A stretch of DNA of 56,799 bases from Bryobacterales bacterium (lineage in GTDB: Bacteria > Acidobacteriota > Terriglobia > Bryobacterales > Bryobacteraceae): the NCBI GenBank assembly GCA_003166865.1, contig PMUP01000012.1, positions 1-56,799 on the forward strand, in the 5' to 3' direction. The translations under genes and the position numbers were made by a program. Position 1 is the stretch's first letter. Each line of letters begins with the position of its first letter. Below are positions 1-56,799 of the stretch, piece by piece. Below the pieces are notes generated by a model. It did no database searches. It worked only from the letters and a program-made list of their open reading frames with translations, and was not told where the DNA came from.

Positions 1-1
1 C

Positions 2-136
2 CGCCCGCCAGGCCCAGGTGGTCCCGGTCGCCCGCCAGGCCCAGGTGGGCCTGGCCGCCCGCCAGGCCCAGGTGGCCCTGGTCGCCCGCCGGCCCAGGGT
101 GGTCCGGGTCGCCCGCCGGCCCAGGGTGGTCCGGGT
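2..136 (+). repeat. 27-bp coding tandem repeat, five units
   Basis: Five head-to-tail 27-bp units start at 2, 29, 56, 83 and 110, each beginning CGCCCGCC, with a partial sixth from 137. Units 1-3 share one variant (CCAGGCCCAGGTGG core) and units 4-5 another (CGGCCCAGGGTGG). Because 27 is divisible by 3, the repeat preserves frame and encodes a nine-residue unit. The array probably continues left of the window. Confidence 0.85.
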
Positions 137-169
137 CGCCCGCCGGTCATGGTCCGAAAATCGCAATAA
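2..169 (+). CDS. C-terminal fragment of a Pro/Gly-rich protein (5' end outside window)
   Basis: The frame starting at base 2 is open and ends at TAA 167-169. The visible tail consists of nine-residue repeats of the form RPPGPGGPG, later RPPAQGGPG, followed by a short basic end (VMVRKSQ). It is not collagen-like, because glycine does not fall at every third position. The stop lies 6 bp before the GTG of maf, so the two genes are probably co-transcribed. Nothing in the visible part identifies the protein. A disordered Pro/Gly/Arg-rich tail like this occurs on many RNA-binding or secreted proteins. Frame choice rests on the regular nine-residue repeat and the clean stop just before maf. Confidence 0.6.
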   Translation, partial: RPPGPGGPGRPPGPGGPGRPPGPGGPGRPPAQGGPGRPPAQGGPGRPPVMVRKSQ

Positions 170-175
170 GCACGC

Positions 176-715
176 GTGCTGGTTCTTGCCTCCAAGTCGC
201 CGCGCCGCCAACAGATTTTGCGCGACGCGGGGATTCCATTCGTGGTGCGTTCGGCCGATGTTCCCGAACAGCGGCGTCCCAATGAATCACCGGCCGACTA
301 TGTGCGGCGATTGGCAGAAGAGAAGGCCTTCGCGGTGACGATCCTCGAAGGTGAGGTCGTATTGGGTGCCGACACCGTCGTCGTGATCGATGGTCTGGTG
401 CTAGAAAAACCGATCGATGCCAGCGATGCTATTCGAATGCTTCGGCTTTTGTCGGGGCGCGAGCACGAAGTGATCACGGGCATCTGCCTGCGCAGTGATG
501 GACGCAAGATCGTGGACGCCGCCACTACGCGGGTCCGCTTCGTTCCGCTCACGAGCGAGCAAATCGAAGCTTACGTCGAGAGCGGCGAGCCGATGGACAA
601 GGCCGGCGCCTATGCCATTCAGGGGCTCGCTTCGAAATTCATCGATCATGTCGAAGGAAGCTACTCCAACGTGGTGGGGCTGCCGGTGGCGCTGGTATAT
701 CGGCTTCTGTGGTAA
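176..715 (+). CDS. maf: Maf-family nucleoside triphosphate pyrophosphatase
   Basis: A 179-residue protein of normal Maf length. Maf proteins hydrolyse non-canonical or pyrimidine nucleoside triphosphates (dTTP/UTP type) in the cytoplasm and are linked to septum control in some bacteria. The N-terminus LVLASKSPRR is the family nucleotide-binding signature. GADTVVVID near residues 62-70 contains the conserved acidic residue, and MDKAGAYAIQG near 140-150 matches the dTTP/UTP (YhdE-like) subgroup. The start is GTG at 176, which places the signature at the very N-terminus as in homologues. The gene begins 6 bp after the preceding stop and is followed after 31 bp by an ECF sigma factor. Confidence 0.95.
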   Translation: MLVLASKSPRRQQILRDAGIPFVVRSADVPEQRRPNESPADYVRRLAEEKAFAVTILEGEVVLGADTVVVIDGLVLEKPIDASDAIRMLRLLSGREHEVITGICLRSDGRKIVDAATTRVRFVPLTSEQIEAYVESGEPMDKAGAYAIQGLASKFIDHVEGSYSNVVGLPVALVYRLLW

Positions 716-746
716 CTTTCTCCCAGGAAGCCCTCTCCTCGAAACA

Positions 747-1313
747 ATGGACGCCCCCGGATCGGCTGAAATCACAGGTTTACTGAAGGCTTGGAACGGG
801 GGCGACCGCGCGGCCTTGGACCGCCTGACCCCGGTAATCTACGAGGAACTGCGCCGCATGGCGCGGCGATATATGCGCAATGAGCGCGCCGGCAACACGC
901 TTCAGGCCACTGCTCTGGTCAACGAGGTGTATCTGCGCCTGATAGACGTCAAGAACGTCGAGTGGCAGCACCGGGCGCAATTCTTCGCGATCTCGGCGCA
1001 GATGATGCGGCGCATCCTGGTGGACGCCGCCAGAGCGCGCGGCTCCCATAAGCGGGGCGGCGGCGCGGAAAAAGTCAACGTAGATGAAGTAGCGGTGCTT
1101 TCGCCTGAGCCAGAGGAATCGATCATCGCCTTGGATGACGCGCTGGAAGCGTTCGCGAAGCTGGCCCCGCGCCAGGCCAAAGTGGTCGAGCTGCGCTACT
1201 TCGCCGGTCTCAGCGAAGAAGAAATAGCCGAAGTCACGAAAACCTCTGCCCGCACCGTCGAGCGCGACTGGCAGTTTGCCCGATCGTGGCTGATGCGTGA
1301 GCTGAGCCGCTAA
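747..1313 (+). CDS. ECF-type RNA polymerase sigma factor (acidobacterial, TIGR02999-like)
   Basis: A 188-residue sigma-70 family regulator. ATG 747 was chosen because homologues begin a few residues before ITGLLKAWNGGD. Region 2 is visible as YEELRRMARRYMRNER and the helix LQATALVNEVYLRLID. Region 4 is KVVELRYFAGLSEEEIAE followed by the recognition helix TSARTVERDWQFARSWL. The family is typical of acidobacteria and planctomycetes and is commonly found beside Ser/Thr kinases; here a PD40 kinase lies 670 bp downstream. No anti-sigma factor is adjacent, so activity may depend on phosphorylation or another partner. That part is inference. Confidence 0.92.
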   Translation: MDAPGSAEITGLLKAWNGGDRAALDRLTPVIYEELRRMARRYMRNERAGNTLQATALVNEVYLRLIDVKNVEWQHRAQFFAISAQMMRRILVDAARARGSHKRGGGAEKVNVDEVAVLSPEPEESIIALDDALEAFAKLAPRQAKVVELRYFAGLSEEEIAEVTKTSARTVERDWQFARSWLMRELSR

Positions 1314-1416
1314 GTCCGCCCCGGAAAATTCTTTCGCGAACCTTGTCGGGTTCCAACTTCCATTTGCGCCTGCTCAGGTGGAAGCCGATACGGCTTCGAC
1401 CAACAAGGAGGTCCCA

Positions 1417-1824
1417 ATGAAAACGCAACTGATTCAGACCGCTGTCGCCGCTCTCACGCTAGCCGCCGCCGGCTATGCGCAAAGCGCGCAAGAACTCAAA
1501 GTGATTGTTCCGTTCGACTTTGTTGCCGGAAGCCGTACGCTTTCCGCCGGTCAATACACAGTCTCACAGCCTGGCAACTCCGTCATCGTTCGATCCGCTG
1601 GAGGCGCGCCAGGCGCCGTCATGATCACAAACCGGGTTAAATCTCCGGGCAGGCAGGAGATCGGGAAGCTGGTCTTTCACCGCTACGGAAATCGTTATTT
1701 CCTGTCGGAAGTCTGGGGCACCGACCAGAGCACAGGCAGCCAGCTTCCAAAGACAACGCAGGAACGCGAGCTGGCGCAACACGCGCGGAATGAACTGGCG
1801 ACGATCTTCGTCTCAGCACCCTGA
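1417..1824 (+). CDS. Small exported protein, function unknown
   Basis: A 135-residue protein. ATG 1417 has an excellent Shine-Dalgarno (AAGGAGG, 1405-1411) five bases upstream, which decides the start. The N-terminus MKTQLIQTAVAALTLAAAGYAQ is a signal peptide, probably cleaved after AYAQ-like sequence near residue 22. The mature part starts with LKVIVPFDFVAGSRTLSAGQYTV, a phrase I associate with a widespread acidobacterial exported family; no catalytic motif is visible. It sits between the ECF sigma factor and a Ser/Thr kinase and could be a target of either. Function is not assigned. Confidence 0.85.
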   Translation: MKTQLIQTAVAALTLAAAGYAQSAQELKVIVPFDFVAGSRTLSAGQYTVSQPGNSVIVRSAGGAPGAVMITNRVKSPGRQEIGKLVFHRYGNRYFLSEVWGTDQSTGSQLPKTTQERELAQHARNELATIFVSAP

Positions 1825-1985
1825 AACGTGCTGAGCGAACAGGGCGGGCCGGGATTGCCCCTTCACCCCGGGCGTTCCGGTCCGCCCGAGGTGATAATAT
1901 CGGGACACTGACCCCGGAACGCATCCGCCAAGTCGAAGAGCTGTACCATGCGGCGCGGGAGTGCGAGCGCTCGGAACGAGCGGCG

Positions 1986-4784
1986 TTGCTAGCCCAGGCG
2001 GAACCTGGACTGCGGCGTGACGTTGAATCGCTGCTGGCTCAGGACGGCTTGGATGGTCCCATGGAGCGGCCGGCAGTCGAGTTGGCGGCGCGGCTATTGG
2101 ACCTTTCGAAGGTGGACCTTTCGACGGCCACGCATCTAACGATAGGTGCTCAACTAGGACCTTACAAGATCCTAGCGCCGCTCGGCGCGGGCGGTATGGG
2201 GCGAGTGTACAGGGGCTTGGATACCCGACTCGGCCGCGCGGTTGCCATCAAGATTGCCAACCAGCAGTTTAGCGAACGCTTCGAGCGCGAGGCGCGGGCC
2301 ATCTCCGCACTGAACCACCCCAATATCTGCACGCTGTACGATGTCGGGCCGAATTACCTGGTGATGGAATTGGTGGAGGGTGAGACGCTGGCGGCTCGTC
2401 TGCTCAAGGGCGCGCTCCCCTTCGATCTGGTATCAGGCGACGGGGTCCAAATTGCCGGTGCACTCGCGGCGGCGCACGCGCGCGGAATTGTTCATCGTGA
2501 TCTGAAACCCGCGAACATCATGATCACGAAATCCGGGATCAAGGTTCTGGATTTCGGGCTGGCGAAGATCGCCCGGCCGGCCAACGTTCCGAAAGCATCC
2601 GAGCCCTTGACGGCCGAGAACGCAGTGATGGGCACACTCGGCTACATGGCGCCGGAGCAAGTGGAAGGCAAAGAGTGCGACGCGCGGACCGATCTCTTCG
2701 CGCTGGGCCTGATCCTCGCCGAGATGGCCACTGGGAAACGAGTGATCACGGGTGACAGCCAGGCTGCTTTGATGGCTGCGGTCATGAATTTTCAGCCGGC
2801 GCCGATCGTGGGCGTTCCGCCGCAGTTCTCCCACGTAGTGGAGCGCTGCCTGGAGCGAGATCCGGAACAACGCTGGCAGACCGCTTCGGATGTCCAGCGC
2901 GAATTGGAATGGGTCGCGCGAAGCCAAACGACGCTGGGCGTGGAGAAGGCGGCTGGCACTGGCCCTGGGCGCCGGATTTGGGCGCTGGCCATCGCGCTGA
3001 TGATTCTGCTCGCGCTGGCCGCGTGGCTGGGCTTCGCTCACTTCCGCGCCAGCCCTCCTGCGGCGGCTGAATTGGCGCGCTTCGAGATCACGCTGCCGGA
3101 TAAGGTCAACTTCAGCGCCGTCGGCACTTTCGCCGTTTCACCGGATGGCCACCGGTTGGTCTTCGCCGCCGTGGGCGCCGATAACGTGCAGCGTCTGTGG
3201 CTCCGTGCCCTAGATTCGGTGGATGCGCAGCAACTCCAGGGCACGGAGAATCCAGGGACGGTCGTATGGTCGCCCGACAGCCGCTTGGTCGCATTTGCCT
3301 CAGGCTCGAAACTTAAGAAGATCGACGTTTCGGGTGGTCCTCCAGAGACGATCAGCGATTTGAGTCAGGAGGTTGTCGGAGGCTCCTGGAACCGCGATGG
3401 CGTGATCATTTTTGGAGGGGACGACGGTATCCGACGCGTTTCCGAAGCAGGTGGCGGAGCGTCCGCGGTGATCCGAACGGATCCGGCGCGCGAGTCCCTT
3501 TCGTATCCGACATTCCTTCCAGACGGAAAGCATTTCGTTTACTTCCGTACTGCGGCGGGGCAAAACGCAGGCGACGTCTGGCTAGGATCGCTAGATGCCG
3601 GGGCCGGACCGCAAGTCCCCAGACAACTCTTGCGGGCTGACTTCAGTCCCGTCTACGCGCCCTCTTCAGACCCAGGAACCGGATATATCCTTTTTATCCG
3701 TCAAGACACGCTACTTGCCCAGGCGTTCGATCTGCGCAAGCTCGAACTGACCGGCGCGCCGATACGAGTGGCCGCCCCAGTTGCAACCGATCCTAGGAAT
3801 CTTGGTGGCCTCTTCTCGGCCTCTCGAACCGGCACTCTGATTTACAGGGAAGGCGGACGCCTGGATCGCCAGCTTACGTGGTTCAACCGGCAAGGGAACG
3901 TGCTCGGCACGATCGGCGAGCCAGGCTACGACCTCATCCTGTCCTTGTCGCCGGATGGGACGCGTGCTGCCGTCAGCGAGTTGGATGTCCAGACCCTCGA
4001 CACGGGCATTTGGCTGGTCGACCTCTCGCGCGGCACAAAGACGCGTTTGACCTCGAATCCTGAACGAGACAACTTTCCCGTCTGGTCCGCCGACGGTAAT
4101 CACATCCTCTTCAGAAGCATTCGCGGCGCAGGCATGAGTTTTTATGAGCGAGCCTACAGCGGAGCTGGAAGCGAAGAACTGCTGCTCACGCTGCAAGGGC
4201 CGAGCGGGTTTCCCCTGGATTGGTCCCGGGACGGGCGCTTTTTACTCTTTGGAGTGAATGATCCGAAAACGTCGTTCGACTTATGGATACTGCCTCTCGA
4301 TGGTAGCCGCAAGCCCGTACCTTTCCTCCGTACGGAGTTTACCGAAACCGGGGGACAATTCTCTCCAGACGGCCGCTGGATCGCCTACTATTCGAATGAG
4401 TCGGGCAGAGGAGAGCTCTATGTCCAGCCTTTTGATCCTGCCAAAGGTTCGCCGGGAGCGGGCAAGTGGATGGTCTCCAAGGGCGGCGCCTTGAGCGGGC
4501 ATTGGCGGAGGGGCGGCAAAGAACTGCTCTATCTCTCACCGGACGCAACAGTGATGAAAGTGGACATCAGCGTTACTCCGGCATTCCACGCAGGACCGCC
4601 AGAACGGCTGTTCCAACTGCCGCCGGCCTTCCAGCAGGCGCGGTCCCTCTTCAATCTCGGATATCTTGTCGATACCACCGAGGATGGAAACCGATTCCTG
4701 GTTGCGATGCCGATGAACCAGCCGCCGCGGCCGGTTTTCAATGTGGTATTGAACTGGCCCGCGGTTTTGAAGCAATCCCCATGA
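1986..4784 (+). CDS. Transmembrane Ser/Thr protein kinase with PD40/WD40-like beta-propeller
   Basis: A 932-residue protein from TTG 1986. The kinase domain (about 58-310) has the glycine loop GAGGMG (67-72), Lys89 in AVAIK, HRDLKPAN with Asp172, DFG at 189-191 and APEQ near 222, so it should be active. A single transmembrane helix lies at about 331-352, followed by PD40-type repeats to the end (SPDGHRLVF, SPDSRLVAF, LPDGKHFVY, SPDGTRAAV, SRDGRFLLF, SPDGRWIAY). The predicted layout is kinase inside, propeller outside or periplasmic. The frame stays open upstream and encodes a typical kinase N-terminus, TPERIRQVEELYHAARECE, preceded by CTG at 1908; the true start may be that CTG. The stop overlaps the ATG of the next frame (ATGA). 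Confidence 0.93.
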   Translation: MLAQAEPGLRRDVESLLAQDGLDGPMERPAVELAARLLDLSKVDLSTATHLTIGAQLGPYKILAPLGAGGMGRVYRGLDTRLGRAVAIKIANQQFSERFEREARAISALNHPNICTLYDVGPNYLVMELVEGETLAARLLKGALPFDLVSGDGVQIAGALAAAHARGIVHRDLKPANIMITKSGIKVLDFGLAKIARPANVPKASEPLTAENAVMGTLGYMAPEQVEGKECDARTDLFALGLILAEMATGKRVITGDSQAALMAAVMNFQPAPIVGVPPQFSHVVERCLERDPEQRWQTASDVQRELEWVARSQTTLGVEKAAGTGPGRRIWALAIALMILLALAAWLGFAHFRASPPAAAELARFEITLPDKVNFSAVGTFAVSPDGHRLVFAAVGADNVQRLWLRALDSVDAQQLQGTENPGTVVWSPDSRLVAFASGSKLKKIDVSGGPPETISDLSQEVVGGSWNRDGVIIFGGDDGIRRVSEAGGGASAVIRTDPARESLSYPTFLPDGKHFVYFRTAAGQNAGDVWLGSLDAGAGPQVPRQLLRADFSPVYAPSSDPGTGYILFIRQDTLLAQAFDLRKLELTGAPIRVAAPVATDPRNLGGLFSASRTGTLIYREGGRLDRQLTWFNRQGNVLGTIGEPGYDLILSLSPDGTRAAVSELDVQTLDTGIWLVDLSRGTKTRLTSNPERDNFPVWSADGNHILFRSIRGAGMSFYERAYSGAGSEELLLTLQGPSGFPLDWSRDGRFLLFGVNDPKTSFDLWILPLDGSRKPVPFLRTEFTETGGQFSPDGRWIAYYSNESGRGELYVQPFDPAKGSPGAGKWMVSKGGALSGHWRRGGKELLYLSPDATVMKVDISVTPAFHAGPPERLFQLPPAFQQARSLFNLGYLVDTTEDGNRFLVAMPMNQPPRPVFNVVLNWPAVLKQSP

Positions 4785-5220
4785 CGGCCGCCTTGCCCAG
4801 ATCCGTTGAGGAGCAACTCTCGGAGGAAGACGACCTAGCACTCTGGGAACAGGTGTTAAGAACCGTAGCGGAGGACGCTTCGGTGCTTCAAGTAGTCGAC
4901 CACCGTTCGCACCTGTACGCGGAAGTAGGGGTTTGTTCCGTAGATCCGGTCTGCCGGGTTTCGACTGGAGTGTGAAACTGCAATTCGAACCGGCTGTGGC
5001 GAACTGGATTATTCCTTTGGAAATGCCGGCAAAACGGTTCAGTTTCGTGCGGATCGCTGTTCCCGCGCGAACGACCCGACATCGTCAAGCGGCGGTGCAT
5101 ACCCTGTGGTCGCCCAGAACCTTGGATGCCAAGAAACGGACCGTCTTTTATGGATTCCGAAATCTGAGCGGGGTTTGGGAATTGATGGCCCGTTCAAAGG
5201 AAATGACTGGAGAGAAATAA
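4781..5220 (+). pseudogene. Small unknown gene split over two frames (probable frameshift)
   Basis: ATG 4781 overlaps the kinase stop by the ATGA arrangement. Its frame encodes about 64 residues and stops at 4973-4975. A second frame, open across this stop to TAA 5218-5220, encodes a compositionally normal tail (FEPAVANWIIPLEMPAKR, AAVHTLWSPRTL, RTVFYGFRNLSGVWELMA) and overlaps the first between about 4921 and 4975. Neither half resembles a whole protein. Joined by a -1 shift near 4950-4960 (around VDPVCR / GFDWSV) they give one polypeptide of about 146 residues. I infer a one-base deletion or a sequencing error. No family is recognised. The alternative is two separate small genes, the second starting at 4933 (TTG). 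Confidence 0.5.
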
Positions 5221-5250
5221 TCTCCCGCAGCCACAAGATGAATTAGCCTT

Positions 5251-8200
5251 GTGGCCTATATCCGAATTCAAGTAGTGCATTGCGCGCTTCTGCTGGCGGC
5301 CGTGCAGTTGCTGGAAGCGCAGACCATCTTTAATCCCGCCCCTTCGCGCATCGTTGGTCAGGCCGTGTTGCAGCAGCAAGGAGTGCTGACTGCGATCGCG
5401 CCCAACCTGGTGGAGGGCAGGGAATTCAACAACCCGCAGGCGATTGCCGTGGATACTTCGGCGAACCCGCCCATTCTCTACGTCGCCGATTTCGGCAACA
5501 ACCGCGTGCTGGCGTGGAAGAATGTTTCGGCGTTCACCAAAGGTGATTTCGCCGACCTGGTCATCGGCCAGCGAGACTTGTTGTCGACAAGCTCAGAGGG
5601 TCCGGCGGCGGATCTGAGCACCGGGTTGTCCAGTCCGGTCGGCGTGGCCGTCGATTCCAGAGGCAATCTTTACGTCGTCGATGCTGGCAACAACCGCATC
5701 CTCCGATATCCGGCGCCTTTCGCGCAGACCGGCGACTTGCTGACGGTGGATCTGGTGATCGGCCAAGCGGATCTCAGCAGCAACTTGCCCAACGAAGGTC
5801 TCACAGGTCCCACCGCAAGCACGCTCGCTCTGGTGAGCGGCAGCGGTGTCTTTCGAGCGGGACTCGCCTTTGACGGGCAAGGCAATCTGTGGGTTTCCGA
5901 TCCCGGTAACAACCGGGTGTTGCAATTCCCCGCGTCCGAACTCGCCACAGGGTCCAATAACGAGCCCGCCGCCGCTCTCGTTCTCGGGCAAAACGATTTC
6001 TCTTCGAGCTCGCTGCCGGCCAATGTCACGCGCAGCGCCACGAATTATCTTTCACAGCCCGCCGGACTCGCTTTCGATCCCCAGGGCCGGCTCTTTGTAG
6101 CGGACAGCGCGAATCGCGTGGTGGTTTTCACGCCGCCGTTTTTCATTGGGCAATCCATTGCGCGCATTATGGGCGTGGTCACCACAGCCAACGCTCCTCC
6201 AGTCAGCGCAAGCACGCTCGGCGCCGCCCAGTCCGTGTTTTTTGTCGGGAGCAATCCTTATGTCGTGGACACCGGCAATGCGCGTATATTGGGCTACGCT
6301 CCATTCACGCAATGGCCGCTTGAAAGCGTGGCATTCTCGCCGCCAGCCACGACGGTGATCGGGCAGACTAATTTTCAATCCGCCCAGTCGAATCAGGGCC
6401 TGGCGCGACCAAACGCGTCGACATTCGCGGGTCCGCAGCCGAACCCATTCACGGGAGGCCCGGTGGGGGCGGTCTTCGATGGCTCCGATCTGCTGGTGGT
6501 GGACTCGGGGAACAATCGCGTGCTGGCGTTTCCTCAATCCAACGGTTTCGCCGCCGCCACGCGGGTTCTCGGACAGCTCGATTTCGAATACAACTCGCTC
6601 AACTTGATCGATGGCCGCGAAGTGGGCTTCAGCGGCAACATAGGTTCCTGTAGCGTCAATGGCGCGGTTCCATTCTTCACGGGAGGCAGCGCGGTGATCG
6701 ACGCGTCCGCGGCGCCTCCGCACCTTTACGTCGCGGACCCGCTGAACAATCGGATCCTGGGCTACCGGGATTATCGGAAAGTGAACGCGGGCGTCATAGC
6801 CGATTTGGTGATTGGGCAGCCCGATCTGATGACGGCGCTGGTGAACTATCCGACGAACAATCCAACGCAAGCCAACGCGCAGGGGCTATGGTCGCCCGAG
6901 GGGCTGGCCGTGGACGCGAACGGTAACCTCTACGTCGCCGACGCCTGCAACGCGCGCGTAGTGAGGTTTCCCGCGCCGTTCGCGCAAACGCCGGGCACGA
7001 CGCCGCTCGCCGATCTTGCGCTTGGGCAGACCAGTCTGGGTGGACAGCCCATCAAGGATGCCAGCGGTCAAACCCTGACCAGCGCCTACGGACTGGCTTT
7101 GACGGCCGCCGGAAACCTGGTGGTGTCGGATCCGCTCGCGAACCGGATTCTCTATTTCCAGAAAACCGTCGGCGGCGATTTTAAAACCGGTGAACCGGCG
7201 AGCAACGTTTTCGGCCAGGCGGATTTCAACTCGTCGCTGGCCACGGTTTTGGCCGGCCCGCACCTGATCGCTGTCGATGCGAACGACCAGTTATACGTCG
7301 CCGACACCGGCAACAACCGTATCGCCGCGCTGCCCAGCGTGCCTACCGCCGGGAACAATCCGCCGGTCTTGTTTTCGATTCCGCAATTGAGCAGTCCCTA
7401 CGGCGTGTTCGTGAATCAGGCCACCGGGGAGATCTGGGCTGCGAACACCGGCGGCAATCAAGTGCTACGCTACACGAACAGCGCCGCCATCATTATCAAT
7501 TCCGCGCCCAGCGCGACGCTGGGGGTCTTCGGTCCGGTGTCGATAGCGCTGGATCCGTTCGGCAATCCGATGATCGCCGAGGGTTCCACCAACCGGGTTT
7601 CGTTTTACTACCCTGCGATTGACTACACGACGTCCGCGGGCGGAGTGCCGGGCCAATCGTCCGGCAACGCGGCCAATTTCTTCCCCAGTTTCGCTCCGGG
7701 AATGCTCGCGACGATTTTCTCGTTCGCTACGGCGCCGTTCGGCGCTCAGACCGCGTCATCCTCCGCCATTCCGATATCCAGCGTGCTGGGCGATGTGCAA
7801 GTCACGGTGGGCGGTACGCCGGCTCCACTGATGCTCGTCTCGCCGGGCCAGATCAACTTTCAGGTTCCTGGCGCGACGCCGGTCAATGTCCTTCAGGAAA
7901 TCAAAGTGGCGCAAGTTTCCACTGGCCAGGTTCTCGCGAGCTGGCTTTTCCGCATAGACGCCGAGTCGCCCGGATTGTTCACTGTCGATGGCAGCGGATC
8001 GGGACAGGTTGCTGCCTTGAACGCCGATGGTTCGCTGAACAATGGCGCGAATCCGGCCAAGGCCGGAAGCCTGGTGACGATGTATGCCACCGGCCAGGGT
8101 TTCATCCGCGGAATGCCACCCGATGGAGCGCCGGCGCAGGGGCTGATCAAGACCAGCCAGACGCCGCAGGTGTTCATCAATTCCGGCTATGTTGGCGCGG

Positions 8201-8379
8201 GAGATGTGCTGTACTCGGGGCTGTCGCCGGGCTTCGTGGGCCTGTGGCAGATCAACGTCCGTATCCCTTCGGACGTGCCTCCCGGCGCGGTAATCGTGTT
8301 CATCAGCTACGGCGGGATCAACAGCATTCTGGATCCAAACGGGATTCGGCGCACGACCACGATTCAGGTTACGCCGTAA
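5251..8379 (+). CDS. Exported NHL-repeat protein with Solibacter-type C-terminal domain
   Basis: A 1042-residue secreted protein. GTG 5251 is the first start after an in-frame TGA at 5239 and gives a signal peptide (VVHCALLLAAVQLLEAQ). Residues of about 40-780 contain many NHL-type propeller blades, visible as repeats of LYVADFGNNRVLAW, LYVVDAGNNRILRYP, LWVSDPGNNRVLQFP, LYVADACNARVVRFP and LYVADTGNNRIAALP, alternating with VIGQ-D/N-F segments. The last roughly 240 residues (SFAPGMLATIFS, PLMLVSPGQINFQVP, LVTMYATGQGF, GLWQINVRIPSDVPPGAV) match the domain I know as TIGR03437, abundant in Solibacter. The likely role is an extracellular ligand-binding or adhesive scaffold. No enzyme motif is visible. 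Confidence 0.9.
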   Translation: MAYIRIQVVHCALLLAAVQLLEAQTIFNPAPSRIVGQAVLQQQGVLTAIAPNLVEGREFNNPQAIAVDTSANPPILYVADFGNNRVLAWKNVSAFTKGDFADLVIGQRDLLSTSSEGPAADLSTGLSSPVGVAVDSRGNLYVVDAGNNRILRYPAPFAQTGDLLTVDLVIGQADLSSNLPNEGLTGPTASTLALVSGSGVFRAGLAFDGQGNLWVSDPGNNRVLQFPASELATGSNNEPAAALVLGQNDFSSSSLPANVTRSATNYLSQPAGLAFDPQGRLFVADSANRVVVFTPPFFIGQSIARIMGVVTTANAPPVSASTLGAAQSVFFVGSNPYVVDTGNARILGYAPFTQWPLESVAFSPPATTVIGQTNFQSAQSNQGLARPNASTFAGPQPNPFTGGPVGAVFDGSDLLVVDSGNNRVLAFPQSNGFAAATRVLGQLDFEYNSLNLIDGREVGFSGNIGSCSVNGAVPFFTGGSAVIDASAAPPHLYVADPLNNRILGYRDYRKVNAGVIADLVIGQPDLMTALVNYPTNNPTQANAQGLWSPEGLAVDANGNLYVADACNARVVRFPAPFAQTPGTTPLADLALGQTSLGGQPIKDASGQTLTSAYGLALTAAGNLVVSDPLANRILYFQKTVGGDFKTGEPASNVFGQADFNSSLATVLAGPHLIAVDANDQLYVADTGNNRIAALPSVPTAGNNPPVLFSIPQLSSPYGVFVNQATGEIWAANTGGNQVLRYTNSAAIIINSAPSATLGVFGPVSIALDPFGNPMIAEGSTNRVSFYYPAIDYTTSAGGVPGQSSGNAANFFPSFAPGMLATIFSFATAPFGAQTASSSAIPISSVLGDVQVTVGGTPAPLMLVSPGQINFQVPGATPVNVLQEIKVAQVSTGQVLASWLFRIDAESPGLFTVDGSGSGQVAALNADGSLNNGANPAKAGSLVTMYATGQGFIRGMPPDGAPAQGLIKTSQTPQVFINSGYVGAGDVLYSGLSPGFVGLWQINVRIPSDVPPGAVIVFISYGGINSILDPNGIRRTTTIQVTP

Positions 8380-8458
8380 GCCCCCGCAACCCTCCGTACC
8401 AGTGTCCACCTAAAGGCCAGAGCCCCGCTGGCCGATGAGTGGATAGGCGGCTACCGCA

Positions 8459-9595
8459 TTGAAAACGAATGAGCTTCGGGACGTGCAAGGAGAGTTTCTC
8501 GCGAGTCTGAACCACGAGATCCGCACACCCTTGAGCGGAATCCTGGGGATGACCGATCTGCTGCTGGAGACCCCCCTCACTGAGGACCAGCGGGAATATG
8601 CCGGCGCAGCCCGGCTCTGCGCGGAAAACCTGCTCGAAATCCTGAACGTCACCCTCGAATATTCGGCGCTCTCCGCCCATCAAGTGCTGCTGGAAGAGAC
8701 CGAGTTTCCGCTGGTCGATACGCTGCGAGGCGTGTTGAACGAGTTCGCCGCCAAGGCGCAATCGAAGGGGCTGCGCCTGGTAGACGCGTTGGACTCCAGC
8801 CTGCCGGAAATGGCCGTCGGCGATCCTTTGCATCTTCGCCAGATTCTATGGCACTTGGTGGGAAACGCCGTTAAGTTCACCAAGGAAGGTCAGGTGGAAG
8901 TTCGGGCGTCAGCGGCTACCACGGACGCTCGGCAACTGACGGTTGCCATTGAGGTGCGCGACACGGGTGTCGGAATCGCTCCTGAGCAGCTCAAGGCGAT
9001 CTTTGAGAGCTTTCGGCAGCTCGAGACCGGGCTGTCTCGAAGTCATGGAGGTTTGGGCCTGGGTCTGGCGGTGGCTCGGAAGCTGGTGGAGCTGCTCAAC
9101 GGAACCATCCACGTCGCCAGCGAGTTGGGCCACGGCAGCACTTTCTCCGTCCGTTTGCCGTTACGTGTTCCGGCGAACTGGGAACCTCGTTTGCTGGTCG
9201 AGACAAAAAAGAGCCGTGGACGCGTTCTGGTGATTGATGACAACCGGGTGGCCCAGACCATCGCAAGTCACGCATTGCGGAGGCAGTCTTTTGAAGTGCA
9301 ATGCGCGGGCGACGGCTTTGAAGCGTTGGATGCAGCTTCCAAGTCGCAGTTCGACGTTATCCTTATCGATCTGCAAATGCCGGGCTGGGACGGGTTCGAG
9401 ACCTGCGAGCGCATTCGCGAACTTCCGGGCTATCGTGAAACGCCGATTATTGCCGTGACAGCCAATTGTTCCGATGAGAATCGCGCGCGTTGCGCCAGTT
9501 GCGGGATGCAGGACTTCTTAGCCAAGCCGGTACGGACCAGGGATCTGGTGCAAATCGTGGAGAAATACTTGGAGCAGGAAGCAACGGTGGGTTGA
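8459..9595 (+). CDS. Soluble hybrid histidine kinase with C-terminal receiver
   Basis: A 378-residue protein with no transmembrane segment or sensor domain. HisKA starts at once: His19 in SLNHEIRTPL. HATPase_c follows, with Asn136 in GNAVKF, the G1 box DTGVGI (168-173) and the G2 region GGLGLGLAVARKL. The receiver domain (about 255-372) has Asp260/261, phosphoacceptor Asp304 in ILIDLQMP and Lys356 in FLAKPV. It is complete for autophosphorylation and intramolecular transfer. The start is TTG 8459 without a clear Shine-Dalgarno; an in-frame TAG at 8444-8446 rules out a longer version. Input must come from a partner protein, or the sensor part has been lost. No output regulator is adjacent. Confidence 0.9.
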   Translation: MKTNELRDVQGEFLASLNHEIRTPLSGILGMTDLLLETPLTEDQREYAGAARLCAENLLEILNVTLEYSALSAHQVLLEETEFPLVDTLRGVLNEFAAKAQSKGLRLVDALDSSLPEMAVGDPLHLRQILWHLVGNAVKFTKEGQVEVRASAATTDARQLTVAIEVRDTGVGIAPEQLKAIFESFRQLETGLSRSHGGLGLGLAVARKLVELLNGTIHVASELGHGSTFSVRLPLRVPANWEPRLLVETKKSRGRVLVIDDNRVAQTIASHALRRQSFEVQCAGDGFEALDAASKSQFDVILIDLQMPGWDGFETCERIRELPGYRETPIIAVTANCSDENRARCASCGMQDFLAKPVRTRDLVQIVEKYLEQEATVG

Positions 9596-9636
9596 GCAAT
9601 GACGGGTGCCATTGTCCAGCCGGGTTACAATAAGAA

Positions 9637-10308
9637 TTGTTCCGCCTTGACAGTTCCCACGTGTACCGGGCTGAGAGGCTCAATCAATTCCCCTGGCTCC
9701 AACACGGCTTCGGCACCCGGCTGAGCGCCGGATGGCCCGATGCGGGCGGTTTGGCAACCGCACAACAAATCCATTCGGATCAAGTATTGGTGGCCACCCA
9801 GCCGGGGCACCTTGGCCCAGGCGACGCGATCATCTCCAAGCAGCCCGGCGTGACCGTCGCGGTTCGAACGGCAGATTGCCTCCCGATACTCATTGTGGAC
9901 CCCAGAACACGCGCCGTGGCTGCGGTTCACGCTGGATGGCGTGGAGTTGTCGCGGAAATTGCGCCGAAAGCCGTTGAGGCCATGAGACTGGAGTTCGGCA
10001 GCCGGCCCGAGGATCTGGAGATCGCGATCGGCCCCGGAATCGGCCCCTGCTGCTTCGAAGTAGGGCCGGAGGTGGCTACTCAGTTTCGCGCTTTCTTCCC
10101 GGAGCGCAATGACTTATACTTTCGTGTAAAACTGGACCTGGCTGAGACGGTCATTCGGCAGTTGGGACGAAATGGCGTCACCAGGGGTCAAATTGATACC
10201 TCGGATCTCTGTCCTTGCTGCAAGCCGGAACTCTTTGAGTCTTACCGAAGGGATCGGGAAAAGGCAGGCAGAATGGTGGCAGCGGCCGGAATCCAGGGAG
10301 CGGTCTAA
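9637..10308 (+). CDS. pgeF: PgeF/YfiH-type multicopper oxidase-fold (laccase domain) protein
   Basis: A 223-residue cytoplasmic protein of the YfiH family, described as peptidoglycan-editing factor, with members shown to act as purine nucleoside phosphorylases/deaminases. Metal ligands are at the expected places: His46 in QQIHSD, Cys81 in RTADCLP and His98 in AAVHAGWRG. GIGPGIGPCCFEVG and TSDLCPCCKPELFESYRRD are further family blocks. The start is TTG 9637. The gene lies 41 bp after the hybrid kinase and converges with the zinc-finger gene downstream. Confidence 0.92.
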   Translation: MFRLDSSHVYRAERLNQFPWLQHGFGTRLSAGWPDAGGLATAQQIHSDQVLVATQPGHLGPGDAIISKQPGVTVAVRTADCLPILIVDPRTRAVAAVHAGWRGVVAEIAPKAVEAMRLEFGSRPEDLEIAIGPGIGPCCFEVGPEVATQFRAFFPERNDLYFRVKLDLAETVIRQLGRNGVTRGQIDTSDLCPCCKPELFESYRRDREKAGRMVAAAGIQGAV

Positions 10309-10375
10309 GTTATTGATTCGGAAGAGGGCACACAAATGGCGCCCCCTTTCAAAGGTGGTGGATCAGGAAACCGGA

Positions 10376-10759
10376 TTAGGCTGCGTGTACGAGAATGTCG
10401 TCGAGCGAATCGGAACCTTCTTCTTGATTCCGGTCAGCGATTTCCTGGCACTGGATGCAATAGGCTGCCCAAGGCACGGCGTGCAAGCGCTTGATGCTAA
10501 TGTCCTCTTCGCAGTGCAAGCAAACACCGAAAATTCCTTCGTCGATGCGGTGCAGCGCTGCGCGAACACTCCTCAAAAGGTTGGAATCCCGATCCAAATT
10601 GCGAATCGCGAGTTCCCGTTCGGCAGCGTTTTGGACTTCGTCCAATGCATCCGGGCTCTTCTCGATTGCGATACCATCACGGTTCCGTAACATCTGCGCG
10701 AGCTCAGCCTGTTTAGTTTCCAGGACTTCTTTGAATTTGTGTAGTTCGGTCTTCGTCAT
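10376..10759 (-). CDS. DksA/TraR-type C4 zinc-finger protein
   Basis: A 127-residue protein with an N-terminal coiled-coil region (TELHKFKEVLETKQAELAQM) and a C-terminal zinc finger using Cys80, Cys83, Cys101 and Cys104 (GVCLHCEEDI, AYCIQCQE). DksA-family proteins bind the secondary channel of RNA polymerase and tune initiation, often with ppGpp. The coiled-coil tip reads SPDALDEV, so only part of the DxxDxA motif of DksA is present; it may be a DksA-like or TraR-like regulator rather than a true DksA. It is the only minus-strand gene in the first 17.9 kb and is monocistronic. ATG 10759 has AAGAGAG upstream on its strand. Confidence 0.9.
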   Translation of the reverse strand: MTKTELHKFKEVLETKQAELAQMLRNRDGIAIEKSPDALDEVQNAAERELAIRNLDRDSNLLRSVRAALHRIDEGIFGVCLHCEEDISIKRLHAVPWAAYCIQCQEIADRNQEEGSDSLDDILVHAA

Positions 10760-11247
10760 AGGGTTAACTCTCTTTCTTCTAATTACTTACTTCACTTCCA
10801 CTTTCAAAATGTTTAGACGTGCAAAGCTCTCGAAAGGTTCAAGACGTTACACCAAATTACTGAACTATGATGAACTCTAGAGCTTAACAGCCAATGGCAA
10901 CGCTCATCGGCCGGAGAGGTTCGCAGTCGGGCTCTCAGAATCATACCACATCCGCTGAGCAATTCAAGTGCCAGGCTTCGATTTCGATAACTGTCATGGC
11001 CTAAGGCTGTTTCCTTAGGGCTTGTCAAGCCTAGCATTTGTGTCATATCGGCCTTCCGTGGTCAAATGTTTATGTTCCGTGGAAAAAAACACCAACAGAG
11101 GTTACTGACTTCTTCCCTGACCTCCTGATGTATACTGATTACCTTCCGGCTAGCAGTTATTGCTACGCCGCTTGAGGACGGCCACCGGGGCGGCTCAATT
11201 CGGCCAGCTCAGTTCAAGCATGCGAGCGGCCCCGATTTAACTTACGC
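10760..11247. other. 488-bp intergenic region between divergent genes, no gene seen
   Basis: It separates the zinc-finger gene (reading left) from the glycosyltransferase (reading right) and is visibly more AT-rich than its surroundings. No ORF with credible codon use was found on either strand. It should hold both promoters. A TATACT hexamer at 11131-11136 is the best -10 candidate for the rightward gene, but no good -35 lies at the right distance. An 11-bp direct repeat GCATGCGAGCG occurs at 11218-11228 and 11246-11256, the second copy covering the glycosyltransferase ATG; the first copy opens a six-codon ORF (11220-11240). Confidence 0.6.
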
Positions 11248-12909
11248 ATGCGAGCGTCACTTGGATTCAACCTACGTTGGTGGCCCGCCCTGTTGGTTCC
11301 TCTCGTCTTTTTCGGCTTGGGGCTGGCCGTGCTTCCTCAGGTCGGCTTGCAACAGGACGAAGTCCTGTTTGCCAGGCCCGTTTTCAATGTGCCCTCGTCC
11401 ACCGTCTTCGATGCCCAGATTTTCCACCGGCAGGTTCCTTTGATGCTCATGCCCTATTTGGGGACTCTGAAAACTTGGGCTTACTTTCCCATCCTGACGA
11501 GCATCCGCCCCTCAACTCTCACAGTTCGTCTGCCCGCTCTCATAATAGGTAGCTTGACGGTCTGGATCTTCATTTGGTTACTGGAGAGAACCGGCGGCCG
11601 GACCGTCGCCTGGGTGGGCGGTCTGCTGCTGGCTACCGACACCATGTTTCTTCTCACCACCGTCATCGATTGGGGACCGGTGGCGCTGCAGCATCTCCTC
11701 AGCCTGGCCGGTCTGGCGCTGGTGTTCAAGTTCGCGTCGGAGGGAAGTCGCGTGGCGCTGTGGTTTGGGTTCTTTTCTTTCGGACTCGCGCTGTGGGACA
11801 AGGCGCTGTTTCTGTGGCTCTTCAGTGGATTGATCCTAGCCACCATCGTGGTGTTCCCGCGCGAGTTGTGGTCCCGGTGCAGTCTCGGGAACTTTGGACT
11901 AGCTGCCTCGGGATTGTGCCTGGGCGCTCTGCCGCTGGTGGCCTACAACGCCACTTCGAATCTGGCGACATTCCGCGGCAATGCCTCTTTCGATCTCGCG
12001 CAGCTTCCGCTCCGGCTGCACTCCCTGCGGATCGCCTGGGATGGCCGGATCTTTTGGGACTCCATGATCCACGCGCCCTGGGCGCCTGGTGCGCCGCGCG
12101 AAGCCGGGACGGCGCTGGAACGGATGTCCGCTGTAGTGCGCTCGCTCGCGGGGGTGCATGATCACAATGAGCTGGAGCCCGCTCTGTGGGTGGCGCTGGC
12201 ATTGGCGTTCGGGCTATGCTTTGCTCCGGGGTTCACGCGCGCGCGCAAGACGCTGTTGTTTTGCTTGATCGCGAGCGCGGTGGCCTGGATTCAGATGGCG
12301 ATCACGAAGGACGCTGGAGCGGGCGCTCATCACATCGTGCTGCTGTGGCCGCTGCCGCAGTGGTTCCTGGCAGTGGCATTCGCGGAAGCGTCATTATGGA
12401 AGCCACTCGCGTGGCACAGGGCTGGCGCTCTGGCGCTGGCTGCGGCCATGGTTTTCCTGGCCGGCGAAAACCTGTTGTTGATCAACGAATATTTCTACCA
12501 ATTGACGCATTACGGGGCGCTGCGCAGTTGGAGCGATGCCATCTACCAGCTTTCCGGCGAGGTCGGCCGGATGCAGTCCGCCCGCTTTGTGGTGGACGAT
12601 TGGGGCATTGACAATCCGCTGCTGGTGCTGAGCGACGGCCACCTTCCCCTGGTGTTGCCTGACGATTCGCTTCTTGCGCCGGGAATCACCGAAGCGGCCC
12701 GGGCATGGGATGCCGCGCGCCTGGCGGATGATGTCTGGATCGGGCACACGCCGGAATACCAACAAATTGCCGGCGTCAACGAAAGGATCGTCCAAGCGGC
12801 GCGATCGGCTGGATTTGAGAAGCAGATCATCAAGACCGTGCCCGACCGCAACGGCCGGCCGGTGTTCGAGATTTTCCGCTTCGTGCGCGCGGCAGTGTCC
12901 GCTCTCTGA
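11248..12909 (+). CDS. GT-C type membrane glycosyltransferase (GT39/ArnT/PMT-like)
   Basis: A 553-residue integral membrane protein with about ten or more hydrophobic helices spread along its length (ALLVPLVFFGLGLAVL, LIIGSLTVWIFIWLL, ALWFGFFSFGLALW, ALALAAAMVFLAG). The first extracytoplasmic loop has the acidic pair Asp37-Glu38 in LQQDEVLFARP, as expected for the catalytic or metal site of GT-C enzymes that transfer sugars from lipid-phosphate donors to proteins or lipids. The C-terminal about 100 residues look soluble. The substrate cannot be told from sequence. It precedes the tandem kinases by 25 bp and may be co-transcribed with them. No clear Shine-Dalgarno is present before ATG 11248. 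Confidence 0.8.
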   Translation: MRASLGFNLRWWPALLVPLVFFGLGLAVLPQVGLQQDEVLFARPVFNVPSSTVFDAQIFHRQVPLMLMPYLGTLKTWAYFPILTSIRPSTLTVRLPALIIGSLTVWIFIWLLERTGGRTVAWVGGLLLATDTMFLLTTVIDWGPVALQHLLSLAGLALVFKFASEGSRVALWFGFFSFGLALWDKALFLWLFSGLILATIVVFPRELWSRCSLGNFGLAASGLCLGALPLVAYNATSNLATFRGNASFDLAQLPLRLHSLRIAWDGRIFWDSMIHAPWAPGAPREAGTALERMSAVVRSLAGVHDHNELEPALWVALALAFGLCFAPGFTRARKTLLFCLIASAVAWIQMAITKDAGAGAHHIVLLWPLPQWFLAVAFAEASLWKPLAWHRAGALALAAAMVFLAGENLLLINEYFYQLTHYGALRSWSDAIYQLSGEVGRMQSARFVVDDWGIDNPLLVLSDGHLPLVLPDDSLLAPGITEAARAWDAARLADDVWIGHTPEYQQIAGVNERIVQAARSAGFEKQIIKTVPDRNGRPVFEIFRFVRAAVSAL

Positions 12910-12934
12910 TGGGGTAAACTGATCTAAACCTGCT

Positions 12935-15418
12935 ATGCCGCTCTCTGTAGGCGACAGACTCGGTCCTTACGAGATCCTTGCGCCCATTGGCGAGGGCGGA
13001 ATGGGCGAGGTCTACAAAGCCCGCGATACTCGCCTCGACCGCGTTGTGGCTATCAAGGTTGCGAAGGACCAGTTCACCGAGCGATTTGAGCGCGAGGCGC
13101 GTTTAGTGGCTGCGCTAAACCACCCGCATATCTGCCAGCTTTACGATGTCGGGATCAATTACGTGGTGTTCGAGTACATCGATGGCGCGATACTCAAAGG
13201 TCCCATGCCGACCGCGGACGCCCTGCAAATTGCGCTGCAAATCGTGGAAGCTCTGGAAGAGGCGCACAAACACGGCATCGTCCACAGGGATCTGAAGCCT
13301 AGCAACATCTTGCTCACAGCGCGCGGCGTGAAGGTCCTGGATTTCGGGTTAGCGAAACAGAACCGCGCAGGCCCGCAAGCGGACGACGAAACTCAAACTT
13401 CGGAGCTCACGCGCGCAGGCGGCGTTATGGGAACGCCGGCCTATATGGCGCCCGAGCAATGGCAAGGCAAACCCGCCGACGCGCGCTCGGACATTTACAC
13501 CGTCGGCTGCGTGCTATATGAGCTACTGACCGGGGAACGCCCCGGACGCGAGCGAGCGCCGGTGAAACCAGCAGCGCTCGAAGCCATCGTGCGCAAGTGT
13601 CTGGCGGAAGATCCGGCCAAGCGGTTCCAATCGGCCGCCGAACTCAAGACCGCGCTGGAGGAAGTGGCGAAAGGCGGAGACCGCGTGCGGTGGTACGCTA
13701 TCGCGGCGGCGGTTTTGGTCTTGCTCGCGGCCGGCGTCACGGGTTTCTTCTGGCGACGAGCGCAAGCCAAGCCCAAGCTCACCGATCAAGATGTTCTGGT
13801 GGTAGCGGACTTCGACAATAAAACCGGCGATCCCGTTTTTGATACAGCTCTGAAGCAAGCTCTGGCGTTTCAGCTCCAACAATCGCCCTTCCTCAAAGCC
13901 ATGGACGATTCGGAAGTCCGGCAGACTATGAAGCTGTCGGGCCGGTCGCCCGATGCTCGCGTCACGGGCGACATCGCGCGCGACATCTGCATCCGGGAGG
14001 GCCAGAAAGCCATGCTGGAAGGTTCCATCGCAGCGCTCGGGTCCCAGTATCTGATCGGGCTTCAAGCGGTCAATTGTCAAACTGGCGAGACCTTCACCCG
14101 CGAGCAGGTCGAGGCTTCCGGCAAAGAGCATGTTGTGGAAGCACTCGGCCGGGCCACCGATTCGATGCGCGCCAAACTGGGAGAATCGCTCGGCACTATA
14201 CAAGGCGAGAATCGTTCCTATCAACATGCGGTCACCACCAATTCGTTGGAAGCTCTTCAGGCATTTTACATGGGTGACGAGGAGTGGACCAAGACTGGGA
14301 ACCGGCAAGCGGCCATCCCCTATTACCGCCACGCTACCGAGCTCGACCCAAACTTCGCCATGGCGTTTGCAGTGCTTGGACTGCAATCCGGGGCTTTGGG
14401 CGATGCGGTACAGGCGAAAGCGGCAATCGAGAAGGCCTATGCGTTAAAGGATCGCGTCAGCGAGCGAGAGCGCCTTTTTATCGAAGAAGAACAGCAGAGG
14501 TTGCGGAGGGACGGCAAGAAACTGCGGGAGATTCAGGAATTGCTGGCCCGGCGATATCCTCGCGATCCTATTTTTCATGCCAACCTGGCGGGCCGCTACC
14601 TCGACGTGGGCGAGCCGGAGAATGCGCTGGCAGAAGCCCAGGCGGCGATCCTGAACGGCCCCAGGATTATGTCCGGCTACATGGTTGCGAGCTACGCATT
14701 GCTGGATCTAAATCGACTTGACGAGGCAAAGGCCATGGTGCGAAGAGCGATCTCGAACGGATTCGACAGCCCGTATGTTCACTGGCCTCTCCTCACCCTC
14801 GCGTATGCCGAAGGCGATGCGCAGACGCAAAAGCGGGAAATGGAGTGGCTCGTGAGTCACGGGGCGCAGCCAATTGCTTTAATTGAGCAGGGGAACAACG
14901 CGGCTGCGCTCGGGCGCTTGAAACAGGCGAAAGAACTGTTTCGCAAAGGCTCGGACCTGCCGGGCACGCCGATCTCATTTCGGCAAGAATTTCTCACGCG
15001 GGCTGCAATCGCAGACGCGCTGTTCGGAAAGTGCTCTCCCCATGGCTCCCACGGACCGCCCATCGTGATGGCGGCGTGCGACGCGGCGGCGGCGAAGAAG
15101 TTCGCCGATCAGCAGTCCGCCAACGGCGATGTGCCGATCGCGGGAGCGGAGGCTTATGTCCGCGGGTTGGCGCTGCTCGCGCAGGCACAAGCCTCGGATG
15201 CGGCCAGCGTGTTTGCGCTGATGGTCGATCGCAAGGGCGCCAATTGGGGACCCGAATACCCCGCGGCGCAGGTCGGGCTGGCCCGCGCCGAGAAGATGAT
15301 GGGCGACACCGCCCGCGCCAAGAAAGCCTACGAGCAGTTCTTCGCCTTCTGGAAGGACGCCGACCCGGATATTCCTCTGTTGCTCGAAGCCCACAAAGAG
15401 TATGCGGCCTTGAAATAA
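12935..15418 (+). CDS. Transmembrane Ser/Thr kinase with TPR sensor, tandem copy 1
   Basis: An 827-residue protein. The kinase domain (about 11-245) has the glycine loop GEGGMG (19-24), Lys41 in VAIK, HRDLKPSN with Asp119, DFG at 136-138 and APEQ at 172-175, all intact. A transmembrane helix lies at about 253-272. A segment from about 283 (DVLVVADFDNKTGDPVFD) is the conserved post-membrane domain common in acidobacterial TPR kinases, resembling TolB/CsgG-like N-terminal regions. TPR-type helical repeats then run from about 425 to the end. It lies 25 bp after the glycosyltransferase and 5 bp before a near-duplicate. ATG 12935 aligns with the start of the duplicate. Confidence 0.94.
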   Translation: MPLSVGDRLGPYEILAPIGEGGMGEVYKARDTRLDRVVAIKVAKDQFTERFEREARLVAALNHPHICQLYDVGINYVVFEYIDGAILKGPMPTADALQIALQIVEALEEAHKHGIVHRDLKPSNILLTARGVKVLDFGLAKQNRAGPQADDETQTSELTRAGGVMGTPAYMAPEQWQGKPADARSDIYTVGCVLYELLTGERPGRERAPVKPAALEAIVRKCLAEDPAKRFQSAAELKTALEEVAKGGDRVRWYAIAAAVLVLLAAGVTGFFWRRAQAKPKLTDQDVLVVADFDNKTGDPVFDTALKQALAFQLQQSPFLKAMDDSEVRQTMKLSGRSPDARVTGDIARDICIREGQKAMLEGSIAALGSQYLIGLQAVNCQTGETFTREQVEASGKEHVVEALGRATDSMRAKLGESLGTIQGENRSYQHAVTTNSLEALQAFYMGDEEWTKTGNRQAAIPYYRHATELDPNFAMAFAVLGLQSGALGDAVQAKAAIEKAYALKDRVSERERLFIEEEQQRLRRDGKKLREIQELLARRYPRDPIFHANLAGRYLDVGEPENALAEAQAAILNGPRIMSGYMVASYALLDLNRLDEAKAMVRRAISNGFDSPYVHWPLLTLAYAEGDAQTQKREMEWLVSHGAQPIALIEQGNNAAALGRLKQAKELFRKGSDLPGTPISFRQEFLTRAAIADALFGKCSPHGSHGPPIVMAACDAAAAKKFADQQSANGDVPIAGAEAYVRGLALLAQAQASDAASVFALMVDRKGANWGPEYPAAQVGLARAEKMMGDTARAKKAYEQFFAFWKDADPDIPLLLEAHKEYAALK

Positions 15419-15423
15419 GCGCT

Positions 15424-17913
15424 ATGCCTCTCTCCGTCGGGACTCGTCTGGGACCCTACGAAATCCTTGCGCCCATTGGCGAGGGCGGAATGGGCGAGGT
15501 TTACAAAGCGCGCGATACTCGCCTCGACCGCGTTGTGGCCATCAAGGTGGCGAAGGACCAGTTCACCGAGCGATTTGAGCGCGAGGCGCGTTTAGTGGCC
15601 GCGCTGAATCATCCGCATATCTGCCAGCTCTACGATGTCGGGACCAATTACGTGGTGTTCGAGTACATCGATGGCGCGATACTCAAAGGTCCCATGGCGC
15701 CCGCGGACGCCCTGCAAATTGCGCTGCAAATCGTGGAAGCTCTGGAAGAGGCGCACAAACACGGTATCGTCCACAGGGATCTGAAGCCTAGCAACATCCT
15801 GCTCACAGCGCGCGGCGTGAAGGTCCTGGATTTCGGGTTAGCGAAACAGAGCCGCGCAGGCCCCCAGGAGGACGACGAAACTCAAACTTCGGAGCTCACC
15901 CGCGCGGGCGGGGTGATGGGAACGCCGGCCTACATGGCGCCCGAGCAATGGCAAGGCAAGCCAGCCGACGCGCGCTCGGACATTTACACCTTTGGTTGCG
16001 TGTTGTATGAGCTGCTTACCGGCGATCGGCCGGGCCGCGAGCGAGCGCCTGTGAAACCAGCGGCGCTCGAAGGGATCGTGCGCAAATGCCTGGCGGACGA
16101 TCCTGCTAAGCGTTTCCAATCCGCCGCGGAGCTCAAGACCGCGCTGCTGGACGCGGCGAAGGGCGGAGACCACGTTAGGTGGTACGCAATCGCGGCGGCG
16201 GTTTTGGTCTTGCTCGCAGCCGGCGCCACAGGGTTGTTTTGGCGACGCGCGCAAGCCAAGCCAAAGCTCACGGATCAGGATGTTCTGGTGGTAGCGGACT
16301 TTGACAATAAAACTGGCGATCCGGTTTTTGATACAGCTCTGAAGCAAGCTCTGGCGTTTCAGCTCCAACAATCGCCCTTCCTCAAAGCCATGGACGATTC
16401 GGAAGTCCGGCAGACTATGAAGCTGTCGGGACGCTCGCCCGATGCCCGCGTTACTGGCGAGATTGCGCGCGACATCTGCATCCGGGAGGGCCAGAAAGCC
16501 ATGCTGGAAGGTTCCATCGCAGCGCTCGGGCCCCAGTATCTGATCGGGCTTCAGGCGGTCAATTGTCAGACCGGCGAAACTTTGGCCCGCGAGCAGGCCG
16601 AGGCTTCCGGCAAAGAGCACGTTGTGGACGCGCTCGGCCGCGCGACGAATTCGATGCGCGTCAAACTGGGAGAATCGTTCGGCACTATACAAGGCGAGAA
16701 TCGTTCCTATCAACATGCGGTCACCACCAGCTCGTTGGAAGCTCTTCAGGCGTTTTATATGGGTGACGCGGAGTGGAGCAAGACAGTTGACCGACGAGCT
16801 GCCATCCCCTTTTACCGCCACGCTACCGAGCTTGACCCAAACTTTGCGATGGCTTTCGCGGTCCTCGGGGCCAATTATTGGGCCGTAGGCGATGCGTCCC
16901 TGGCGAAGGAAGCAACCAGGAAAGCCGAGGCATTGGAGGATCGCGTCAGCGACCGCGAGCGCTTGTTTATTGAATATGAGCGCTACTACATCGTGGGGGA
17001 ACGCCAGAAGGTGCGTGAGATCGCGGAACTGCTCGCCCGAAGATATCCCAGGGACTCGATTTTTCACTCAAATCTGGCGGGCGAGTACCTCTCTGCAGGT
17101 GAACCGGAGAAAGCGCTACCGGAAGCCCACATGGCAATCCGGACGGGCCCCCAGATTCTCGCGGGCTACGGCGTTGCGGTTTTCGCGCTTCTGGATCTGA
17201 ATCGGCTCGACGAGGCGAAGGCCAAGCTTCAACAAGCGATCTCGAAAGGATTGGGTGGCCCACTTGTTCACCTGTTTCTCCTGAGAATCGGATATGCCCA
17301 AGGGGACGGGCAAGCCCAGGCGCGTGAAGCCCAATGGCTGGCAAGTCACCAGGCGGAGGCAATGGTACTAGACGAGAAGGCGAATAATGCTGCCGCGCTG
17401 GGGCATTCCAAGCAGGCCAAGGAACTGTTTCGCAAAGCCTCGGATCTGGTGCGTCAACGTCCGTCCGAGGGCAGCTTGCAAGAGTTTCTCCCGGACGCTG
17501 CCACAGCCGATGCGCTGTTCGGAAAGTGCGCTCCCCATGGCGCCCACGTACCGCCCATCGCAGTCGCGATGTGCGATCCGTCGGCCGCGAAGAAATTCAC
17601 CGAGCAGCAGTCCGCGAGTGGGTCTGTGCCCATCACAGGACCGGAAGCATACGTCCACGCGTTGACACTACTTGCAGCGGGCCAAGCTCCAGAAGCGGCC
17701 AGCGTGTTTGCGCTGATGGTCGACCGCAAGGGCGCCAATTGGGGACCCGAATACCCCGCGGCGCAGGTCGGCCTGGCGCGCGCCGCGAAGACGATGGGCG
17801 ACTCGGCCCGCGCCAAGAAAACCTACGAGCAGTTCTTCGCCTTCTGGAAGGACGCCGACCCGGATATTCCTCTGCTGCTCGAAGCCCACAAAGAGTATGC
17901 GGCCTTGAAATAG
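15424..17913 (+). CDS. Transmembrane Ser/Thr kinase with TPR sensor, tandem copy 2
   Basis: An 829-residue paralogue of the gene immediately upstream, with the same layout: kinase (Lys41, Asp119, DFG 136-138, APEQ 172-175), transmembrane helix about 253-272, post-membrane domain, TPR region. ATG 15424 was chosen over longer in-frame ORF extension to 15031 because it matches the N-terminus MPLSVG of copy 1 and the extension overlaps that gene. The kinase part and the last roughly 75 residues are almost identical to copy 1, while the TPR middle (about 470-740) has diverged strongly. The two may share substrates but sense different ligands or partners; that is inference. Confidence 0.94.
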   Translation: MPLSVGTRLGPYEILAPIGEGGMGEVYKARDTRLDRVVAIKVAKDQFTERFEREARLVAALNHPHICQLYDVGTNYVVFEYIDGAILKGPMAPADALQIALQIVEALEEAHKHGIVHRDLKPSNILLTARGVKVLDFGLAKQSRAGPQEDDETQTSELTRAGGVMGTPAYMAPEQWQGKPADARSDIYTFGCVLYELLTGDRPGRERAPVKPAALEGIVRKCLADDPAKRFQSAAELKTALLDAAKGGDHVRWYAIAAAVLVLLAAGATGLFWRRAQAKPKLTDQDVLVVADFDNKTGDPVFDTALKQALAFQLQQSPFLKAMDDSEVRQTMKLSGRSPDARVTGEIARDICIREGQKAMLEGSIAALGPQYLIGLQAVNCQTGETLAREQAEASGKEHVVDALGRATNSMRVKLGESFGTIQGENRSYQHAVTTSSLEALQAFYMGDAEWSKTVDRRAAIPFYRHATELDPNFAMAFAVLGANYWAVGDASLAKEATRKAEALEDRVSDRERLFIEYERYYIVGERQKVREIAELLARRYPRDSIFHSNLAGEYLSAGEPEKALPEAHMAIRTGPQILAGYGVAVFALLDLNRLDEAKAKLQQAISKGLGGPLVHLFLLRIGYAQGDGQAQAREAQWLASHQAEAMVLDEKANNAAALGHSKQAKELFRKASDLVRQRPSEGSLQEFLPDAATADALFGKCAPHGAHVPPIAVAMCDPSAAKKFTEQQSASGSVPITGPEAYVHALTLLAAGQAPEAASVFALMVDRKGANWGPEYPAAQVGLARAAKTMGDSARAKKTYEQFFAFWKDADPDIPLLLEAHKEYAALK

Positions 17914-17936
17914 GCGTTCTCCGCGCTCGCGGTGTG

Positions 17937-19172
17937 TTATTTCACTATGGCTTGCATGACCGCGTTTTCAAACTCAGGCCGCATTTCACGGATGGGCGTT
18001 TGGATCATCATGACGGCCACTATTTCTTCCTTAGGGTCGATCCAGAAGTGGGTGCCATAGGCGCCGCTCCAGCCGAAGCTGCCATCTGAAATGCGATGAT
18101 TTCCGGCAATCGCGTCCTGCATCACCCGGACGCTCAGGCCGTAGCCTTCGCCCAGTGTGCGTCCAGGCAGCGTGTATGGGATATGCACAGAGCTCATCAG
18201 CTTCACCGTGCGTGGGCTCAACAGACGCTTGCCGTTCAGTTCACCGCCGTTCGCCAACATTTGCGCGAAATGCGAATAATCGTCGATAGTCGATACCAGA
18301 CCCCCGCCTCCAGCGAAGTAAACCTTGCTCGACATCGACAGCGAGTTCTCGTTCTTCTTCAGGCCATCGGCGGTCTTCTGATAAACGGTTACCAGGCGCG
18401 GCATCTGCGCGTCGGTCGGGTAATGGCTGGTGTCGGGCATGTCCAAGGGATCGAAGATGCGCTGTTTCAGGAAGCGGTCGAGCGGAATACCGGATGTTAT
18501 TTCGACGATCCGGGCCAGCACGTCGAAGCCATCGCTCGGACTGTACATCCAGTGCGTGCCAGGCTGAAATTCCAACGGCGTTAAGCCCAGCCGCGGGATG
18601 TAGTCGGCCAGCTTCTCCTCCGGCTTGCGCCGAATCTTGGCCACTTCGCTCTGGCCCATGGGGCCGCTGGATAGGCCCGAAGTGTGCGTCAGCAGATCCT
18701 TGATGGTGATCGCGCGTTCAGCGGGAACCACGTAGAATTTCGGCGGATTGCCCGGACCATGAGCGGGCTCGAGCAACACGCCCACCTTCATGTCCTTGAA
18801 TTCGGGAATATATTTGGATACTGGATCGCCTAGCTGAAGCTTGCCTTCCTCGAGCATCATCATGATGGCGGTGCCAATCACGGGCTTTGTCATGGAGGCC
18901 ATGCGAAACATCGAGTCGCGGGTCATGGGCTTCTTGGTGTCGATGTCCATGGCGCCCTGCGCGTCCAGAAACGCGATCTGACCTTTGCGAGCGACGAACA
19001 TCACCGCTCCAGTAACGTCACCGGCGTCGATATGGCGCTGCACCATGGCGTGAATCTGCCGTAGCCGCTCGGGCGAGAGCCCCACATCTTCGGGCTTGGT
19101 GGATGGCAACGAGGCGGCCGTGAGTGAAAACGCGGCAAGCAGGATAACGGATATTGGGTTGATCCGGCGCAT
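17937..19172 (-). CDS. Serine beta-lactamase-family hydrolase (class C / esterase type), exported
   Basis: A 411-residue protein with a signal peptide (NPISVILLAAFSLTAAS). The serine nucleophile motif SxxK is SMTK at 93-96. The second motif is Tyr210 in MYSPSDGFDVLARIVE, reading Y-S-P rather than the usual Y-x-N. A late WSGAYGTHFWIDP block takes the place of the KTG/HxG motif, as in EstB-like esterases and acidobacterial beta-lactamase-fold proteins. Known members include esterases, D-aminopeptidases and lactamases, so antibiotic hydrolysis should not be assumed. It is divergent from the DinB gene across a 99-bp gap and convergent with the tandem kinases. Confidence 0.88.
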   Translation of the reverse strand: MRRINPISVILLAAFSLTAASLPSTKPEDVGLSPERLRQIHAMVQRHIDAGDVTGAVMFVARKGQIAFLDAQGAMDIDTKKPMTRDSMFRMASMTKPVIGTAIMMMLEEGKLQLGDPVSKYIPEFKDMKVGVLLEPAHGPGNPPKFYVVPAERAITIKDLLTHTSGLSSGPMGQSEVAKIRRKPEEKLADYIPRLGLTPLEFQPGTHWMYSPSDGFDVLARIVEITSGIPLDRFLKQRIFDPLDMPDTSHYPTDAQMPRLVTVYQKTADGLKKNENSLSMSSKVYFAGGGGLVSTIDDYSHFAQMLANGGELNGKRLLSPRTVKLMSSVHIPYTLPGRTLGEGYGLSVRVMQDAIAGNHRISDGSFGWSGAYGTHFWIDPKEEIVAVMMIQTPIREMRPEFENAVMQAIVK

Positions 19173-19271
19173 GACAGGCTCCTTGGTTTGAGATTGGTCC
19201 GATCATATCGCAGCCGGGAGGTGGGCGTGCGGCGGCCCGCATAGGATACAGGCCTGAGCTACTCTGTACAC

Positions 19272-19799
19272 ATGCAACAAATCCAACCCGATGAAGCTAT
19301 GTTCCTGCTCCAGAGAGTTCTTCTCCCGGGACTCAAGAACGAGCATCGCATCACCAAGAGCACTATCCAGGCAATTCCGTTAGATAAAGGCGATTATCGG
19401 CCGGACGAAATCTCTAAAAGCGCGTTGGACCTGGCCTGGCACATCGTGGCCACGGAGATGCTTTTTACGGAAGCCGTGCCGGCGGGCGGGTTCGATTTCA
19501 GCCCCAGGCCTCGCCTGGCCTCCATCAAAAACTCGGAAGATCTGGGAGGCTGGTACACAGAGAACTTTGAGCCGCGTTTCGAAAAGCTGACCAAGCTTTC
19601 GCCCGAGCAACTGCTTAAGATCGTTGACTTCCGGGGCATGTTCCAGTTGCCCGCAGTGCTGTACCTGAATTTCGTTATGCAACACTCGATCCACCATCGC
19701 GGGCAATTGTCGATGTATCTGCGACCGATGGGAGCGAAAGTGCCCGCAATCTATGGCGAGAGCTACGACTCCGCGCAGTCTCGCAAGGCCGCGCAGTAA
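19272..19799 (+). CDS. DinB-family (YfiT/DinB four-helix) protein
   Basis: A 175-residue soluble protein. The metal ligands expected of the DinB fold are seen as a His in LAWHIVATE (near residue 56) and the HSIHHRGQL motif (near 137-145), giving three histidines. The family is a metal-binding helical bundle. Members include thiol transferases using bacillithiol or mycothiol, and many of unknown role. It lies 47 bp before the metallo-beta-lactamase gene on the same strand, so the two may be co-transcribed. ATG 19272 follows a short gap without a strong Shine-Dalgarno. Confidence 0.85.
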   Translation: MQQIQPDEAMFLLQRVLLPGLKNEHRITKSTIQAIPLDKGDYRPDEISKSALDLAWHIVATEMLFTEAVPAGGFDFSPRPRLASIKNSEDLGGWYTENFEPRFEKLTKLSPEQLLKIVDFRGMFQLPAVLYLNFVMQHSIHHRGQLSMYLRPMGAKVPAIYGESYDSAQSRKAAQ

Positions 19800-19846
19800 A
19801 ACGACCATTGGTGCAGGCGGCAGCGTCGAACAACCTGGAGGCATTT

Positions 19847-20725
19847 ATGCGGAAGCTATTCGTCTTTCTAGCCGGGGCAGCAGCATTGGCGCAAAACGCC
19901 CCGGACCATCCCTCCGTCACGGTCCAGGGAAAAACCTTCACGCCCCGCTCCATCCTGGCCCGCAACATGGGCACGCCCGAAGATCAGAGTACGGCATTCC
20001 CGCCTCACAAAATCGTCGGCAACGTGTACTACGCCGGCACCAAAACCCTGAGCGCGTTCCTCATCGTCACGCCGCAGGGCAACATCCTCATCGACAGCAC
20101 CTACGAGCGCAACGTTCGCACCATCCAGAAATCAATTGAACAACTCGGCTTCAAATTCTCCGACATTAGAATCCTCCTCGGCAACCACGCCCACGGCGAT
20201 CACATGGAGGGCGACGCTTTGGTGAAGGAACTGACCGGCGCGCAGGTGGTTGCGATGGCCGAGGACGTACCCGCGCTCAAAGCCATGAAGCCCGGCGGTA
20301 AGGAGCACCCTGTGGACCGCACCATTCATGACGGCGACACGGTTACGCTGGGCGGCGCAACCCTCACCGCGCATCTCACAGCTGGCCACACCCCCGGCGC
20401 AACCACCTGGACGATGCCCGTAACCGAAGCCGGCAAGACGTACCAGGTGGTCTTCTACTCCAGCCTGCGCTCGCCCACCGTGCTAACGCCCCCGGTGATC
20501 GATGAATTCAACCACTCCTTCGCAGTCGTTCGCACGCTGCCCTGTGACGTCCCGCTCGGCGACCATCCGTCCGAATACGGCATGGCGGAGAAGTACGCCA
20601 AACTCACACCCGGCGCGCCGAATCCTTTCATCGATCCCTCCGGTTGCCGTCTTGAAGCCGATGTGCAAGAAGCCATGTTCAAAGCGATTCTGGCCGAGCA
20701 GCAAAAGGCGGAACAGCAGCACTGA
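19847..20725 (+). CDS. Subclass B3 metallo-beta-lactamase-like hydrolase, exported
   Basis: A 292-residue protein with a short signal peptide (RKLFVFLAGAAALAQ). ATG 19847 is preferred over the in-frame TTG at 19808 because GGAG (19837-19840) lies six bases upstream and the signal peptide then starts correctly. Zinc ligands fit subclass B3: His114, His116, Asp118 and His119 in NHAHGDH, His181 in AGHTPGATTW, and His240 in CDVPLGDHPSEYG. The C-terminal run (MAEKYAKLTPG, FIDPSGCR) also matches B3 enzymes, which hydrolyse beta-lactams including carbapenems in the periplasm. Activity is not shown by sequence alone. It converges with the next gene, 3 bp away. Confidence 0.9.
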   Translation: MRKLFVFLAGAAALAQNAPDHPSVTVQGKTFTPRSILARNMGTPEDQSTAFPPHKIVGNVYYAGTKTLSAFLIVTPQGNILIDSTYERNVRTIQKSIEQLGFKFSDIRILLGNHAHGDHMEGDALVKELTGAQVVAMAEDVPALKAMKPGGKEHPVDRTIHDGDTVTLGGATLTAHLTAGHTPGATTWTMPVTEAGKTYQVVFYSSLRSPTVLTPPVIDEFNHSFAVVRTLPCDVPLGDHPSEYGMAEKYAKLTPGAPNPFIDPSGCRLEADVQEAMFKAILAEQQKAEQQH

Positions 20726-20728
20726 AAA

Positions 20729-21694
20729 TCAGTTGATCCGCGCGGCAGCCTTGGCGGGCGCCGGGTGGACGCTGTTGAGCAGTTGCTCAAGTTGTTGCTC
20801 GGGGATCGCGAGCGAAATGGTGGTGATGTTGCCGGATGTGCTGGTCTGCAGGGTGTCGAGCAGCGTAGCTACTTGCCCGGCGGCCGGATTTTTCTGCCGG
20901 TTTAATTGGACCAATCCAGCGAAGAACTTCACAACGTCCACCAGGGCTTGCGCGTCTTTTTCCGACCGCGTGACAGCCTCGGCCGAGATGGTGACGGTGT
21001 CGCCAAAACGAATGCCGCCGCTCATTTGGTTGATGCCCGCCAGCAAATTGCCCTGCATTGCGCCGCTCAGATTCGGATCGGGTATGCTGGCTGAAAAATT
21101 CGACAGCGGGACCAACGTGACGAACCAGAAATCCTTTCCGGAGCTGACTGCCTGCGCCTTCGCCAATACGGAAGAGTCAGCCGGAGTATTGCTCTTCTTG
21201 CGGTCGATCGCGGCTTTGATGGAAGTGAGATCGCCTACCAGTGCCGTCGAGCTATCCAAGAATGCGAGTCCAGTGTCTACTTGAGCGTCCGAACTGGCCA
21301 GATGCGTCACTACGTCGATGCCCTGATACGGCGCGATGACGCCGCCGTTGGCCTGCGCCGTACTGGTGATTTTCGAGACATTGAATGCGCCGTGCGCGGC
21401 CACGATCCAGCGGTTGTCCGGCGTATTTTGCTTCCAGTTGGAGGCGACGACGATTTCGCTGACGTCGTGGCGCGGATCGAAGCCGGTTTCCGTAGCGAAC
21501 TGCTCTAGTTTCGTATCGTTCACCGAGAGATGCGAGAGCACGTATTGGCCGAAGAGCGAGCTCTTGGCCGAATCCACTTGAAGTCCGGCGACCACCTGTG
21601 CATCTGGAATCACCAACTGGAGAAGGCTGGGATCGGCGGCGAAAGCGCCCAAGGGCAAGGCCAGGACGACGGCGAGACGGAAGGACTTTGTCAT
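20729..21694 (-). CDS. Exported protein of unknown function
   Basis: A 321-residue protein with a clear signal peptide (KSFRLAVVLALPLGAFAAD). The mature part has no cysteines, no catalytic motif and no repeats that I recognise. Blocks such as GFDPRHDVSEIVVASNW, STALVGDLTSIKAAIDR and DTVTISAEAVTRSEKDAQAL are reminiscent of acidobacterial exported proteins that hold paired alpha/beta repeats, but I cannot name the family. It lies 48 bp downstream of ribBA on the same strand, so co-transcription is possible though functionally unexplained. Confidence 0.75.
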   Translation of the reverse strand: MTKSFRLAVVLALPLGAFAADPSLLQLVIPDAQVVAGLQVDSAKSSLFGQYVLSHLSVNDTKLEQFATETGFDPRHDVSEIVVASNWKQNTPDNRWIVAAHGAFNVSKITSTAQANGGVIAPYQGIDVVTHLASSDAQVDTGLAFLDSSTALVGDLTSIKAAIDRKKSNTPADSSVLAKAQAVSSGKDFWFVTLVPLSNFSASIPDPNLSGAMQGNLLAGINQMSGGIRFGDTVTISAEAVTRSEKDAQALVDVVKFFAGLVQLNRQKNPAAGQVATLLDTLQTSTSGNITTISLAIPEQQLEQLLNSVHPAPAKAAARIN

Positions 21695-21742
21695 AAAAAC
21701 CTCTCTGATGACACTACGAGCGTAGCATGCGGGAAGTTCCGC

Positions 21743-22837
21743 TCAAACCGGAACCTGCTCGCTGATCTGGATACCGTACGGGTCCAGGCCGACGATCTTG
21801 CGGGGGTGGTTGGTCAACAATCGAATGCTGTGGAGGCCGAGATCGGAGAGGATCTGGGCTCCCAGGCCGCTCTCATGTTGAAGCTGCTTCTGGCCGTCCG
21901 GCGTGCCGTACGAAGTGTGGTTGCGAACGCCGGGACCGGTCTGATGCAAGTAGACCAGAACGCCGGCGCCTTCCTCGGTGATCCGCTGGAGAGATCGGCG
22001 AATCAGCTCGTGGCACTCGCATTCGGTGGAACCGAATACATCGCCATAGATGCAGTGCGAGTGCATGCGGACCAGCACATCGGCTTTTCCCGAGATCTCG
22101 CCATGCACCAGCGCGAGGTGGCGCTCGGGCACGATGCTTTTGTCCAAGATGGTGCTGGCATAGACAACCGTCTTGAAATCACCGAATTCGGTGCGCAGGC
22201 AGCCTTCGGATTGACGGCGGATGAAGCGTTCGGTCTGCAAGCGATAGCGGATCAGGTCGGCCACCGAGATCATGCGCAGGCCGTGCTGCTTCGAGAATTC
22301 GGCCAGTTGCGGGACGCGCGCCATGGATCCGTCGTCGTTCATGATCTCGCAGATTACGCCGCCTTGCCGCAGCCCCGCCAGGCGCGCCAGATCCACGGCG
22401 GCTTCAGTTTGGCCGGCGCGGACCAACGCGCCGCCTTCACGGGCTCGCAAGGGGAAGACATGGCCCGGACGCGCCAGGTCACTCGGTTTGCTCGCGGGAT
22501 CGATGGCCACGCGGATGGTGTGAGCGCGATCGGCCGCCGAGATTCCGGTAGTGACGCCTTCGGCTGCTTCGATCGATTCGCAAAACGCGGTGCCGAAGCG
22601 CGATGTGTTGCGCGACGACATGGGCGGTAGTTGCAGCGTGTCGCAGATTTCAGGGCTGAGTGAAAGGCAGATCAGGCCGCGCGCATGCCGCGCCATGAAG
22701 TTGATGATCTCGGGCGTGACCTTCTCGGCGGCCACTGTGAGATCGCCTTCGTTTTCGCGATCTTCGTCGTCGACGATGATGAGCATCCGGCCGGCCCGAA
22801 AATCTTCGATGGCTTCGGGGATGGAAGCAAAAGGCAT
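21743..22837 (-). CDS. ribBA: RibBA: DHBP synthase with degenerate GTP cyclohydrolase II domain
   Basis: A 364-residue riboflavin-biosynthesis protein. The N-terminal RibB half (1-205) is intact: [10 protein letters not shown] at 23-32 is the metal-binding acidic loop, and RPGHVFPL with His126 plus ICEIMNDDG near 162 are also conserved, so it should make 3,4-dihydroxy-2-butanone 4-phosphate. The RibA half keeps the zinc ligands Cys262, Cys273 and Cys275, but the catalytic segment QEGRxIGL reads QTGPGVRN. The following stretch, normally containing the TVEAN and RDY elements, is about 15 residues shorter than in E. coli RibA. GTP cyclohydrolase II activity is therefore doubtful. Upstream spacing is only 53 bp, too short for an FMN riboswitch. 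Confidence 0.92.
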
Positions 22838-22890
22838 GTGTTAAGTACCAGGATAGCAATGGCGGCCGGAGGCGAGCGGTGGAGATGCGG

Positions 22891-24144
22891 TTAGAATCCC
22901 AACTTCTGATCCAAATCCGCGGTGATGCCGGGCAGCCGATCGGGATTGGTCAGAACGTTGCGAATGCCGTAATTGGCGTAGTTGTCGTACAGCGCGTCGG
23001 CCGCCGAGAGCGCCAGGCTATAGGCGGATACGGCGTTCTGCTTGGTCAGGCTGGACCAATCCTGTCCGAGATTTTCGAGCCGGGGGATGGCGTGCGCGGC
23101 GGCGAGTTGCCGCAACTGTTCGCGGATGGCGGGCCGGAGCAGGTCGCCCGAAAGTTTCTGCGCGAGACCCTCCTGCAACCATGCGGGCCAGGGCGTGGAG
23201 CCCGACGGAATGCTGGTGAGACAGGCGTGCACCAGCTCATGCGCCAGCGCGCGCTGCATTTGCGGACCGACCTCGGCCCCGTCCGTCCATGCGATGTGAA
23301 TGCGGCCGTCGTATTGCCCGCCGCTCCATTCCGCCGCGCCGGTGCTGCGCAGATACGATTCGCGGTTCTGCACAATAGCGGTGATGCGTTCACCGGAATT
23401 GCATCCGAGCTGAGCCGAGATGCGCGAGTAATCGTCATCGAGCATCGCCAGGATTGCGCGCGCTGTGTCCACTGGCAGCGCTTCACCTTCATAGCGCAGT
23501 GCAAAATGCGCGCCGAAGAGCTTTGCACCGCTTCGATCGGCCGTCGCTTCGCGCTTGGCGACCTCGTACATGGAGTTCAGTGCTTCGTTGGGCGCCAGGT
23601 CGAGCGACTGCTTCCAATAGTCGAGCGCGGCGCGGAGTTGGTCCGAGCGATAAGCCGCCAGTCCCGCCAGCATCAGGACGTTGGGATCTCGCGGATGACG
23701 CGGGAGGGCTGCCTCTAATTGCTCGAGCGCTTGGGCGGGTTGGCTTGCGTTCAGCAACTGGGCGGCGCGAGCGAGAGCCGGATCCGTGGTGTGCAGCATG
23801 TATTGATTCGGGTCTAGTGTCAGACGCGTCGGGTTATTGGAAGCGGAACCGGGCGAAATAATCGCTGACGCGGACACGGACGCGGCTGCGGATCGATCCT
23901 CCTCGTACTGGGCCAAACCGGTGAGCGCCGACGCTGGGACATAACCCAAGACGTCTTTGCCGCCGACGGTGGCGGAGATTTTGATGCAGTCGGTACCGTC
24001 CGACAAACGGAAACGGAGCGCAACTGGCGTGCCCGCGGGAAGGCTGGCGACGATTTGATCTTCGGCGCCGCAACCGGAGCGCAGCGGAGTTGGATTGGTG
24101 CTCACGGCCATGGCCGCAAAAAAGAAGAGCACCGGGAGTGCCAT
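22891..24144 (-). CDS. Exported SH3/TPR protein with gluzincin-type (peptidase MA-like) domain
   Basis: A 417-residue protein with an N-terminal signal sequence (ALPVLFFFAAMAVS). Residues 20-75 look like a bacterial SH3 domain (IVASLPAGTPV, DVLGYVPASALTGLA), as found in cell-wall-targeted proteins. TPR helices span about 122-190. The C-terminal domain has a zinc-peptidase signature, HELVH at 302-306, and the third-ligand block WLQEGLAQ with Glu325, the arrangement of peptidase-MA-family gluzincins. It is probably a periplasmic or wall-associated metallopeptidase. It ends 53 bp before ribBA on the same strand. Confidence 0.8.
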   Translation of the reverse strand: MALPVLFFFAAMAVSTNPTPLRSGCGAEDQIVASLPAGTPVALRFRLSDGTDCIKISATVGGKDVLGYVPASALTGLAQYEEDRSAAASVSASAIISPGSASNNPTRLTLDPNQYMLHTTDPALARAAQLLNASQPAQALEQLEAALPRHPRDPNVLMLAGLAAYRSDQLRAALDYWKQSLDLAPNEALNSMYEVAKREATADRSGAKLFGAHFALRYEGEALPVDTARAILAMLDDDYSRISAQLGCNSGERITAIVQNRESYLRSTGAAEWSGGQYDGRIHIAWTDGAEVGPQMQRALAHELVHACLTSIPSGSTPWPAWLQEGLAQKLSGDLLRPAIREQLRQLAAAHAIPRLENLGQDWSSLTKQNAVSAYSLALSAADALYDNYANYGIRNVLTNPDRLPGITADLDQKLGF

Positions 24145-24275
24145 GATAGCCCGATACTACGGGCTGAACCGCGTAAAGTCGCTCCGGGAAAGCCCTTAGA
24201 ATGTGCGGGTGGCAAGCAGGTGAAGAGGGCAGAATCTACTGTAGAAATGGCCTCGGTATACGCGATTTCAGGCGC

Positions 24276-24827
24276 TCAGAGCGTCATGAGCGCGGCCACC
24301 GTGGCATACTTCTGATCCTGGGTCCAGGGCGGGCCGATCAGCTTGCCGAGCAAACCGATGCGCTCGAGCGATGCGGGGTCGAGGCTCTTCTCCCGCACAC
24401 CAATCACAGGCAGGCGGCACTCCTTGGCCGCCCACACCAGAACGTCGCGAAACATCTCGCCCTCCGCCGTGTGGAGCAACGGATGTGACGCCAGAATCTT
24501 TTCGAGTCCCGGCAGCGCCTTACCGGAGCCGAGCACGACACCGCATCCGGCGACTTCATGCCCCTGCGATCGAAGCGTTTTGATCGTGGATGACAGCGCC
24601 TCCAGGGCCAGCGCGCGCGACGATTCGATCGCCCTCCGCACCAGCGCCTCCGCCCGCGGGAACGAGAGCTCGGCAGCGGCGTGATAGGGTTGCTTTGAAC
24701 CCGGCATCCGCGGATCGGCGATGACTATCTTACGGCGTTCGAGAACTCGCGGCGCGTCGATGGTCCCAGCGACCTCCACCAGGGCGGCCCATCCCGAATG
24801 TGCGCGGAAGCCTAATGCCGTACGCAT
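24276..24827 (-). CDS. Conserved protein of unknown function
   Basis: A 183-residue soluble protein. It begins with LGFRAHSGWAALVEV and later has CGVVLGSGKALPGLEKIL, SHPLLHTAEGEMFRDVL and CRLPVIGV. The strongly patterned HTAEGEMFRD block suggests an active or binding site, but I do not recognise the family. The start overlaps the end of the methyltransferase gene upstream by 16 nt, so it is the last gene of a compact operon. A 131-bp gap with nothing recognisable separates it from the metallopeptidase gene. Confidence 0.7.
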   Translation of the reverse strand: MRTALGFRAHSGWAALVEVAGTIDAPRVLERRKIVIADPRMPGSKQPYHAAAELSFPRAEALVRRAIESSRALALEALSSTIKTLRSQGHEVAGCGVVLGSGKALPGLEKILASHPLLHTAEGEMFRDVLVWAAKECRLPVIGVREKSLDPASLERIGLLGKLIGPPWTQDQKYATVAALMTL

Positions 24828-25555
24828 TGAACGCGAAGACGGCGATAGTCGACGGTCCAGACGCCGTCATGATACAGGGTAGGACGAAGGTGGTCCACAA
24901 GTTGACTCACGACGTCGTCGGCGCGTTCTGGAGAGAACTGGCGCAGATAACTCTGAGTGAACATGCGCAGCCAATGTTCCATGCCGTCTTCACCTTGGAG
25001 CGGCGTTGGACGATCGAAGAGATGAGCATCACGAACTTCCATCCCGTGCGCTTCTAAGATCGGCGCGTATTCACCGACGCTCGGGTAATACCAAGGTGAC
25101 TGCTCATCAGCGCTGGGGCCGAGCACGGCGCGCAGAGCAGCCTGCACCGACGCGATGTTCCCCTGGCCTCCGAACTCCGCGACGAAACGTCCGCCGGGGC
25201 GCAACGCTTGGGCAATTGATTTGATGGCTCCTTCGGCGTCCTTCACCCAATGCAAGACGGCGTTCGAGAAGACAGCATCGACGGGCTCAGGGAAACGGAA
25301 GCTGGCCGCATCGCCCAACACGAATGCAAGATTCGGATAATTCTTGCGAGCTTCAGCCAGCATCTCCGCCGAGTTGTCCAGGCCGGTAACCGTGGCGCCC
25401 GAGCGGGCGATCTCCGCGGTGAGCTGGCCGGTGCCGCAGCCGACATCGAGAATGCGTTCGCCAGGCTGCGGATTCAGCAATTCCATCAAACTGGCGCCGA
25501 AGCGCCAAACGAAAGAATGCCGGTCTTGGTAGCGTGCCGCGTCCCAGGCGCTCAC
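24812..25555 (-). CDS. Class I SAM-dependent methyltransferase (trans-aconitate methyltransferase-like)
   Basis: A 247-residue cytoplasmic enzyme. Motif I is ILDVGCGTGQL near residue 35. Motif II is an acidic GLDN near 58, and motif IV is DAVFSNAVLHWV near 95-107. ALRPGGRFVAEFGG supplies the post-IV loop. The HDxHSFVWRFGASLMELL start and FSNAVLHWV are typical of trans-aconitate methyltransferase and its relatives, which make small-molecule carboxylate esters. The actual substrate is unknown. The GTG start (25553-25555) overlaps the stop of the preceding gene in a GTGA arrangement, indicating translational coupling. Confidence 0.88.
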   Translation of the reverse strand: MSAWDAARYQDRHSFVWRFGASLMELLNPQPGERILDVGCGTGQLTAEIARSGATVTGLDNSAEMLAEARKNYPNLAFVLGDAASFRFPEPVDAVFSNAVLHWVKDAEGAIKSIAQALRPGGRFVAEFGGQGNIASVQAALRAVLGPSADEQSPWYYPSVGEYAPILEAHGMEVRDAHLFDRPTPLQGEDGMEHWLRMFTQSYLRQFSPERADDVVSQLVDHLRPTLYHDGVWTVDYRRLRVQCVRH

Positions 25556-25857
25556 GCCCGCTTGCCGCGCGATGTCGCTTTTTTTGCGGGCTTGGGAGGG
25601 GGCTCGGGTTCGCTCGGGGGATCCGCCGCAGCGGCAGGAACGGCGGCCGCCAGGACTTCCTTGAACAACTCAGCCTTCTTCAGATCTTTCTTTGACGGAG
25701 GTGCTTGTTCGTGCCGGAAGTCATGATCGTGATAACAAGTTCGGCAGCGGACTTTGGCGGGCTCGCCGCTCACCAGCGAGACAATAGCGTGATTGGTGAC
25801 GCGGCGGCATTTAATGCAGTGGTCATCAATTATGTCCCCTAAGCGAAAATCCGACAT
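25552..25857 (-). CDS. Small zinc-ribbon protein with basic Pro/Ala-rich tail
   Basis: A 101-residue protein when started at ATG 25857; a longer frame to 25914 would overlap the chromate-transporter gene. Two cysteine pairs, HCIKCRRVTNH and VRCRTCYHDHDF, form a probable zinc ribbon at residues 13-45. The second half is low in complexity (PPSEPEPPPKPAKKATSRGKRA) and probably disordered and nucleic-acid-binding or regulatory. It is coupled to the methyltransferase downstream by a 4-nt overlap and lies 28 bp after the chromate-transporter half. Function is unknown. Confidence 0.78.
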   Translation of the reverse strand: MSDFRLGDIIDDHCIKCRRVTNHAIVSLVSGEPAKVRCRTCYHDHDFRHEQAPPSKKDLKKAELFKEVLAAAVPAAAADPPSEPEPPPKPAKKATSRGKRA

Positions 25858-25885
25858 AGCAAGTGGAGGGTTACGGCTGAGTATA

Positions 25886-26401
25886 TCAGAACTGAAACGA
25901 TAGCATTCCGACAACGGCCGCGCAGAGCATCACCCACAGAGAATCGACGCGTGTGACGGCGATGAGGATGAAGCTGGAAACCACAATCGCAAGCGACAGC
26001 GGGCCAGTGATGGCATCGCGGGCCAGGGGCGCCGCGGCGGTCACCATCAGACCCGCGCCGGCGAAAAGAACCGCTCGAGCAACCGCCCGTGCCCGCCGGT
26101 GTTCCGCGCGAGCTCCCAGGAAGCGCAGCATGGGGATGATCAAAAATGCGGGTGTGATCATAGCGAGCCAGCCCGCGCATGCGCCGGGCGCTCCCGCGAC
26201 CAAGTATCCGACGCTAACCACGTAAATTCCCAGGGGACCGGGTCCGATGCGGCCGGCGGCAACGGCGGTGTTGAGTTGGTGATCGGTGAGAACGTGGCGG
26301 CGTACCACGAAATCGTTGCGGACCATCGGCAACGAAGCGAGGCCGCTGAAGGAAGTCAGCGTAGCCTTGACCAGGAGCAGATACAAGACGACCAAATTCA
26401 T
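25886..26401 (-). CDS. Chromate transporter family protein, second half (short-chain CHR)
   Basis: A 171-residue membrane protein from ATG 26401, chosen over the longer frame (to 26461) because the first helix LVVLYLLLVKATLTSF begins there and the longer form overlaps its partner. The CHR motif appears as SFSGLASLPMVRNDFV, followed by IGPGPLGIYVVSVGYLVAG and further helices. Short-chain CHR proteins work as pairs of two half-size subunits that together equal ChrA, exporting chromate or transporting sulphate-like anions. The partner gene lies 16 bp upstream. Confidence 0.85.
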   Translation of the reverse strand: MNLVVLYLLLVKATLTSFSGLASLPMVRNDFVVRRHVLTDHQLNTAVAAGRIGPGPLGIYVVSVGYLVAGAPGACAGWLAMITPAFLIIPMLRFLGARAEHRRARAVARAVLFAGAGLMVTAAAPLARDAITGPLSLAIVVSSFILIAVTRVDSLWVMLCAAVVGMLSFQF

Positions 26402-26417
26402 GGTACGGCTCCGGGAT

Positions 26418-26957
26418 TCATGATTCGGCCCAGAAGAAGCCCACGATGGCGGCCACGCCAATCACCTGGAGCGGCGACAATTTCACGACGTAGGCTAGAA
26501 CGAACGCTCCGGCGGCGATCACTATGGGACGCAGCCATCGCCCGCGCGAGCATTGGGTCCGGACCAGCAGCAGAGCCGCACCGAGCATGGTTCCAACGGC
26601 TGCGGCAACCAGGGCGTTGGCGATGGACTGGGCCAATGGATATCGCGCCGTGAGATCGTAGGCGCGCGTCAGCCATACAACAAGGACGGAAGCCGGAATC
26701 GTGATGGCGAGCACGGCCGCCAGAGCGCCCGGAAGTCCGCGGAGATACCAACCGGCGGCGACGCAAAACGCGAGCACGTTGGTGCCGGGCGTGAGCCGTG
26801 CGAGCCCGAATGCGATGCCGAATTTCTCCGGGCTCAACCAATCACGTTTGTAGAATTCGCGTTGCAGAATCGCGATGGTGGGATCGCCTCCGCCGAAAAC
26901 AGTGACGCCGACGCGGAAGAAGAGACGTGTGACGCCGGTAAGCCGCGGTTGAGCCAT
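26418..26957 (-). CDS. Chromate transporter family protein, first half (short-chain CHR)
   Basis: A 179-residue membrane protein. The family motif is FRVGVTVFGGGDPTIAILQREF near residues 13-34, followed by ARLTPGTNVLAFCVAAGW and alternating hydrophobic helices to the end (LQVIGVAAIVGFFW). It is the promoter-proximal gene of a probable five-gene operon running left: two CHR halves, zinc ribbon, methyltransferase, unknown. The substrate (chromate, sulphate or other oxyanion) cannot be read from the sequence. Confidence 0.88.
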   Translation of the reverse strand: MAQPRLTGVTRLFFRVGVTVFGGGDPTIAILQREFYKRDWLSPEKFGIAFGLARLTPGTNVLAFCVAAGWYLRGLPGALAAVLAITIPASVLVVWLTRAYDLTARYPLAQSIANALVAAAVGTMLGAALLLVRTQCSRGRWLRPIVIAAGAFVLAYVVKLSPLQVIGVAAIVGFFWAES

Positions 26958-27031
26958 CGGAGCTACTGTAGCAGGCTTAGACGCGGCGACCGCTCCCTTT
27001 GGTCACGGCTCAGAATCGGAGTTTCCGACGG

Positions 27032-29128
27032 CTAGTGTTGAGGCGCGACGGTCGCTGGAGTTGCCGGAGGCGGGGGTGCGGGGCGCGTCCATTCGCCAAT
27101 CCATTCGAGAAACGTGTTGTACCACAGCACCGCGTTTTGCGGCTTCAGGACCCAGTGCCCTTCATCGGGGAACAGCAGCAGCTTGGACGGCACCTTCTGG
27201 AGCTGCAGCGCGGTGAAGAGTTGCAAGCCTTGCGTGTACGGCACGCGAAAGTCCTGCTCACCGTCGATCACCAGTGTGGGTGTGTGGAAATCCTTGGCGT
27301 AATAACTAGGCGACCATTTGGCGTAGGTGTCGGGATTGTCCCAGGGCACGCCATTGAACTCCCACAGCGGGAACCATAGCTCATCGGTCGCGCCGAATTC
27401 ACTGCGCAAATCGTAGACGCCGGCGTGCGACACCAACGCCTTGAAGCGGTGCGTGTGGCCGAGCATCCAGTCGATCATGTAGCCGCCATAGGAACCGCCG
27501 GCCGCTGCTATGCGATCGGCGTCCGCGTAGGGCAGGGAAGCCACGTGGTCCACCACCGCCATGATGTCATCGAACGGTGTGCCGCCCCAATTGTCGCGGA
27601 TGTCTTCGGTGAATTTCTGGCCGTAACCGGTGGAACCCCGCGGATTCGGCATCACGATCAGATATCCCGCCGACGCAAACACCTGAGCGTTCCAGCGATA
27701 GGTCCAACTTTCACCCCAATCGCCCTCGGGGCCGCCGTGAATCAAGAACAAAACCGGGTACTTATGATTCGGCTGGAAGTCGGGCGGTTTCACGACAAAA
27801 CTTTGGATGCGCGTTTTGTCGGCTGCATCCACCCAGAAATCCTCCAATGGTGTCAGCGCGGTTTGCGCGAGCAGCGCATCGTTCAAATGGGTGAGCGCGA
27901 CGGGCGGGCCGCCGCCGGAACTGGCACGATAAATTTCCGCGGGCGCCGAGCCGCTCTCGGCCGTGTAGATCATCGTTTTTCCGTCACTGGTGAGCTTCAT
28001 GTCATCCAGGGTGCTGGCGCCGCTGACGATCACTCGGGTAGCTCCGCCCGCTGTCGGAATCATCTCGATGGGCTGGAGTCCGCGATCCAGGACGGTAAAG
28101 AATAGAGCATTCGAGTCGGGCGACCAGGTGAAGCTTTGGACCGGCCGATCGAGCGAATCAGTCAGTACATTTACCCGTCCAGTTGCCCGCTCCAGCACCA
28201 TCAGGCGCCAGCGGTCGGCTTCATAACCGGCGCGCGCCTGGCTACGATAGGCCAACCATCTGCCGTCGGGAGAATACTGCGGGCTCGAATCGGCCCCCGG
28301 ATTGATGGTGATCTTCATCGAATCGCCGCCGCTGATGGGAACCACAAACAGGTCCGCATTCGTGCTGGTGGCGGGCACCGGGTCGGCGTTCATGGAATAA
28401 CAGACTTCCTTGGAGTCGGCCGAAATCGCGTAGTCGTCCGGGCCGCCCAGCGAAAACGGCGGAACATCGCGAGCGCCCGGCGTGAGATCCTTCACTGGGC
28501 CGCCGTCGGCGTCCACCACCATCAGATGCGAGCGGCGCTTGGTTTGCCACTCGGTCCAATGCCGGTAAAGCAACGTTGTGAAACTGCGCGCCTTGACCTT
28601 GCTGTTCTTCTCGGCATCCAAGCGGCTCTTGTTGCAGGCGTCGTCGGGACAATCCGGAAATACGCTGCTGGTGAACACCAGCTTCTTGCCATCCGGCGAA
28701 AACAGCACGCCGCCCGCTTCGGTTGAGAGGTTGGTGATCGGGCGCGCGTTGGATCCGTCGGCGTTCATGATCCACACCTGGGCCGAGCTTCGTTGATCCA
28801 AACCGGCGCGATCGGAGATGAACGCAATGCGCGAGGAATCGGGCGACCACTCGGGGCGCTCGTTATCGGTACCCTGCATCGTGATTTGACGCGGCACTCC
28901 GTCGGTGCCCCCGCCGTTTAGCGGGACGGTATAGATCTGCTTGGGCTTGGTGTTCTGCGCGATGTCGACGGTTTGAACCGTGAATGCGACAGTCTTGCCG
29001 TCGGGAGAGAGCTGCGGTTCCTGGATCCGTGCGATCTTCAGCAGCGTTTGGACGTCGAACGGTTGCTTCTGCGCCGCCAAGCTGGCTGCGAACAAGAACA
29101 CAACACAGCAGGGACGCGCGAGCGACAT
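27032..29128 (-). CDS. S9-family prolyl oligopeptidase-like peptidase, exported
   Basis: A 698-residue protein with a signal peptide (PCCVVFLFAASLAAQ). Residues of about 30-430 form a seven-bladed propeller with PD40-like blades (LSPDGKTVAF, WSPDSSRIAF, FSPDGKKLVF, YSPDGRWLAY, WSPDSNALFF). The C-terminal alpha/beta-hydrolase domain has the complete triad: Ser546 in GGSYGGY, Asp626 in DGEQDFRVP and His658 in DEGHWV. HGGPEGDWG supplies the oxyanion region. It should cleave short peptides in the periplasm, as dipeptidyl- or acylaminoacyl-peptidases do. It lies 45 bp downstream of the Gly/Tyr-repeat protein gene. Confidence 0.94.
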   Translation of the reverse strand: MSLARPCCVVFLFAASLAAQKQPFDVQTLLKIARIQEPQLSPDGKTVAFTVQTVDIAQNTKPKQIYTVPLNGGGTDGVPRQITMQGTDNERPEWSPDSSRIAFISDRAGLDQRSSAQVWIMNADGSNARPITNLSTEAGGVLFSPDGKKLVFTSSVFPDCPDDACNKSRLDAEKNSKVKARSFTTLLYRHWTEWQTKRRSHLMVVDADGGPVKDLTPGARDVPPFSLGGPDDYAISADSKEVCYSMNADPVPATSTNADLFVVPISGGDSMKITINPGADSSPQYSPDGRWLAYRSQARAGYEADRWRLMVLERATGRVNVLTDSLDRPVQSFTWSPDSNALFFTVLDRGLQPIEMIPTAGGATRVIVSGASTLDDMKLTSDGKTMIYTAESGSAPAEIYRASSGGGPPVALTHLNDALLAQTALTPLEDFWVDAADKTRIQSFVVKPPDFQPNHKYPVLFLIHGGPEGDWGESWTYRWNAQVFASAGYLIVMPNPRGSTGYGQKFTEDIRDNWGGTPFDDIMAVVDHVASLPYADADRIAAAGGSYGGYMIDWMLGHTHRFKALVSHAGVYDLRSEFGATDELWFPLWEFNGVPWDNPDTYAKWSPSYYAKDFHTPTLVIDGEQDFRVPYTQGLQLFTALQLQKVPSKLLLFPDEGHWVLKPQNAVLWYNTFLEWIGEWTRPAPPPPATPATVAPQH

Positions 29129-29173
29129 ATGCTTCGATTGTATGCCAGGCGGCGGCCCGGCAACCTTGGGATG

Positions 29174-30046
29174 TTAGAGCGCCAGCTTGCCTTCGTATTG
29201 CATGTCGCTCAAGTGGAACTTTTCCTCCACTTTGATGCGCCGGATGTTGAGAATAAAATCCACTTCCTTGTCGGCGGCGTTGATGGGGTTGGTGCGCGGG
29301 AACAGGAAGCGCACGCCGTCGATTCCGCCGGGCCCATCGATCTGGACATCCTGCGCGTAGATGGAGCTTTTACCCTTGGGCGCGAGCTGCGCAGCGTCCA
29401 GCAGTTGGGAACGCAAAGCGTCGTTCTGCGGATTCTGGCGCCGGCCATTGTCATCGTTGCTATTCGAGGTCTGGTCGTCGGGATCCGAGGAGGAGGAGCG
29501 ACCGCGCGGTTGAGGCAGCCGCAGACCCAGCACGGTAATCACGTAATACTTTTCTGTCGCGGCTGTCGCGGCCTTCAATTCATCTGACTGACCCGCACCC
29601 TGACGCATCAGACCCTGCTGAATCGGCAAGGCACTGTCCCAGCGGATGGTCAGATTCATCGGACCGGCCTGCGACCCATCGCCGCCATTCGATCCCCCTG
29701 GATAATTGCCCCCTCCGTTCGGATAGCCGCCGCCTCCGCCCGGATAGCCGCCGCCTCCGCCCGGATAGCCGCCACCTCCGCCTGGATAGCCGCCACCGCC
29801 GCCTGGATAGCCGCCTCCGCCTGGATAGCCAAAGCCTCCGCCACGGCGGCCCATGCCACGCTGCGGCTGGGATTGTTGAGGCTGAACGGTCTTGCCCTTT
29901 GCCCACGGCGAGTCGCTCAACATTTTATTGGTTTCCTCGCTCGTCCACTGGCTGGAATCCTTGGTCTTCCAGAATTCGGCGGCGAAAAGCACTAGGGCGC
30001 ACGCCGCGCTCGCTGCGCCGAGTCGCAAAAATCTCGTTAGATGCAT
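29174..30046 (-). CDS. Exported protein with Gly/Pro/Tyr repeats, function unknown
   Basis: About 290 residues from ATG 30046, which gives a compact signal peptide (FLRLGAASAACALVLFAA); in-frame ATG 30070 and GTG 30079 are alternatives, none with a good Shine-Dalgarno. After the signal comes WTSEETNKMLSDSPWAKGKTV, a phrase common in acidobacterial exported proteins. A flexible tract of repeated YPGGGGG (coding repeat 29721-29830) follows. The C-terminal roughly 150 residues form a folded-looking domain (LTIRWDSALPIQQGL, YVITVLGLRLPQ, GVRFLFPRTNPI, MQYEGKLAL). No family is recognised. It precedes the S9 peptidase and may be co-transcribed with it. Confidence 0.82.
   Translation of the reverse strand: MHLTRFLRLGAASAACALVLFAAEFWKTKDSSQWTSEETNKMLSDSPWAKGKTVQPQQSQPQRGMGRRGGGFGYPGGGGYPGGGGGYPGGGGGYPGGGGGYPGGGGGYPNGGGNYPGGSNGGDGSQAGPMNLTIRWDSALPIQQGLMRQGAGQSDELKAATAATEKYYVITVLGLRLPQPRGRSSSSDPDDQTSNSNDDNGRRQNPQNDALRSQLLDAAQLAPKGKSSIYAQDVQIDGPGGIDGVRFLFPRTNPINAADKEVDFILNIRRIKVEEKFHLSDMQYEGKLAL
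29721..29830 (-). repeat. 21-bp coding tandem repeat (YPGGGGG units)
   Basis: On the plus strand the units begin GGATAG at 29721, 29742, 29763 and 29784 (21 bp each), then 29805 (an 18-bp unit) and a partial at 29823. Each encodes YPGGGGG or YPGGGG. Units differ by a few third-position changes, so the tract is not brand new, but its length is likely to vary between strains. Confidence 0.9.
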
Positions 30047-30231
30047 CCTTGATCGCCAGACGCTGTGCATGCTGCCCACGTTACGCTAAACTCGTTCTCA
30101 GTGCCTGCAAACATTGTCAACTTTTGTAATCGCGCTGAAAAAGGTCCCACAGCCGCAAGTGCCTACGCCACTCACGCTTTTGCGTTAACCTGTTTCGTGT
30201 TAGACACGTCGTTAGCTTAATTCATATCAAC

Positions 30232-32403
30232 ATGAAATCAAAACTTCTTCTTTCCATGCTGTGCCTGGCGGCTAGTGGATTTCTCGGGGCTGCCGAACCC
30301 GATGCGGCCCGGATACTTGCGACGGCGCCCTTGCGTTTTGAACCCGTGCCTGACGGTAGCGCCGGCGGCAAGTTCGTGGCCCGTGGCGCCCGCTTTCATT
30401 TCGAGTTTACGCGCGATGAGGCCGCCTTGCGCGCCGGCGATAAAGACATTCGTCTACACTTCGATGGCGCGGACCGGCACGCTCAGATTTCGGGGACGGG
30501 GCTCCAGCGCTCCACCACGAACCTGTACATCGGCAACGATCCAGCCAAATGGCGCCACGGAATCCCCAACTACAGCCGGGTGCAGGTGCAGGGGCTTTAT
30601 CGAGGGATCGACTTGGCCTACTACGGCAACGCCGGCGAACTTGAATACGATCTGACGGTGAAACCGGGCGCCGACCCGCGGCGGATTCGTTTGCGATTGC
30701 AAGGTGAGGGCGCAAGTGACGCAAGCGTGAATCAGCACGGAGACCTGGTGTCCAAACTGACTCAGAAGCGCCCGGTGACTTACCAGGTTGCGGCGGACGG
30801 ATCGCGGCGAGCGGTGGACAGTCGCTATCGTAAAAATGCCGACGGTTCCTACGGATTCGCGCTCGGCGCGTATGATCACACGCGCGATCTGGTAATCGAT
30901 CCGCTACTCATCGGGCAGTACTTTTCGGGCACCTACCAGGTCATCGCCTACAGTATCGGCCATGATTCCAAAGGCCTGATCTACATCGGAGGCGATACCA
31001 GTACTCCGGATCTCACGCTGGCGGGAACTCCGTATCAGAGCAGCGAAGCCGGCGGCATTGACATGTTTTTTGCTGTGATTAATCCCGCCCTCTCGCAAGG
31101 CTCGCAGATCAGCTATACCACCTATATCGGTGGAACAAGCGACGACGACTTTGGCGCGATGCTGGTCGGTCCGACCGGTGATGTCTATATCACTGGCACC
31201 ACGTTCTCGGACGATTTCCCCACGGTGAATGCCGCGCAAACCACCTTGGGTGGCACCACCGACACCAACAGCAACGCGATCGTCCTGTGGTTTAGCCCAA
31301 CGCAGACGTTGAAATTTTCGACCTACATCGGAGGCAGCGGAAACGACGGCGGCAAGGCGATCTCGGTGGGTTCGAACGGGCATATCTGGGTTGCGGGCGA
31401 CACGCAGTCCACCGATTTTCCGGATACGGGCGGTTTCCAGAGTACGCTGATTGGCAAGCAGAACATGTTCGTAGCGGGTTTCGACCCCTCCAACACGACC
31501 ACCGCGACGGAAACCTATTCCATCTACATCGGCGGCACGCATTGGGACGAAGCCTACGGCTTGGCGTTAGCGCCGGATGGAACGCTTTGGCTCGCGGGTG
31601 CCACCTATTCACCAGACATCTGGATCACGGGAAGTCCGACCTATCAGAGCCAGTATGGCGGCGACGGCGATGCCTATGTGGCTCACATCAATCCCGGTTT
31701 GAAGACGAAGGCATTGCTCTATGCCAGTTTCCTGGGCGGAAGCGGCATTGATGAGGCCACCAGTATGGTTCTCGATCCGTCCGGACGCGTGATTCTGAGC
31801 GGCTACACGCTCTCGTCGAATTTCCCGGTGACCAGTGACGCCTTCCAGACCAAGTACGGGGGGAACACCGACGCCTTCATCGCGATTTTGGACCCTTCGA
31901 ATCCGTTGAGATCAGCACAGTTGGTTTACTCGACGTATTTCGGCGGCGACGGGGCCGACTCGGCCTTCGATCTGAAAGAAGATAGCAGCGGCGTTCTGTA
32001 CATTTCGGGCTATACCGAATCGCCGGGCCTGCCGGGTACCTCGAATGCGTTGCAAGCGTCCTACGACGGTAGCGTGGACGCTTTCGGACTGAAGCTGGAT
32101 CCCTCCAAAGCTGGCGCGGCTGGGATCGACTACTTCACTTATCTCGGGAGCCCCGGCGTGCAGATCGCCTACGGAGTCGATTTCGATTCGAAGGGGGATA
32201 TGTACCTGGTCGGATCGACGACCACTGGACTTTTGGGCGAGTTCGGAGGTCCGGAGCGGGGATCGGAGGACGGAGTCGTCAACGCGTTTGTGATCGGATT
32301 CAAGGCCGCTTCCTCGTCGTCGAGCGATATAACTGCCAACGGCAGCGCTGCCCCGCCGGTTCGTCTACGGCACCCGTACTTGCCGATTTTGCCGCACCGC
32401 TAG
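30232..32403 (+). CDS. Exported SBBP-repeat beta-propeller protein
   Basis: A 723-residue secreted protein with signal peptide (SKLLLSMLCLAASGFLGAA). The first about 220 residues match the domain that precedes SBBP repeats: FEFTRDEAALRAG, NLYIGNDPAKWRHGIPNYSR, VQVQGLYRGIDLAYYGN and LEYDLTVKPGADP. About eight SBBP blades follow, each with a YSTYFGG or TYIGGTSDDDFG-like start and an IYIGG, VYITG or VILSGYT strand. The C-terminus is a short Ser-rich and basic tail without a sorting signal. The role is presumably extracellular binding or adhesion. It is divergent from the Gly/Tyr-repeat gene across a gap of about 150-185 bp that should carry both promoters. Confidence 0.9.
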   Translation: MKSKLLLSMLCLAASGFLGAAEPDAARILATAPLRFEPVPDGSAGGKFVARGARFHFEFTRDEAALRAGDKDIRLHFDGADRHAQISGTGLQRSTTNLYIGNDPAKWRHGIPNYSRVQVQGLYRGIDLAYYGNAGELEYDLTVKPGADPRRIRLRLQGEGASDASVNQHGDLVSKLTQKRPVTYQVAADGSRRAVDSRYRKNADGSYGFALGAYDHTRDLVIDPLLIGQYFSGTYQVIAYSIGHDSKGLIYIGGDTSTPDLTLAGTPYQSSEAGGIDMFFAVINPALSQGSQISYTTYIGGTSDDDFGAMLVGPTGDVYITGTTFSDDFPTVNAAQTTLGGTTDTNSNAIVLWFSPTQTLKFSTYIGGSGNDGGKAISVGSNGHIWVAGDTQSTDFPDTGGFQSTLIGKQNMFVAGFDPSNTTTATETYSIYIGGTHWDEAYGLALAPDGTLWLAGATYSPDIWITGSPTYQSQYGGDGDAYVAHINPGLKTKALLYASFLGGSGIDEATSMVLDPSGRVILSGYTLSSNFPVTSDAFQTKYGGNTDAFIAILDPSNPLRSAQLVYSTYFGGDGADSAFDLKEDSSGVLYISGYTESPGLPGTSNALQASYDGSVDAFGLKLDPSKAGAAGIDYFTYLGSPGVQIAYGVDFDSKGDMYLVGSTTTGLLGEFGGPERGSEDGVVNAFVIGFKAASSSSSDITANGSAAPPVRLRHPYLPILPHR

Positions 32404-32696
32404 AGACGCATCTGGTACCTAACCGTAAGATCAACGCTCTGGCAAGCTGACCGCAAAATTTACGTAGACCAGTCAGAACCGTAGAACTATTACTGCTAGG
32501 CGCCGATCTGCGCCTCTCCATTAATCCCCTTAATTCCTTTATAAGGAATCCACTTTAGGTTGAAGCGGTCGTTTGGCACCTCGCCTGCCATAAGCGAATC
32601 GGCCAAAGTAACCCAGTTGTTACTTCTCGAAGCTATGGCCGCTACTACCAGTGGCCGGCCATTTACTATTCAAACTCAACCGAGAGGAGAAGTATC
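32404..32696 (+). promoter_or_regulatory. Leader region of the S53 peptidase with a perfect inverted repeat
   Basis: A 293-bp AT-richer gap. A 17-bp perfect inverted repeat (ATTCCTT, 3-bp centre, AAGGAAT) lies at 32533-32549 and could be an operator or a small hairpin; it is followed by no T-run, so a terminator is unlikely. A purine-rich GAGAGGAG just before the GTG serves as ribosome-binding site for the peptidase. No gene is seen in the gap. Confidence 0.35.
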
Positions 32697-34469
32697 GTGA
32701 CTAGTTCAACGAAACATGTCGGAGCGCTTGTGGTTTTGGCGCTTCTCATTGTCTGCGTCTCACCAAATGCCAGCGCCCAGAATTGGGCGTCCACTGCTAC
32801 CAAGGCTTTCCCAGTTCGATACCTGACGAATGCAACGTTGGTCGGCCCACTTGCGGATGCCACGTCGATGCACGTTGTTCTGGGTCTGCAGGCACGGAAC
32901 GCTAACCAGATTCAACCAACCCTGAAGGCCATGTTGACGCCGGGCAATTCACTCAACGGAACGTCGCTAACGTTGCAGCAATTCGTTACGCAATTTGGCG
33001 CGACCTCAGCGCAGGTGCAGGCCGTGAAAGATTACCTGTCGGGCATGGGATTCACCGACATAACAGTCGCGGATAATCAGCTTCTCATCGATGCGTACGC
33101 GCCTGCCCGCAACGTGGAATCGGCGTTCAATACTTCTCTTGCACAATACTCGGTAAACGGCGCCAGCGTGTTTGTGAACACTGCCCCCGCGCAAGTCCCC
33201 GCTTCCCTCTCGGGGGTCGTTATCGCAGTGCTGGGACTGAATAACGTTGCGTCGCTGCACACGGACATCACGCGGCTCAGCGTCGGCCCGATGACCGTGC
33301 CGTGCTCGGCGCCCAGCTGCCCGGTGCCTGACGTGAGCAACGAAAGCTACGGCCCGCAGCAATACCAGATTGCATACGATGGCGCGTGTCCATCGGACAA
33401 TCCAACCTGCCCCGCGAAAAACTTCCCGACGGGATCGAAGACCGTTATCGGCATCATCGCGGAGGGCGATCTCACGCAGGTGGTGACGGATTTGCGGACC
33501 TACGAGAAGACCAATGATTTGCCGGAGGTGCCCGTGACCGTGGTGAACGCCGGCGTCGCGAGCGCGGACACGAGCGGCGAAGATGAGTGGGATCTGGATT
33601 CGCAGACGTCCACCGGAATCGCGCAACAAGTGTCGCATCTCTATTTTTATGTCGCCACTTCCATGACCGATTCCGACCTTGCGCTTGCAATCAGCAAAGC
33701 CGTATCTCAGAACAAAGTAAAAGCATTCAACATGTCCTTCGGTGAATGCGAATTTTATCCGTATATCGACGGTTCCATGCTCGTAGACGATGAAGTGTTC
33801 GCCGAAGCCGCATTGCAGGGCATCACTCCGTTTGCATCAGCCGATGACAACGGCTCGGCTTGCCCCGCCGAAGCAACGAATGGCGTGCCCCTTTCCGGAC
33901 CGCCGGACACTTCTTACCCGGCGTCGTCGCCCTATGTGATCGCAGTCGGCGGGACCAATCTTTTCACGAACGCGGACTTCACGTATGATTTCGAAACGGG
34001 CTGGGAAGCCAGCGGCGGCGGCCTCAGTTTGTTTGAAACGGCGCCGTTCTGGCAGAGTTACACGGGCGGTGGGACCACGCCGATCGTTCCCAGCGCCGAG
34101 GCTGGCCAAAGGGGCGTGCCGGATGTGTCGATGTGCGCCGGCGGAACCGAACTTGCGATCTGCTCCGCGAACATTATCGTGGATGGCGTAGCAACACTGG
34201 TGGGCGGGACGAGCCTGTCTTCGCCGCTGGCGATGGGCTCTTGGGCGCGAATTGAAAGCGCGCATAAGAACCAACTCGGCTTTGCCGCGCCGTTGATCTA
34301 TCAGCTTGCGACGAGCGGCCCTCCTCCCACCAGCCCGGATTTCAATGATGTGACCCTGGGAGGGAACGGGTTGTTCACCTGTCTGCCCGGATATGATTAC
34401 GTCACTGGACTCGGGTCATTTGACATCTACAAGATCAGCCAAGTGATTCCGTCGACGTATCCTCAGTAA
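32697..34469 (+). CDS. S53-family (sedolisin/kumamolisin-like) secreted serine-carboxyl peptidase
   Basis: A 590-residue prepro-enzyme. A signal peptide (GALVVLALLIVCVSPNASA) precedes a pro-domain of about 170 residues (MHVVLGLQARN, LTLQQFVTQFGAT, YLSGMGFTDITVADNQLLI). In the catalytic domain EDEWDLDSQTS supplies Glu and the Asp four residues later, ASADDNGS supplies the oxyanion Asp, and GGTSLSSP supplies the nucleophile Ser. The family signature is usually SGTS, so the first residue is changed. A C-terminal calcium site is suggested by DFNDVTLGGNG and YDYVTGLGSFDI. Family members are acid-active endopeptidases. GTG 32697 is supported by the purine-rich site upstream. Confidence 0.9.
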   Translation: MTSSTKHVGALVVLALLIVCVSPNASAQNWASTATKAFPVRYLTNATLVGPLADATSMHVVLGLQARNANQIQPTLKAMLTPGNSLNGTSLTLQQFVTQFGATSAQVQAVKDYLSGMGFTDITVADNQLLIDAYAPARNVESAFNTSLAQYSVNGASVFVNTAPAQVPASLSGVVIAVLGLNNVASLHTDITRLSVGPMTVPCSAPSCPVPDVSNESYGPQQYQIAYDGACPSDNPTCPAKNFPTGSKTVIGIIAEGDLTQVVTDLRTYEKTNDLPEVPVTVVNAGVASADTSGEDEWDLDSQTSTGIAQQVSHLYFYVATSMTDSDLALAISKAVSQNKVKAFNMSFGECEFYPYIDGSMLVDDEVFAEAALQGITPFASADDNGSACPAEATNGVPLSGPPDTSYPASSPYVIAVGGTNLFTNADFTYDFETGWEASGGGLSLFETAPFWQSYTGGGTTPIVPSAEAGQRGVPDVSMCAGGTELAICSANIIVDGVATLVGGTSLSSPLAMGSWARIESAHKNQLGFAAPLIYQLATSGPPPTSPDFNDVTLGGNGLFTCLPGYDYVTGLGSFDIYKISQVIPSTYPQ

Positions 34470-34633
34470 ACTGGTTAGTCGGGGATTTCGGCGCGCCGAT
34501 GTTTTTCGGAGGAAGGTCTTGGCGGCACAAGCGGCTCCGCGCGGATCACGCGCCCGTCAGATCAGCGTTATGCGCGAGATCGCCCGCAAGGAGACCGCGG
34601 ACCATACTATGCTGGTATTGAGGGAGTGATTAT

Positions 34634-34795
34634 ATGATCGAAGATTTACTCCAACCACGGCACCTGCTGGTGATTCTGGTAGTCGCATTGTTTCTGTTCG
34701 GCCCCAAGAAGCTGCCCGAGCTTGGAAAGGGCCTGGCCGAAGGAATTCGGGGATTGAAGAACGCTATCAAACCGAGCTCGCACGATACTGCGTAA
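34634..34795 (+). CDS. tatA: Sec-independent protein translocase subunit TatA/E
   Basis: A 53-residue protein, at the short end of the TatA family. One transmembrane helix (LLVILVVALFLF, 11-22) is followed by the hinge FGPKKLPELGKG and an amphipathic helix GLAEGIRGLKNAI, the diagnostic TatA/E pattern. TatA oligomerises in the cytoplasmic membrane to pass folded twin-arginine proteins. ATG 34634 has GGAG at 34623-34626. tatB and tatC are not adjacent, which is usual in acidobacteria. It lies alone between the S53 peptidase (164 bp away) and a convergent membrane-protein gene. Confidence 0.93.
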   Translation: MIEDLLQPRHLLVILVVALFLFGPKKLPELGKGLAEGIRGLKNAIKPSSHDTA

Positions 34796-34834
34796 GTTCA
34801 GCCAAGAGGACGTGGTGGTGTTCCAGAATCAGGC

Positions 34835-36184
34835 CTAGTTTTTCGGCGTGCTCGCAGCGTCAGCGACATTCCTCAACCGCTCGATGCCGACCCGTGCGAT
34901 GCGGTTGTGATCCATCCCTAAAATCGTGAACTTGCGGCGTCCATATTCCAGCGCTTCACCGGGTTTGGGAATGTAGCCGAGTTGAAACAGCAGAAATCCG
35001 GCCAAGGTTTCAAAGCCCGCGTCGCCGGGGAGCTCCAAGCCGTATTGCGTATCGAGGTCGCGGATCGTGATGGCGCCGTCCACCTCGATCAGCGGCGCTT
35101 CGGCGGCCGGACGAGGCCGCTTCACGTCGTGCTCGTCACCGATCTCGCCGAAAATCTGCTCGAGCGCGTCTTCGAGCGTCACTAACCCGACGATAGTGCC
35201 GAACTCGTCCACTACGATGGCCATATGCGTGTGCGTGGTGCGGAATTCCTCGATCAGATCGTTCAACGGCTTGGTCTCCGGCACCACCAGCGGCTTGCGC
35301 AACACGCGCGAGAGATGGAACGGACGCAGCGCGCGCTTCCTCGCGTTTGCGACGCGGCGTTCTTCCCAGATTCGCATCATGTCTTTGTAGTGCACGAAGC
35401 CGATAATATGTTCGGCAACGCCCTCATACACCGGCAGCCGTGAATATTCGTGTTCGCGCATGCGTCGTAGAACCTGGTCCAGACTGGCGTCCACGGAAAC
35501 AGAAACGACGGCGTTCCGTGGCACCATGATTTCACGGGCGTAATAGTTCGGCAGCTCGAGCAGCGCTTGGATGGCGTCCTCTTCAAAGCGATGAAGATGC
35601 CCTTCGGTGCGGCTGGAGCTGATGATGAACTTCAACTCCTCGGCCGAATGGCCGCCGCCGCCATGGCCGCCCCGCAGGCCGATCCATCGCGAAATGGTGG
35701 CGGCCGATGCTTCCGCAAAGAATGTCAACGGCGCAGATACGCGGGAGAAAACCAAGAGCGCGGGCGCCACCAGGACCGCCATGCGATCGGCCTTTTCCAG
35801 GGCAAGATTCTTGGGCACCACTTCTCCAAAAACGATATGCGCATAGCTGATGAGCAGGAAGGCCAAGGCGAAACTCACGCCGTGCCAAAACGTTGCGAAG
35901 CGAGGCAGTATGAGCGGATGAAACGCCGACTCCAGCAACTGGTAGACGCTGTTTTCGCCGGCCCACCCGAGACCCAGGCTGGCGAGGGTCACTCCCGCCT
36001 GCGTCATGGAAAGCAGACGCGATGGATTTGCAAGCAGAGTGAGCGCCGCTTGCGCGCCCACGTGTCCCTCTTCTGCCAGCGCGCGCAGCCGGCTTTTGCG
36101 TACCGACACCAACGCGACCTCGGCTGTGGCGAAGAACCCGTTGAGCAGCAGTACCGCGGCCAGGATGACAAAGCGGTAGGACAT
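34835..36184 (-). CDS. CNNM/CorC/HlyC-type membrane protein with paired CBS domains
   Basis: A 449-residue protein. The N-terminal DUF21/CNNM transmembrane domain (1-190) has helices FVILAAVLLLNGFFATAE, MTQAGVTLASLGLGW and AFLLISYAHIVFGEVVPKNLAL, the last being a family signature. Two CBS motifs follow: MVPRNAVVSVSVDASLDQVLRRMREHEYSRLPVYEG and the later MAIVVDEFGTIVGLVTLEDALEQIFGEI. A C-terminal CorC_HlyC domain (LEYGRRKFTILGMDHNRI) closes the protein. The family is linked to magnesium or cobalt efflux and is often misnamed haemolysin. It is divergent from the penicillin-acylase homologue, with only 20 bp between the start codons. Confidence 0.93.
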   Translation of the reverse strand: MSYRFVILAAVLLLNGFFATAEVALVSVRKSRLRALAEEGHVGAQAALTLLANPSRLLSMTQAGVTLASLGLGWAGENSVYQLLESAFHPLILPRFATFWHGVSFALAFLLISYAHIVFGEVVPKNLALEKADRMAVLVAPALLVFSRVSAPLTFFAEASAATISRWIGLRGGHGGGGHSAEELKFIISSSRTEGHLHRFEEDAIQALLELPNYYAREIMVPRNAVVSVSVDASLDQVLRRMREHEYSRLPVYEGVAEHIIGFVHYKDMMRIWEERRVANARKRALRPFHLSRVLRKPLVVPETKPLNDLIEEFRTTHTHMAIVVDEFGTIVGLVTLEDALEQIFGEIGDEHDVKRPRPAAEAPLIEVDGAITIRDLDTQYGLELPGDAGFETLAGFLLFQLGYIPKPGEALEYGRRKFTILGMDHNRIARVGIERLRNVADAASTPKN

Positions 36185-36204
36185 AAGCGAGCTAGGACGC
36201 GGAG

Positions 36205-38463
36205 ATGAAACGCCGGTACGTTAGAATCGTCCCAGTGCGTCCCCTCAGAATGGACCTTGGAAAAGCCCTGAAGTTCATCAACTTGAGCATAGCGGTTTTG
36301 CTCGTGCTTGGTCTCGGCGCGGTGTATTGGTTTGCGTATCGTCCCTTGCCGAAAACTTCCGGACAGATCCCCGCTCCCATCTCCGCGCAAGCGGCCGTGG
36401 AACGCGACGCGCTCGGCGTTCCGCATATTTCCGCCGCCCGCTGGGAGGACGCGATCTTTTTGCAAGGCTACGTCACCGCGCAGGATCGCTTATGGCAGAT
36501 GGACGCGCTCCGGCGGCTGGCGGCGGGCGAATTGTCCGAAGTGTTGGGAGCATCAACGCTGGAAGTAGATCGGGATGCGCGGCGCCTCCGTTTGCGCCGG
36601 GTAGCGGAACAGCACGCTCGCGCGTTGCCTGCCGGGGATCGAGCCCTGATCGCGGCCTACGCTCGTGGAGTGAACTACTTCATCGAAACGCATCGCGGAG
36701 AGCTTCCGGTTGAATTCACTCTGCTGCGCTACGATCCCCGGCCGTGGACCATCGCGGATAGCATCCTGTGCGGGCTCGAGATGTATCGCGAGCTGACCAC
36801 CACCTGGCGCGATGAGCTGCGCAAGGAGGCCATGCTATCCGGCGGTGATGCGGCCAAGGTGAATCTGCTGTTCCCGGCGCGCGGCGGCGCCGAGTTCCAG
36901 CCTGGCTCGAATGCCTGGGTCCTGGCGGGCAAACTGACCGCAAGCGGCAAGCCGATTCTTGCGAACGATCCGCACCTGGAGTGGTCCGTGCCCGCCGCCT
37001 GGTATCAAGTGCATCTCAAAGCGCCGGGCCTGAACGTCACTGGAGTTTCGCTGCCGGGACTTCCCTGCGTGATTGTCGGCCATAACACTAGCATCGCTTG
37101 GGGTGTGACAAATCTCGGCTTCGACGTGCAGGATTTATATGCCGAGAGAATCGACCAGCAAACTGGCCGTTATCTCTTCCGCGGCCAGGTGGAGCAGGCG
37201 CGTTCTGAGTCGGAGTGGATTCGAGTGAAGAATGCGCGGCCGGTGGAATTTCGGCAGTGGGTGACGCGGCACGGTCCGGTGGCGTTCTCGGAGAACGGAC
37301 ATTATTTCGCGCTGCGCTGGGCCGCGGCCGAGCCCGATGGATTCGCGTTTCCGTTTCTCGATCTAAACCGCGCTCGCAATTGGGCCGAGTTTACCGCTGC
37401 CCTCGCGCGCTATCCCGGTCCCAGCCAAAACTTCGTGTACGCCGACGTGGACGGCAACATCGGCTATCAGGCGGCAGGCCGGCTTCCCATCCGCAAGAAC
37501 TACAATGGTGACCTGCCGGCCGACGGCAGTTCGGGTGATTTCGAATGGGACGGCTTCATTCCGTTCGAGCAGTTGCCGGCGTTCTACAATCCGCCGCGCG
37601 GCTGGATCGTGACTGCAAATCAAAACCCGTTCCCAATGGATTATCCTTACCGCGTCAACGGGGAATTCGGTCCGCCGTATCGCTCGACGGAGATTCGCGA
37701 CCGGCTCACTTCGCGCAGCGGTTGGAAGCCGCAGGACATACTGGCCGTGCAGAAGGACGTGTATTCTTCGTTCGCCAGCCATTTGGCGCACGAAATCGTA
37801 AATGCGTATGATCAGGCCAAGCCGGCCAAACCGGAGCTGCGCGCGGCCGTGGCGCTGCTCCGATCGTGGACCGGACAGATGGAGAAGCAGACCCCCGCGC
37901 CGCTTCTCTTCGTTCTCACATACCAACAACTCGAGAAGCGGGCGGTGAAGGCCGCCTGGCCCGGACCAACTGACATGTACCAAGCCATCCTGGCGCCGGC
38001 CGCGATCCAGAACATCATCGATTCGAACAGCCGGCTCTTTTTTCGCGATACCAATCAAGCGCTGCTGGAAGCGCTCGCGGCAGCCATTGAAGAAGGCAGA
38101 CGCACGCAAGGCAGCAACTTGGCGCGCTGGGACTACGGCCGCTACAACCTGCTCACCATAAAACATCCCGTGGGAAGCCGGTTGCCGCTGATCGGGACGT
38201 ATTTCAACATCGGACCGGTGGAGATGAGCGGATCATCGACAACCATCAAGCAGACTTCGGCGGCGCTCGGCCCATCCATGCGATTCGTCGCGGATCTGGC
38301 AAACTGGGATGGATCGTTGAACAGCATAGATATTGGGCAGTCCGGACAAATTCTGTCGCGGCACTACAAGGACCAATGGGATGCCTACTATGTAGGGCGC
38401 AGCTTCCCGATGCAGTTTGACAAGGTGGAGGCGAAGGACACGCTGATCGTAAATCCGCAGTAG
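36205..38463 (+). CDS. Penicillin acylase-family Ntn-hydrolase, membrane-anchored
   Basis: A 752-residue precursor. The N-terminal segment INLSIAVLLVLGLGAVYWF (26-44) is a signal anchor; ATG 36250 is an alternative start that keeps it. The alpha-chain region starts VERDALGVPHISAARWEDAIFLQGY and runs to the autocatalytic site, where Gly234-Ser235 in FQPGSNAWVL would give Ser235 as N-terminal nucleophile of the beta chain. GKPILANDPHLEW and GHNTSIAWGVTN are further conserved blocks. Family members cleave amides such as penicillins, cephalosporins or acyl-homoserine lactones; the substrate here is unknown. A second homologue lies 10.8 kb away. Confidence 0.92.
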   Translation: MKRRYVRIVPVRPLRMDLGKALKFINLSIAVLLVLGLGAVYWFAYRPLPKTSGQIPAPISAQAAVERDALGVPHISAARWEDAIFLQGYVTAQDRLWQMDALRRLAAGELSEVLGASTLEVDRDARRLRLRRVAEQHARALPAGDRALIAAYARGVNYFIETHRGELPVEFTLLRYDPRPWTIADSILCGLEMYRELTTTWRDELRKEAMLSGGDAAKVNLLFPARGGAEFQPGSNAWVLAGKLTASGKPILANDPHLEWSVPAAWYQVHLKAPGLNVTGVSLPGLPCVIVGHNTSIAWGVTNLGFDVQDLYAERIDQQTGRYLFRGQVEQARSESEWIRVKNARPVEFRQWVTRHGPVAFSENGHYFALRWAAAEPDGFAFPFLDLNRARNWAEFTAALARYPGPSQNFVYADVDGNIGYQAAGRLPIRKNYNGDLPADGSSGDFEWDGFIPFEQLPAFYNPPRGWIVTANQNPFPMDYPYRVNGEFGPPYRSTEIRDRLTSRSGWKPQDILAVQKDVYSSFASHLAHEIVNAYDQAKPAKPELRAAVALLRSWTGQMEKQTPAPLLFVLTYQQLEKRAVKAAWPGPTDMYQAILAPAAIQNIIDSNSRLFFRDTNQALLEALAAAIEEGRRTQGSNLARWDYGRYNLLTIKHPVGSRLPLIGTYFNIGPVEMSGSSTTIKQTSAALGPSMRFVADLANWDGSLNSIDIGQSGQILSRHYKDQWDAYYVGRSFPMQFDKVEAKDTLIVNPQ

Positions 38464-38466
38464 GCA

Positions 38467-38490
38467 GATCCGTGTTTATCTGCATTCATC
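38467..38490. repeat. Leader element, inverted degenerate copy of the next gene's start
   Basis: The 24 bases between the acylase stop and the GxxExxY gene, read on the minus strand, give ATGAATGCAGATAAACACGG, encoding MNADKHG. The downstream gene itself starts MNIDQHG at 38551. Aligned over 23 bases, 16 match, in opposite orientation. I have a memory, not checkable here, of very similar sequences upstream of this gene family in other bacteria. Confidence 0.45.
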
Positions 38491-38550
38491 GGCGGCCAAT
38501 AATGTTTGGAGAGGCATTGGTTCGGCACGGCACATTTATATGAGCCGCTG

Positions 38551-38952
38551 ATGAACATCGATCAACATGGATTCTTCGATTCGTTGACAGAGAGCGTCCT
38601 CGGTGCCGTCTTTGAGGTCTCAAACACGTTGGGCGCCGGTTTCCTCGAGAAAGTCTACGAACGTGCGCTGCCCAGGGAACTCAGCATTCGCGGCATCCGA
38701 GCCACGACCCAAGCGTTGTTTCCAGTTTGTTACAAAGATCACTGCGTCGGAGAATACTTCGCCGATATCCTCGTGGAAGACGTACTAGTGATCGAACTGA
38801 AATGTGTTGAGCGCCTTGCTAGCGAACACACCGCCCAATGCATCAACTATCTCCGAGCGTCGGGCCGGACCCTTTGCCTTCTCGTCAATTTCCAGAAGCC
38901 CAAAGTCGAGTGGAAGCGTATCGTGTTTGGGTTTCAGCTTGCCGAGCGCTAA
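38551..38952 (+). CDS. GxxExxY-family protein (PD-(D/E)XK nuclease superfamily)
   Basis: A 133-residue protein from ATG 38551; an in-frame TTG at 38506 is less likely because family members begin near MNxDxHG. The family motif is Gly30-Phe-Leu-Glu33-Lys-Val-Tyr36 in GAGFLEKVYERAL. The nuclease-fold signature is Asp72 in EYFADILVEDVLVIELK with Glu82 and Lys84 as the ExK element, followed by a QCINYL helix. Pfam groups these with the PD-(D/E)XK superfamily, but no activity is established to my knowledge. The family is scattered and often multicopy in acidobacteria, planctomycetes and others. Its stop overlaps the stop of the RND pump by 4 nt. Confidence 0.9.
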   Translation: MNIDQHGFFDSLTESVLGAVFEVSNTLGAGFLEKVYERALPRELSIRGIRATTQALFPVCYKDHCVGEYFADILVEDVLVIELKCVERLASEHTAQCINYLRASGRTLCLLVNFQKPKVEWKRIVFGFQLAER

Positions 38953-41900
38953 GCGATGGTGGGTTGGGGCAACGCCTGCTTCGCGCGCTGCTTGTGGTGC
39001 TGGATCTTTTCGAGCACTGCGGCCATGTACGTGTAAAACACCGGCGTCAGATAGAGTGTCACCAACTGCGAGAACAGCAGGCCTCCGACCACGACCAGTC
39101 CGAGCGGTTGCCGAGCTTCGCCGCCCGCGCCGTAGCCCAGCGCGATGGGAACTGCGCCCAGCAGCGCCGCCATGGTGGTCATCATGATTGGCCGGAAGCG
39201 GATCAGGCAGCCTTCATAGATCGCCTTCATGGGCGTGAAGCCTTGGTTCCGTTCTGCCTCAAGAGCGAAGTCGATCTGCATGATGGCGTTCTTTTCGACG
39301 ATACCAATGAGCATGATCAGGCCGACGAACGCGTAAATGTTCAAGTCCATGCGGAACAGGTAGAGCGTGAGCAGCGCCCCGAAGCCGGCCGACGGCAGTC
39401 CGGAGAGAATCGTCAGCGGATGAATGTAGCTCTCGTAGAGAATTCCGAGCACGATATAAACCACCAGGATCGCGACAATCAGCAGGACCCACAGATTTCC
39501 GAGCGAGCTTTGGAAGGCTTTGGCGGAGCCTTGAAAGTCCGTAGTGATTCCGGATGGCAAGGTCTGACTTGCGAGATCCTGCACCTTCGAAACCACGTTG
39601 CCCAGTGCCGCGCCAGGCTTCAAGTTGAACGAAACGGTCACCGCGTTGAGTTGCCCGTAATGATTGATGGTCTGCGGCCCGGTATTCTGCTCGAGCTTGG
39701 CGAGGGTGTCTAGCGGAATCAGCGGGCCATTTGAAGACTTAAAGTAGAGCAACGAAAGCGCGTGCGGATCGGCCTGGTATTGCGGCTTGAGTTCGAGCAG
39801 AACCTTGTATTCGTTGATGGCGGCGTAAATGGTGGAGACCCAGCGCGGTCCGTAGGCGTCGTAGAAGGCATTCTCAATGGCGTCCGCGTTCACTTGCAAA
39901 GCAGCGGCTTTGTCGCGGTCGATGGTCACGTTGACTTGTGGGGCCAGGATGGCGAGGTCGCTGGTGACGTCCTCTACTTCGGGCAGCTTCTCGATTTCAC
40001 GTTGCAGCTGCGCGGCGCCCTTGTACAGCTCTGCTTTGTCGGGCGACTGCATCGAGAACTGATACAAGCTCTTCGTTACTTGGCCCCCGATCCGGATGGT
40101 GGGAGGGTTTTGCACGTAGACGCGCATCCCCGGAAAAGTGGCGAGACTCGGCCGCAGATCCGCGATGATTGCATTCACCAGCTTCTTGCGCTCCGAGCGT
40201 GGCTTCAGATGCACGACCAGCTCGCCGTAGTTGGGGCCGCCGAGCGTTGACGCGGACGTGCCGCCGACAGTGGACATCAATGCTTGGATATCGGGGTTGG
40301 TGCGGAACACTTCGGCGACGCGCTTTTGATAGTCCACCATTTGGTAATACGAGGTGCCTTGCGCGGCCTCCGTGACGGCGTAGATCTGATCGGTGTCCTG
40401 ATCCGGGATGAAGCCCTTGGGGATCTTGACGAACATGACCACGGTCCCGGCCAGCACCAACAAGGAAGCAGCCATGGTCAGGGCGCGCTGTCGCAAGACG
40501 GCTTTGAGCGTGCGATCGTAGACGCGCAGCAAGGCCTCGAAGAACCGCTCGGTGATGCGATAAAACCAGGACCGCTTCTGCTCTTCGGGCGACCGCAGGA
40601 AGCGCGAGCACAGCATGGGCGTCAGCGTTACGGACACGATGCCGGAGATCAGAATCGCCACGCAAATAGTGACCGCAAATTCACGGAACAGCCGGCCCAG
40701 GATTCCGCCCAGGAACAAGACGGGGATGAAGACCGCGGCGAGCGACAGCGTCATCGAAACGATGGTGAAGCCGATCTCCTTCGATCCCGTGAGCGCGGCG
40801 TACAATGGTTTCTCACCCATTTCCATGTGACGGAAAATGTTTTCGAGCATCACGATGGCGTCGTCCACCACGAAGCCGATGGAAAGAATCAGCGCCATCA
40901 TGGACAGGTTGTCCAAGCTGTAATGCACCAGGTACATGATGGCGAACGTTCCGATGATGGAGAAGGGCAGCGCCAGGCTCGGAATCACGGTGGCCGAGAC
41001 GTTGCGCAGGAACAGGAAGATCACCATCACCACCAGGGCGAGCGTCAGGAACATAGTGGACAGCACGTCCTTGTACGACTCGCGAATCGTGTCGGAACGG
41101 TCGTACAGAATGTCCATTTTCACCGACGCGGGGATCTCGGCCCGGAATGTCGGCAACAGATTCTTCACCGCGTTGGTAACGGCGATGGTGTTGGTGCCCG
41201 GCTGCCGCTGCACACCCAGCACGATGGCGCGCTGGCTGCCTTGCTTGGTGTAGAACCAGGAAGCCGTTTTGTCGTCCTCCACGCTGTCGATGACGTTGCC
41301 GAGTTGCTCCAAACGCACCGGCGATCCGTTGCGATACGCGACGATCAGCGGCCGGTACTGCGCCGCGCTCATCAACTGCCCGGTCGCCTGCAAAGTAAAA
41401 GCCCGCTGCGGCCCGATGATGCTTCCGGTCGGCAGGTTGACGTTCCAGCCCGACAGCGCGGTCTGAACTTCATTGATGCCGATCTGGCGCGAGGCGAGCA
41501 GGTGCGGATCCAGCTGCGCATGCACCGCGTACTTCTGCGCGCCCAACACCTGCACTTGCGCGACTCCGCTGACCATCGAAATGCGCTGGGCAATGCGGGT
41601 TTCGGCGTATTCGTCCAGCGTCCATAGCGGCAGGGTTTGCGATGTGATGGCGAGATACAGAATCGGCTGATCGGCGGGATTCACCTTGGTGAACGTGGGC
41701 GGCGTGGGCATGCCCGCCGGCAGCAGGCGCGCGGCCTGCGTGATGGCCGATTGCACGTCCACCGCCGCGCCATCCAGGCTCTTGGTGAGGACGAATTCGA
41801 GCGTGACCTGCGTGGAGCCCAGCGAGTTGGTGGACGTCATCGAATCCAGTCCCGAGATATTCGAGAACTGGTTCTCGAGCGGAGTGGCCACCGCCGATGC

Positions 41901-42077
41901 CATGGTGTCCGGGCTCGCACCGGGCAAACTCGCCGTGACCAGCAGCGTGGGAAAGTCGACATTCGGAAGATCGCTGACTGGGAGCGAGCGGTACGCCACC
42001 AGGCCGAACAAGGCGATCGCCGCCATCATCAAGCTGGTGGCGATGGGCCGGCGGATGAATGTTTCCGAGAAGTTCAT
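38949..42077 (-). CDS. RND efflux transporter, MdtC-like (second pump subunit)
   Basis: A 1042-residue inner-membrane pump of the AcrB/MdtBC group. It starts FSETFIRRPIATSLMMAAIAL, then carries the porter-domain blocks LPNVDFPTLLVTASLPGASP and NPADQPILYLAITSQ. The proton-relay Asp pair lies in IGFVVDDAIVMLENI. Large periplasmic loops, the internal duplication and FRPIMMTTMAALLGAVPIAL complete the standard 12-helix RND layout. Its ATG directly abuts the TAA of the first pump gene, with no gap. Together with the adaptor the operon matches MdtABC, where two pumps form a heterotrimer exporting bile salts, novobiocin or similar; the substrate here is unknown. Confidence 0.95.
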   Translation of the reverse strand: MNFSETFIRRPIATSLMMAAIALFGLVAYRSLPVSDLPNVDFPTLLVTASLPGASPDTMASAVATPLENQFSNISGLDSMTSTNSLGSTQVTLEFVLTKSLDGAAVDVQSAITQAARLLPAGMPTPPTFTKVNPADQPILYLAITSQTLPLWTLDEYAETRIAQRISMVSGVAQVQVLGAQKYAVHAQLDPHLLASRQIGINEVQTALSGWNVNLPTGSIIGPQRAFTLQATGQLMSAAQYRPLIVAYRNGSPVRLEQLGNVIDSVEDDKTASWFYTKQGSQRAIVLGVQRQPGTNTIAVTNAVKNLLPTFRAEIPASVKMDILYDRSDTIRESYKDVLSTMFLTLALVVMVIFLFLRNVSATVIPSLALPFSIIGTFAIMYLVHYSLDNLSMMALILSIGFVVDDAIVMLENIFRHMEMGEKPLYAALTGSKEIGFTIVSMTLSLAAVFIPVLFLGGILGRLFREFAVTICVAILISGIVSVTLTPMLCSRFLRSPEEQKRSWFYRITERFFEALLRVYDRTLKAVLRQRALTMAASLLVLAGTVVMFVKIPKGFIPDQDTDQIYAVTEAAQGTSYYQMVDYQKRVAEVFRTNPDIQALMSTVGGTSASTLGGPNYGELVVHLKPRSERKKLVNAIIADLRPSLATFPGMRVYVQNPPTIRIGGQVTKSLYQFSMQSPDKAELYKGAAQLQREIEKLPEVEDVTSDLAILAPQVNVTIDRDKAAALQVNADAIENAFYDAYGPRWVSTIYAAINEYKVLLELKPQYQADPHALSLLYFKSSNGPLIPLDTLAKLEQNTGPQTINHYGQLNAVTVSFNLKPGAALGNVVSKVQDLASQTLPSGITTDFQGSAKAFQSSLGNLWVLLIVAILVVYIVLGILYESYIHPLTILSGLPSAGFGALLTLYLFRMDLNIYAFVGLIMLIGIVEKNAIMQIDFALEAERNQGFTPMKAIYEGCLIRFRPIMMTTMAALLGAVPIALGYGAGGEARQPLGLVVVGGLLFSQLVTLYLTPVFYTYMAAVLEKIQHHKQRAKQALPQPTIA

Positions 42078-45000
42078 TTAGTCGGCGCCAACATGCCCCG
42101 GCGCTGGTTCGAGAACCGGAAACTCGGTGGTCTTGCGCTTACGGCGCCGTGCCCAATCTAGAACCGAAGCCATGTAGGTGTACACCACCGGCGTCAAATA
42201 TAGAGTGATCAATTGCGAAAAGAGCAGGCCACCCACGACAGCCAAGCCCAGAGGACGGCGGGATTCGCCGCCCGCGCCATAACCAAGCGCAACCGGAATC
42301 GCGCCCAGCAGCGCCGCCATGGTGGTCATCATAATGGGCCGGAACCGGATCAGGCAGCCCTCGTAGATCGCCTCGAGCGGCGTCTTGCCTTCCTTGCGCT
42401 CGGCTTCCAGCGCGAAGTCGATCTGCATAATCGCGTTCTTCTTCACAATGCCGATCAGCATCATCAATCCGACGAAGGAGTAAATGTTGAGATCGACGTG
42501 GAAAATCATGAGCGTCAGCAACGCGCCGACGCCCGCCGAAGGCAGCCCGGAGAGAATCGTGAGCGGATGAATGTAGCTCTCATACAGTACGCCAAGCACG
42601 ATGTAGACCACCAGAACCGCGATGATCAGCAGCAGCGTAAGATTCTTGAGCGAGCTTTGGAACGCTTGCGCCGTGCCTTCGAAACTCGCGGTCATGGTGG
42701 CGGGCAGCACGCGCCGCGCGGTGTCCTGCACCATGTTCACGGCGTCGCCCAGCGCCACGCCGGGCTTGGCGTTAAACGAAACGGTGACCGAGGGGAATTG
42801 GCCCGAGTGATTGATGCTTTGCGCGCTCGCGCTCTCGCGCAGCGAAGCGAAATTGTTGAGCGGCACCAGCTGCCCGCCCGACGATTTGAAGTAAAGCTTC
42901 GAGAGATAGTCCGAGAACTCCTGGTATTTCGGCTGCACTTCCATCAGCACTTTGTATTGATTGGTGGGTGCGTAAATGGTGGATGACCAGCGCGGGCCAA
43001 ATGCACTGTAGAGGTCCGATTCAATCCCATTTGCGTCCAGGCCGAGCGCGGCCGCGCGATCTCGGTCGATGTTCAGATTCATTTGCGGATTCTTCACCTG
43101 CAAATCCGTGGTTACGTCGATCAAGCCCGGCAGCTTTGCGATCTCGCTTTGCAGCCGCTGCGCTTGTTTGTATAGTTCGTCCGTGTCAGGTCCTTGCAGC
43201 GTGAAATCGTAAGCGGACTTGGTCTGATGGCCTCCGAAGCGCAGGCTGGGCGGCGCCACCAGAAACACGCGGACGCCCGGAAATATAGACAGCTTGGGAC
43301 GCAGCTCGGCGATGACCTGCGTCAGCGACAACGCCCGCATTTTGCGCGGCTTCAACTGCGTCCAGAAGCGGGGCGTGTTGGTGGTGTCGGCCTGCGACAT
43401 GAACGAGTCGATATTCGGATCGTGGCGCATGATGGCGGCCACTTGTTGCACGTAGTCCACCATCTTGTAATACGAGGTGCCTTGCGCGGCCTCCAGCGTG
43501 ACCATCATGGAATCGTTATCTTCGTCCGGGATGAAGCCCTTCGAGACCGCGCCAAACAGATAGATGGTTGCGCCAATCAGGATGAAGAACACCGCCGCCA
43601 TCACGTAGTGATGTTTCAGCACCACGCGCAAACTGCGCTTGTAGCCGTTCAGCATGGTGTTGAAGAGGCGCTCCATGCCGCGGTTGAACCAGGACTTCCG
43701 CTGCTGGCGCGGATCCTTCAAGAACCGGCTGCACAGCATGGGCGTTAGCGTGATGGAAACCAGGCCCGAGATGAAAATCGCAGTGCACAGGGTGACCGCA
43801 AACTCTTTGAACAGCCGCCCGATAATTCCTCCCAGGAACAGCACCGGAATGAACACCGCGCCCAACGAAATGGTCATGGACACGATGGTGAATCCGATCT
43901 CGCGGGAGCCCTTCAGCGCGGCTTGAAAGGCCGTTTCGCCTTTTTCCATGTGCCGGACTATGTTTTCCAGCATCACGATGGCGTCGTCCACCACGAAGCC
44001 GATGCACAGGATCAGCGCCATCATCGAGATGTTGTCCAGGCTGTAGTTGAGCAGGTACATCACGGCGAAAGTGCCCAGGATGGAGAAGGGCAGCGCCATG
44101 CTGGGGATCAGCGTGGCCGAGGCGTTCCGCAGGAACAGGAAGATCACCGCGATCACCAGGCCCAGCGTGATCGCCATGGTGAACTGGATATCGTGAAACG
44201 CCGTCCGGATGTTGCCGGAGCGGTCGCCGCGCACGGTGAGAGTCACGGACGGGGGCAGATGGGCTTGCAGCGACGGCAGCACGCGCTTGATTTCGTCGCA
44301 TATTTGGATGGTGTTGCTGCCGGCCTGATGCATGACGCCCAGTTGGACCGCGCGTTCCACGGTCCTCGACGTGTTCGCCCAAGATGCGTTCTTGTCGTTT
44401 TCGATGCTATCGATCACGTTGGCGACTTCTTCCAAGCGCACTGGCGCGCCATTCCGCCATGCGACCACCATCGGGCGATAGTCCTCCGCGTGCATGAGCT
44501 GGCCGTTGGCTTGGATGTTGTAGGCGGTGTGCGCGCCGTACAGCGTGCCGACCGGGGTGTTGACGTTCCATCCGTTCAACGCGCTGTCGATTTCATTCAG
44601 ACCGAGGTGCTTGGCGTTGAGCTTGTCTGGATCCACCTGCACACGGACCGCGTACTTCGTGCTGCCCCACACCTGCACCTGAGCGACGCCCGAGACCATC
44701 GACAGGCGCTGAGCCACCAAAGTCTCCGCATATTCGTCGATCTCCCAAAGTGGCCGCGTAGCGCTGGTGAGCGCCATATACATGATGGGCTGGTCCGCTG
44801 GATTGGCCTTCTTGAAGGATGGCGGGGCGGGCAATCCCGGCGGCAGTAGCGGCGTAGCTTCGGAAATTGCAGTTTGCACGTCCACCGCGGCGCCGTCGAT
44901 ATCGCGATCCAGATCGAACGTCAGAGTGATTTGGGTATTGCCGGTGGAACTGGTCGAGGTCATCGAATCCAAGCCGGCGATGGATGTGAATTGCCGCTCC

Positions 45001-45200
45001 AGCGGCGTCGCCACCGCCGATGCCATGGTGGTCGGGTCCGCTCCTGGAAGGCTGGCGTTTACTTGAATAGTGGGAAAGTCGACACTCGGAAGATCGCTCA
45101 CCGCCAAGCCTCGATAGGCCACCACGCCAAACAGCGCGATGCCAGCCATCAGCAAACTGGTGGCGATGGGCCGGCGGATGAAAACTTCCGATACGTTCAA
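42078..45200 (-). CDS. RND efflux transporter, MdtB-like (first pump subunit)
   Basis: A 1040-residue RND pump closely similar to the downstream one. It opens with SEVFIRRPIATSLLMAGIALFG, has NPADQPIMYMALTSATRP in the porter domain and CIGFVVDDAIVMLENIVRHM with the relay Asp pair, and ends with FRPIMMTTMAALLGAIPVALGYGAGGE and a basic cytoplasmic tail. Both pumps keep the Asp pair, so neither is an obviously inactive partner. It lies 12 bp after the adaptor gene. Multidrug or lipid export is the family role. Confidence 0.95.
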   Translation of the reverse strand: MNVSEVFIRRPIATSLLMAGIALFGVVAYRGLAVSDLPSVDFPTIQVNASLPGADPTTMASAVATPLERQFTSIAGLDSMTSTSSTGNTQITLTFDLDRDIDGAAVDVQTAISEATPLLPPGLPAPPSFKKANPADQPIMYMALTSATRPLWEIDEYAETLVAQRLSMVSGVAQVQVWGSTKYAVRVQVDPDKLNAKHLGLNEIDSALNGWNVNTPVGTLYGAHTAYNIQANGQLMHAEDYRPMVVAWRNGAPVRLEEVANVIDSIENDKNASWANTSRTVERAVQLGVMHQAGSNTIQICDEIKRVLPSLQAHLPPSVTLTVRGDRSGNIRTAFHDIQFTMAITLGLVIAVIFLFLRNASATLIPSMALPFSILGTFAVMYLLNYSLDNISMMALILCIGFVVDDAIVMLENIVRHMEKGETAFQAALKGSREIGFTIVSMTISLGAVFIPVLFLGGIIGRLFKEFAVTLCTAIFISGLVSITLTPMLCSRFLKDPRQQRKSWFNRGMERLFNTMLNGYKRSLRVVLKHHYVMAAVFFILIGATIYLFGAVSKGFIPDEDNDSMMVTLEAAQGTSYYKMVDYVQQVAAIMRHDPNIDSFMSQADTTNTPRFWTQLKPRKMRALSLTQVIAELRPKLSIFPGVRVFLVAPPSLRFGGHQTKSAYDFTLQGPDTDELYKQAQRLQSEIAKLPGLIDVTTDLQVKNPQMNLNIDRDRAAALGLDANGIESDLYSAFGPRWSSTIYAPTNQYKVLMEVQPKYQEFSDYLSKLYFKSSGGQLVPLNNFASLRESASAQSINHSGQFPSVTVSFNAKPGVALGDAVNMVQDTARRVLPATMTASFEGTAQAFQSSLKNLTLLLIIAVLVVYIVLGVLYESYIHPLTILSGLPSAGVGALLTLMIFHVDLNIYSFVGLMMLIGIVKKNAIMQIDFALEAERKEGKTPLEAIYEGCLIRFRPIMMTTMAALLGAIPVALGYGAGGESRRPLGLAVVGGLLFSQLITLYLTPVVYTYMASVLDWARRRKRKTTEFPVLEPAPGHVGAD

Positions 45201-45212
45201 GGCCGTAGCTCC

Positions 45213-46484
45213 TTAGCTGGTCTTGGCGGGCGGCGCAGCGCCGCCAATATTGGGCGCCTCGCGGCTGTCCTGAACTTGAACATGGCTGCCCGGCGTCAGC
45301 CGGAGCTGGCCTTCGGTGACGACGGTCTCGCCCGGCTCCAAGCCGCGGTCAATCACCAGCTCCTGATCCACGCGCGTTCCGGTGACCACCGGACGCATCT
45401 CCACGGTTCGATCTTTCTTCACGACGTACACGAATTGGCCGTCTTGACCGGTCTGCACGGCCTGATTGGGAACCACCGTGGCGTGCGGCCGCGTTGTAAG
45501 CCCCAGCGTCACGCGCACAAACTCGCCGGGCCAAAGCTTGTTGTCGGCATTTGGAAACGTACCCTTCAGCTTGATCGTTCCTGTGGTGGCGTCCACGGAA
45601 TTGTCGATGAAGGTCAGCACGCCAGTCTCCTGGGTGCCGGCATCGGCCTGCGGCGCGGCGTGGACCGGCAGTTGTCCTTGCCCCATGTATCGCTTGATGT
45701 CTCCCAGTTGGGCTTCCGGAACCGAGAACGTCACATAAATCGGCTGCACCTCGGTGATGGTCATCAAGTCCGTCGTGTTGGCGGCCACCACGTTGCCTTG
45801 CTTCACCGCGATGCTGCCGGTCCGGCCGTTGATCGGCGACTCTATGGTGGTGTAGCTCAATTGGACTTCGACGTTCTCGACGGCGGCTTTGTCGGCCACG
45901 ATCTGCGCGCGCGCGCTTTCGATGGCGGCTTTGTCGGCCAGCAGGGTTTGCGAGAGAGCGTCAGCGCTGGAACGCATCTGGTCGGCTTGCTCGCGCGAGA
46001 CCACGCCCTGATCGAACAATCCACGATAGCGTGAAGCCTGGTCTTGTGAGTACTTCTCGTTGGCGATGTCGCGCGCCAGGTTGGCCTGCGCCTGGCTGAG
46101 CGCTGCCGTATCGCGCGCCAAATTCGCTTGCGCCTGGCTGAGCTGCGCTTCAAGCGGCCGCCCGTCGATGGTGAACAGCAGGTCGCCCTTCTTAACCGAG
46201 TCGCCTTCATGGAACGAGACTTTGGTCAGCTCGCCGCCCACTTGCGCCTTCACGCTGATGGTCGAGTAGGCTTCCACATTGCCGATGACGTCGACGTTGA
46301 TGGGGACATCCCTTTGAGACACCATCGCAACCACCACCGGGACCGGACCGCCCTCGCCCGCACGGCCGCGACCTCCGGGCCCACCGGCCTTCACGCTGGA
46401 GTTGTTGCATCCCGACATGGCTAGACAAACGGCCGCCACCGTCAGGGTCACGGCAGGAAGCTTCAAGGCTTTAGTAAGGTTCAT
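45213..46484 (-). CDS. RND periplasmic adaptor lipoprotein (membrane-fusion protein, MdtA-like)
   Basis: A 423-residue protein from ATG 46484, chosen over a longer frame to 46553 because it gives a lipoprotein signal (LTVAAVCLAMSGC, lipid at Cys26). After a Gly-rich linker the barrel-sandwich half-motif is VIGNVEAYSTISVKAQVGGELTKVSFHEGD. The alpha-hairpin carries a duplicated LSQAQANLARD heptad. The second half-motif is IESPINGRTGSIAVKQGNVV, and the beta-barrel and membrane-proximal domains follow. It links the two pumps to an outer-membrane channel. No such channel gene (TolC-like) is encoded nearby, so one must be supplied elsewhere. It is the first gene of the operon. Confidence 0.94.
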   Translation of the reverse strand: MNLTKALKLPAVTLTVAAVCLAMSGCNNSSVKAGGPGGRGRAGEGGPVPVVVAMVSQRDVPINVDVIGNVEAYSTISVKAQVGGELTKVSFHEGDSVKKGDLLFTIDGRPLEAQLSQAQANLARDTAALSQAQANLARDIANEKYSQDQASRYRGLFDQGVVSREQADQMRSSADALSQTLLADKAAIESARAQIVADKAAVENVEVQLSYTTIESPINGRTGSIAVKQGNVVAANTTDLMTITEVQPIYVTFSVPEAQLGDIKRYMGQGQLPVHAAPQADAGTQETGVLTFIDNSVDATTGTIKLKGTFPNADNKLWPGEFVRVTLGLTTRPHATVVPNQAVQTGQDGQFVYVVKKDRTVEMRPVVTGTRVDQELVIDRGLEPGETVVTEGQLRLTPGSHVQVQDSREAPNIGGAAPPAKTS

Positions 46485-46655
46485 GGAAGAATATCGCGTC
46501 CGGCTAGCCGTCTGTATACAGGTTCGAAGAAGGGGCGTGATTTCGAGTCCCAAGGTTACAGGCCAAACAGAAATATCTATAAGTATACCTTGATCTTAGG
46601 AGTCCTCAGGGCACCTAAATATTTAAGCGAGGCGCCGCCGCGGAAGCTGTTTCGA

Positions 46656-47243
46656 TTAGGGGACAATCGTGCGCGGCCCTGGAATGATCCTTTGGGTGCC
46701 ATCTTCATCTTCGCGGAAGGTTGCCGAACCGATCGCGCGGTAGAATTTGCCGTCGAATCTAAAATAGCTGAGGTCCGCCTCGAATGCGCTCATGTGCCAT
46801 CCCAGGACGATGTCTCGATATCCGCTGCTGGTTGTCGGCTCCACTGAGTAGATCCATCCATTGAAACCTTGCTGCGGGCTCGCAAGAAGAGTGGGCTTGA
46901 GGCCATCGAAGCGAATAAGCCACATCGCACCGTTGGAGCCTTGCCCGCCGCGAGCACAACCTCGGCCGGCCTCCACAAGGAGCACTTTAACTTGTGGCGA
47001 GAGCGGGATTGTCTCGTAGCTCAGATTGTTCAGCCATTCGGCATCATCGGCCGCACACCAGCCATCCAACGACACGCGAGCCTTCAGGAGCCCAACAATG
47101 GATTGTTGCTGGGATTGGCCCAGCGTGACCCTCGCGATTTTCTTGGTGAGTGGGGCACCAACATGCTGCCAGAGATCCGATTGCGCAACACCGCATTGAA
47201 CGCCGAGAGCGGTCGCGAGCACGAGGCGAAGCCTGGCGGGCAC
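46656..47243 (-). CDS. Exported protein of unknown function, coupled to thrS
   Basis: A 195-residue protein with a signal peptide (ARLRLVLATALGVQCGVAQ). GTG 47243 follows the TGA of thrS with no gap, and GGAGG inside the end of thrS lies about five bases before it, so its translation is probably coupled to thrS. The mature part (LDGWCAADDAEWLNNLSYE, GRGCARGGQGSNGAMWLIRFD, GFNGWIYSVEP, IVLGWHMSAFEADLSYFRFDG) has two cysteines and looks like a small periplasmic beta-rich protein. No family is recognised. A 171-bp AT-rich gap with nothing clear separates it from the efflux operon. Confidence 0.8.
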   Translation of the reverse strand: MPARLRLVLATALGVQCGVAQSDLWQHVGAPLTKKIARVTLGQSQQQSIVGLLKARVSLDGWCAADDAEWLNNLSYETIPLSPQVKVLLVEAGRGCARGGQGSNGAMWLIRFDGLKPTLLASPQQGFNGWIYSVEPTTSSGYRDIVLGWHMSAFEADLSYFRFDGKFYRAIGSATFREDEDGTQRIIPGPRTIVP

Positions 47244-49181
47244 TCACTCCTCCCGGGCTTTGGTGTCGATGAGCCGCTGGATGTTCGTAAGGAACTCGTC
47301 CACCTTCTGCGCTCCCTGGTCGGCGTGCTTGCGATTCCGCACGGAAACGCTGCCGTCCTGCGCCTCGCGATCGCCCACCACCAGCATGTACGGGATCTTC
47401 TGCAACTGCGCATCGCGAATCTTGAGGTTCACTTTCTCTTTGCGATCATCCAGCTCCGCGCGCAGACCCGCGGCCTTTAGCTGATCGACCACCTTTTGCG
47501 CATACTCCGCGTGGCGGTCCGTGATCGGCAGCACCACCGCTTGCACCGGAGCGAGCCATACTGGAAAGGCGCCCGCGTAGTGCTCGATCAAAATGCCGAA
47601 GAAGCGCTCGATGGATCCGTACAGCGCGCGATGCACCATCAGCGGCTGGTGCTTCTTGCCGTCATCAGCCACGTATTCGAGATCGAAACGCCGAGGGAGC
47701 GTGAAGTCGAACTGCACTGTCGAAAGCTGCCATAGCCGCCCGATCGCGTCCACCAACTTCACGTCGATCTTCGGACCGTAAAACGCCGCTTCATCCGGCA
47801 TCACCTTCACCTTCATATTCAGCCGTTCGGTGGCGCGCTTCAGGGCGTTTTCAGCGAGCTGCCATTGTTCGGGGGTGCCGTCGTACTTGCCGCTCGCGCC
47901 TTTGTCCCAGGTGGAAAGCTCGGCCTCATAATCGTCGAAGCCGTACGTGCTCAGCGTATCGATCGCGAACTGCAAACAGCTCACCACTTCGTCTTCGATC
48001 TGCTCCGGCGTGCAAAAAATGTGCGCGTCGTCCTGCGTGAATCCGCGCACGCGCATCAAGCCGTGCATCACGCCCGACCGCTCGTAGCGATACACCGTGC
48101 CCAGTTCGCCCAGCCGCACGGGAAGGTCGCGATAGCTGTGCAGCTTGTCCTTGTAAATCAGAATATGGCCCGGGCAGTTCATCGGCTTGAGCTGATACTC
48201 GGCGTCGTCCAGCTCCATTGGCTTGAACATGTTGTCGCTGTAGAAATTGGCGTGCCCGGAAATCTTCCACAGATCGCGCCGCATCACGTGCGGCGTGTAG
48301 ACCAGCGAGTAGCCGCGCGCCAGGTATTGATCGCGCATCCAGTCTTCGATGATCTTGCGGATGCGTCCGCCCTTGGGATGCCAGAAAATCAAGCCGGGAC
48401 CGGCGAGCTCCTGGATGCTGAACAGATCCAGCTCCTGGCCGAGCTTGCGATGATCGCGCTTCTTGGCTTCCTCCAATCGTTGAAGATAGGCATCCTGCTC
48501 TTTTTTGCTAAAAAACGCCGTGCCGTAGATGCGTTGCAAACGCGGATTGTGCTCGTCGCCCTTCCAATAGGCGCCCGCGATGGAGAGCAGCTTGAACGCC
48601 TTCAGGCGCGACGTGGATGGCACGTGTGGTCCGCGGCAAAAGTCGATGAAATGCGGCCCCAGCGTGTACTCGGAAAAGACTTCGCCCGCGCGCTCTTCGA
48701 TCAGCTCGCGCTTCATCCAATCGTCGGCGTACTTCTTCAGACCAACCTCTCTGGGTGTCAGCTTGCGCTCGAAGGTCAAACCTTTGGCCTGCAATTCCTG
48801 CATGCGTGCTTCGATCTTTTCGAGGTCCTCGGGCGTGAAGGGGGTCTCGCGTTGAAAATCGTAGTAGAAACCGGTGTCGATCGGTGGTCCGATTCCCAGC
48901 TTGGTTTCCGGAAACAATTCGAGCACCGCGGCCGCCAACAAGTGCGCCGTCGAGTGCCGGTAAACTTCGAGCGCCTCCGGATTCTTGGACGTCAGGATCT
49001 CGAGCTTAGAGTCTTTCTCGAACGGCCGCGTCAGGTCCCAAAGTTGTCCATCCACGCGCGCGACTACGGCGTCATCGGCCAAGCGCGGACCGAGAGATTT
49101 CGCTAAGTCGAGAGGCCCGCTGCCGAGCGGAACGCTCTTCTGGCTGCCATCGGGCAGAGTAATGGTGAGGCTTTCGCTCAT
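47244..49181 (-). CDS. thrS: Threonyl-tRNA synthetase
   Basis: A 645-residue class II aminoacyl-tRNA synthetase of standard length that charges tRNA-Thr. The TGS domain (1-62) is followed by the editing/SAD domain with HSTAH (His76, His80) and IGPPIDTGFYYDF. Motif 1 lies near IIEDWMRDQYLARGYSLVYTP. The zinc ligand Cys lies in PMNCPGH, and motif 2 is YRYERSGVMHGLMRVRGFTQDD. Motif 3 is in YGSIERFFGILIEHYAGAFP, and the anticodon-binding domain starts near LPITDRHAEYAQKV. Only 36 bp separates it from the divergent penicillin-acylase gene, so no T-box leader can be present. Confidence 0.98.
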   Translation of the reverse strand: MSESLTITLPDGSQKSVPLGSGPLDLAKSLGPRLADDAVVARVDGQLWDLTRPFEKDSKLEILTSKNPEALEVYRHSTAHLLAAAVLELFPETKLGIGPPIDTGFYYDFQRETPFTPEDLEKIEARMQELQAKGLTFERKLTPREVGLKKYADDWMKRELIEERAGEVFSEYTLGPHFIDFCRGPHVPSTSRLKAFKLLSIAGAYWKGDEHNPRLQRIYGTAFFSKKEQDAYLQRLEEAKKRDHRKLGQELDLFSIQELAGPGLIFWHPKGGRIRKIIEDWMRDQYLARGYSLVYTPHVMRRDLWKISGHANFYSDNMFKPMELDDAEYQLKPMNCPGHILIYKDKLHSYRDLPVRLGELGTVYRYERSGVMHGLMRVRGFTQDDAHIFCTPEQIEDEVVSCLQFAIDTLSTYGFDDYEAELSTWDKGASGKYDGTPEQWQLAENALKRATERLNMKVKVMPDEAAFYGPKIDVKLVDAIGRLWQLSTVQFDFTLPRRFDLEYVADDGKKHQPLMVHRALYGSIERFFGILIEHYAGAFPVWLAPVQAVVLPITDRHAEYAQKVVDQLKAAGLRAELDDRKEKVNLKIRDAQLQKIPYMLVVGDREAQDGSVSVRNRKHADQGAQKVDEFLTNIQRLIDTKAREE

Positions 49182-49217
49182 GTAAGTCTCAGGTTATCAG
49201 GTATCATTATTCCAATC

Positions 49218-51590
49218 GTGATTCGCTTCCGCCAGCTGGCACTGCTTCTGTCCGTCCTGGTCTGCCGCGCCGGCGCGTTTGAACATGCGTCGGTCAGCAT
49301 GCAGGTCGCGGGGCTCAAACAACAAGCAGAGATTCTTGTTGACCAATGGGGCGTGCCGCACATCTATGCCAAAAATGTTGATGACGCCTTCTTCGCTCAA
49401 GGTTTCAACGTTGGGCGCGATCGCCTCTTCCAGATCGATCTGTGGCGGCGTCGTGGCCTGGGCCGCTTGGCGGAGGTTCTCGGGCCAGCTTACCTCGAGC
49501 AGGACAAAGCGACGCGGTTGTTTCTGTATCGCGGTGACATGGACAAGGAATGGGCGGCGTACGCACCGGACGCGCATCCCATCGCCGAGGCGTTCGTGGC
49601 CGGCATCAACGCTTATATCGATTGGCTCGCTGCACACCGCAATCAGACGCCGCTCGAATTCAAGCTGCTCGGCTACGCTCCATCGAAATGGGAAGCGAGC
49701 GATGTGGTGCGCATCCGCAGCCATGGGCTAACGCGCAATCTCACCAGCGAAGTGGCGCGCGCCAATACGGTGTGCAAGACCGACGCGCTCAACGGACCGA
49801 AGTACGATCAAATCCGCTACGGTCTTGAGCCGCCGTGGCAAACCAAGGTTCCAGAAGGGCTGGATCCTTGCCTGCCGAAAGACGTGCTGAAGGTATTCAC
49901 GTTCGCGACCGCGGAGGTGCACATTGACCGCATTGCTAATAACAGAACCGCGACCGACCGAGCCGCGACCGTGAGGGAGTCGGACCCCGAAGGCAGCAAC
50001 AACTGGACCATCGCGCCCTCAAAATCCGCCACCGGCCGCGCTATTCTTGCCAACGATCCGCATCGCGCCTACAGCACGCCGAGCCTGCGGTATATCGTGC
50101 ACGTCAGTGCCCCGGGCATGAGCATCATCGGCGCCGGCGAACCGGCGTTGCCAGGAATCTCCATCGGCCACAACGGTACGATCGCGTTCGGCCTCACCAT
50201 ATTCGATGTCGACCAGGAAGATCTGTACGTCTACGATGTCAACCCGGCGAACGCGCGCGAATATCGCTACCAGGGTGCGTGGGAGCCCATGCGCGTGCTC
50301 CGCGAGACCATTCCGGTCAAGGGTGCGGCGCCCGTCTCCACCGAACTTGTTTTTACGCGGCACGGTCCCGTAATCTACGCCGACGCAGCCAAACACCGCG
50401 CTTACGCCGTTCGGACGTGCTGGCTTGAGCCCGGGATGGCTCCCTACTTTGGCAGCGTGTCCTACATGCGCGCCAACAATTTCGCGGAATTCCAGCGCGC
50501 CATGTTGCACTGGGGAGCGCCCACAGAGAACCAGGTCTACGCGGACGTGAAGGGCAACATCGGTTGGATTCCCGGCGGACTCGCTCCCATTCGGCCCAAT
50601 TGGGATGGCCTCATGCCCGTTCCCGGCGATGGCCGGTACGAATGGGCGGGATTTTGGTCCGGCGACAAACTCCCTTCGTCGTACAACCCTACAAGTGGTT
50701 ATGTGACCACCTCGAACGAAATGAATCTTCCTCCGGGCTATCCGTATCAGGAGCGTAAGCTCAGCTTCGAGTGGACCAACGGCTCCCGCCACGCTCGCAT
50801 CGACGAGGTCCTGAAGTCGCTGCCAAAAGTCTCGATCGAGGACTCGATGAAGTTGCAGAACGACGTCACCTCGATTCCGGCACGGAGGCTGGTCGCGCAG
50901 CTAGCGCCGCTGCACTCCGAGGAGCCGAAGACGAAAGCGGCGCTCGATCTTCTACGCGGCTGGGATGCTCGCGAGACTTCCGATTCCCCGCAAGCGGCAC
51001 TGATGGAAGTCTGGATCTCCAGGCACCTCGGAAGGGCATTCCTCGAAACCGTGCTTCCGCCAAGCGCCGCGCAAGCGATCAGTTCGCCGGATATCGCGGT
51101 GATGCTGGACGCGCTTGAAAAGCCCGCGCTCCCAAATAGGGACGCCTTACTGCTTGCATCGCTCACGGATGCTTATGCCGAGATGCAGAAGCTCGAAGGC
51201 GCCGATCCCCACGCGTGGCAATGGGGCAAGCTGCATCATTCATTGCCCGAGCATCCATTACTCGGAGCCCTGGACGCTGGTCTGCGGGCGCGCCTGCAGC
51301 CCGGACCGTTTCCAACATCGGGCGGCCCTAACACGCCGAATGCGTCGTCGTATCGCGTGAGCGATTTCCAGTTGACAGGCGGTCCGTCGTTTCGCATGGT
51401 GCTCGACGTCGGTAACTGGGACAATTCTCGCGCCGTGAATTATCCGGGCCAGTCGGGCAATCCCGACAACGTTCACTATCGAGATCTAACGGAGATGTGG
51501 CTTACGGGGAAATATTTCCCGCTCCTCTACACTCGCGACGCGGTGGAAAAGGCCACGGTAACGCGCATCCTGTTAAAGCCCACAAACTGA
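49218..51590 (+). CDS. Penicillin acylase-family Ntn-hydrolase, secreted
   Basis: A 790-residue precursor with a cleavable signal peptide (QLALLLSVLVCRAGA). The alpha chain starts ILVDQWGVPHIYAKNVDDAFFAQGF, the standard opening. The maturation site is Gly259-Ser260 in PEGSNNWTIAP, so Ser260 becomes the N-terminal nucleophile. AILANDPHRAY, GEPALPGISIGHNGTIAFG and NQVYADVKGNIGWIPGG are further family blocks. Unlike the homologue at 36205 it has no membrane anchor and a longer alpha chain. GTG 49218 is the first start after the divergent thrS. Likely substrates are N-acyl compounds such as acyl-homoserine lactones or beta-lactams; this is inference. Confidence 0.93.
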   Translation: MIRFRQLALLLSVLVCRAGAFEHASVSMQVAGLKQQAEILVDQWGVPHIYAKNVDDAFFAQGFNVGRDRLFQIDLWRRRGLGRLAEVLGPAYLEQDKATRLFLYRGDMDKEWAAYAPDAHPIAEAFVAGINAYIDWLAAHRNQTPLEFKLLGYAPSKWEASDVVRIRSHGLTRNLTSEVARANTVCKTDALNGPKYDQIRYGLEPPWQTKVPEGLDPCLPKDVLKVFTFATAEVHIDRIANNRTATDRAATVRESDPEGSNNWTIAPSKSATGRAILANDPHRAYSTPSLRYIVHVSAPGMSIIGAGEPALPGISIGHNGTIAFGLTIFDVDQEDLYVYDVNPANAREYRYQGAWEPMRVLRETIPVKGAAPVSTELVFTRHGPVIYADAAKHRAYAVRTCWLEPGMAPYFGSVSYMRANNFAEFQRAMLHWGAPTENQVYADVKGNIGWIPGGLAPIRPNWDGLMPVPGDGRYEWAGFWSGDKLPSSYNPTSGYVTTSNEMNLPPGYPYQERKLSFEWTNGSRHARIDEVLKSLPKVSIEDSMKLQNDVTSIPARRLVAQLAPLHSEEPKTKAALDLLRGWDARETSDSPQAALMEVWISRHLGRAFLETVLPPSAAQAISSPDIAVMLDALEKPALPNRDALLLASLTDAYAEMQKLEGADPHAWQWGKLHHSLPEHPLLGALDAGLRARLQPGPFPTSGGPNTPNASSYRVSDFQLTGGPSFRMVLDVGNWDNSRAVNYPGQSGNPDNVHYRDLTEMWLTGKYFPLLYTRDAVEKATVTRILLKPTN

Positions 51591-51636
51591 ACCGCGCGCG
51601 TGAGCAAGCGGCCAAGGGCGCTCTATAATTCATACT

Positions 51637-53729
51637 ATGACCATGACTCCCTCTCGCTCGATTCTGGTCGTTCTGATCGCATCTCTGTCGACCGCTTCCG
51701 CATTTGCCGGCCGCGGAGTCACGCCCGAGGATTACTTCGCCTTCCATTTCTTGAGTGATGCCCGTATCTCACCCAATGGCAAACAAGTCGCCTATGTACT
51801 CACGGTGGTGAATGAATCGAAGAATCGCCGCGAATCGTCCATCTGGATGGTTGCCGTGGATGGCCACGGCGAGCCGCGCCGCCTCACCGCGGAGGGCCTG
51901 AATTCAAATTTCCCTCGCTGGAGTCCTGACGGAAACCGCCTGGCTTTCCTCTCCAGCCGCAGCGCCGATGGCTCCGCTAACGCCAGCGGCCCGGATGCCC
52001 CGCGTCCGCAGATTTGGATTCTTCCGATGGGCGGCGGAGAGGGGCAGATCTTGACCCAGCTAAAAAACGGCGTGAGCGCGTTTCAGTGGTCGCCCGACGG
52101 AAAACGATTGGTGGCCGTCAGTCGCACCGGCCCCAGCGACGCCGTTCCAGCCGCCGCGCGCAAGAGCGATGTCCGCCACTACAAAAACATTTCCTACAAG
52201 TTCAACGACACCGGTTGGTATGACGATAAACGAAACCATCTGTGGATCATTGACGCGTCCACTGGAATTGGCGCAGCCGCCGGAAAAGATAAGCAGATCA
52301 CATCAGGCGATCAATGGAACGACACCGATCCGCAATGGTCGCCCGACGGAACCCGCATCGCATTCGTCTCCGATCGTACCGGCCACGAGTACGACGGCGA
52401 ATTTAACAAGGATGTGTGGGTGATTTCCGCCGAGGGCGGTCCGCTCACCAAGATCTCCGATCACGCCTTCGACGACGATTTGCCGCGCTGGTCGCCCGAC
52501 GGCAAGCAGATTCTATTCGCCGGACAAACGGTCCGGAGGCAGTTCCCTCGCCTCTATCTGGCTCCCTCGGACGGCAGCGCGCCTTCGCGGCTGGTTTCCG
52601 AAGGCATCGACCTTATTCCGAATGACCCGCGTTGGGGGCCGGGTTCAAACCAAGTGCGGTTCCAAGCGGATTCCAAGGGTCAAACTCGCATCTTCCGCGT
52701 GGATATCAAGGCAGACGTGAAGGACGGCAAGCTCTCGCCCGTAACTTCCGGTGAACGCTCCACGCGCGGCTTTGACATCAATCAAGAGGCGAACGTGATG
52801 GTCTATTCCGCCAGCGATTTCCGCCATTTGGATGACCTCTATGCATCGGACTTGAACGGCCAAGGCGAACGCCGCCTCACTCGCGTGAACGAGAAGCTTT
52901 GGGCGGACCTCGATCTGGCCGGTGTGGAGCGCGTGCCCTACAAGAGTACCGACGGCTGGGACATTGAGGGCTTTCTGGTGAAGCCAATTGGTTGGCAGCC
53001 CGATAAGAAGTATCCGATGATCCTCAGCATCCACGGGGGTCCAGCGGGCATGTATGGCGCCGACTGGTTCCATGAATTCCAGGTTTACGCTGCCCACGGC
53101 TGGGCCGTGTTCTTCGCCAATCCGCGCGGATCCACCGGCTACGGCGAGAAATTCGAGCGCGGCATCGTCAACAACTGGGGCGGAATGGACTACCAGGACG
53201 TCATGGCCGGAGTGGACGCCGTGCTGAAGCAGAACCAGTGGATCGACCCGGACCGCTTGGGCGTCACCGGCGGCAGCTACGGCGGGTTCATGACCAACTG
53301 GATTCTCGGGCACACCACCCGATTCAAGGCCGCCGTAACTCTGCGCAGCATCTCCAATTTCACCAGCGACGATGGCACGCGCGACGGCGCTTACGGCCAC
53401 CAGGACGATTTCAGGGCCTGCTGTTCGATGATTTCGATCAATACTGGGACGCTTCGCCGCTCAAGTACGCCAAGAATGTGAAGACGCCGACGCTGATTCT
53501 GCACTCCGACAACGATTTCCGTGTGCCTATCGAGCAGGGTGAGCAATGGTTTCGCGCCCTGAAACATTACGGCGTCAATGCGGAGATTGTGTTCTTTCCG
53601 CGCGAGAATCACAATCTCACTCGCAGCGGTGAGCCCAAACATCTGGTTGAGAGTTTGAACTGGCAGCTCTATTGGTTCGAACGATTCATCGACGGCAACG
53701 CGAACGCGAAGCCGCCGGACGCGCCGTAG
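51637..53729 (+). pseudogene. S9-family prolyl oligopeptidase-like gene with one-base frameshift
   Basis: The first frame (51637-53481) encodes a signal peptide (SILVVLIASLSTASAFAG), the PD40-type propeller (ISPNGKQVAYV, WSPDGNRLAFL, WSPDGKRLVAV, WSPDGKQILFA) and the hydrolase start with Ser547 in GGSYGGF. At about 53412 the reading moves to the next frame, which continues FDDFDQYWDASPLKYA to TAG 53727-53729 and contains the catalytic Asp (HSDNDFRVP) and His (RENHNLTRSG). The total length, 2093 nt, is one base short of a whole number of codons. As given, no product would carry the full Ser-Asp-His triad. Both halves are otherwise well preserved, so the lesion is recent or a sequencing error. 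Confidence 0.88.
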
Positions 53730-53757
53730 CAACAGTCTACTTTAACTTTGGCTGGTC

Positions 53758-54006
53758 TTACTTGGCTCTCCTCGCCGCTTCGACAGCCAGGGCCAGTTCT
53801 TTTTCCGCCTGTTTCAGAAGATCCTCGGCCTTGGCGCCGTGACCAGCCATGTCGAAGTGGTTCTTGACGCGGACGTCTTGGATCTCATGAATGGCTTCCT
53901 GGACATGCACGTGAACCGCCTCAATTTCGTGCCAATCATGCACCGGCTCGGCCAGGGCAAAGCCAACAGCAAAAACGGCAACAGCCGCCAACAGTATTTT
54001 TTTCAT
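53758..54006 (-). CDS. Small exported His-rich helical protein (SmbP-like)
   Basis: An 82-residue protein with a signal peptide (KKILLAAVAVFAVGFALA). GTG 54012 is an alternative start two codons earlier. The mature part of about 60 residues is one or two amphipathic helices rich in His, Glu and Ala (HDWHEIEAVHVHVQEAIHEI, HGAKAEDLLKQAEKELALAVE), with seven to eight histidines spaced along one face. This resembles small periplasmic metal-binding proteins of the SmbP type, but the match is by pattern only. It lies between the broken S9 gene and the J-domain gene. Confidence 0.75.
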   Translation of the reverse strand: MKKILLAAVAVFAVGFALAEPVHDWHEIEAVHVHVQEAIHEIQDVRVKNHFDMAGHGAKAEDLLKQAEKELALAVEAARRAK

Positions 54007-54036
54007 AAACACGATTATACAACCAGCGGCGGGCCG

Positions 54037-54729
54037 CTACTTCCTGATTTCGGCCAGCGCGCGGTCCAGGGTGGCCAGCACCGACTCACCCTCGTGTTTG
54101 TTCCTTGCCGGTGTCTCCGATTGCGTTTGTAGGGGTCGAGCTGGCTGGGGGCGAGCCTGCGAGACGGCGATTGCCGCCGGTTTGATGAACGGCATCACTT
54201 GTTCGGGCAATGGCCGCTTGCTTTCGAGAAAGTCCATACCGTCCACCGTGATCTGCAGGCTGCTCTTGTCGTCGCTCGCCGCCAAACCTCGCTGTTTCAA
54301 ATACCATAGCGCGGAATTCAACCGCACCACCGGAGCCTCCACAATCAACTCGAGGTGCCGTATCGAGAGACTCGGACGGGACGGATCGGTGAGCCGCCGA
54401 TCATAGAGCACACAAAGAATGGCCGCCCGCAGGAGGGGTTCGCGTCCGAGCGTGTCGAAAAAATCGACACCGGTGAACTGGGGGCTCGACGCTTGTTGCC
54501 CGACGCCTTTCACTTTGTCGAATAGGGTGCGCTGTTCCGCGTCGGAGAGAACTTCGTACGCCAGGTTGACGGCATCAAACAGTTCGGCATTGCCCGTCGC
54601 CGAGTTGTTCGGATGATATTCCTGGGCGAGCTTGGCGTACGCCCGCTGAATCGTTTCCGAGTCTGATTTTGGGTCGATCCCTAGAATTGCATAGTGATCC
54701 TGGAACTTACCGGCGAGTGGGGCTGACAT
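54037..54729 (-). CDS. J-domain protein with HPN in place of HPD
   Basis: A 230-residue soluble protein. Residues 10-72 form a J domain: DHYAILGIDPKSDSETIQRAYAKLAQEYHP then a helix with FDAVNLAYEVLSDAEQRTLFD. The loop tripeptide that stimulates Hsp70 ATPase is His39-Pro40-Asn41 instead of HPD. The middle region (REPLLRAAILCVLYDRRLTD, LELIVEAPVVRLNSALWYLKQRGLA, SSLQITVDGMDFLE) looks like a winged-helix domain. The tail is Pro/Gln-rich. There are no zinc-finger or client-binding domains as in DnaJ. It may be a regulatory or adaptor protein rather than a co-chaperone. Confidence 0.85.
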   Translation of the reverse strand: MSAPLAGKFQDHYAILGIDPKSDSETIQRAYAKLAQEYHPNNSATGNAELFDAVNLAYEVLSDAEQRTLFDKVKGVGQQASSPQFTGVDFFDTLGREPLLRAAILCVLYDRRLTDPSRPSLSIRHLELIVEAPVVRLNSALWYLKQRGLAASDDKSSLQITVDGMDFLESKRPLPEQVMPFIKPAAIAVSQARPQPARPLQTQSETPARNKHEGESVLATLDRALAEIRK

Positions 54730-54778
54730 GGTATGTACGACACATCGGCCTGAAACGCCAAAAACTGTGTAGGGAACC

Positions 54779-56799
54779 CTATTTCAACTTCGCGTACTCG
54801 GCGTTGGCTTGTTGCAGGATCGGGATGTCCGGGTCGGCGTTTTTCCATAGCGCGAAGAAATCCTGATACGCAGTTTTGGCTTTCGCGTTATCGCCGGCCA
54901 GGGCGTACGCGCGCCCCAGGCCCAGATGCGCCAGCGCGCCCATCACATTGTTCCCGACTACGCCCGGATGGTCGAGAATCTTCTGGAACTCGCCCGCCGC
55001 CGCTGCGCCCTGTTTGGCGGCCAGATACGCGTCGCCCCGCAAATAGACCGGGCAAAGAGGAAGTTTAGTTTGCGGCCCCAATTCGTAAGGCGCGGCCGCC
55101 GCGAGCGCCTCCACCGCTTTGCCGGCGTCGCCACTCTCAAGCGCGGCAGCAGCACGAATCATAGGCAAGTATTGGGACTGCACAATCGTATCTTCTGGGA
55201 AGCGCTTGCCAAGATCGGCAGCCAGCCGCTCGGCTTGCGCGGAATCGCCTGCCAGTCCGAGTGCAATGGCGGAATATGCCTCGACGTCTTTGCTATTGGC
55301 CAGCGCGAGCGCGGCCTGCGCCTCTTGCTTTGCCAACGCCATATTACCCACCAACGCTTCGCGGACCGCGGCTTCTTCCTTGTATCCTGCCGCCTGCTCT
55401 TTGTCGTCTGCTCGTTGCGCGGAATCGGCGGCGCGCTGCGTCAGTTTCCGGGCCTTGGCAAGCTCCCCGCCGTAGGCGGCTGTGTCCGAGTCAAAGAAAA
55501 AAATCTGATCCTCGTATCCCGCTTTCCCCATCAGCGCAGCGGCATCCCGCTCCATCCCCGCGGCATCGTGCTGCAGGAAATCCACCCCGTAAAGATTGAG
55601 ATGGATGGCCGGCCCATCGACATTGTGGGCCTGCGCCTCCCGCGCCGTGGCTTTGGCTTCATCCAGACGGTTGAGGGACAGGTACACGGCGGCCAGATTC
55701 GCGTAGGCAGCGGCACTCCCGGGCTCGAGTCTGAGAGCCTCCCGTGCCGCTGGGAGAGCTTTGTCCAGTTGTCCCAAGATCATGTAAATGACGCCTAGAT
55801 TATTCGTCGGGGTGGCGTCGCGCGGATAGGTCTGCGCCCACAACTCGTAGGCTGCGCGAGCCGCCTCCACGTTTCCAGTGGCGAATTGCTCGTAATGAGA
55901 GGAAATGTAGAGCTTTTCCAATTCGCTGGTGCGATCCCGCAATTCATACGACTTACGCGTACTCTCGGCTCCACGCTCGGGCTGGCCTAGGTTGGAATAA
56001 CTTGTCCCCAGCCGCGCATAGGCCATGGCGAAATTCGAGTCCAAACTCACGGCCCTCTGGTAGAACGGGATCGCGGCAGGGAAATCGCCCTTCACGAGCA
56101 TCGCTTGATAGCCCAGGCTATAAGCCTGCAGCGCCTCCAGAGACGGCGTCGTCACGTTCTCCGCTGGCACATCATACTTCCTCACCGAGGCCAGCGATTC
56201 TCCCAGCTTCTCGCGCAGCTTAGTGGCTGCGTCCCCAAGAGCCTTGAGTACCTGCTCTTTTCCATTGGCCGTCACCTGTTCTTGAGCGAGAACATCGCCA
56301 TTGTGGCAGTTCAACGCGTTCAAACCCAGCACATACTGGTTGCCCAAACTTGCGATGGAGCCCTCAATGGTGGCAGCGCTGGCCGTGCGCTGGCAAACTT
56401 CGCGCCCGAGTTCTTGGGTGAGCCGCGCATCTTTCGGCTGGCTCATCAGCGCCAGGGTCTGCGCGATGCGCCGATCGGAAACCAGGCTCAAGAACGGCGA
56501 TTGCTCCAATTGCGCCGAGAGTCCCTGCCGCAGCGTGCCGTCGAAGACAGAATCGCCGGTAGTGTTGGTGAAGTCGGCCAGAACGATGGTGTCTTTTTCG
56601 GTGAGCTTGGGTGCGCGCCGATGCAGGAAGAAATAGGTCGCACCGGCTGCCGCGATTAGGATCACGGCGGCGGTGAGCCAAGGCCAGCGCTTGGCCGGAG
56701 CCTTCACCGCCGGCAATTTCATCGACTCGCTGTCCCGCTTCAGCCGCTGCAAGTCCGACCGCATCTCCGACGCGCTCTGGTAGCGCAGCTCGCGATCTT
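54779..56799 (-). CDS. Transmembrane Ser/Thr kinase with TPR sensor (N-terminal kinase part outside window)
   Basis: The frame is open to the right edge, so the gene is partial at its 5' end. The first visible residues DRELRYQSASEMRSDLQRLKRD are the typical end of a Ser/Thr kinase domain. A transmembrane helix follows (WPWLTAAVILIAAAGATYFF), then the post-membrane domain ADFTNTTGDSVFDGTLRQGL and a long TPR array (AIPFYQRAVSLDSNFAMAYARLG, YPRDATPTNNLGVIYMILGQLDKAL, SAAAYANLAAVYLSLNRLDEAK). It ends with ALWKNADPDIPILQQANAEYAKLK, homologous to the tails of the tandem kinases at 12.9-17.9 kb but more distant than those are from each other. Confidence 0.92.
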   Translation of the reverse strand, partial: DRELRYQSASEMRSDLQRLKRDSESMKLPAVKAPAKRWPWLTAAVILIAAAGATYFFLHRRAPKLTEKDTIVLADFTNTTGDSVFDGTLRQGLSAQLEQSPFLSLVSDRRIAQTLALMSQPKDARLTQELGREVCQRTASAATIEGSIASLGNQYVLGLNALNCHNGDVLAQEQVTANGKEQVLKALGDAATKLREKLGESLASVRKYDVPAENVTTPSLEALQAYSLGYQAMLVKGDFPAAIPFYQRAVSLDSNFAMAYARLGTSYSNLGQPERGAESTRKSYELRDRTSELEKLYISSHYEQFATGNVEAARAAYELWAQTYPRDATPTNNLGVIYMILGQLDKALPAAREALRLEPGSAAAYANLAAVYLSLNRLDEAKATAREAQAHNVDGPAIHLNLYGVDFLQHDAAGMERDAAALMGKAGYEDQIFFFDSDTAAYGGELAKARKLTQRAADSAQRADDKEQAAGYKEEAAVREALVGNMALAKQEAQAALALANSKDVEAYSAIALGLAGDSAQAERLAADLGKRFPEDTIVQSQYLPMIRAAAALESGDAGKAVEALAAAAPYELGPQTKLPLCPVYLRGDAYLAAKQGAAAAGEFQKILDHPGVVGNNVMGALAHLGLGRAYALAGDNAKAKTAYQDFFALWKNADPDIPILQQANAEYAKLK

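What the first reader, a model, noticed from the sequence alone, without database searches (positions are those of the whole stretch)
12935..17913. Tandem TPR kinases with near-identical ends and a diverged sensor middle
The two genes are 5 bp apart. Kinase, membrane and post-membrane parts are almost identical, including a perfect 107-nt block (13835-13941 = 16324-16430), and the last about 220 nt are again nearly identical, but the TPR region between has drifted strongly. That mosaic fits duplication followed by sensor diversification, with gene conversion keeping the kinase and tail uniform. It would give two receptors with one output.
Basis: partly seen in the sequence, partly recalled or inferred. 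Interest (0 to 1): 0.55.

Follow-up and report, generated by a model that had tools for sequence, protein, structure and literature searches.

The report
Tandem sensor kinases with copied ends
Two neighbouring sensor-kinase genes of a soil-type bacterium look like an old duplicate pair in which stretches at both ends have been recopied from one gene to the other while the middle of the sensor drifted apart, a clear example of an already known kind of gene-family evolution.

Summary
Genes A (12935-15418) and B (15424-17913) are 5 bp apart, 84% identical in DNA, and share the exact 107-nt block. Silent sites, which separate copying from protein constraint, are a true mosaic: mismatches at same-residue codons are 4/64 in the tail, 25/166 in the post-membrane block, 4/82 in codons 71-158, but 75/175 in the TPR middle. 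Codons 159-285 (37/112) are nearly as silent-diverged as the middle, so their likeness reflects constraint. Divergence varies within the conserved parts, favouring several conversion events over one young duplication with a swapped middle. No orthologue of A or B was found. In 11 neighbour pairs of the family, tails are homogenised relative to 14,709 distant pairs; four of the 11 show no tail effect. Of five neighbour pairs tested by trees, one shows sister kinases and tails with a sister middle rejected, a second does so for the kinase only, three show no significant conflict. The middle shows no positive selection (dN/dS 0.27; control median 0.29). Gene conversion is supported; 'sensor diversification' and 'one output' are not shown. 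Partial concerted evolution is a known kind.

The parts
12935..15418 (+). Gene A: receptor-type Ser/Thr kinase, 827 aa (kinase, one hydrophobic segment, TolB-like domain, TPR array)
   Evidence: ORF; Pfam; models
15424..17913 (+). Gene B: tandem paralogue, 829 aa, same architecture (the mechanical ORF starts at 15031; the start at 15424 matches A)
12935..13669 (+). Kinase domain of A (aa 1-245); K41, HRD D119, DFG D136, APE E174 by reading
   Evidence: PF00069 at aa 12-205, E 1.9e-42; best PDB sequence matches PknB
13691..13753 (+). Single hydrophobic segment of A (aa 253-273), presumed membrane helix
   Evidence: read from the sequence; no predictor run
13778..14176 (+). TolB/LpoB/PelC-like alpha-beta domain of A (aa 282-414)
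   Evidence: model of aa 282-421 with pLDDT 93.7; LpoB Foldseek E 3e-7; PelC Z 13.5, TolB Z 13.4
14240..15415 (+). TPR superhelix of A (aa 436-827)
   Evidence: model, matches to TPR proteins, Pfam TPR
12974..13408 (+). Tract of low silent divergence in A's kinase (codons 14-158; 13/138 silent mismatches with B)
   Evidence: seven-segment solution (the best BIC has five segments and does not split here); codons 71-158 are 4/82
13409..13789 (+). Codons 159-285 of A: protein 92% identical but silent-diverged (37/112), constraint rather than recent copying
13790..14353 (+). Codons 286-473 of A: low silent divergence (25/166); holds the 107-nt perfect block 13835-13941
14354..15199 (+). Diverged TPR middle of A, codons 474-755 (protein 63% identical to B, silent 75/175)
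15200..15415 (+). Homogenised tail of A, codons 756-827 (silent 4/64): last TPRs and cap
16324..16430 (+). B copy of the 107-nt perfect block
16843..17694 (+). Diverged TPR middle of B (codons 474-757)
17695..17910 (+). Homogenised tail of B (codons 758-829); similarity runs about 10 nt past the stop codon
11248..12909 (+). Upstream gene, 553 aa, no Pfam or NCBIfam match; ends 25 bp before A, so perhaps one operon with A and B

Best explanation
A and B are an old tandem duplicate of a membrane receptor kinase (Hanks-type kinase inside, one membrane helix, TolB-like domain plus TPR superhelix outside). After the duplication, homologous recombination between the neighbours copied short stretches from one gene to the other several times and at different dates: part of the kinase, the post-membrane block and, most recently or most often, the last TPRs. 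The TPR middle was not recopied and carries the age of the duplication (dS about 1.0), drifting under ordinary purifying selection. Shown: the silent-site mosaic, its heterogeneity, and a tail effect in other neighbouring pairs of the family. Inferred: that the copying is gene conversion, that the ectodomain is periplasmic, and that both proteins may share kinase targets. Why the middle escapes is open; the simplest reading is that constrained parts stay similar enough in DNA to keep recombining, while the looser TPR middle fell below the homology needed.
For: Silent mosaic: sliding-mean variance reached in 0 of 20,000 permutations. Not codon bias: about 0.59-0.62 mismatch is expected for unrelated codons in every block, observed 0.03-0.41. 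Four-fold residues alone give the same picture for codons 14-158, 159-285, 286-473, 474-755 and the tail: 7/49, 21/55, 14/61, 26/63, 2/26. The conserved parts differ among themselves: codons 71-158 versus 159-285 Fisher 8e-7; permutations over codons 14-473 give p 0.0005, 0.017 and 0.0015 for three statistics. Generality: ratio of tail to middle silent mismatch has median 0.53 in 11 neighbour pairs, 0.88 in 177 distant same-genome pairs, 0.90 in 14,532 cross-genome pairs; Mann-Whitney 4.3e-4 and 2.5e-4; without A-B (10 pairs) 1.5e-3 and 1.0e-3. After regression on tail protein identity, middle identity and middle silent mismatch the effect remains (p 0.002); 6 of 11 neighbour pairs lie in the lowest 5% of distant pairs, A-B in the lowest 0.0001. 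Trees: L221 pair, kinase sisters 100/99, tail sisters 99/98, sister middle rejected (AU 2e-4); L230 pair, kinase sisters 100/100, sister middle rejected (4e-62). A and B middles are each other's closest among the 181 members compared (0.63; next best 0.40).
Against: No orthologue of A or B, so conversion on this pair rests on the mosaic alone. Four of 11 neighbour pairs (L229, L236, L010/L030, L230) show no tail effect. Three of five tree tests show no significant conflict: the middles are sisters too for L217 (99/97) and L216/L158 (81/73), and for L107 a sister middle is not rejected (AU 0.27); L217 kinases are not recovered as sisters (AU 0.39, neither shown nor rejected). In L230 the tails are not sisters in the best tree (AU 0.06), so only L221 matches the kinase-plus-tail pattern significantly, and there one tail lies as near to a second paralogue of the same genome (L148, path 0.27) as to its neighbour. 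Pairs share genes and genomes, so the Mann-Whitney p values are optimistic. The best BIC (five segments) does not insist on the finer kinase tracts.
Confidence: 0.72

Rival explanations
1. Recent tandem duplication, after which the TPR middle of one copy was replaced in one event by a diverged homologue (from another strain or a lost paralogue); the ends are alike only because the duplication is young.
For: Gives one low and one high divergence class; kinase and ectodomain histories are decoupled elsewhere in the family (L007 versus L152: kinase blocks 0.56-0.76, ectodomain blocks 0.83-0.85).
Against: Silent divergence within the ends is far from uniform (4/82 versus 37/112, Fisher 8e-7) and codons 2-13 are diverged (9/11). 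No possible donor with a middle closer than 0.40 to A or B was found among the 181 family members compared.
Confidence: 0.17
2. No conversion: uniform age, with strong selection (protein, codon or RNA level) keeping the ends alike.
For: Explains codons 159-285, where protein is 92% identical but silent sites diverge (37/112). Across the family the tail helices vary less than most of the middle.
Against: Distant pairs of the family show no such silent conservation in the tail: median tail-to-middle ratio 0.88-0.90, pooled tail mismatch 0.56 in pairs under 50% identity. In 28 distant pairs with tail identity of 0.9 or more the median tail mismatch is 0.28 against 0.06 for A-B, though the lowest of them, a close cross-genome pair, reaches 0.045.
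Confidence: 0.07
3. Assembly artefact: an assembler merged similar parts of two genes or collapsed a longer array.
For: The genome is a 107-contig draft of unknown read type; this contig ends inside another family member.
Against: No identical run exceeds 107 nt and the conserved blocks carry scattered differences, so both copies were told apart; pairs in other assemblies show related patterns. A copy number above two cannot be tested here.
Confidence: 0.04

Closest known systems
Campylobacter jejuni chemoreceptors Tlp2, Tlp3, Tlp4 (PMC9769880, passages seen)
   Same: Paralogous receptors with identical signalling domains and sensory regions of about 30% identity.
   Different: Chemoreceptors, not kinases; the passages speak of domain duplication and divergence, and I saw no silent-site test in them; here the sensory middles still share 63%.
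Pseudomonas aeruginosa PctA, PctB, PctC (PMC6974571, passages seen)
   Same: Over 96% identity in the signalling domain and under 56% in the sensory domain.
   Different: The passages explain it by strict selection on the signalling domain; here silent sites point to copying for part of the conserved regions.
Long-lasting concerted evolution of prokaryotic genes, tuf and others (PMC6053082, passages seen)
   Same: Paralogues kept alike at silent and replacement sites, attributed to recurrent gene conversion.
   Different: That study says it deals with concerted evolution across the full gene length; here only segments are homogenised.
Ser/Thr kinase paralogues of Candidatus Solibacter usitatus (PMC3174227, passages seen)
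   Same: Acidobacterial kinase paralogues, no sign of positive selection.
   Different: Paralogues there generally under 50% identical; the term 'gene conversion' does not occur in the text held.

Membership tests
Hanks-type bacterial Ser/Thr kinase | Protein kinase family match with catalytic residues | tested here: met
   PF00069 E 1.9e-42 and 3e-42; K41, D119, D136, E174 of A by reading; PknB the best PDB sequence match
Hanks-type bacterial Ser/Thr kinase | Kinase activity | not testable with these tools
   needs a biochemical assay
PASTA kinase (NF033483) | Whole-protein score above the curated cut-off; PASTA repeats | tested here: not met
   255.9 and 249.5 bits against cut-off 450, best stretch in the kinase; no PASTA family in the Pfam lists
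TIGR04510 putative peptide modification system cyclase | Score above the curated cut-off | tested here: not met
   186.1 and 179.4 bits against 400; the match lies at A aa 254-614 and B aa 254-674, outside the kinase
TolB-like N-terminal domain fold | Alpha-beta fold like TolB/LpoB/PelC | tested here: met
   Foldseek E 3e-7 (LpoB) and 9e-7 (TolB); PelC Z 13.5, 122 residues, rmsd 2.9, and TolB Z 13.4, 123 residues, rmsd 3.0. Fold resemblance of a predicted model only
TPR superhelix | Repeated helix pairs | tested here: met
   Pfam TPR matches; model and structural matches
Partial concerted evolution by gene conversion | Silent sites homogenised in segments, beyond chance | tested here: met
Partial concerted evolution by gene conversion | Paralogues closer to each other than to orthologues in converted segments only | tested here: inconclusive
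   no orthologues of A or B; among other neighbour pairs met in L221 for kinase and tail, in L230 for the kinase only, not significant in L107, L217, L216/L158

The most novel reading that the evidence does not exclude
In this acidobacterial receptor family neighbouring genes trade modules: kinase and last TPRs are exchanged as conversion tracts while the central TPR array is spared, even between receptors with different outputs (kinase versus winged-helix DNA-binding domain, L216/L158). The array would be a stable 'address' inside otherwise exchangeable receptors, with the C-terminal TPRs perhaps binding a partner common to neighbours.
Probability: 0.2. Interest if true: 0.55.

Novelty: new member of a known kind. 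Interest (0 to 1): 0.38.

Why it matters
Receptor paralogues with near-identical signalling parts and diverged sensors have been explained by selection on the signalling part (for example PctA/B/C). Silent sites here show that part of the likeness comes from copying between neighbours, so trees of the kinase or tail alone could misdate the duplications. The family is common enough to test this: 136 of 399 class genomes held an ectodomain match at E 1e-60 or better and 18 of 237 genomes of the window's taxonomic family at 1e-80 or better, the window's own genome counted in both. It is a convenient place to ask whether conversion respects functional borders.

Tried and rejected
Orthologues of A or B: sought with A's ectodomain in 61 genomes (relatives), 399 of the class (drawn from a larger group), 237 of the family, own genome counted each time, and in one scan of genome contigs (68 loci). 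Best full-length relative 44% over the ectodomain (G136); the four other genomes of the genus had no match at 1e-80. So no orthologue test on this pair. Positive selection in the middle: not found. Focus of A-B differences on one helix class: none; they track family variability weakly (p 0.02). A third close copy in the genome: none. Direction of conversion: not attempted; silent sites to the nearest outgroup look saturated. A hint that A's first 13 codons are nearer to other kinases (C101 4/10, C14 3/10) than to B (9/11) is too small to use.

Rows dropped before counts: one search used 702 pairs (4 tandem) of at least 55% identity with enough codons. One search kept 14,720 of the 16,290 pairs; the rest overlap too little, among them 2 of 13 neighbour pairs (both with the truncated gene L217 2-2257). 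The L218 neighbour seen was too short for the set; the two abutting ORFs of L130, probably one gene in two frames, were not counted as a pair. L035/L211 has only 17 tail codons. Neighbour pairs were fetched because of their position, but L107, L217, L221 and L216/L158 had already been seen before the formal test; L216/L158 was filed as non-tandem and recognised as neighbours (about 4 kb apart, divergent) only after its low ratio was seen.

Literature: one search listed three papers, none on this subject by title and start of abstract; one search listed none; one plant review, two unrelated papers. Two more were looked at by passages and not used (PMC4603909; PMC2914791). I claim no absence from print beyond these searches. 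No membrane-helix predictor was run.

Full report
What is there. Genes A (12935-15418, 827 aa) and B (15424-17913, 829 aa) lie head to tail with 5 bp between them. Both have a Hanks-type kinase domain. For A the rest was modelled: a hydrophobic segment at aa 253-273 (read from the sequence), a TolB/LpoB/PelC-like alpha-beta domain and a TPR superhelix to the C terminus; B aligns along its whole length. A 553-aa gene without family match ends 25 bp upstream; a beta-lactamase-family gene (PF00144) converges from downstream. Similarity between the copies continues about 10 nt past the stop codons.

Silent-site mosaic. Over 827 aligned codons the genes are 84.1% identical in DNA and 83.0% in protein. 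To separate copying from constraint I counted codons that encode the same degenerate residue and asked whether they differ. Of 666 such codons 163 differ, and they are clustered (0 of 20,000 permutations reach the observed variance). By block: codons 2-13, 9/11; 14-70, 9/56; 71-158, 4/82; 159-285, 37/112; 286-473, 25/166; 474-755, 75/175; the rest, 4/64. About 0.6 is expected for unrelated codons. So the tail, part of the kinase and the post-membrane block are young or recopied, the TPR middle is old, and the kinase C-lobe with the membrane segment is old but protein-constrained.

Conversion or a swapped middle? One recent duplication with an imported middle predicts one level of silent divergence across both ends. 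Within codons 14-473 the level is heterogeneous (permutation p 0.0005, 0.017 and 0.0015 for three statistics; 71-158 versus 159-285 Fisher 8e-7). The two middles are each other's closest relatives (0.63; next best 0.40). Several conversion events of different dates fit best, although the best BIC (five segments) does not demand the finer tracts.

The wider family. No orthologue of A or B turned up in 61 genomes of relatives, 399 of the class, 237 of the family or 68 loci from genome contigs. I therefore took 181 family members and compared all 16,290 pairs, of which 14,720 had enough codons. The ratio of tail to middle silent mismatch has median 0.53 in 11 neighbour pairs within 15 kb, 0.88 in 177 distant pairs of the same genome and 0.90 in 14,532 pairs across genomes (Mann-Whitney 4.3e-4 and 2.5e-4; without A-B 1.5e-3 and 1.0e-3). 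A-B has the lowest ratio of all. Six of the 11 lie well inside the lowest 5% of distant pairs and L215 at its edge (0.0504); L229, L236, L010/L030 and L230 do not. After regression on tail identity, middle identity and middle silent mismatch the effect remains (p 0.002; 6 of 11 in the lowest 5%, L215 at 0.08). Pairs are not independent, so these p values are optimistic.

Trees. Five neighbour pairs were tested. L221: kinase sisters 100/99, tail sisters 99/98, sister middle rejected (AU 2e-4); one of the two tails is equally near to a further paralogue of its genome. L230: kinase sisters 100/100, sister middle rejected (4e-62), tails not sisters (AU 0.06). L217: middle and tail sisters, the tails about five times closer (path 0.09 versus 0.48); kinases not recovered as sisters (AU 0.39). 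L216/L158: tail sisters 100/99 (0.03), middle sisters weakly (81/73, 0.51) (all). L107: kinase 100/100, tail 86/98, middle apart in the best tree but sisterhood not rejected (AU 0.27). So one pair matches the kinase-plus-tail pattern significantly, one matches it for the kinase, and three show no significant conflict.

Function. In L216/L158 one neighbour carries a DNA-binding Trans_reg_C domain (L158) while the other aligns with kinase members of the family (L216), yet their tails are 97% identical. The ectodomain also matches the later part of TIGR04510, a cyclase family, below its cut-off, and a close relative of A's kinase sits on an unrelated C-terminal part in contig C101 (sulfatase-modifying-factor domain). 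The ectodomain is thus a module used with several outputs, and uniform output cannot be the general reason for tail homogenisation. The middle evolves under purifying selection (A-B dN/dS 0.27; cross-genome control pairs median 0.29, 5-95% 0.11-0.45), and differences are not focused on one helix class (44/112 and 34/95). That A and B sense different things while signalling alike is plausible but untested.

Comparison. Receptor paralogues with like signalling and unlike sensory parts are known: C. jejuni Tlp2/3/4 (PMC9769880, passages) and P. aeruginosa PctA/B/C (PMC6974571, passages). Conversion-driven concerted evolution over whole prokaryotic genes is known too (PMC6053082, passages). The present case is a segmental version in an acidobacterial kinase family: a new member of a known kind, with a testable recurring pattern.

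Origin of the window. The taxon is not named. This is inference.

Noticed in passing
window 54779-56797 (-): A further family member with the same ectodomain runs to the contig end; the 672 aa held show TPRs but no kinase match in Pfam, so its output domain is unknown.
   Followed up: partly
L216 9727-12642 and L158 964-3387 (G370:C88): Two divergent neighbours about 4 kb apart share a 97% identical tail although L158 has an N-terminal Trans_reg_C DNA-binding domain where L216 aligns with kinases.
   Followed up: partly
L199 4135-6960 (G000:C101): The kinase domain nearest to A's elsewhere in the genome (72% over aa 1-244) is followed by a sulfatase-modifying-factor domain and a weak hydrolase match instead of TPRs.
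   Followed up: no
window 13778-14197 and homologues: Two cysteines of the TolB-like domain (C100 invariant, C71 in 90% or more of 45 sequences), perhaps a disulfide; the periplasmic domain of CadC is among the fold matches (Z 8.9).
   Followed up: no
G000:C12 203241-204728: Pieces of a family member with in-frame stops, apparently a pseudogene.
   Followed up: no
L086 and L093: Cross-genome pair with 1-7% silent mismatch in the kinase blocks but about 20% in the ectodomain, a possible kinase transfer.
   Followed up: no
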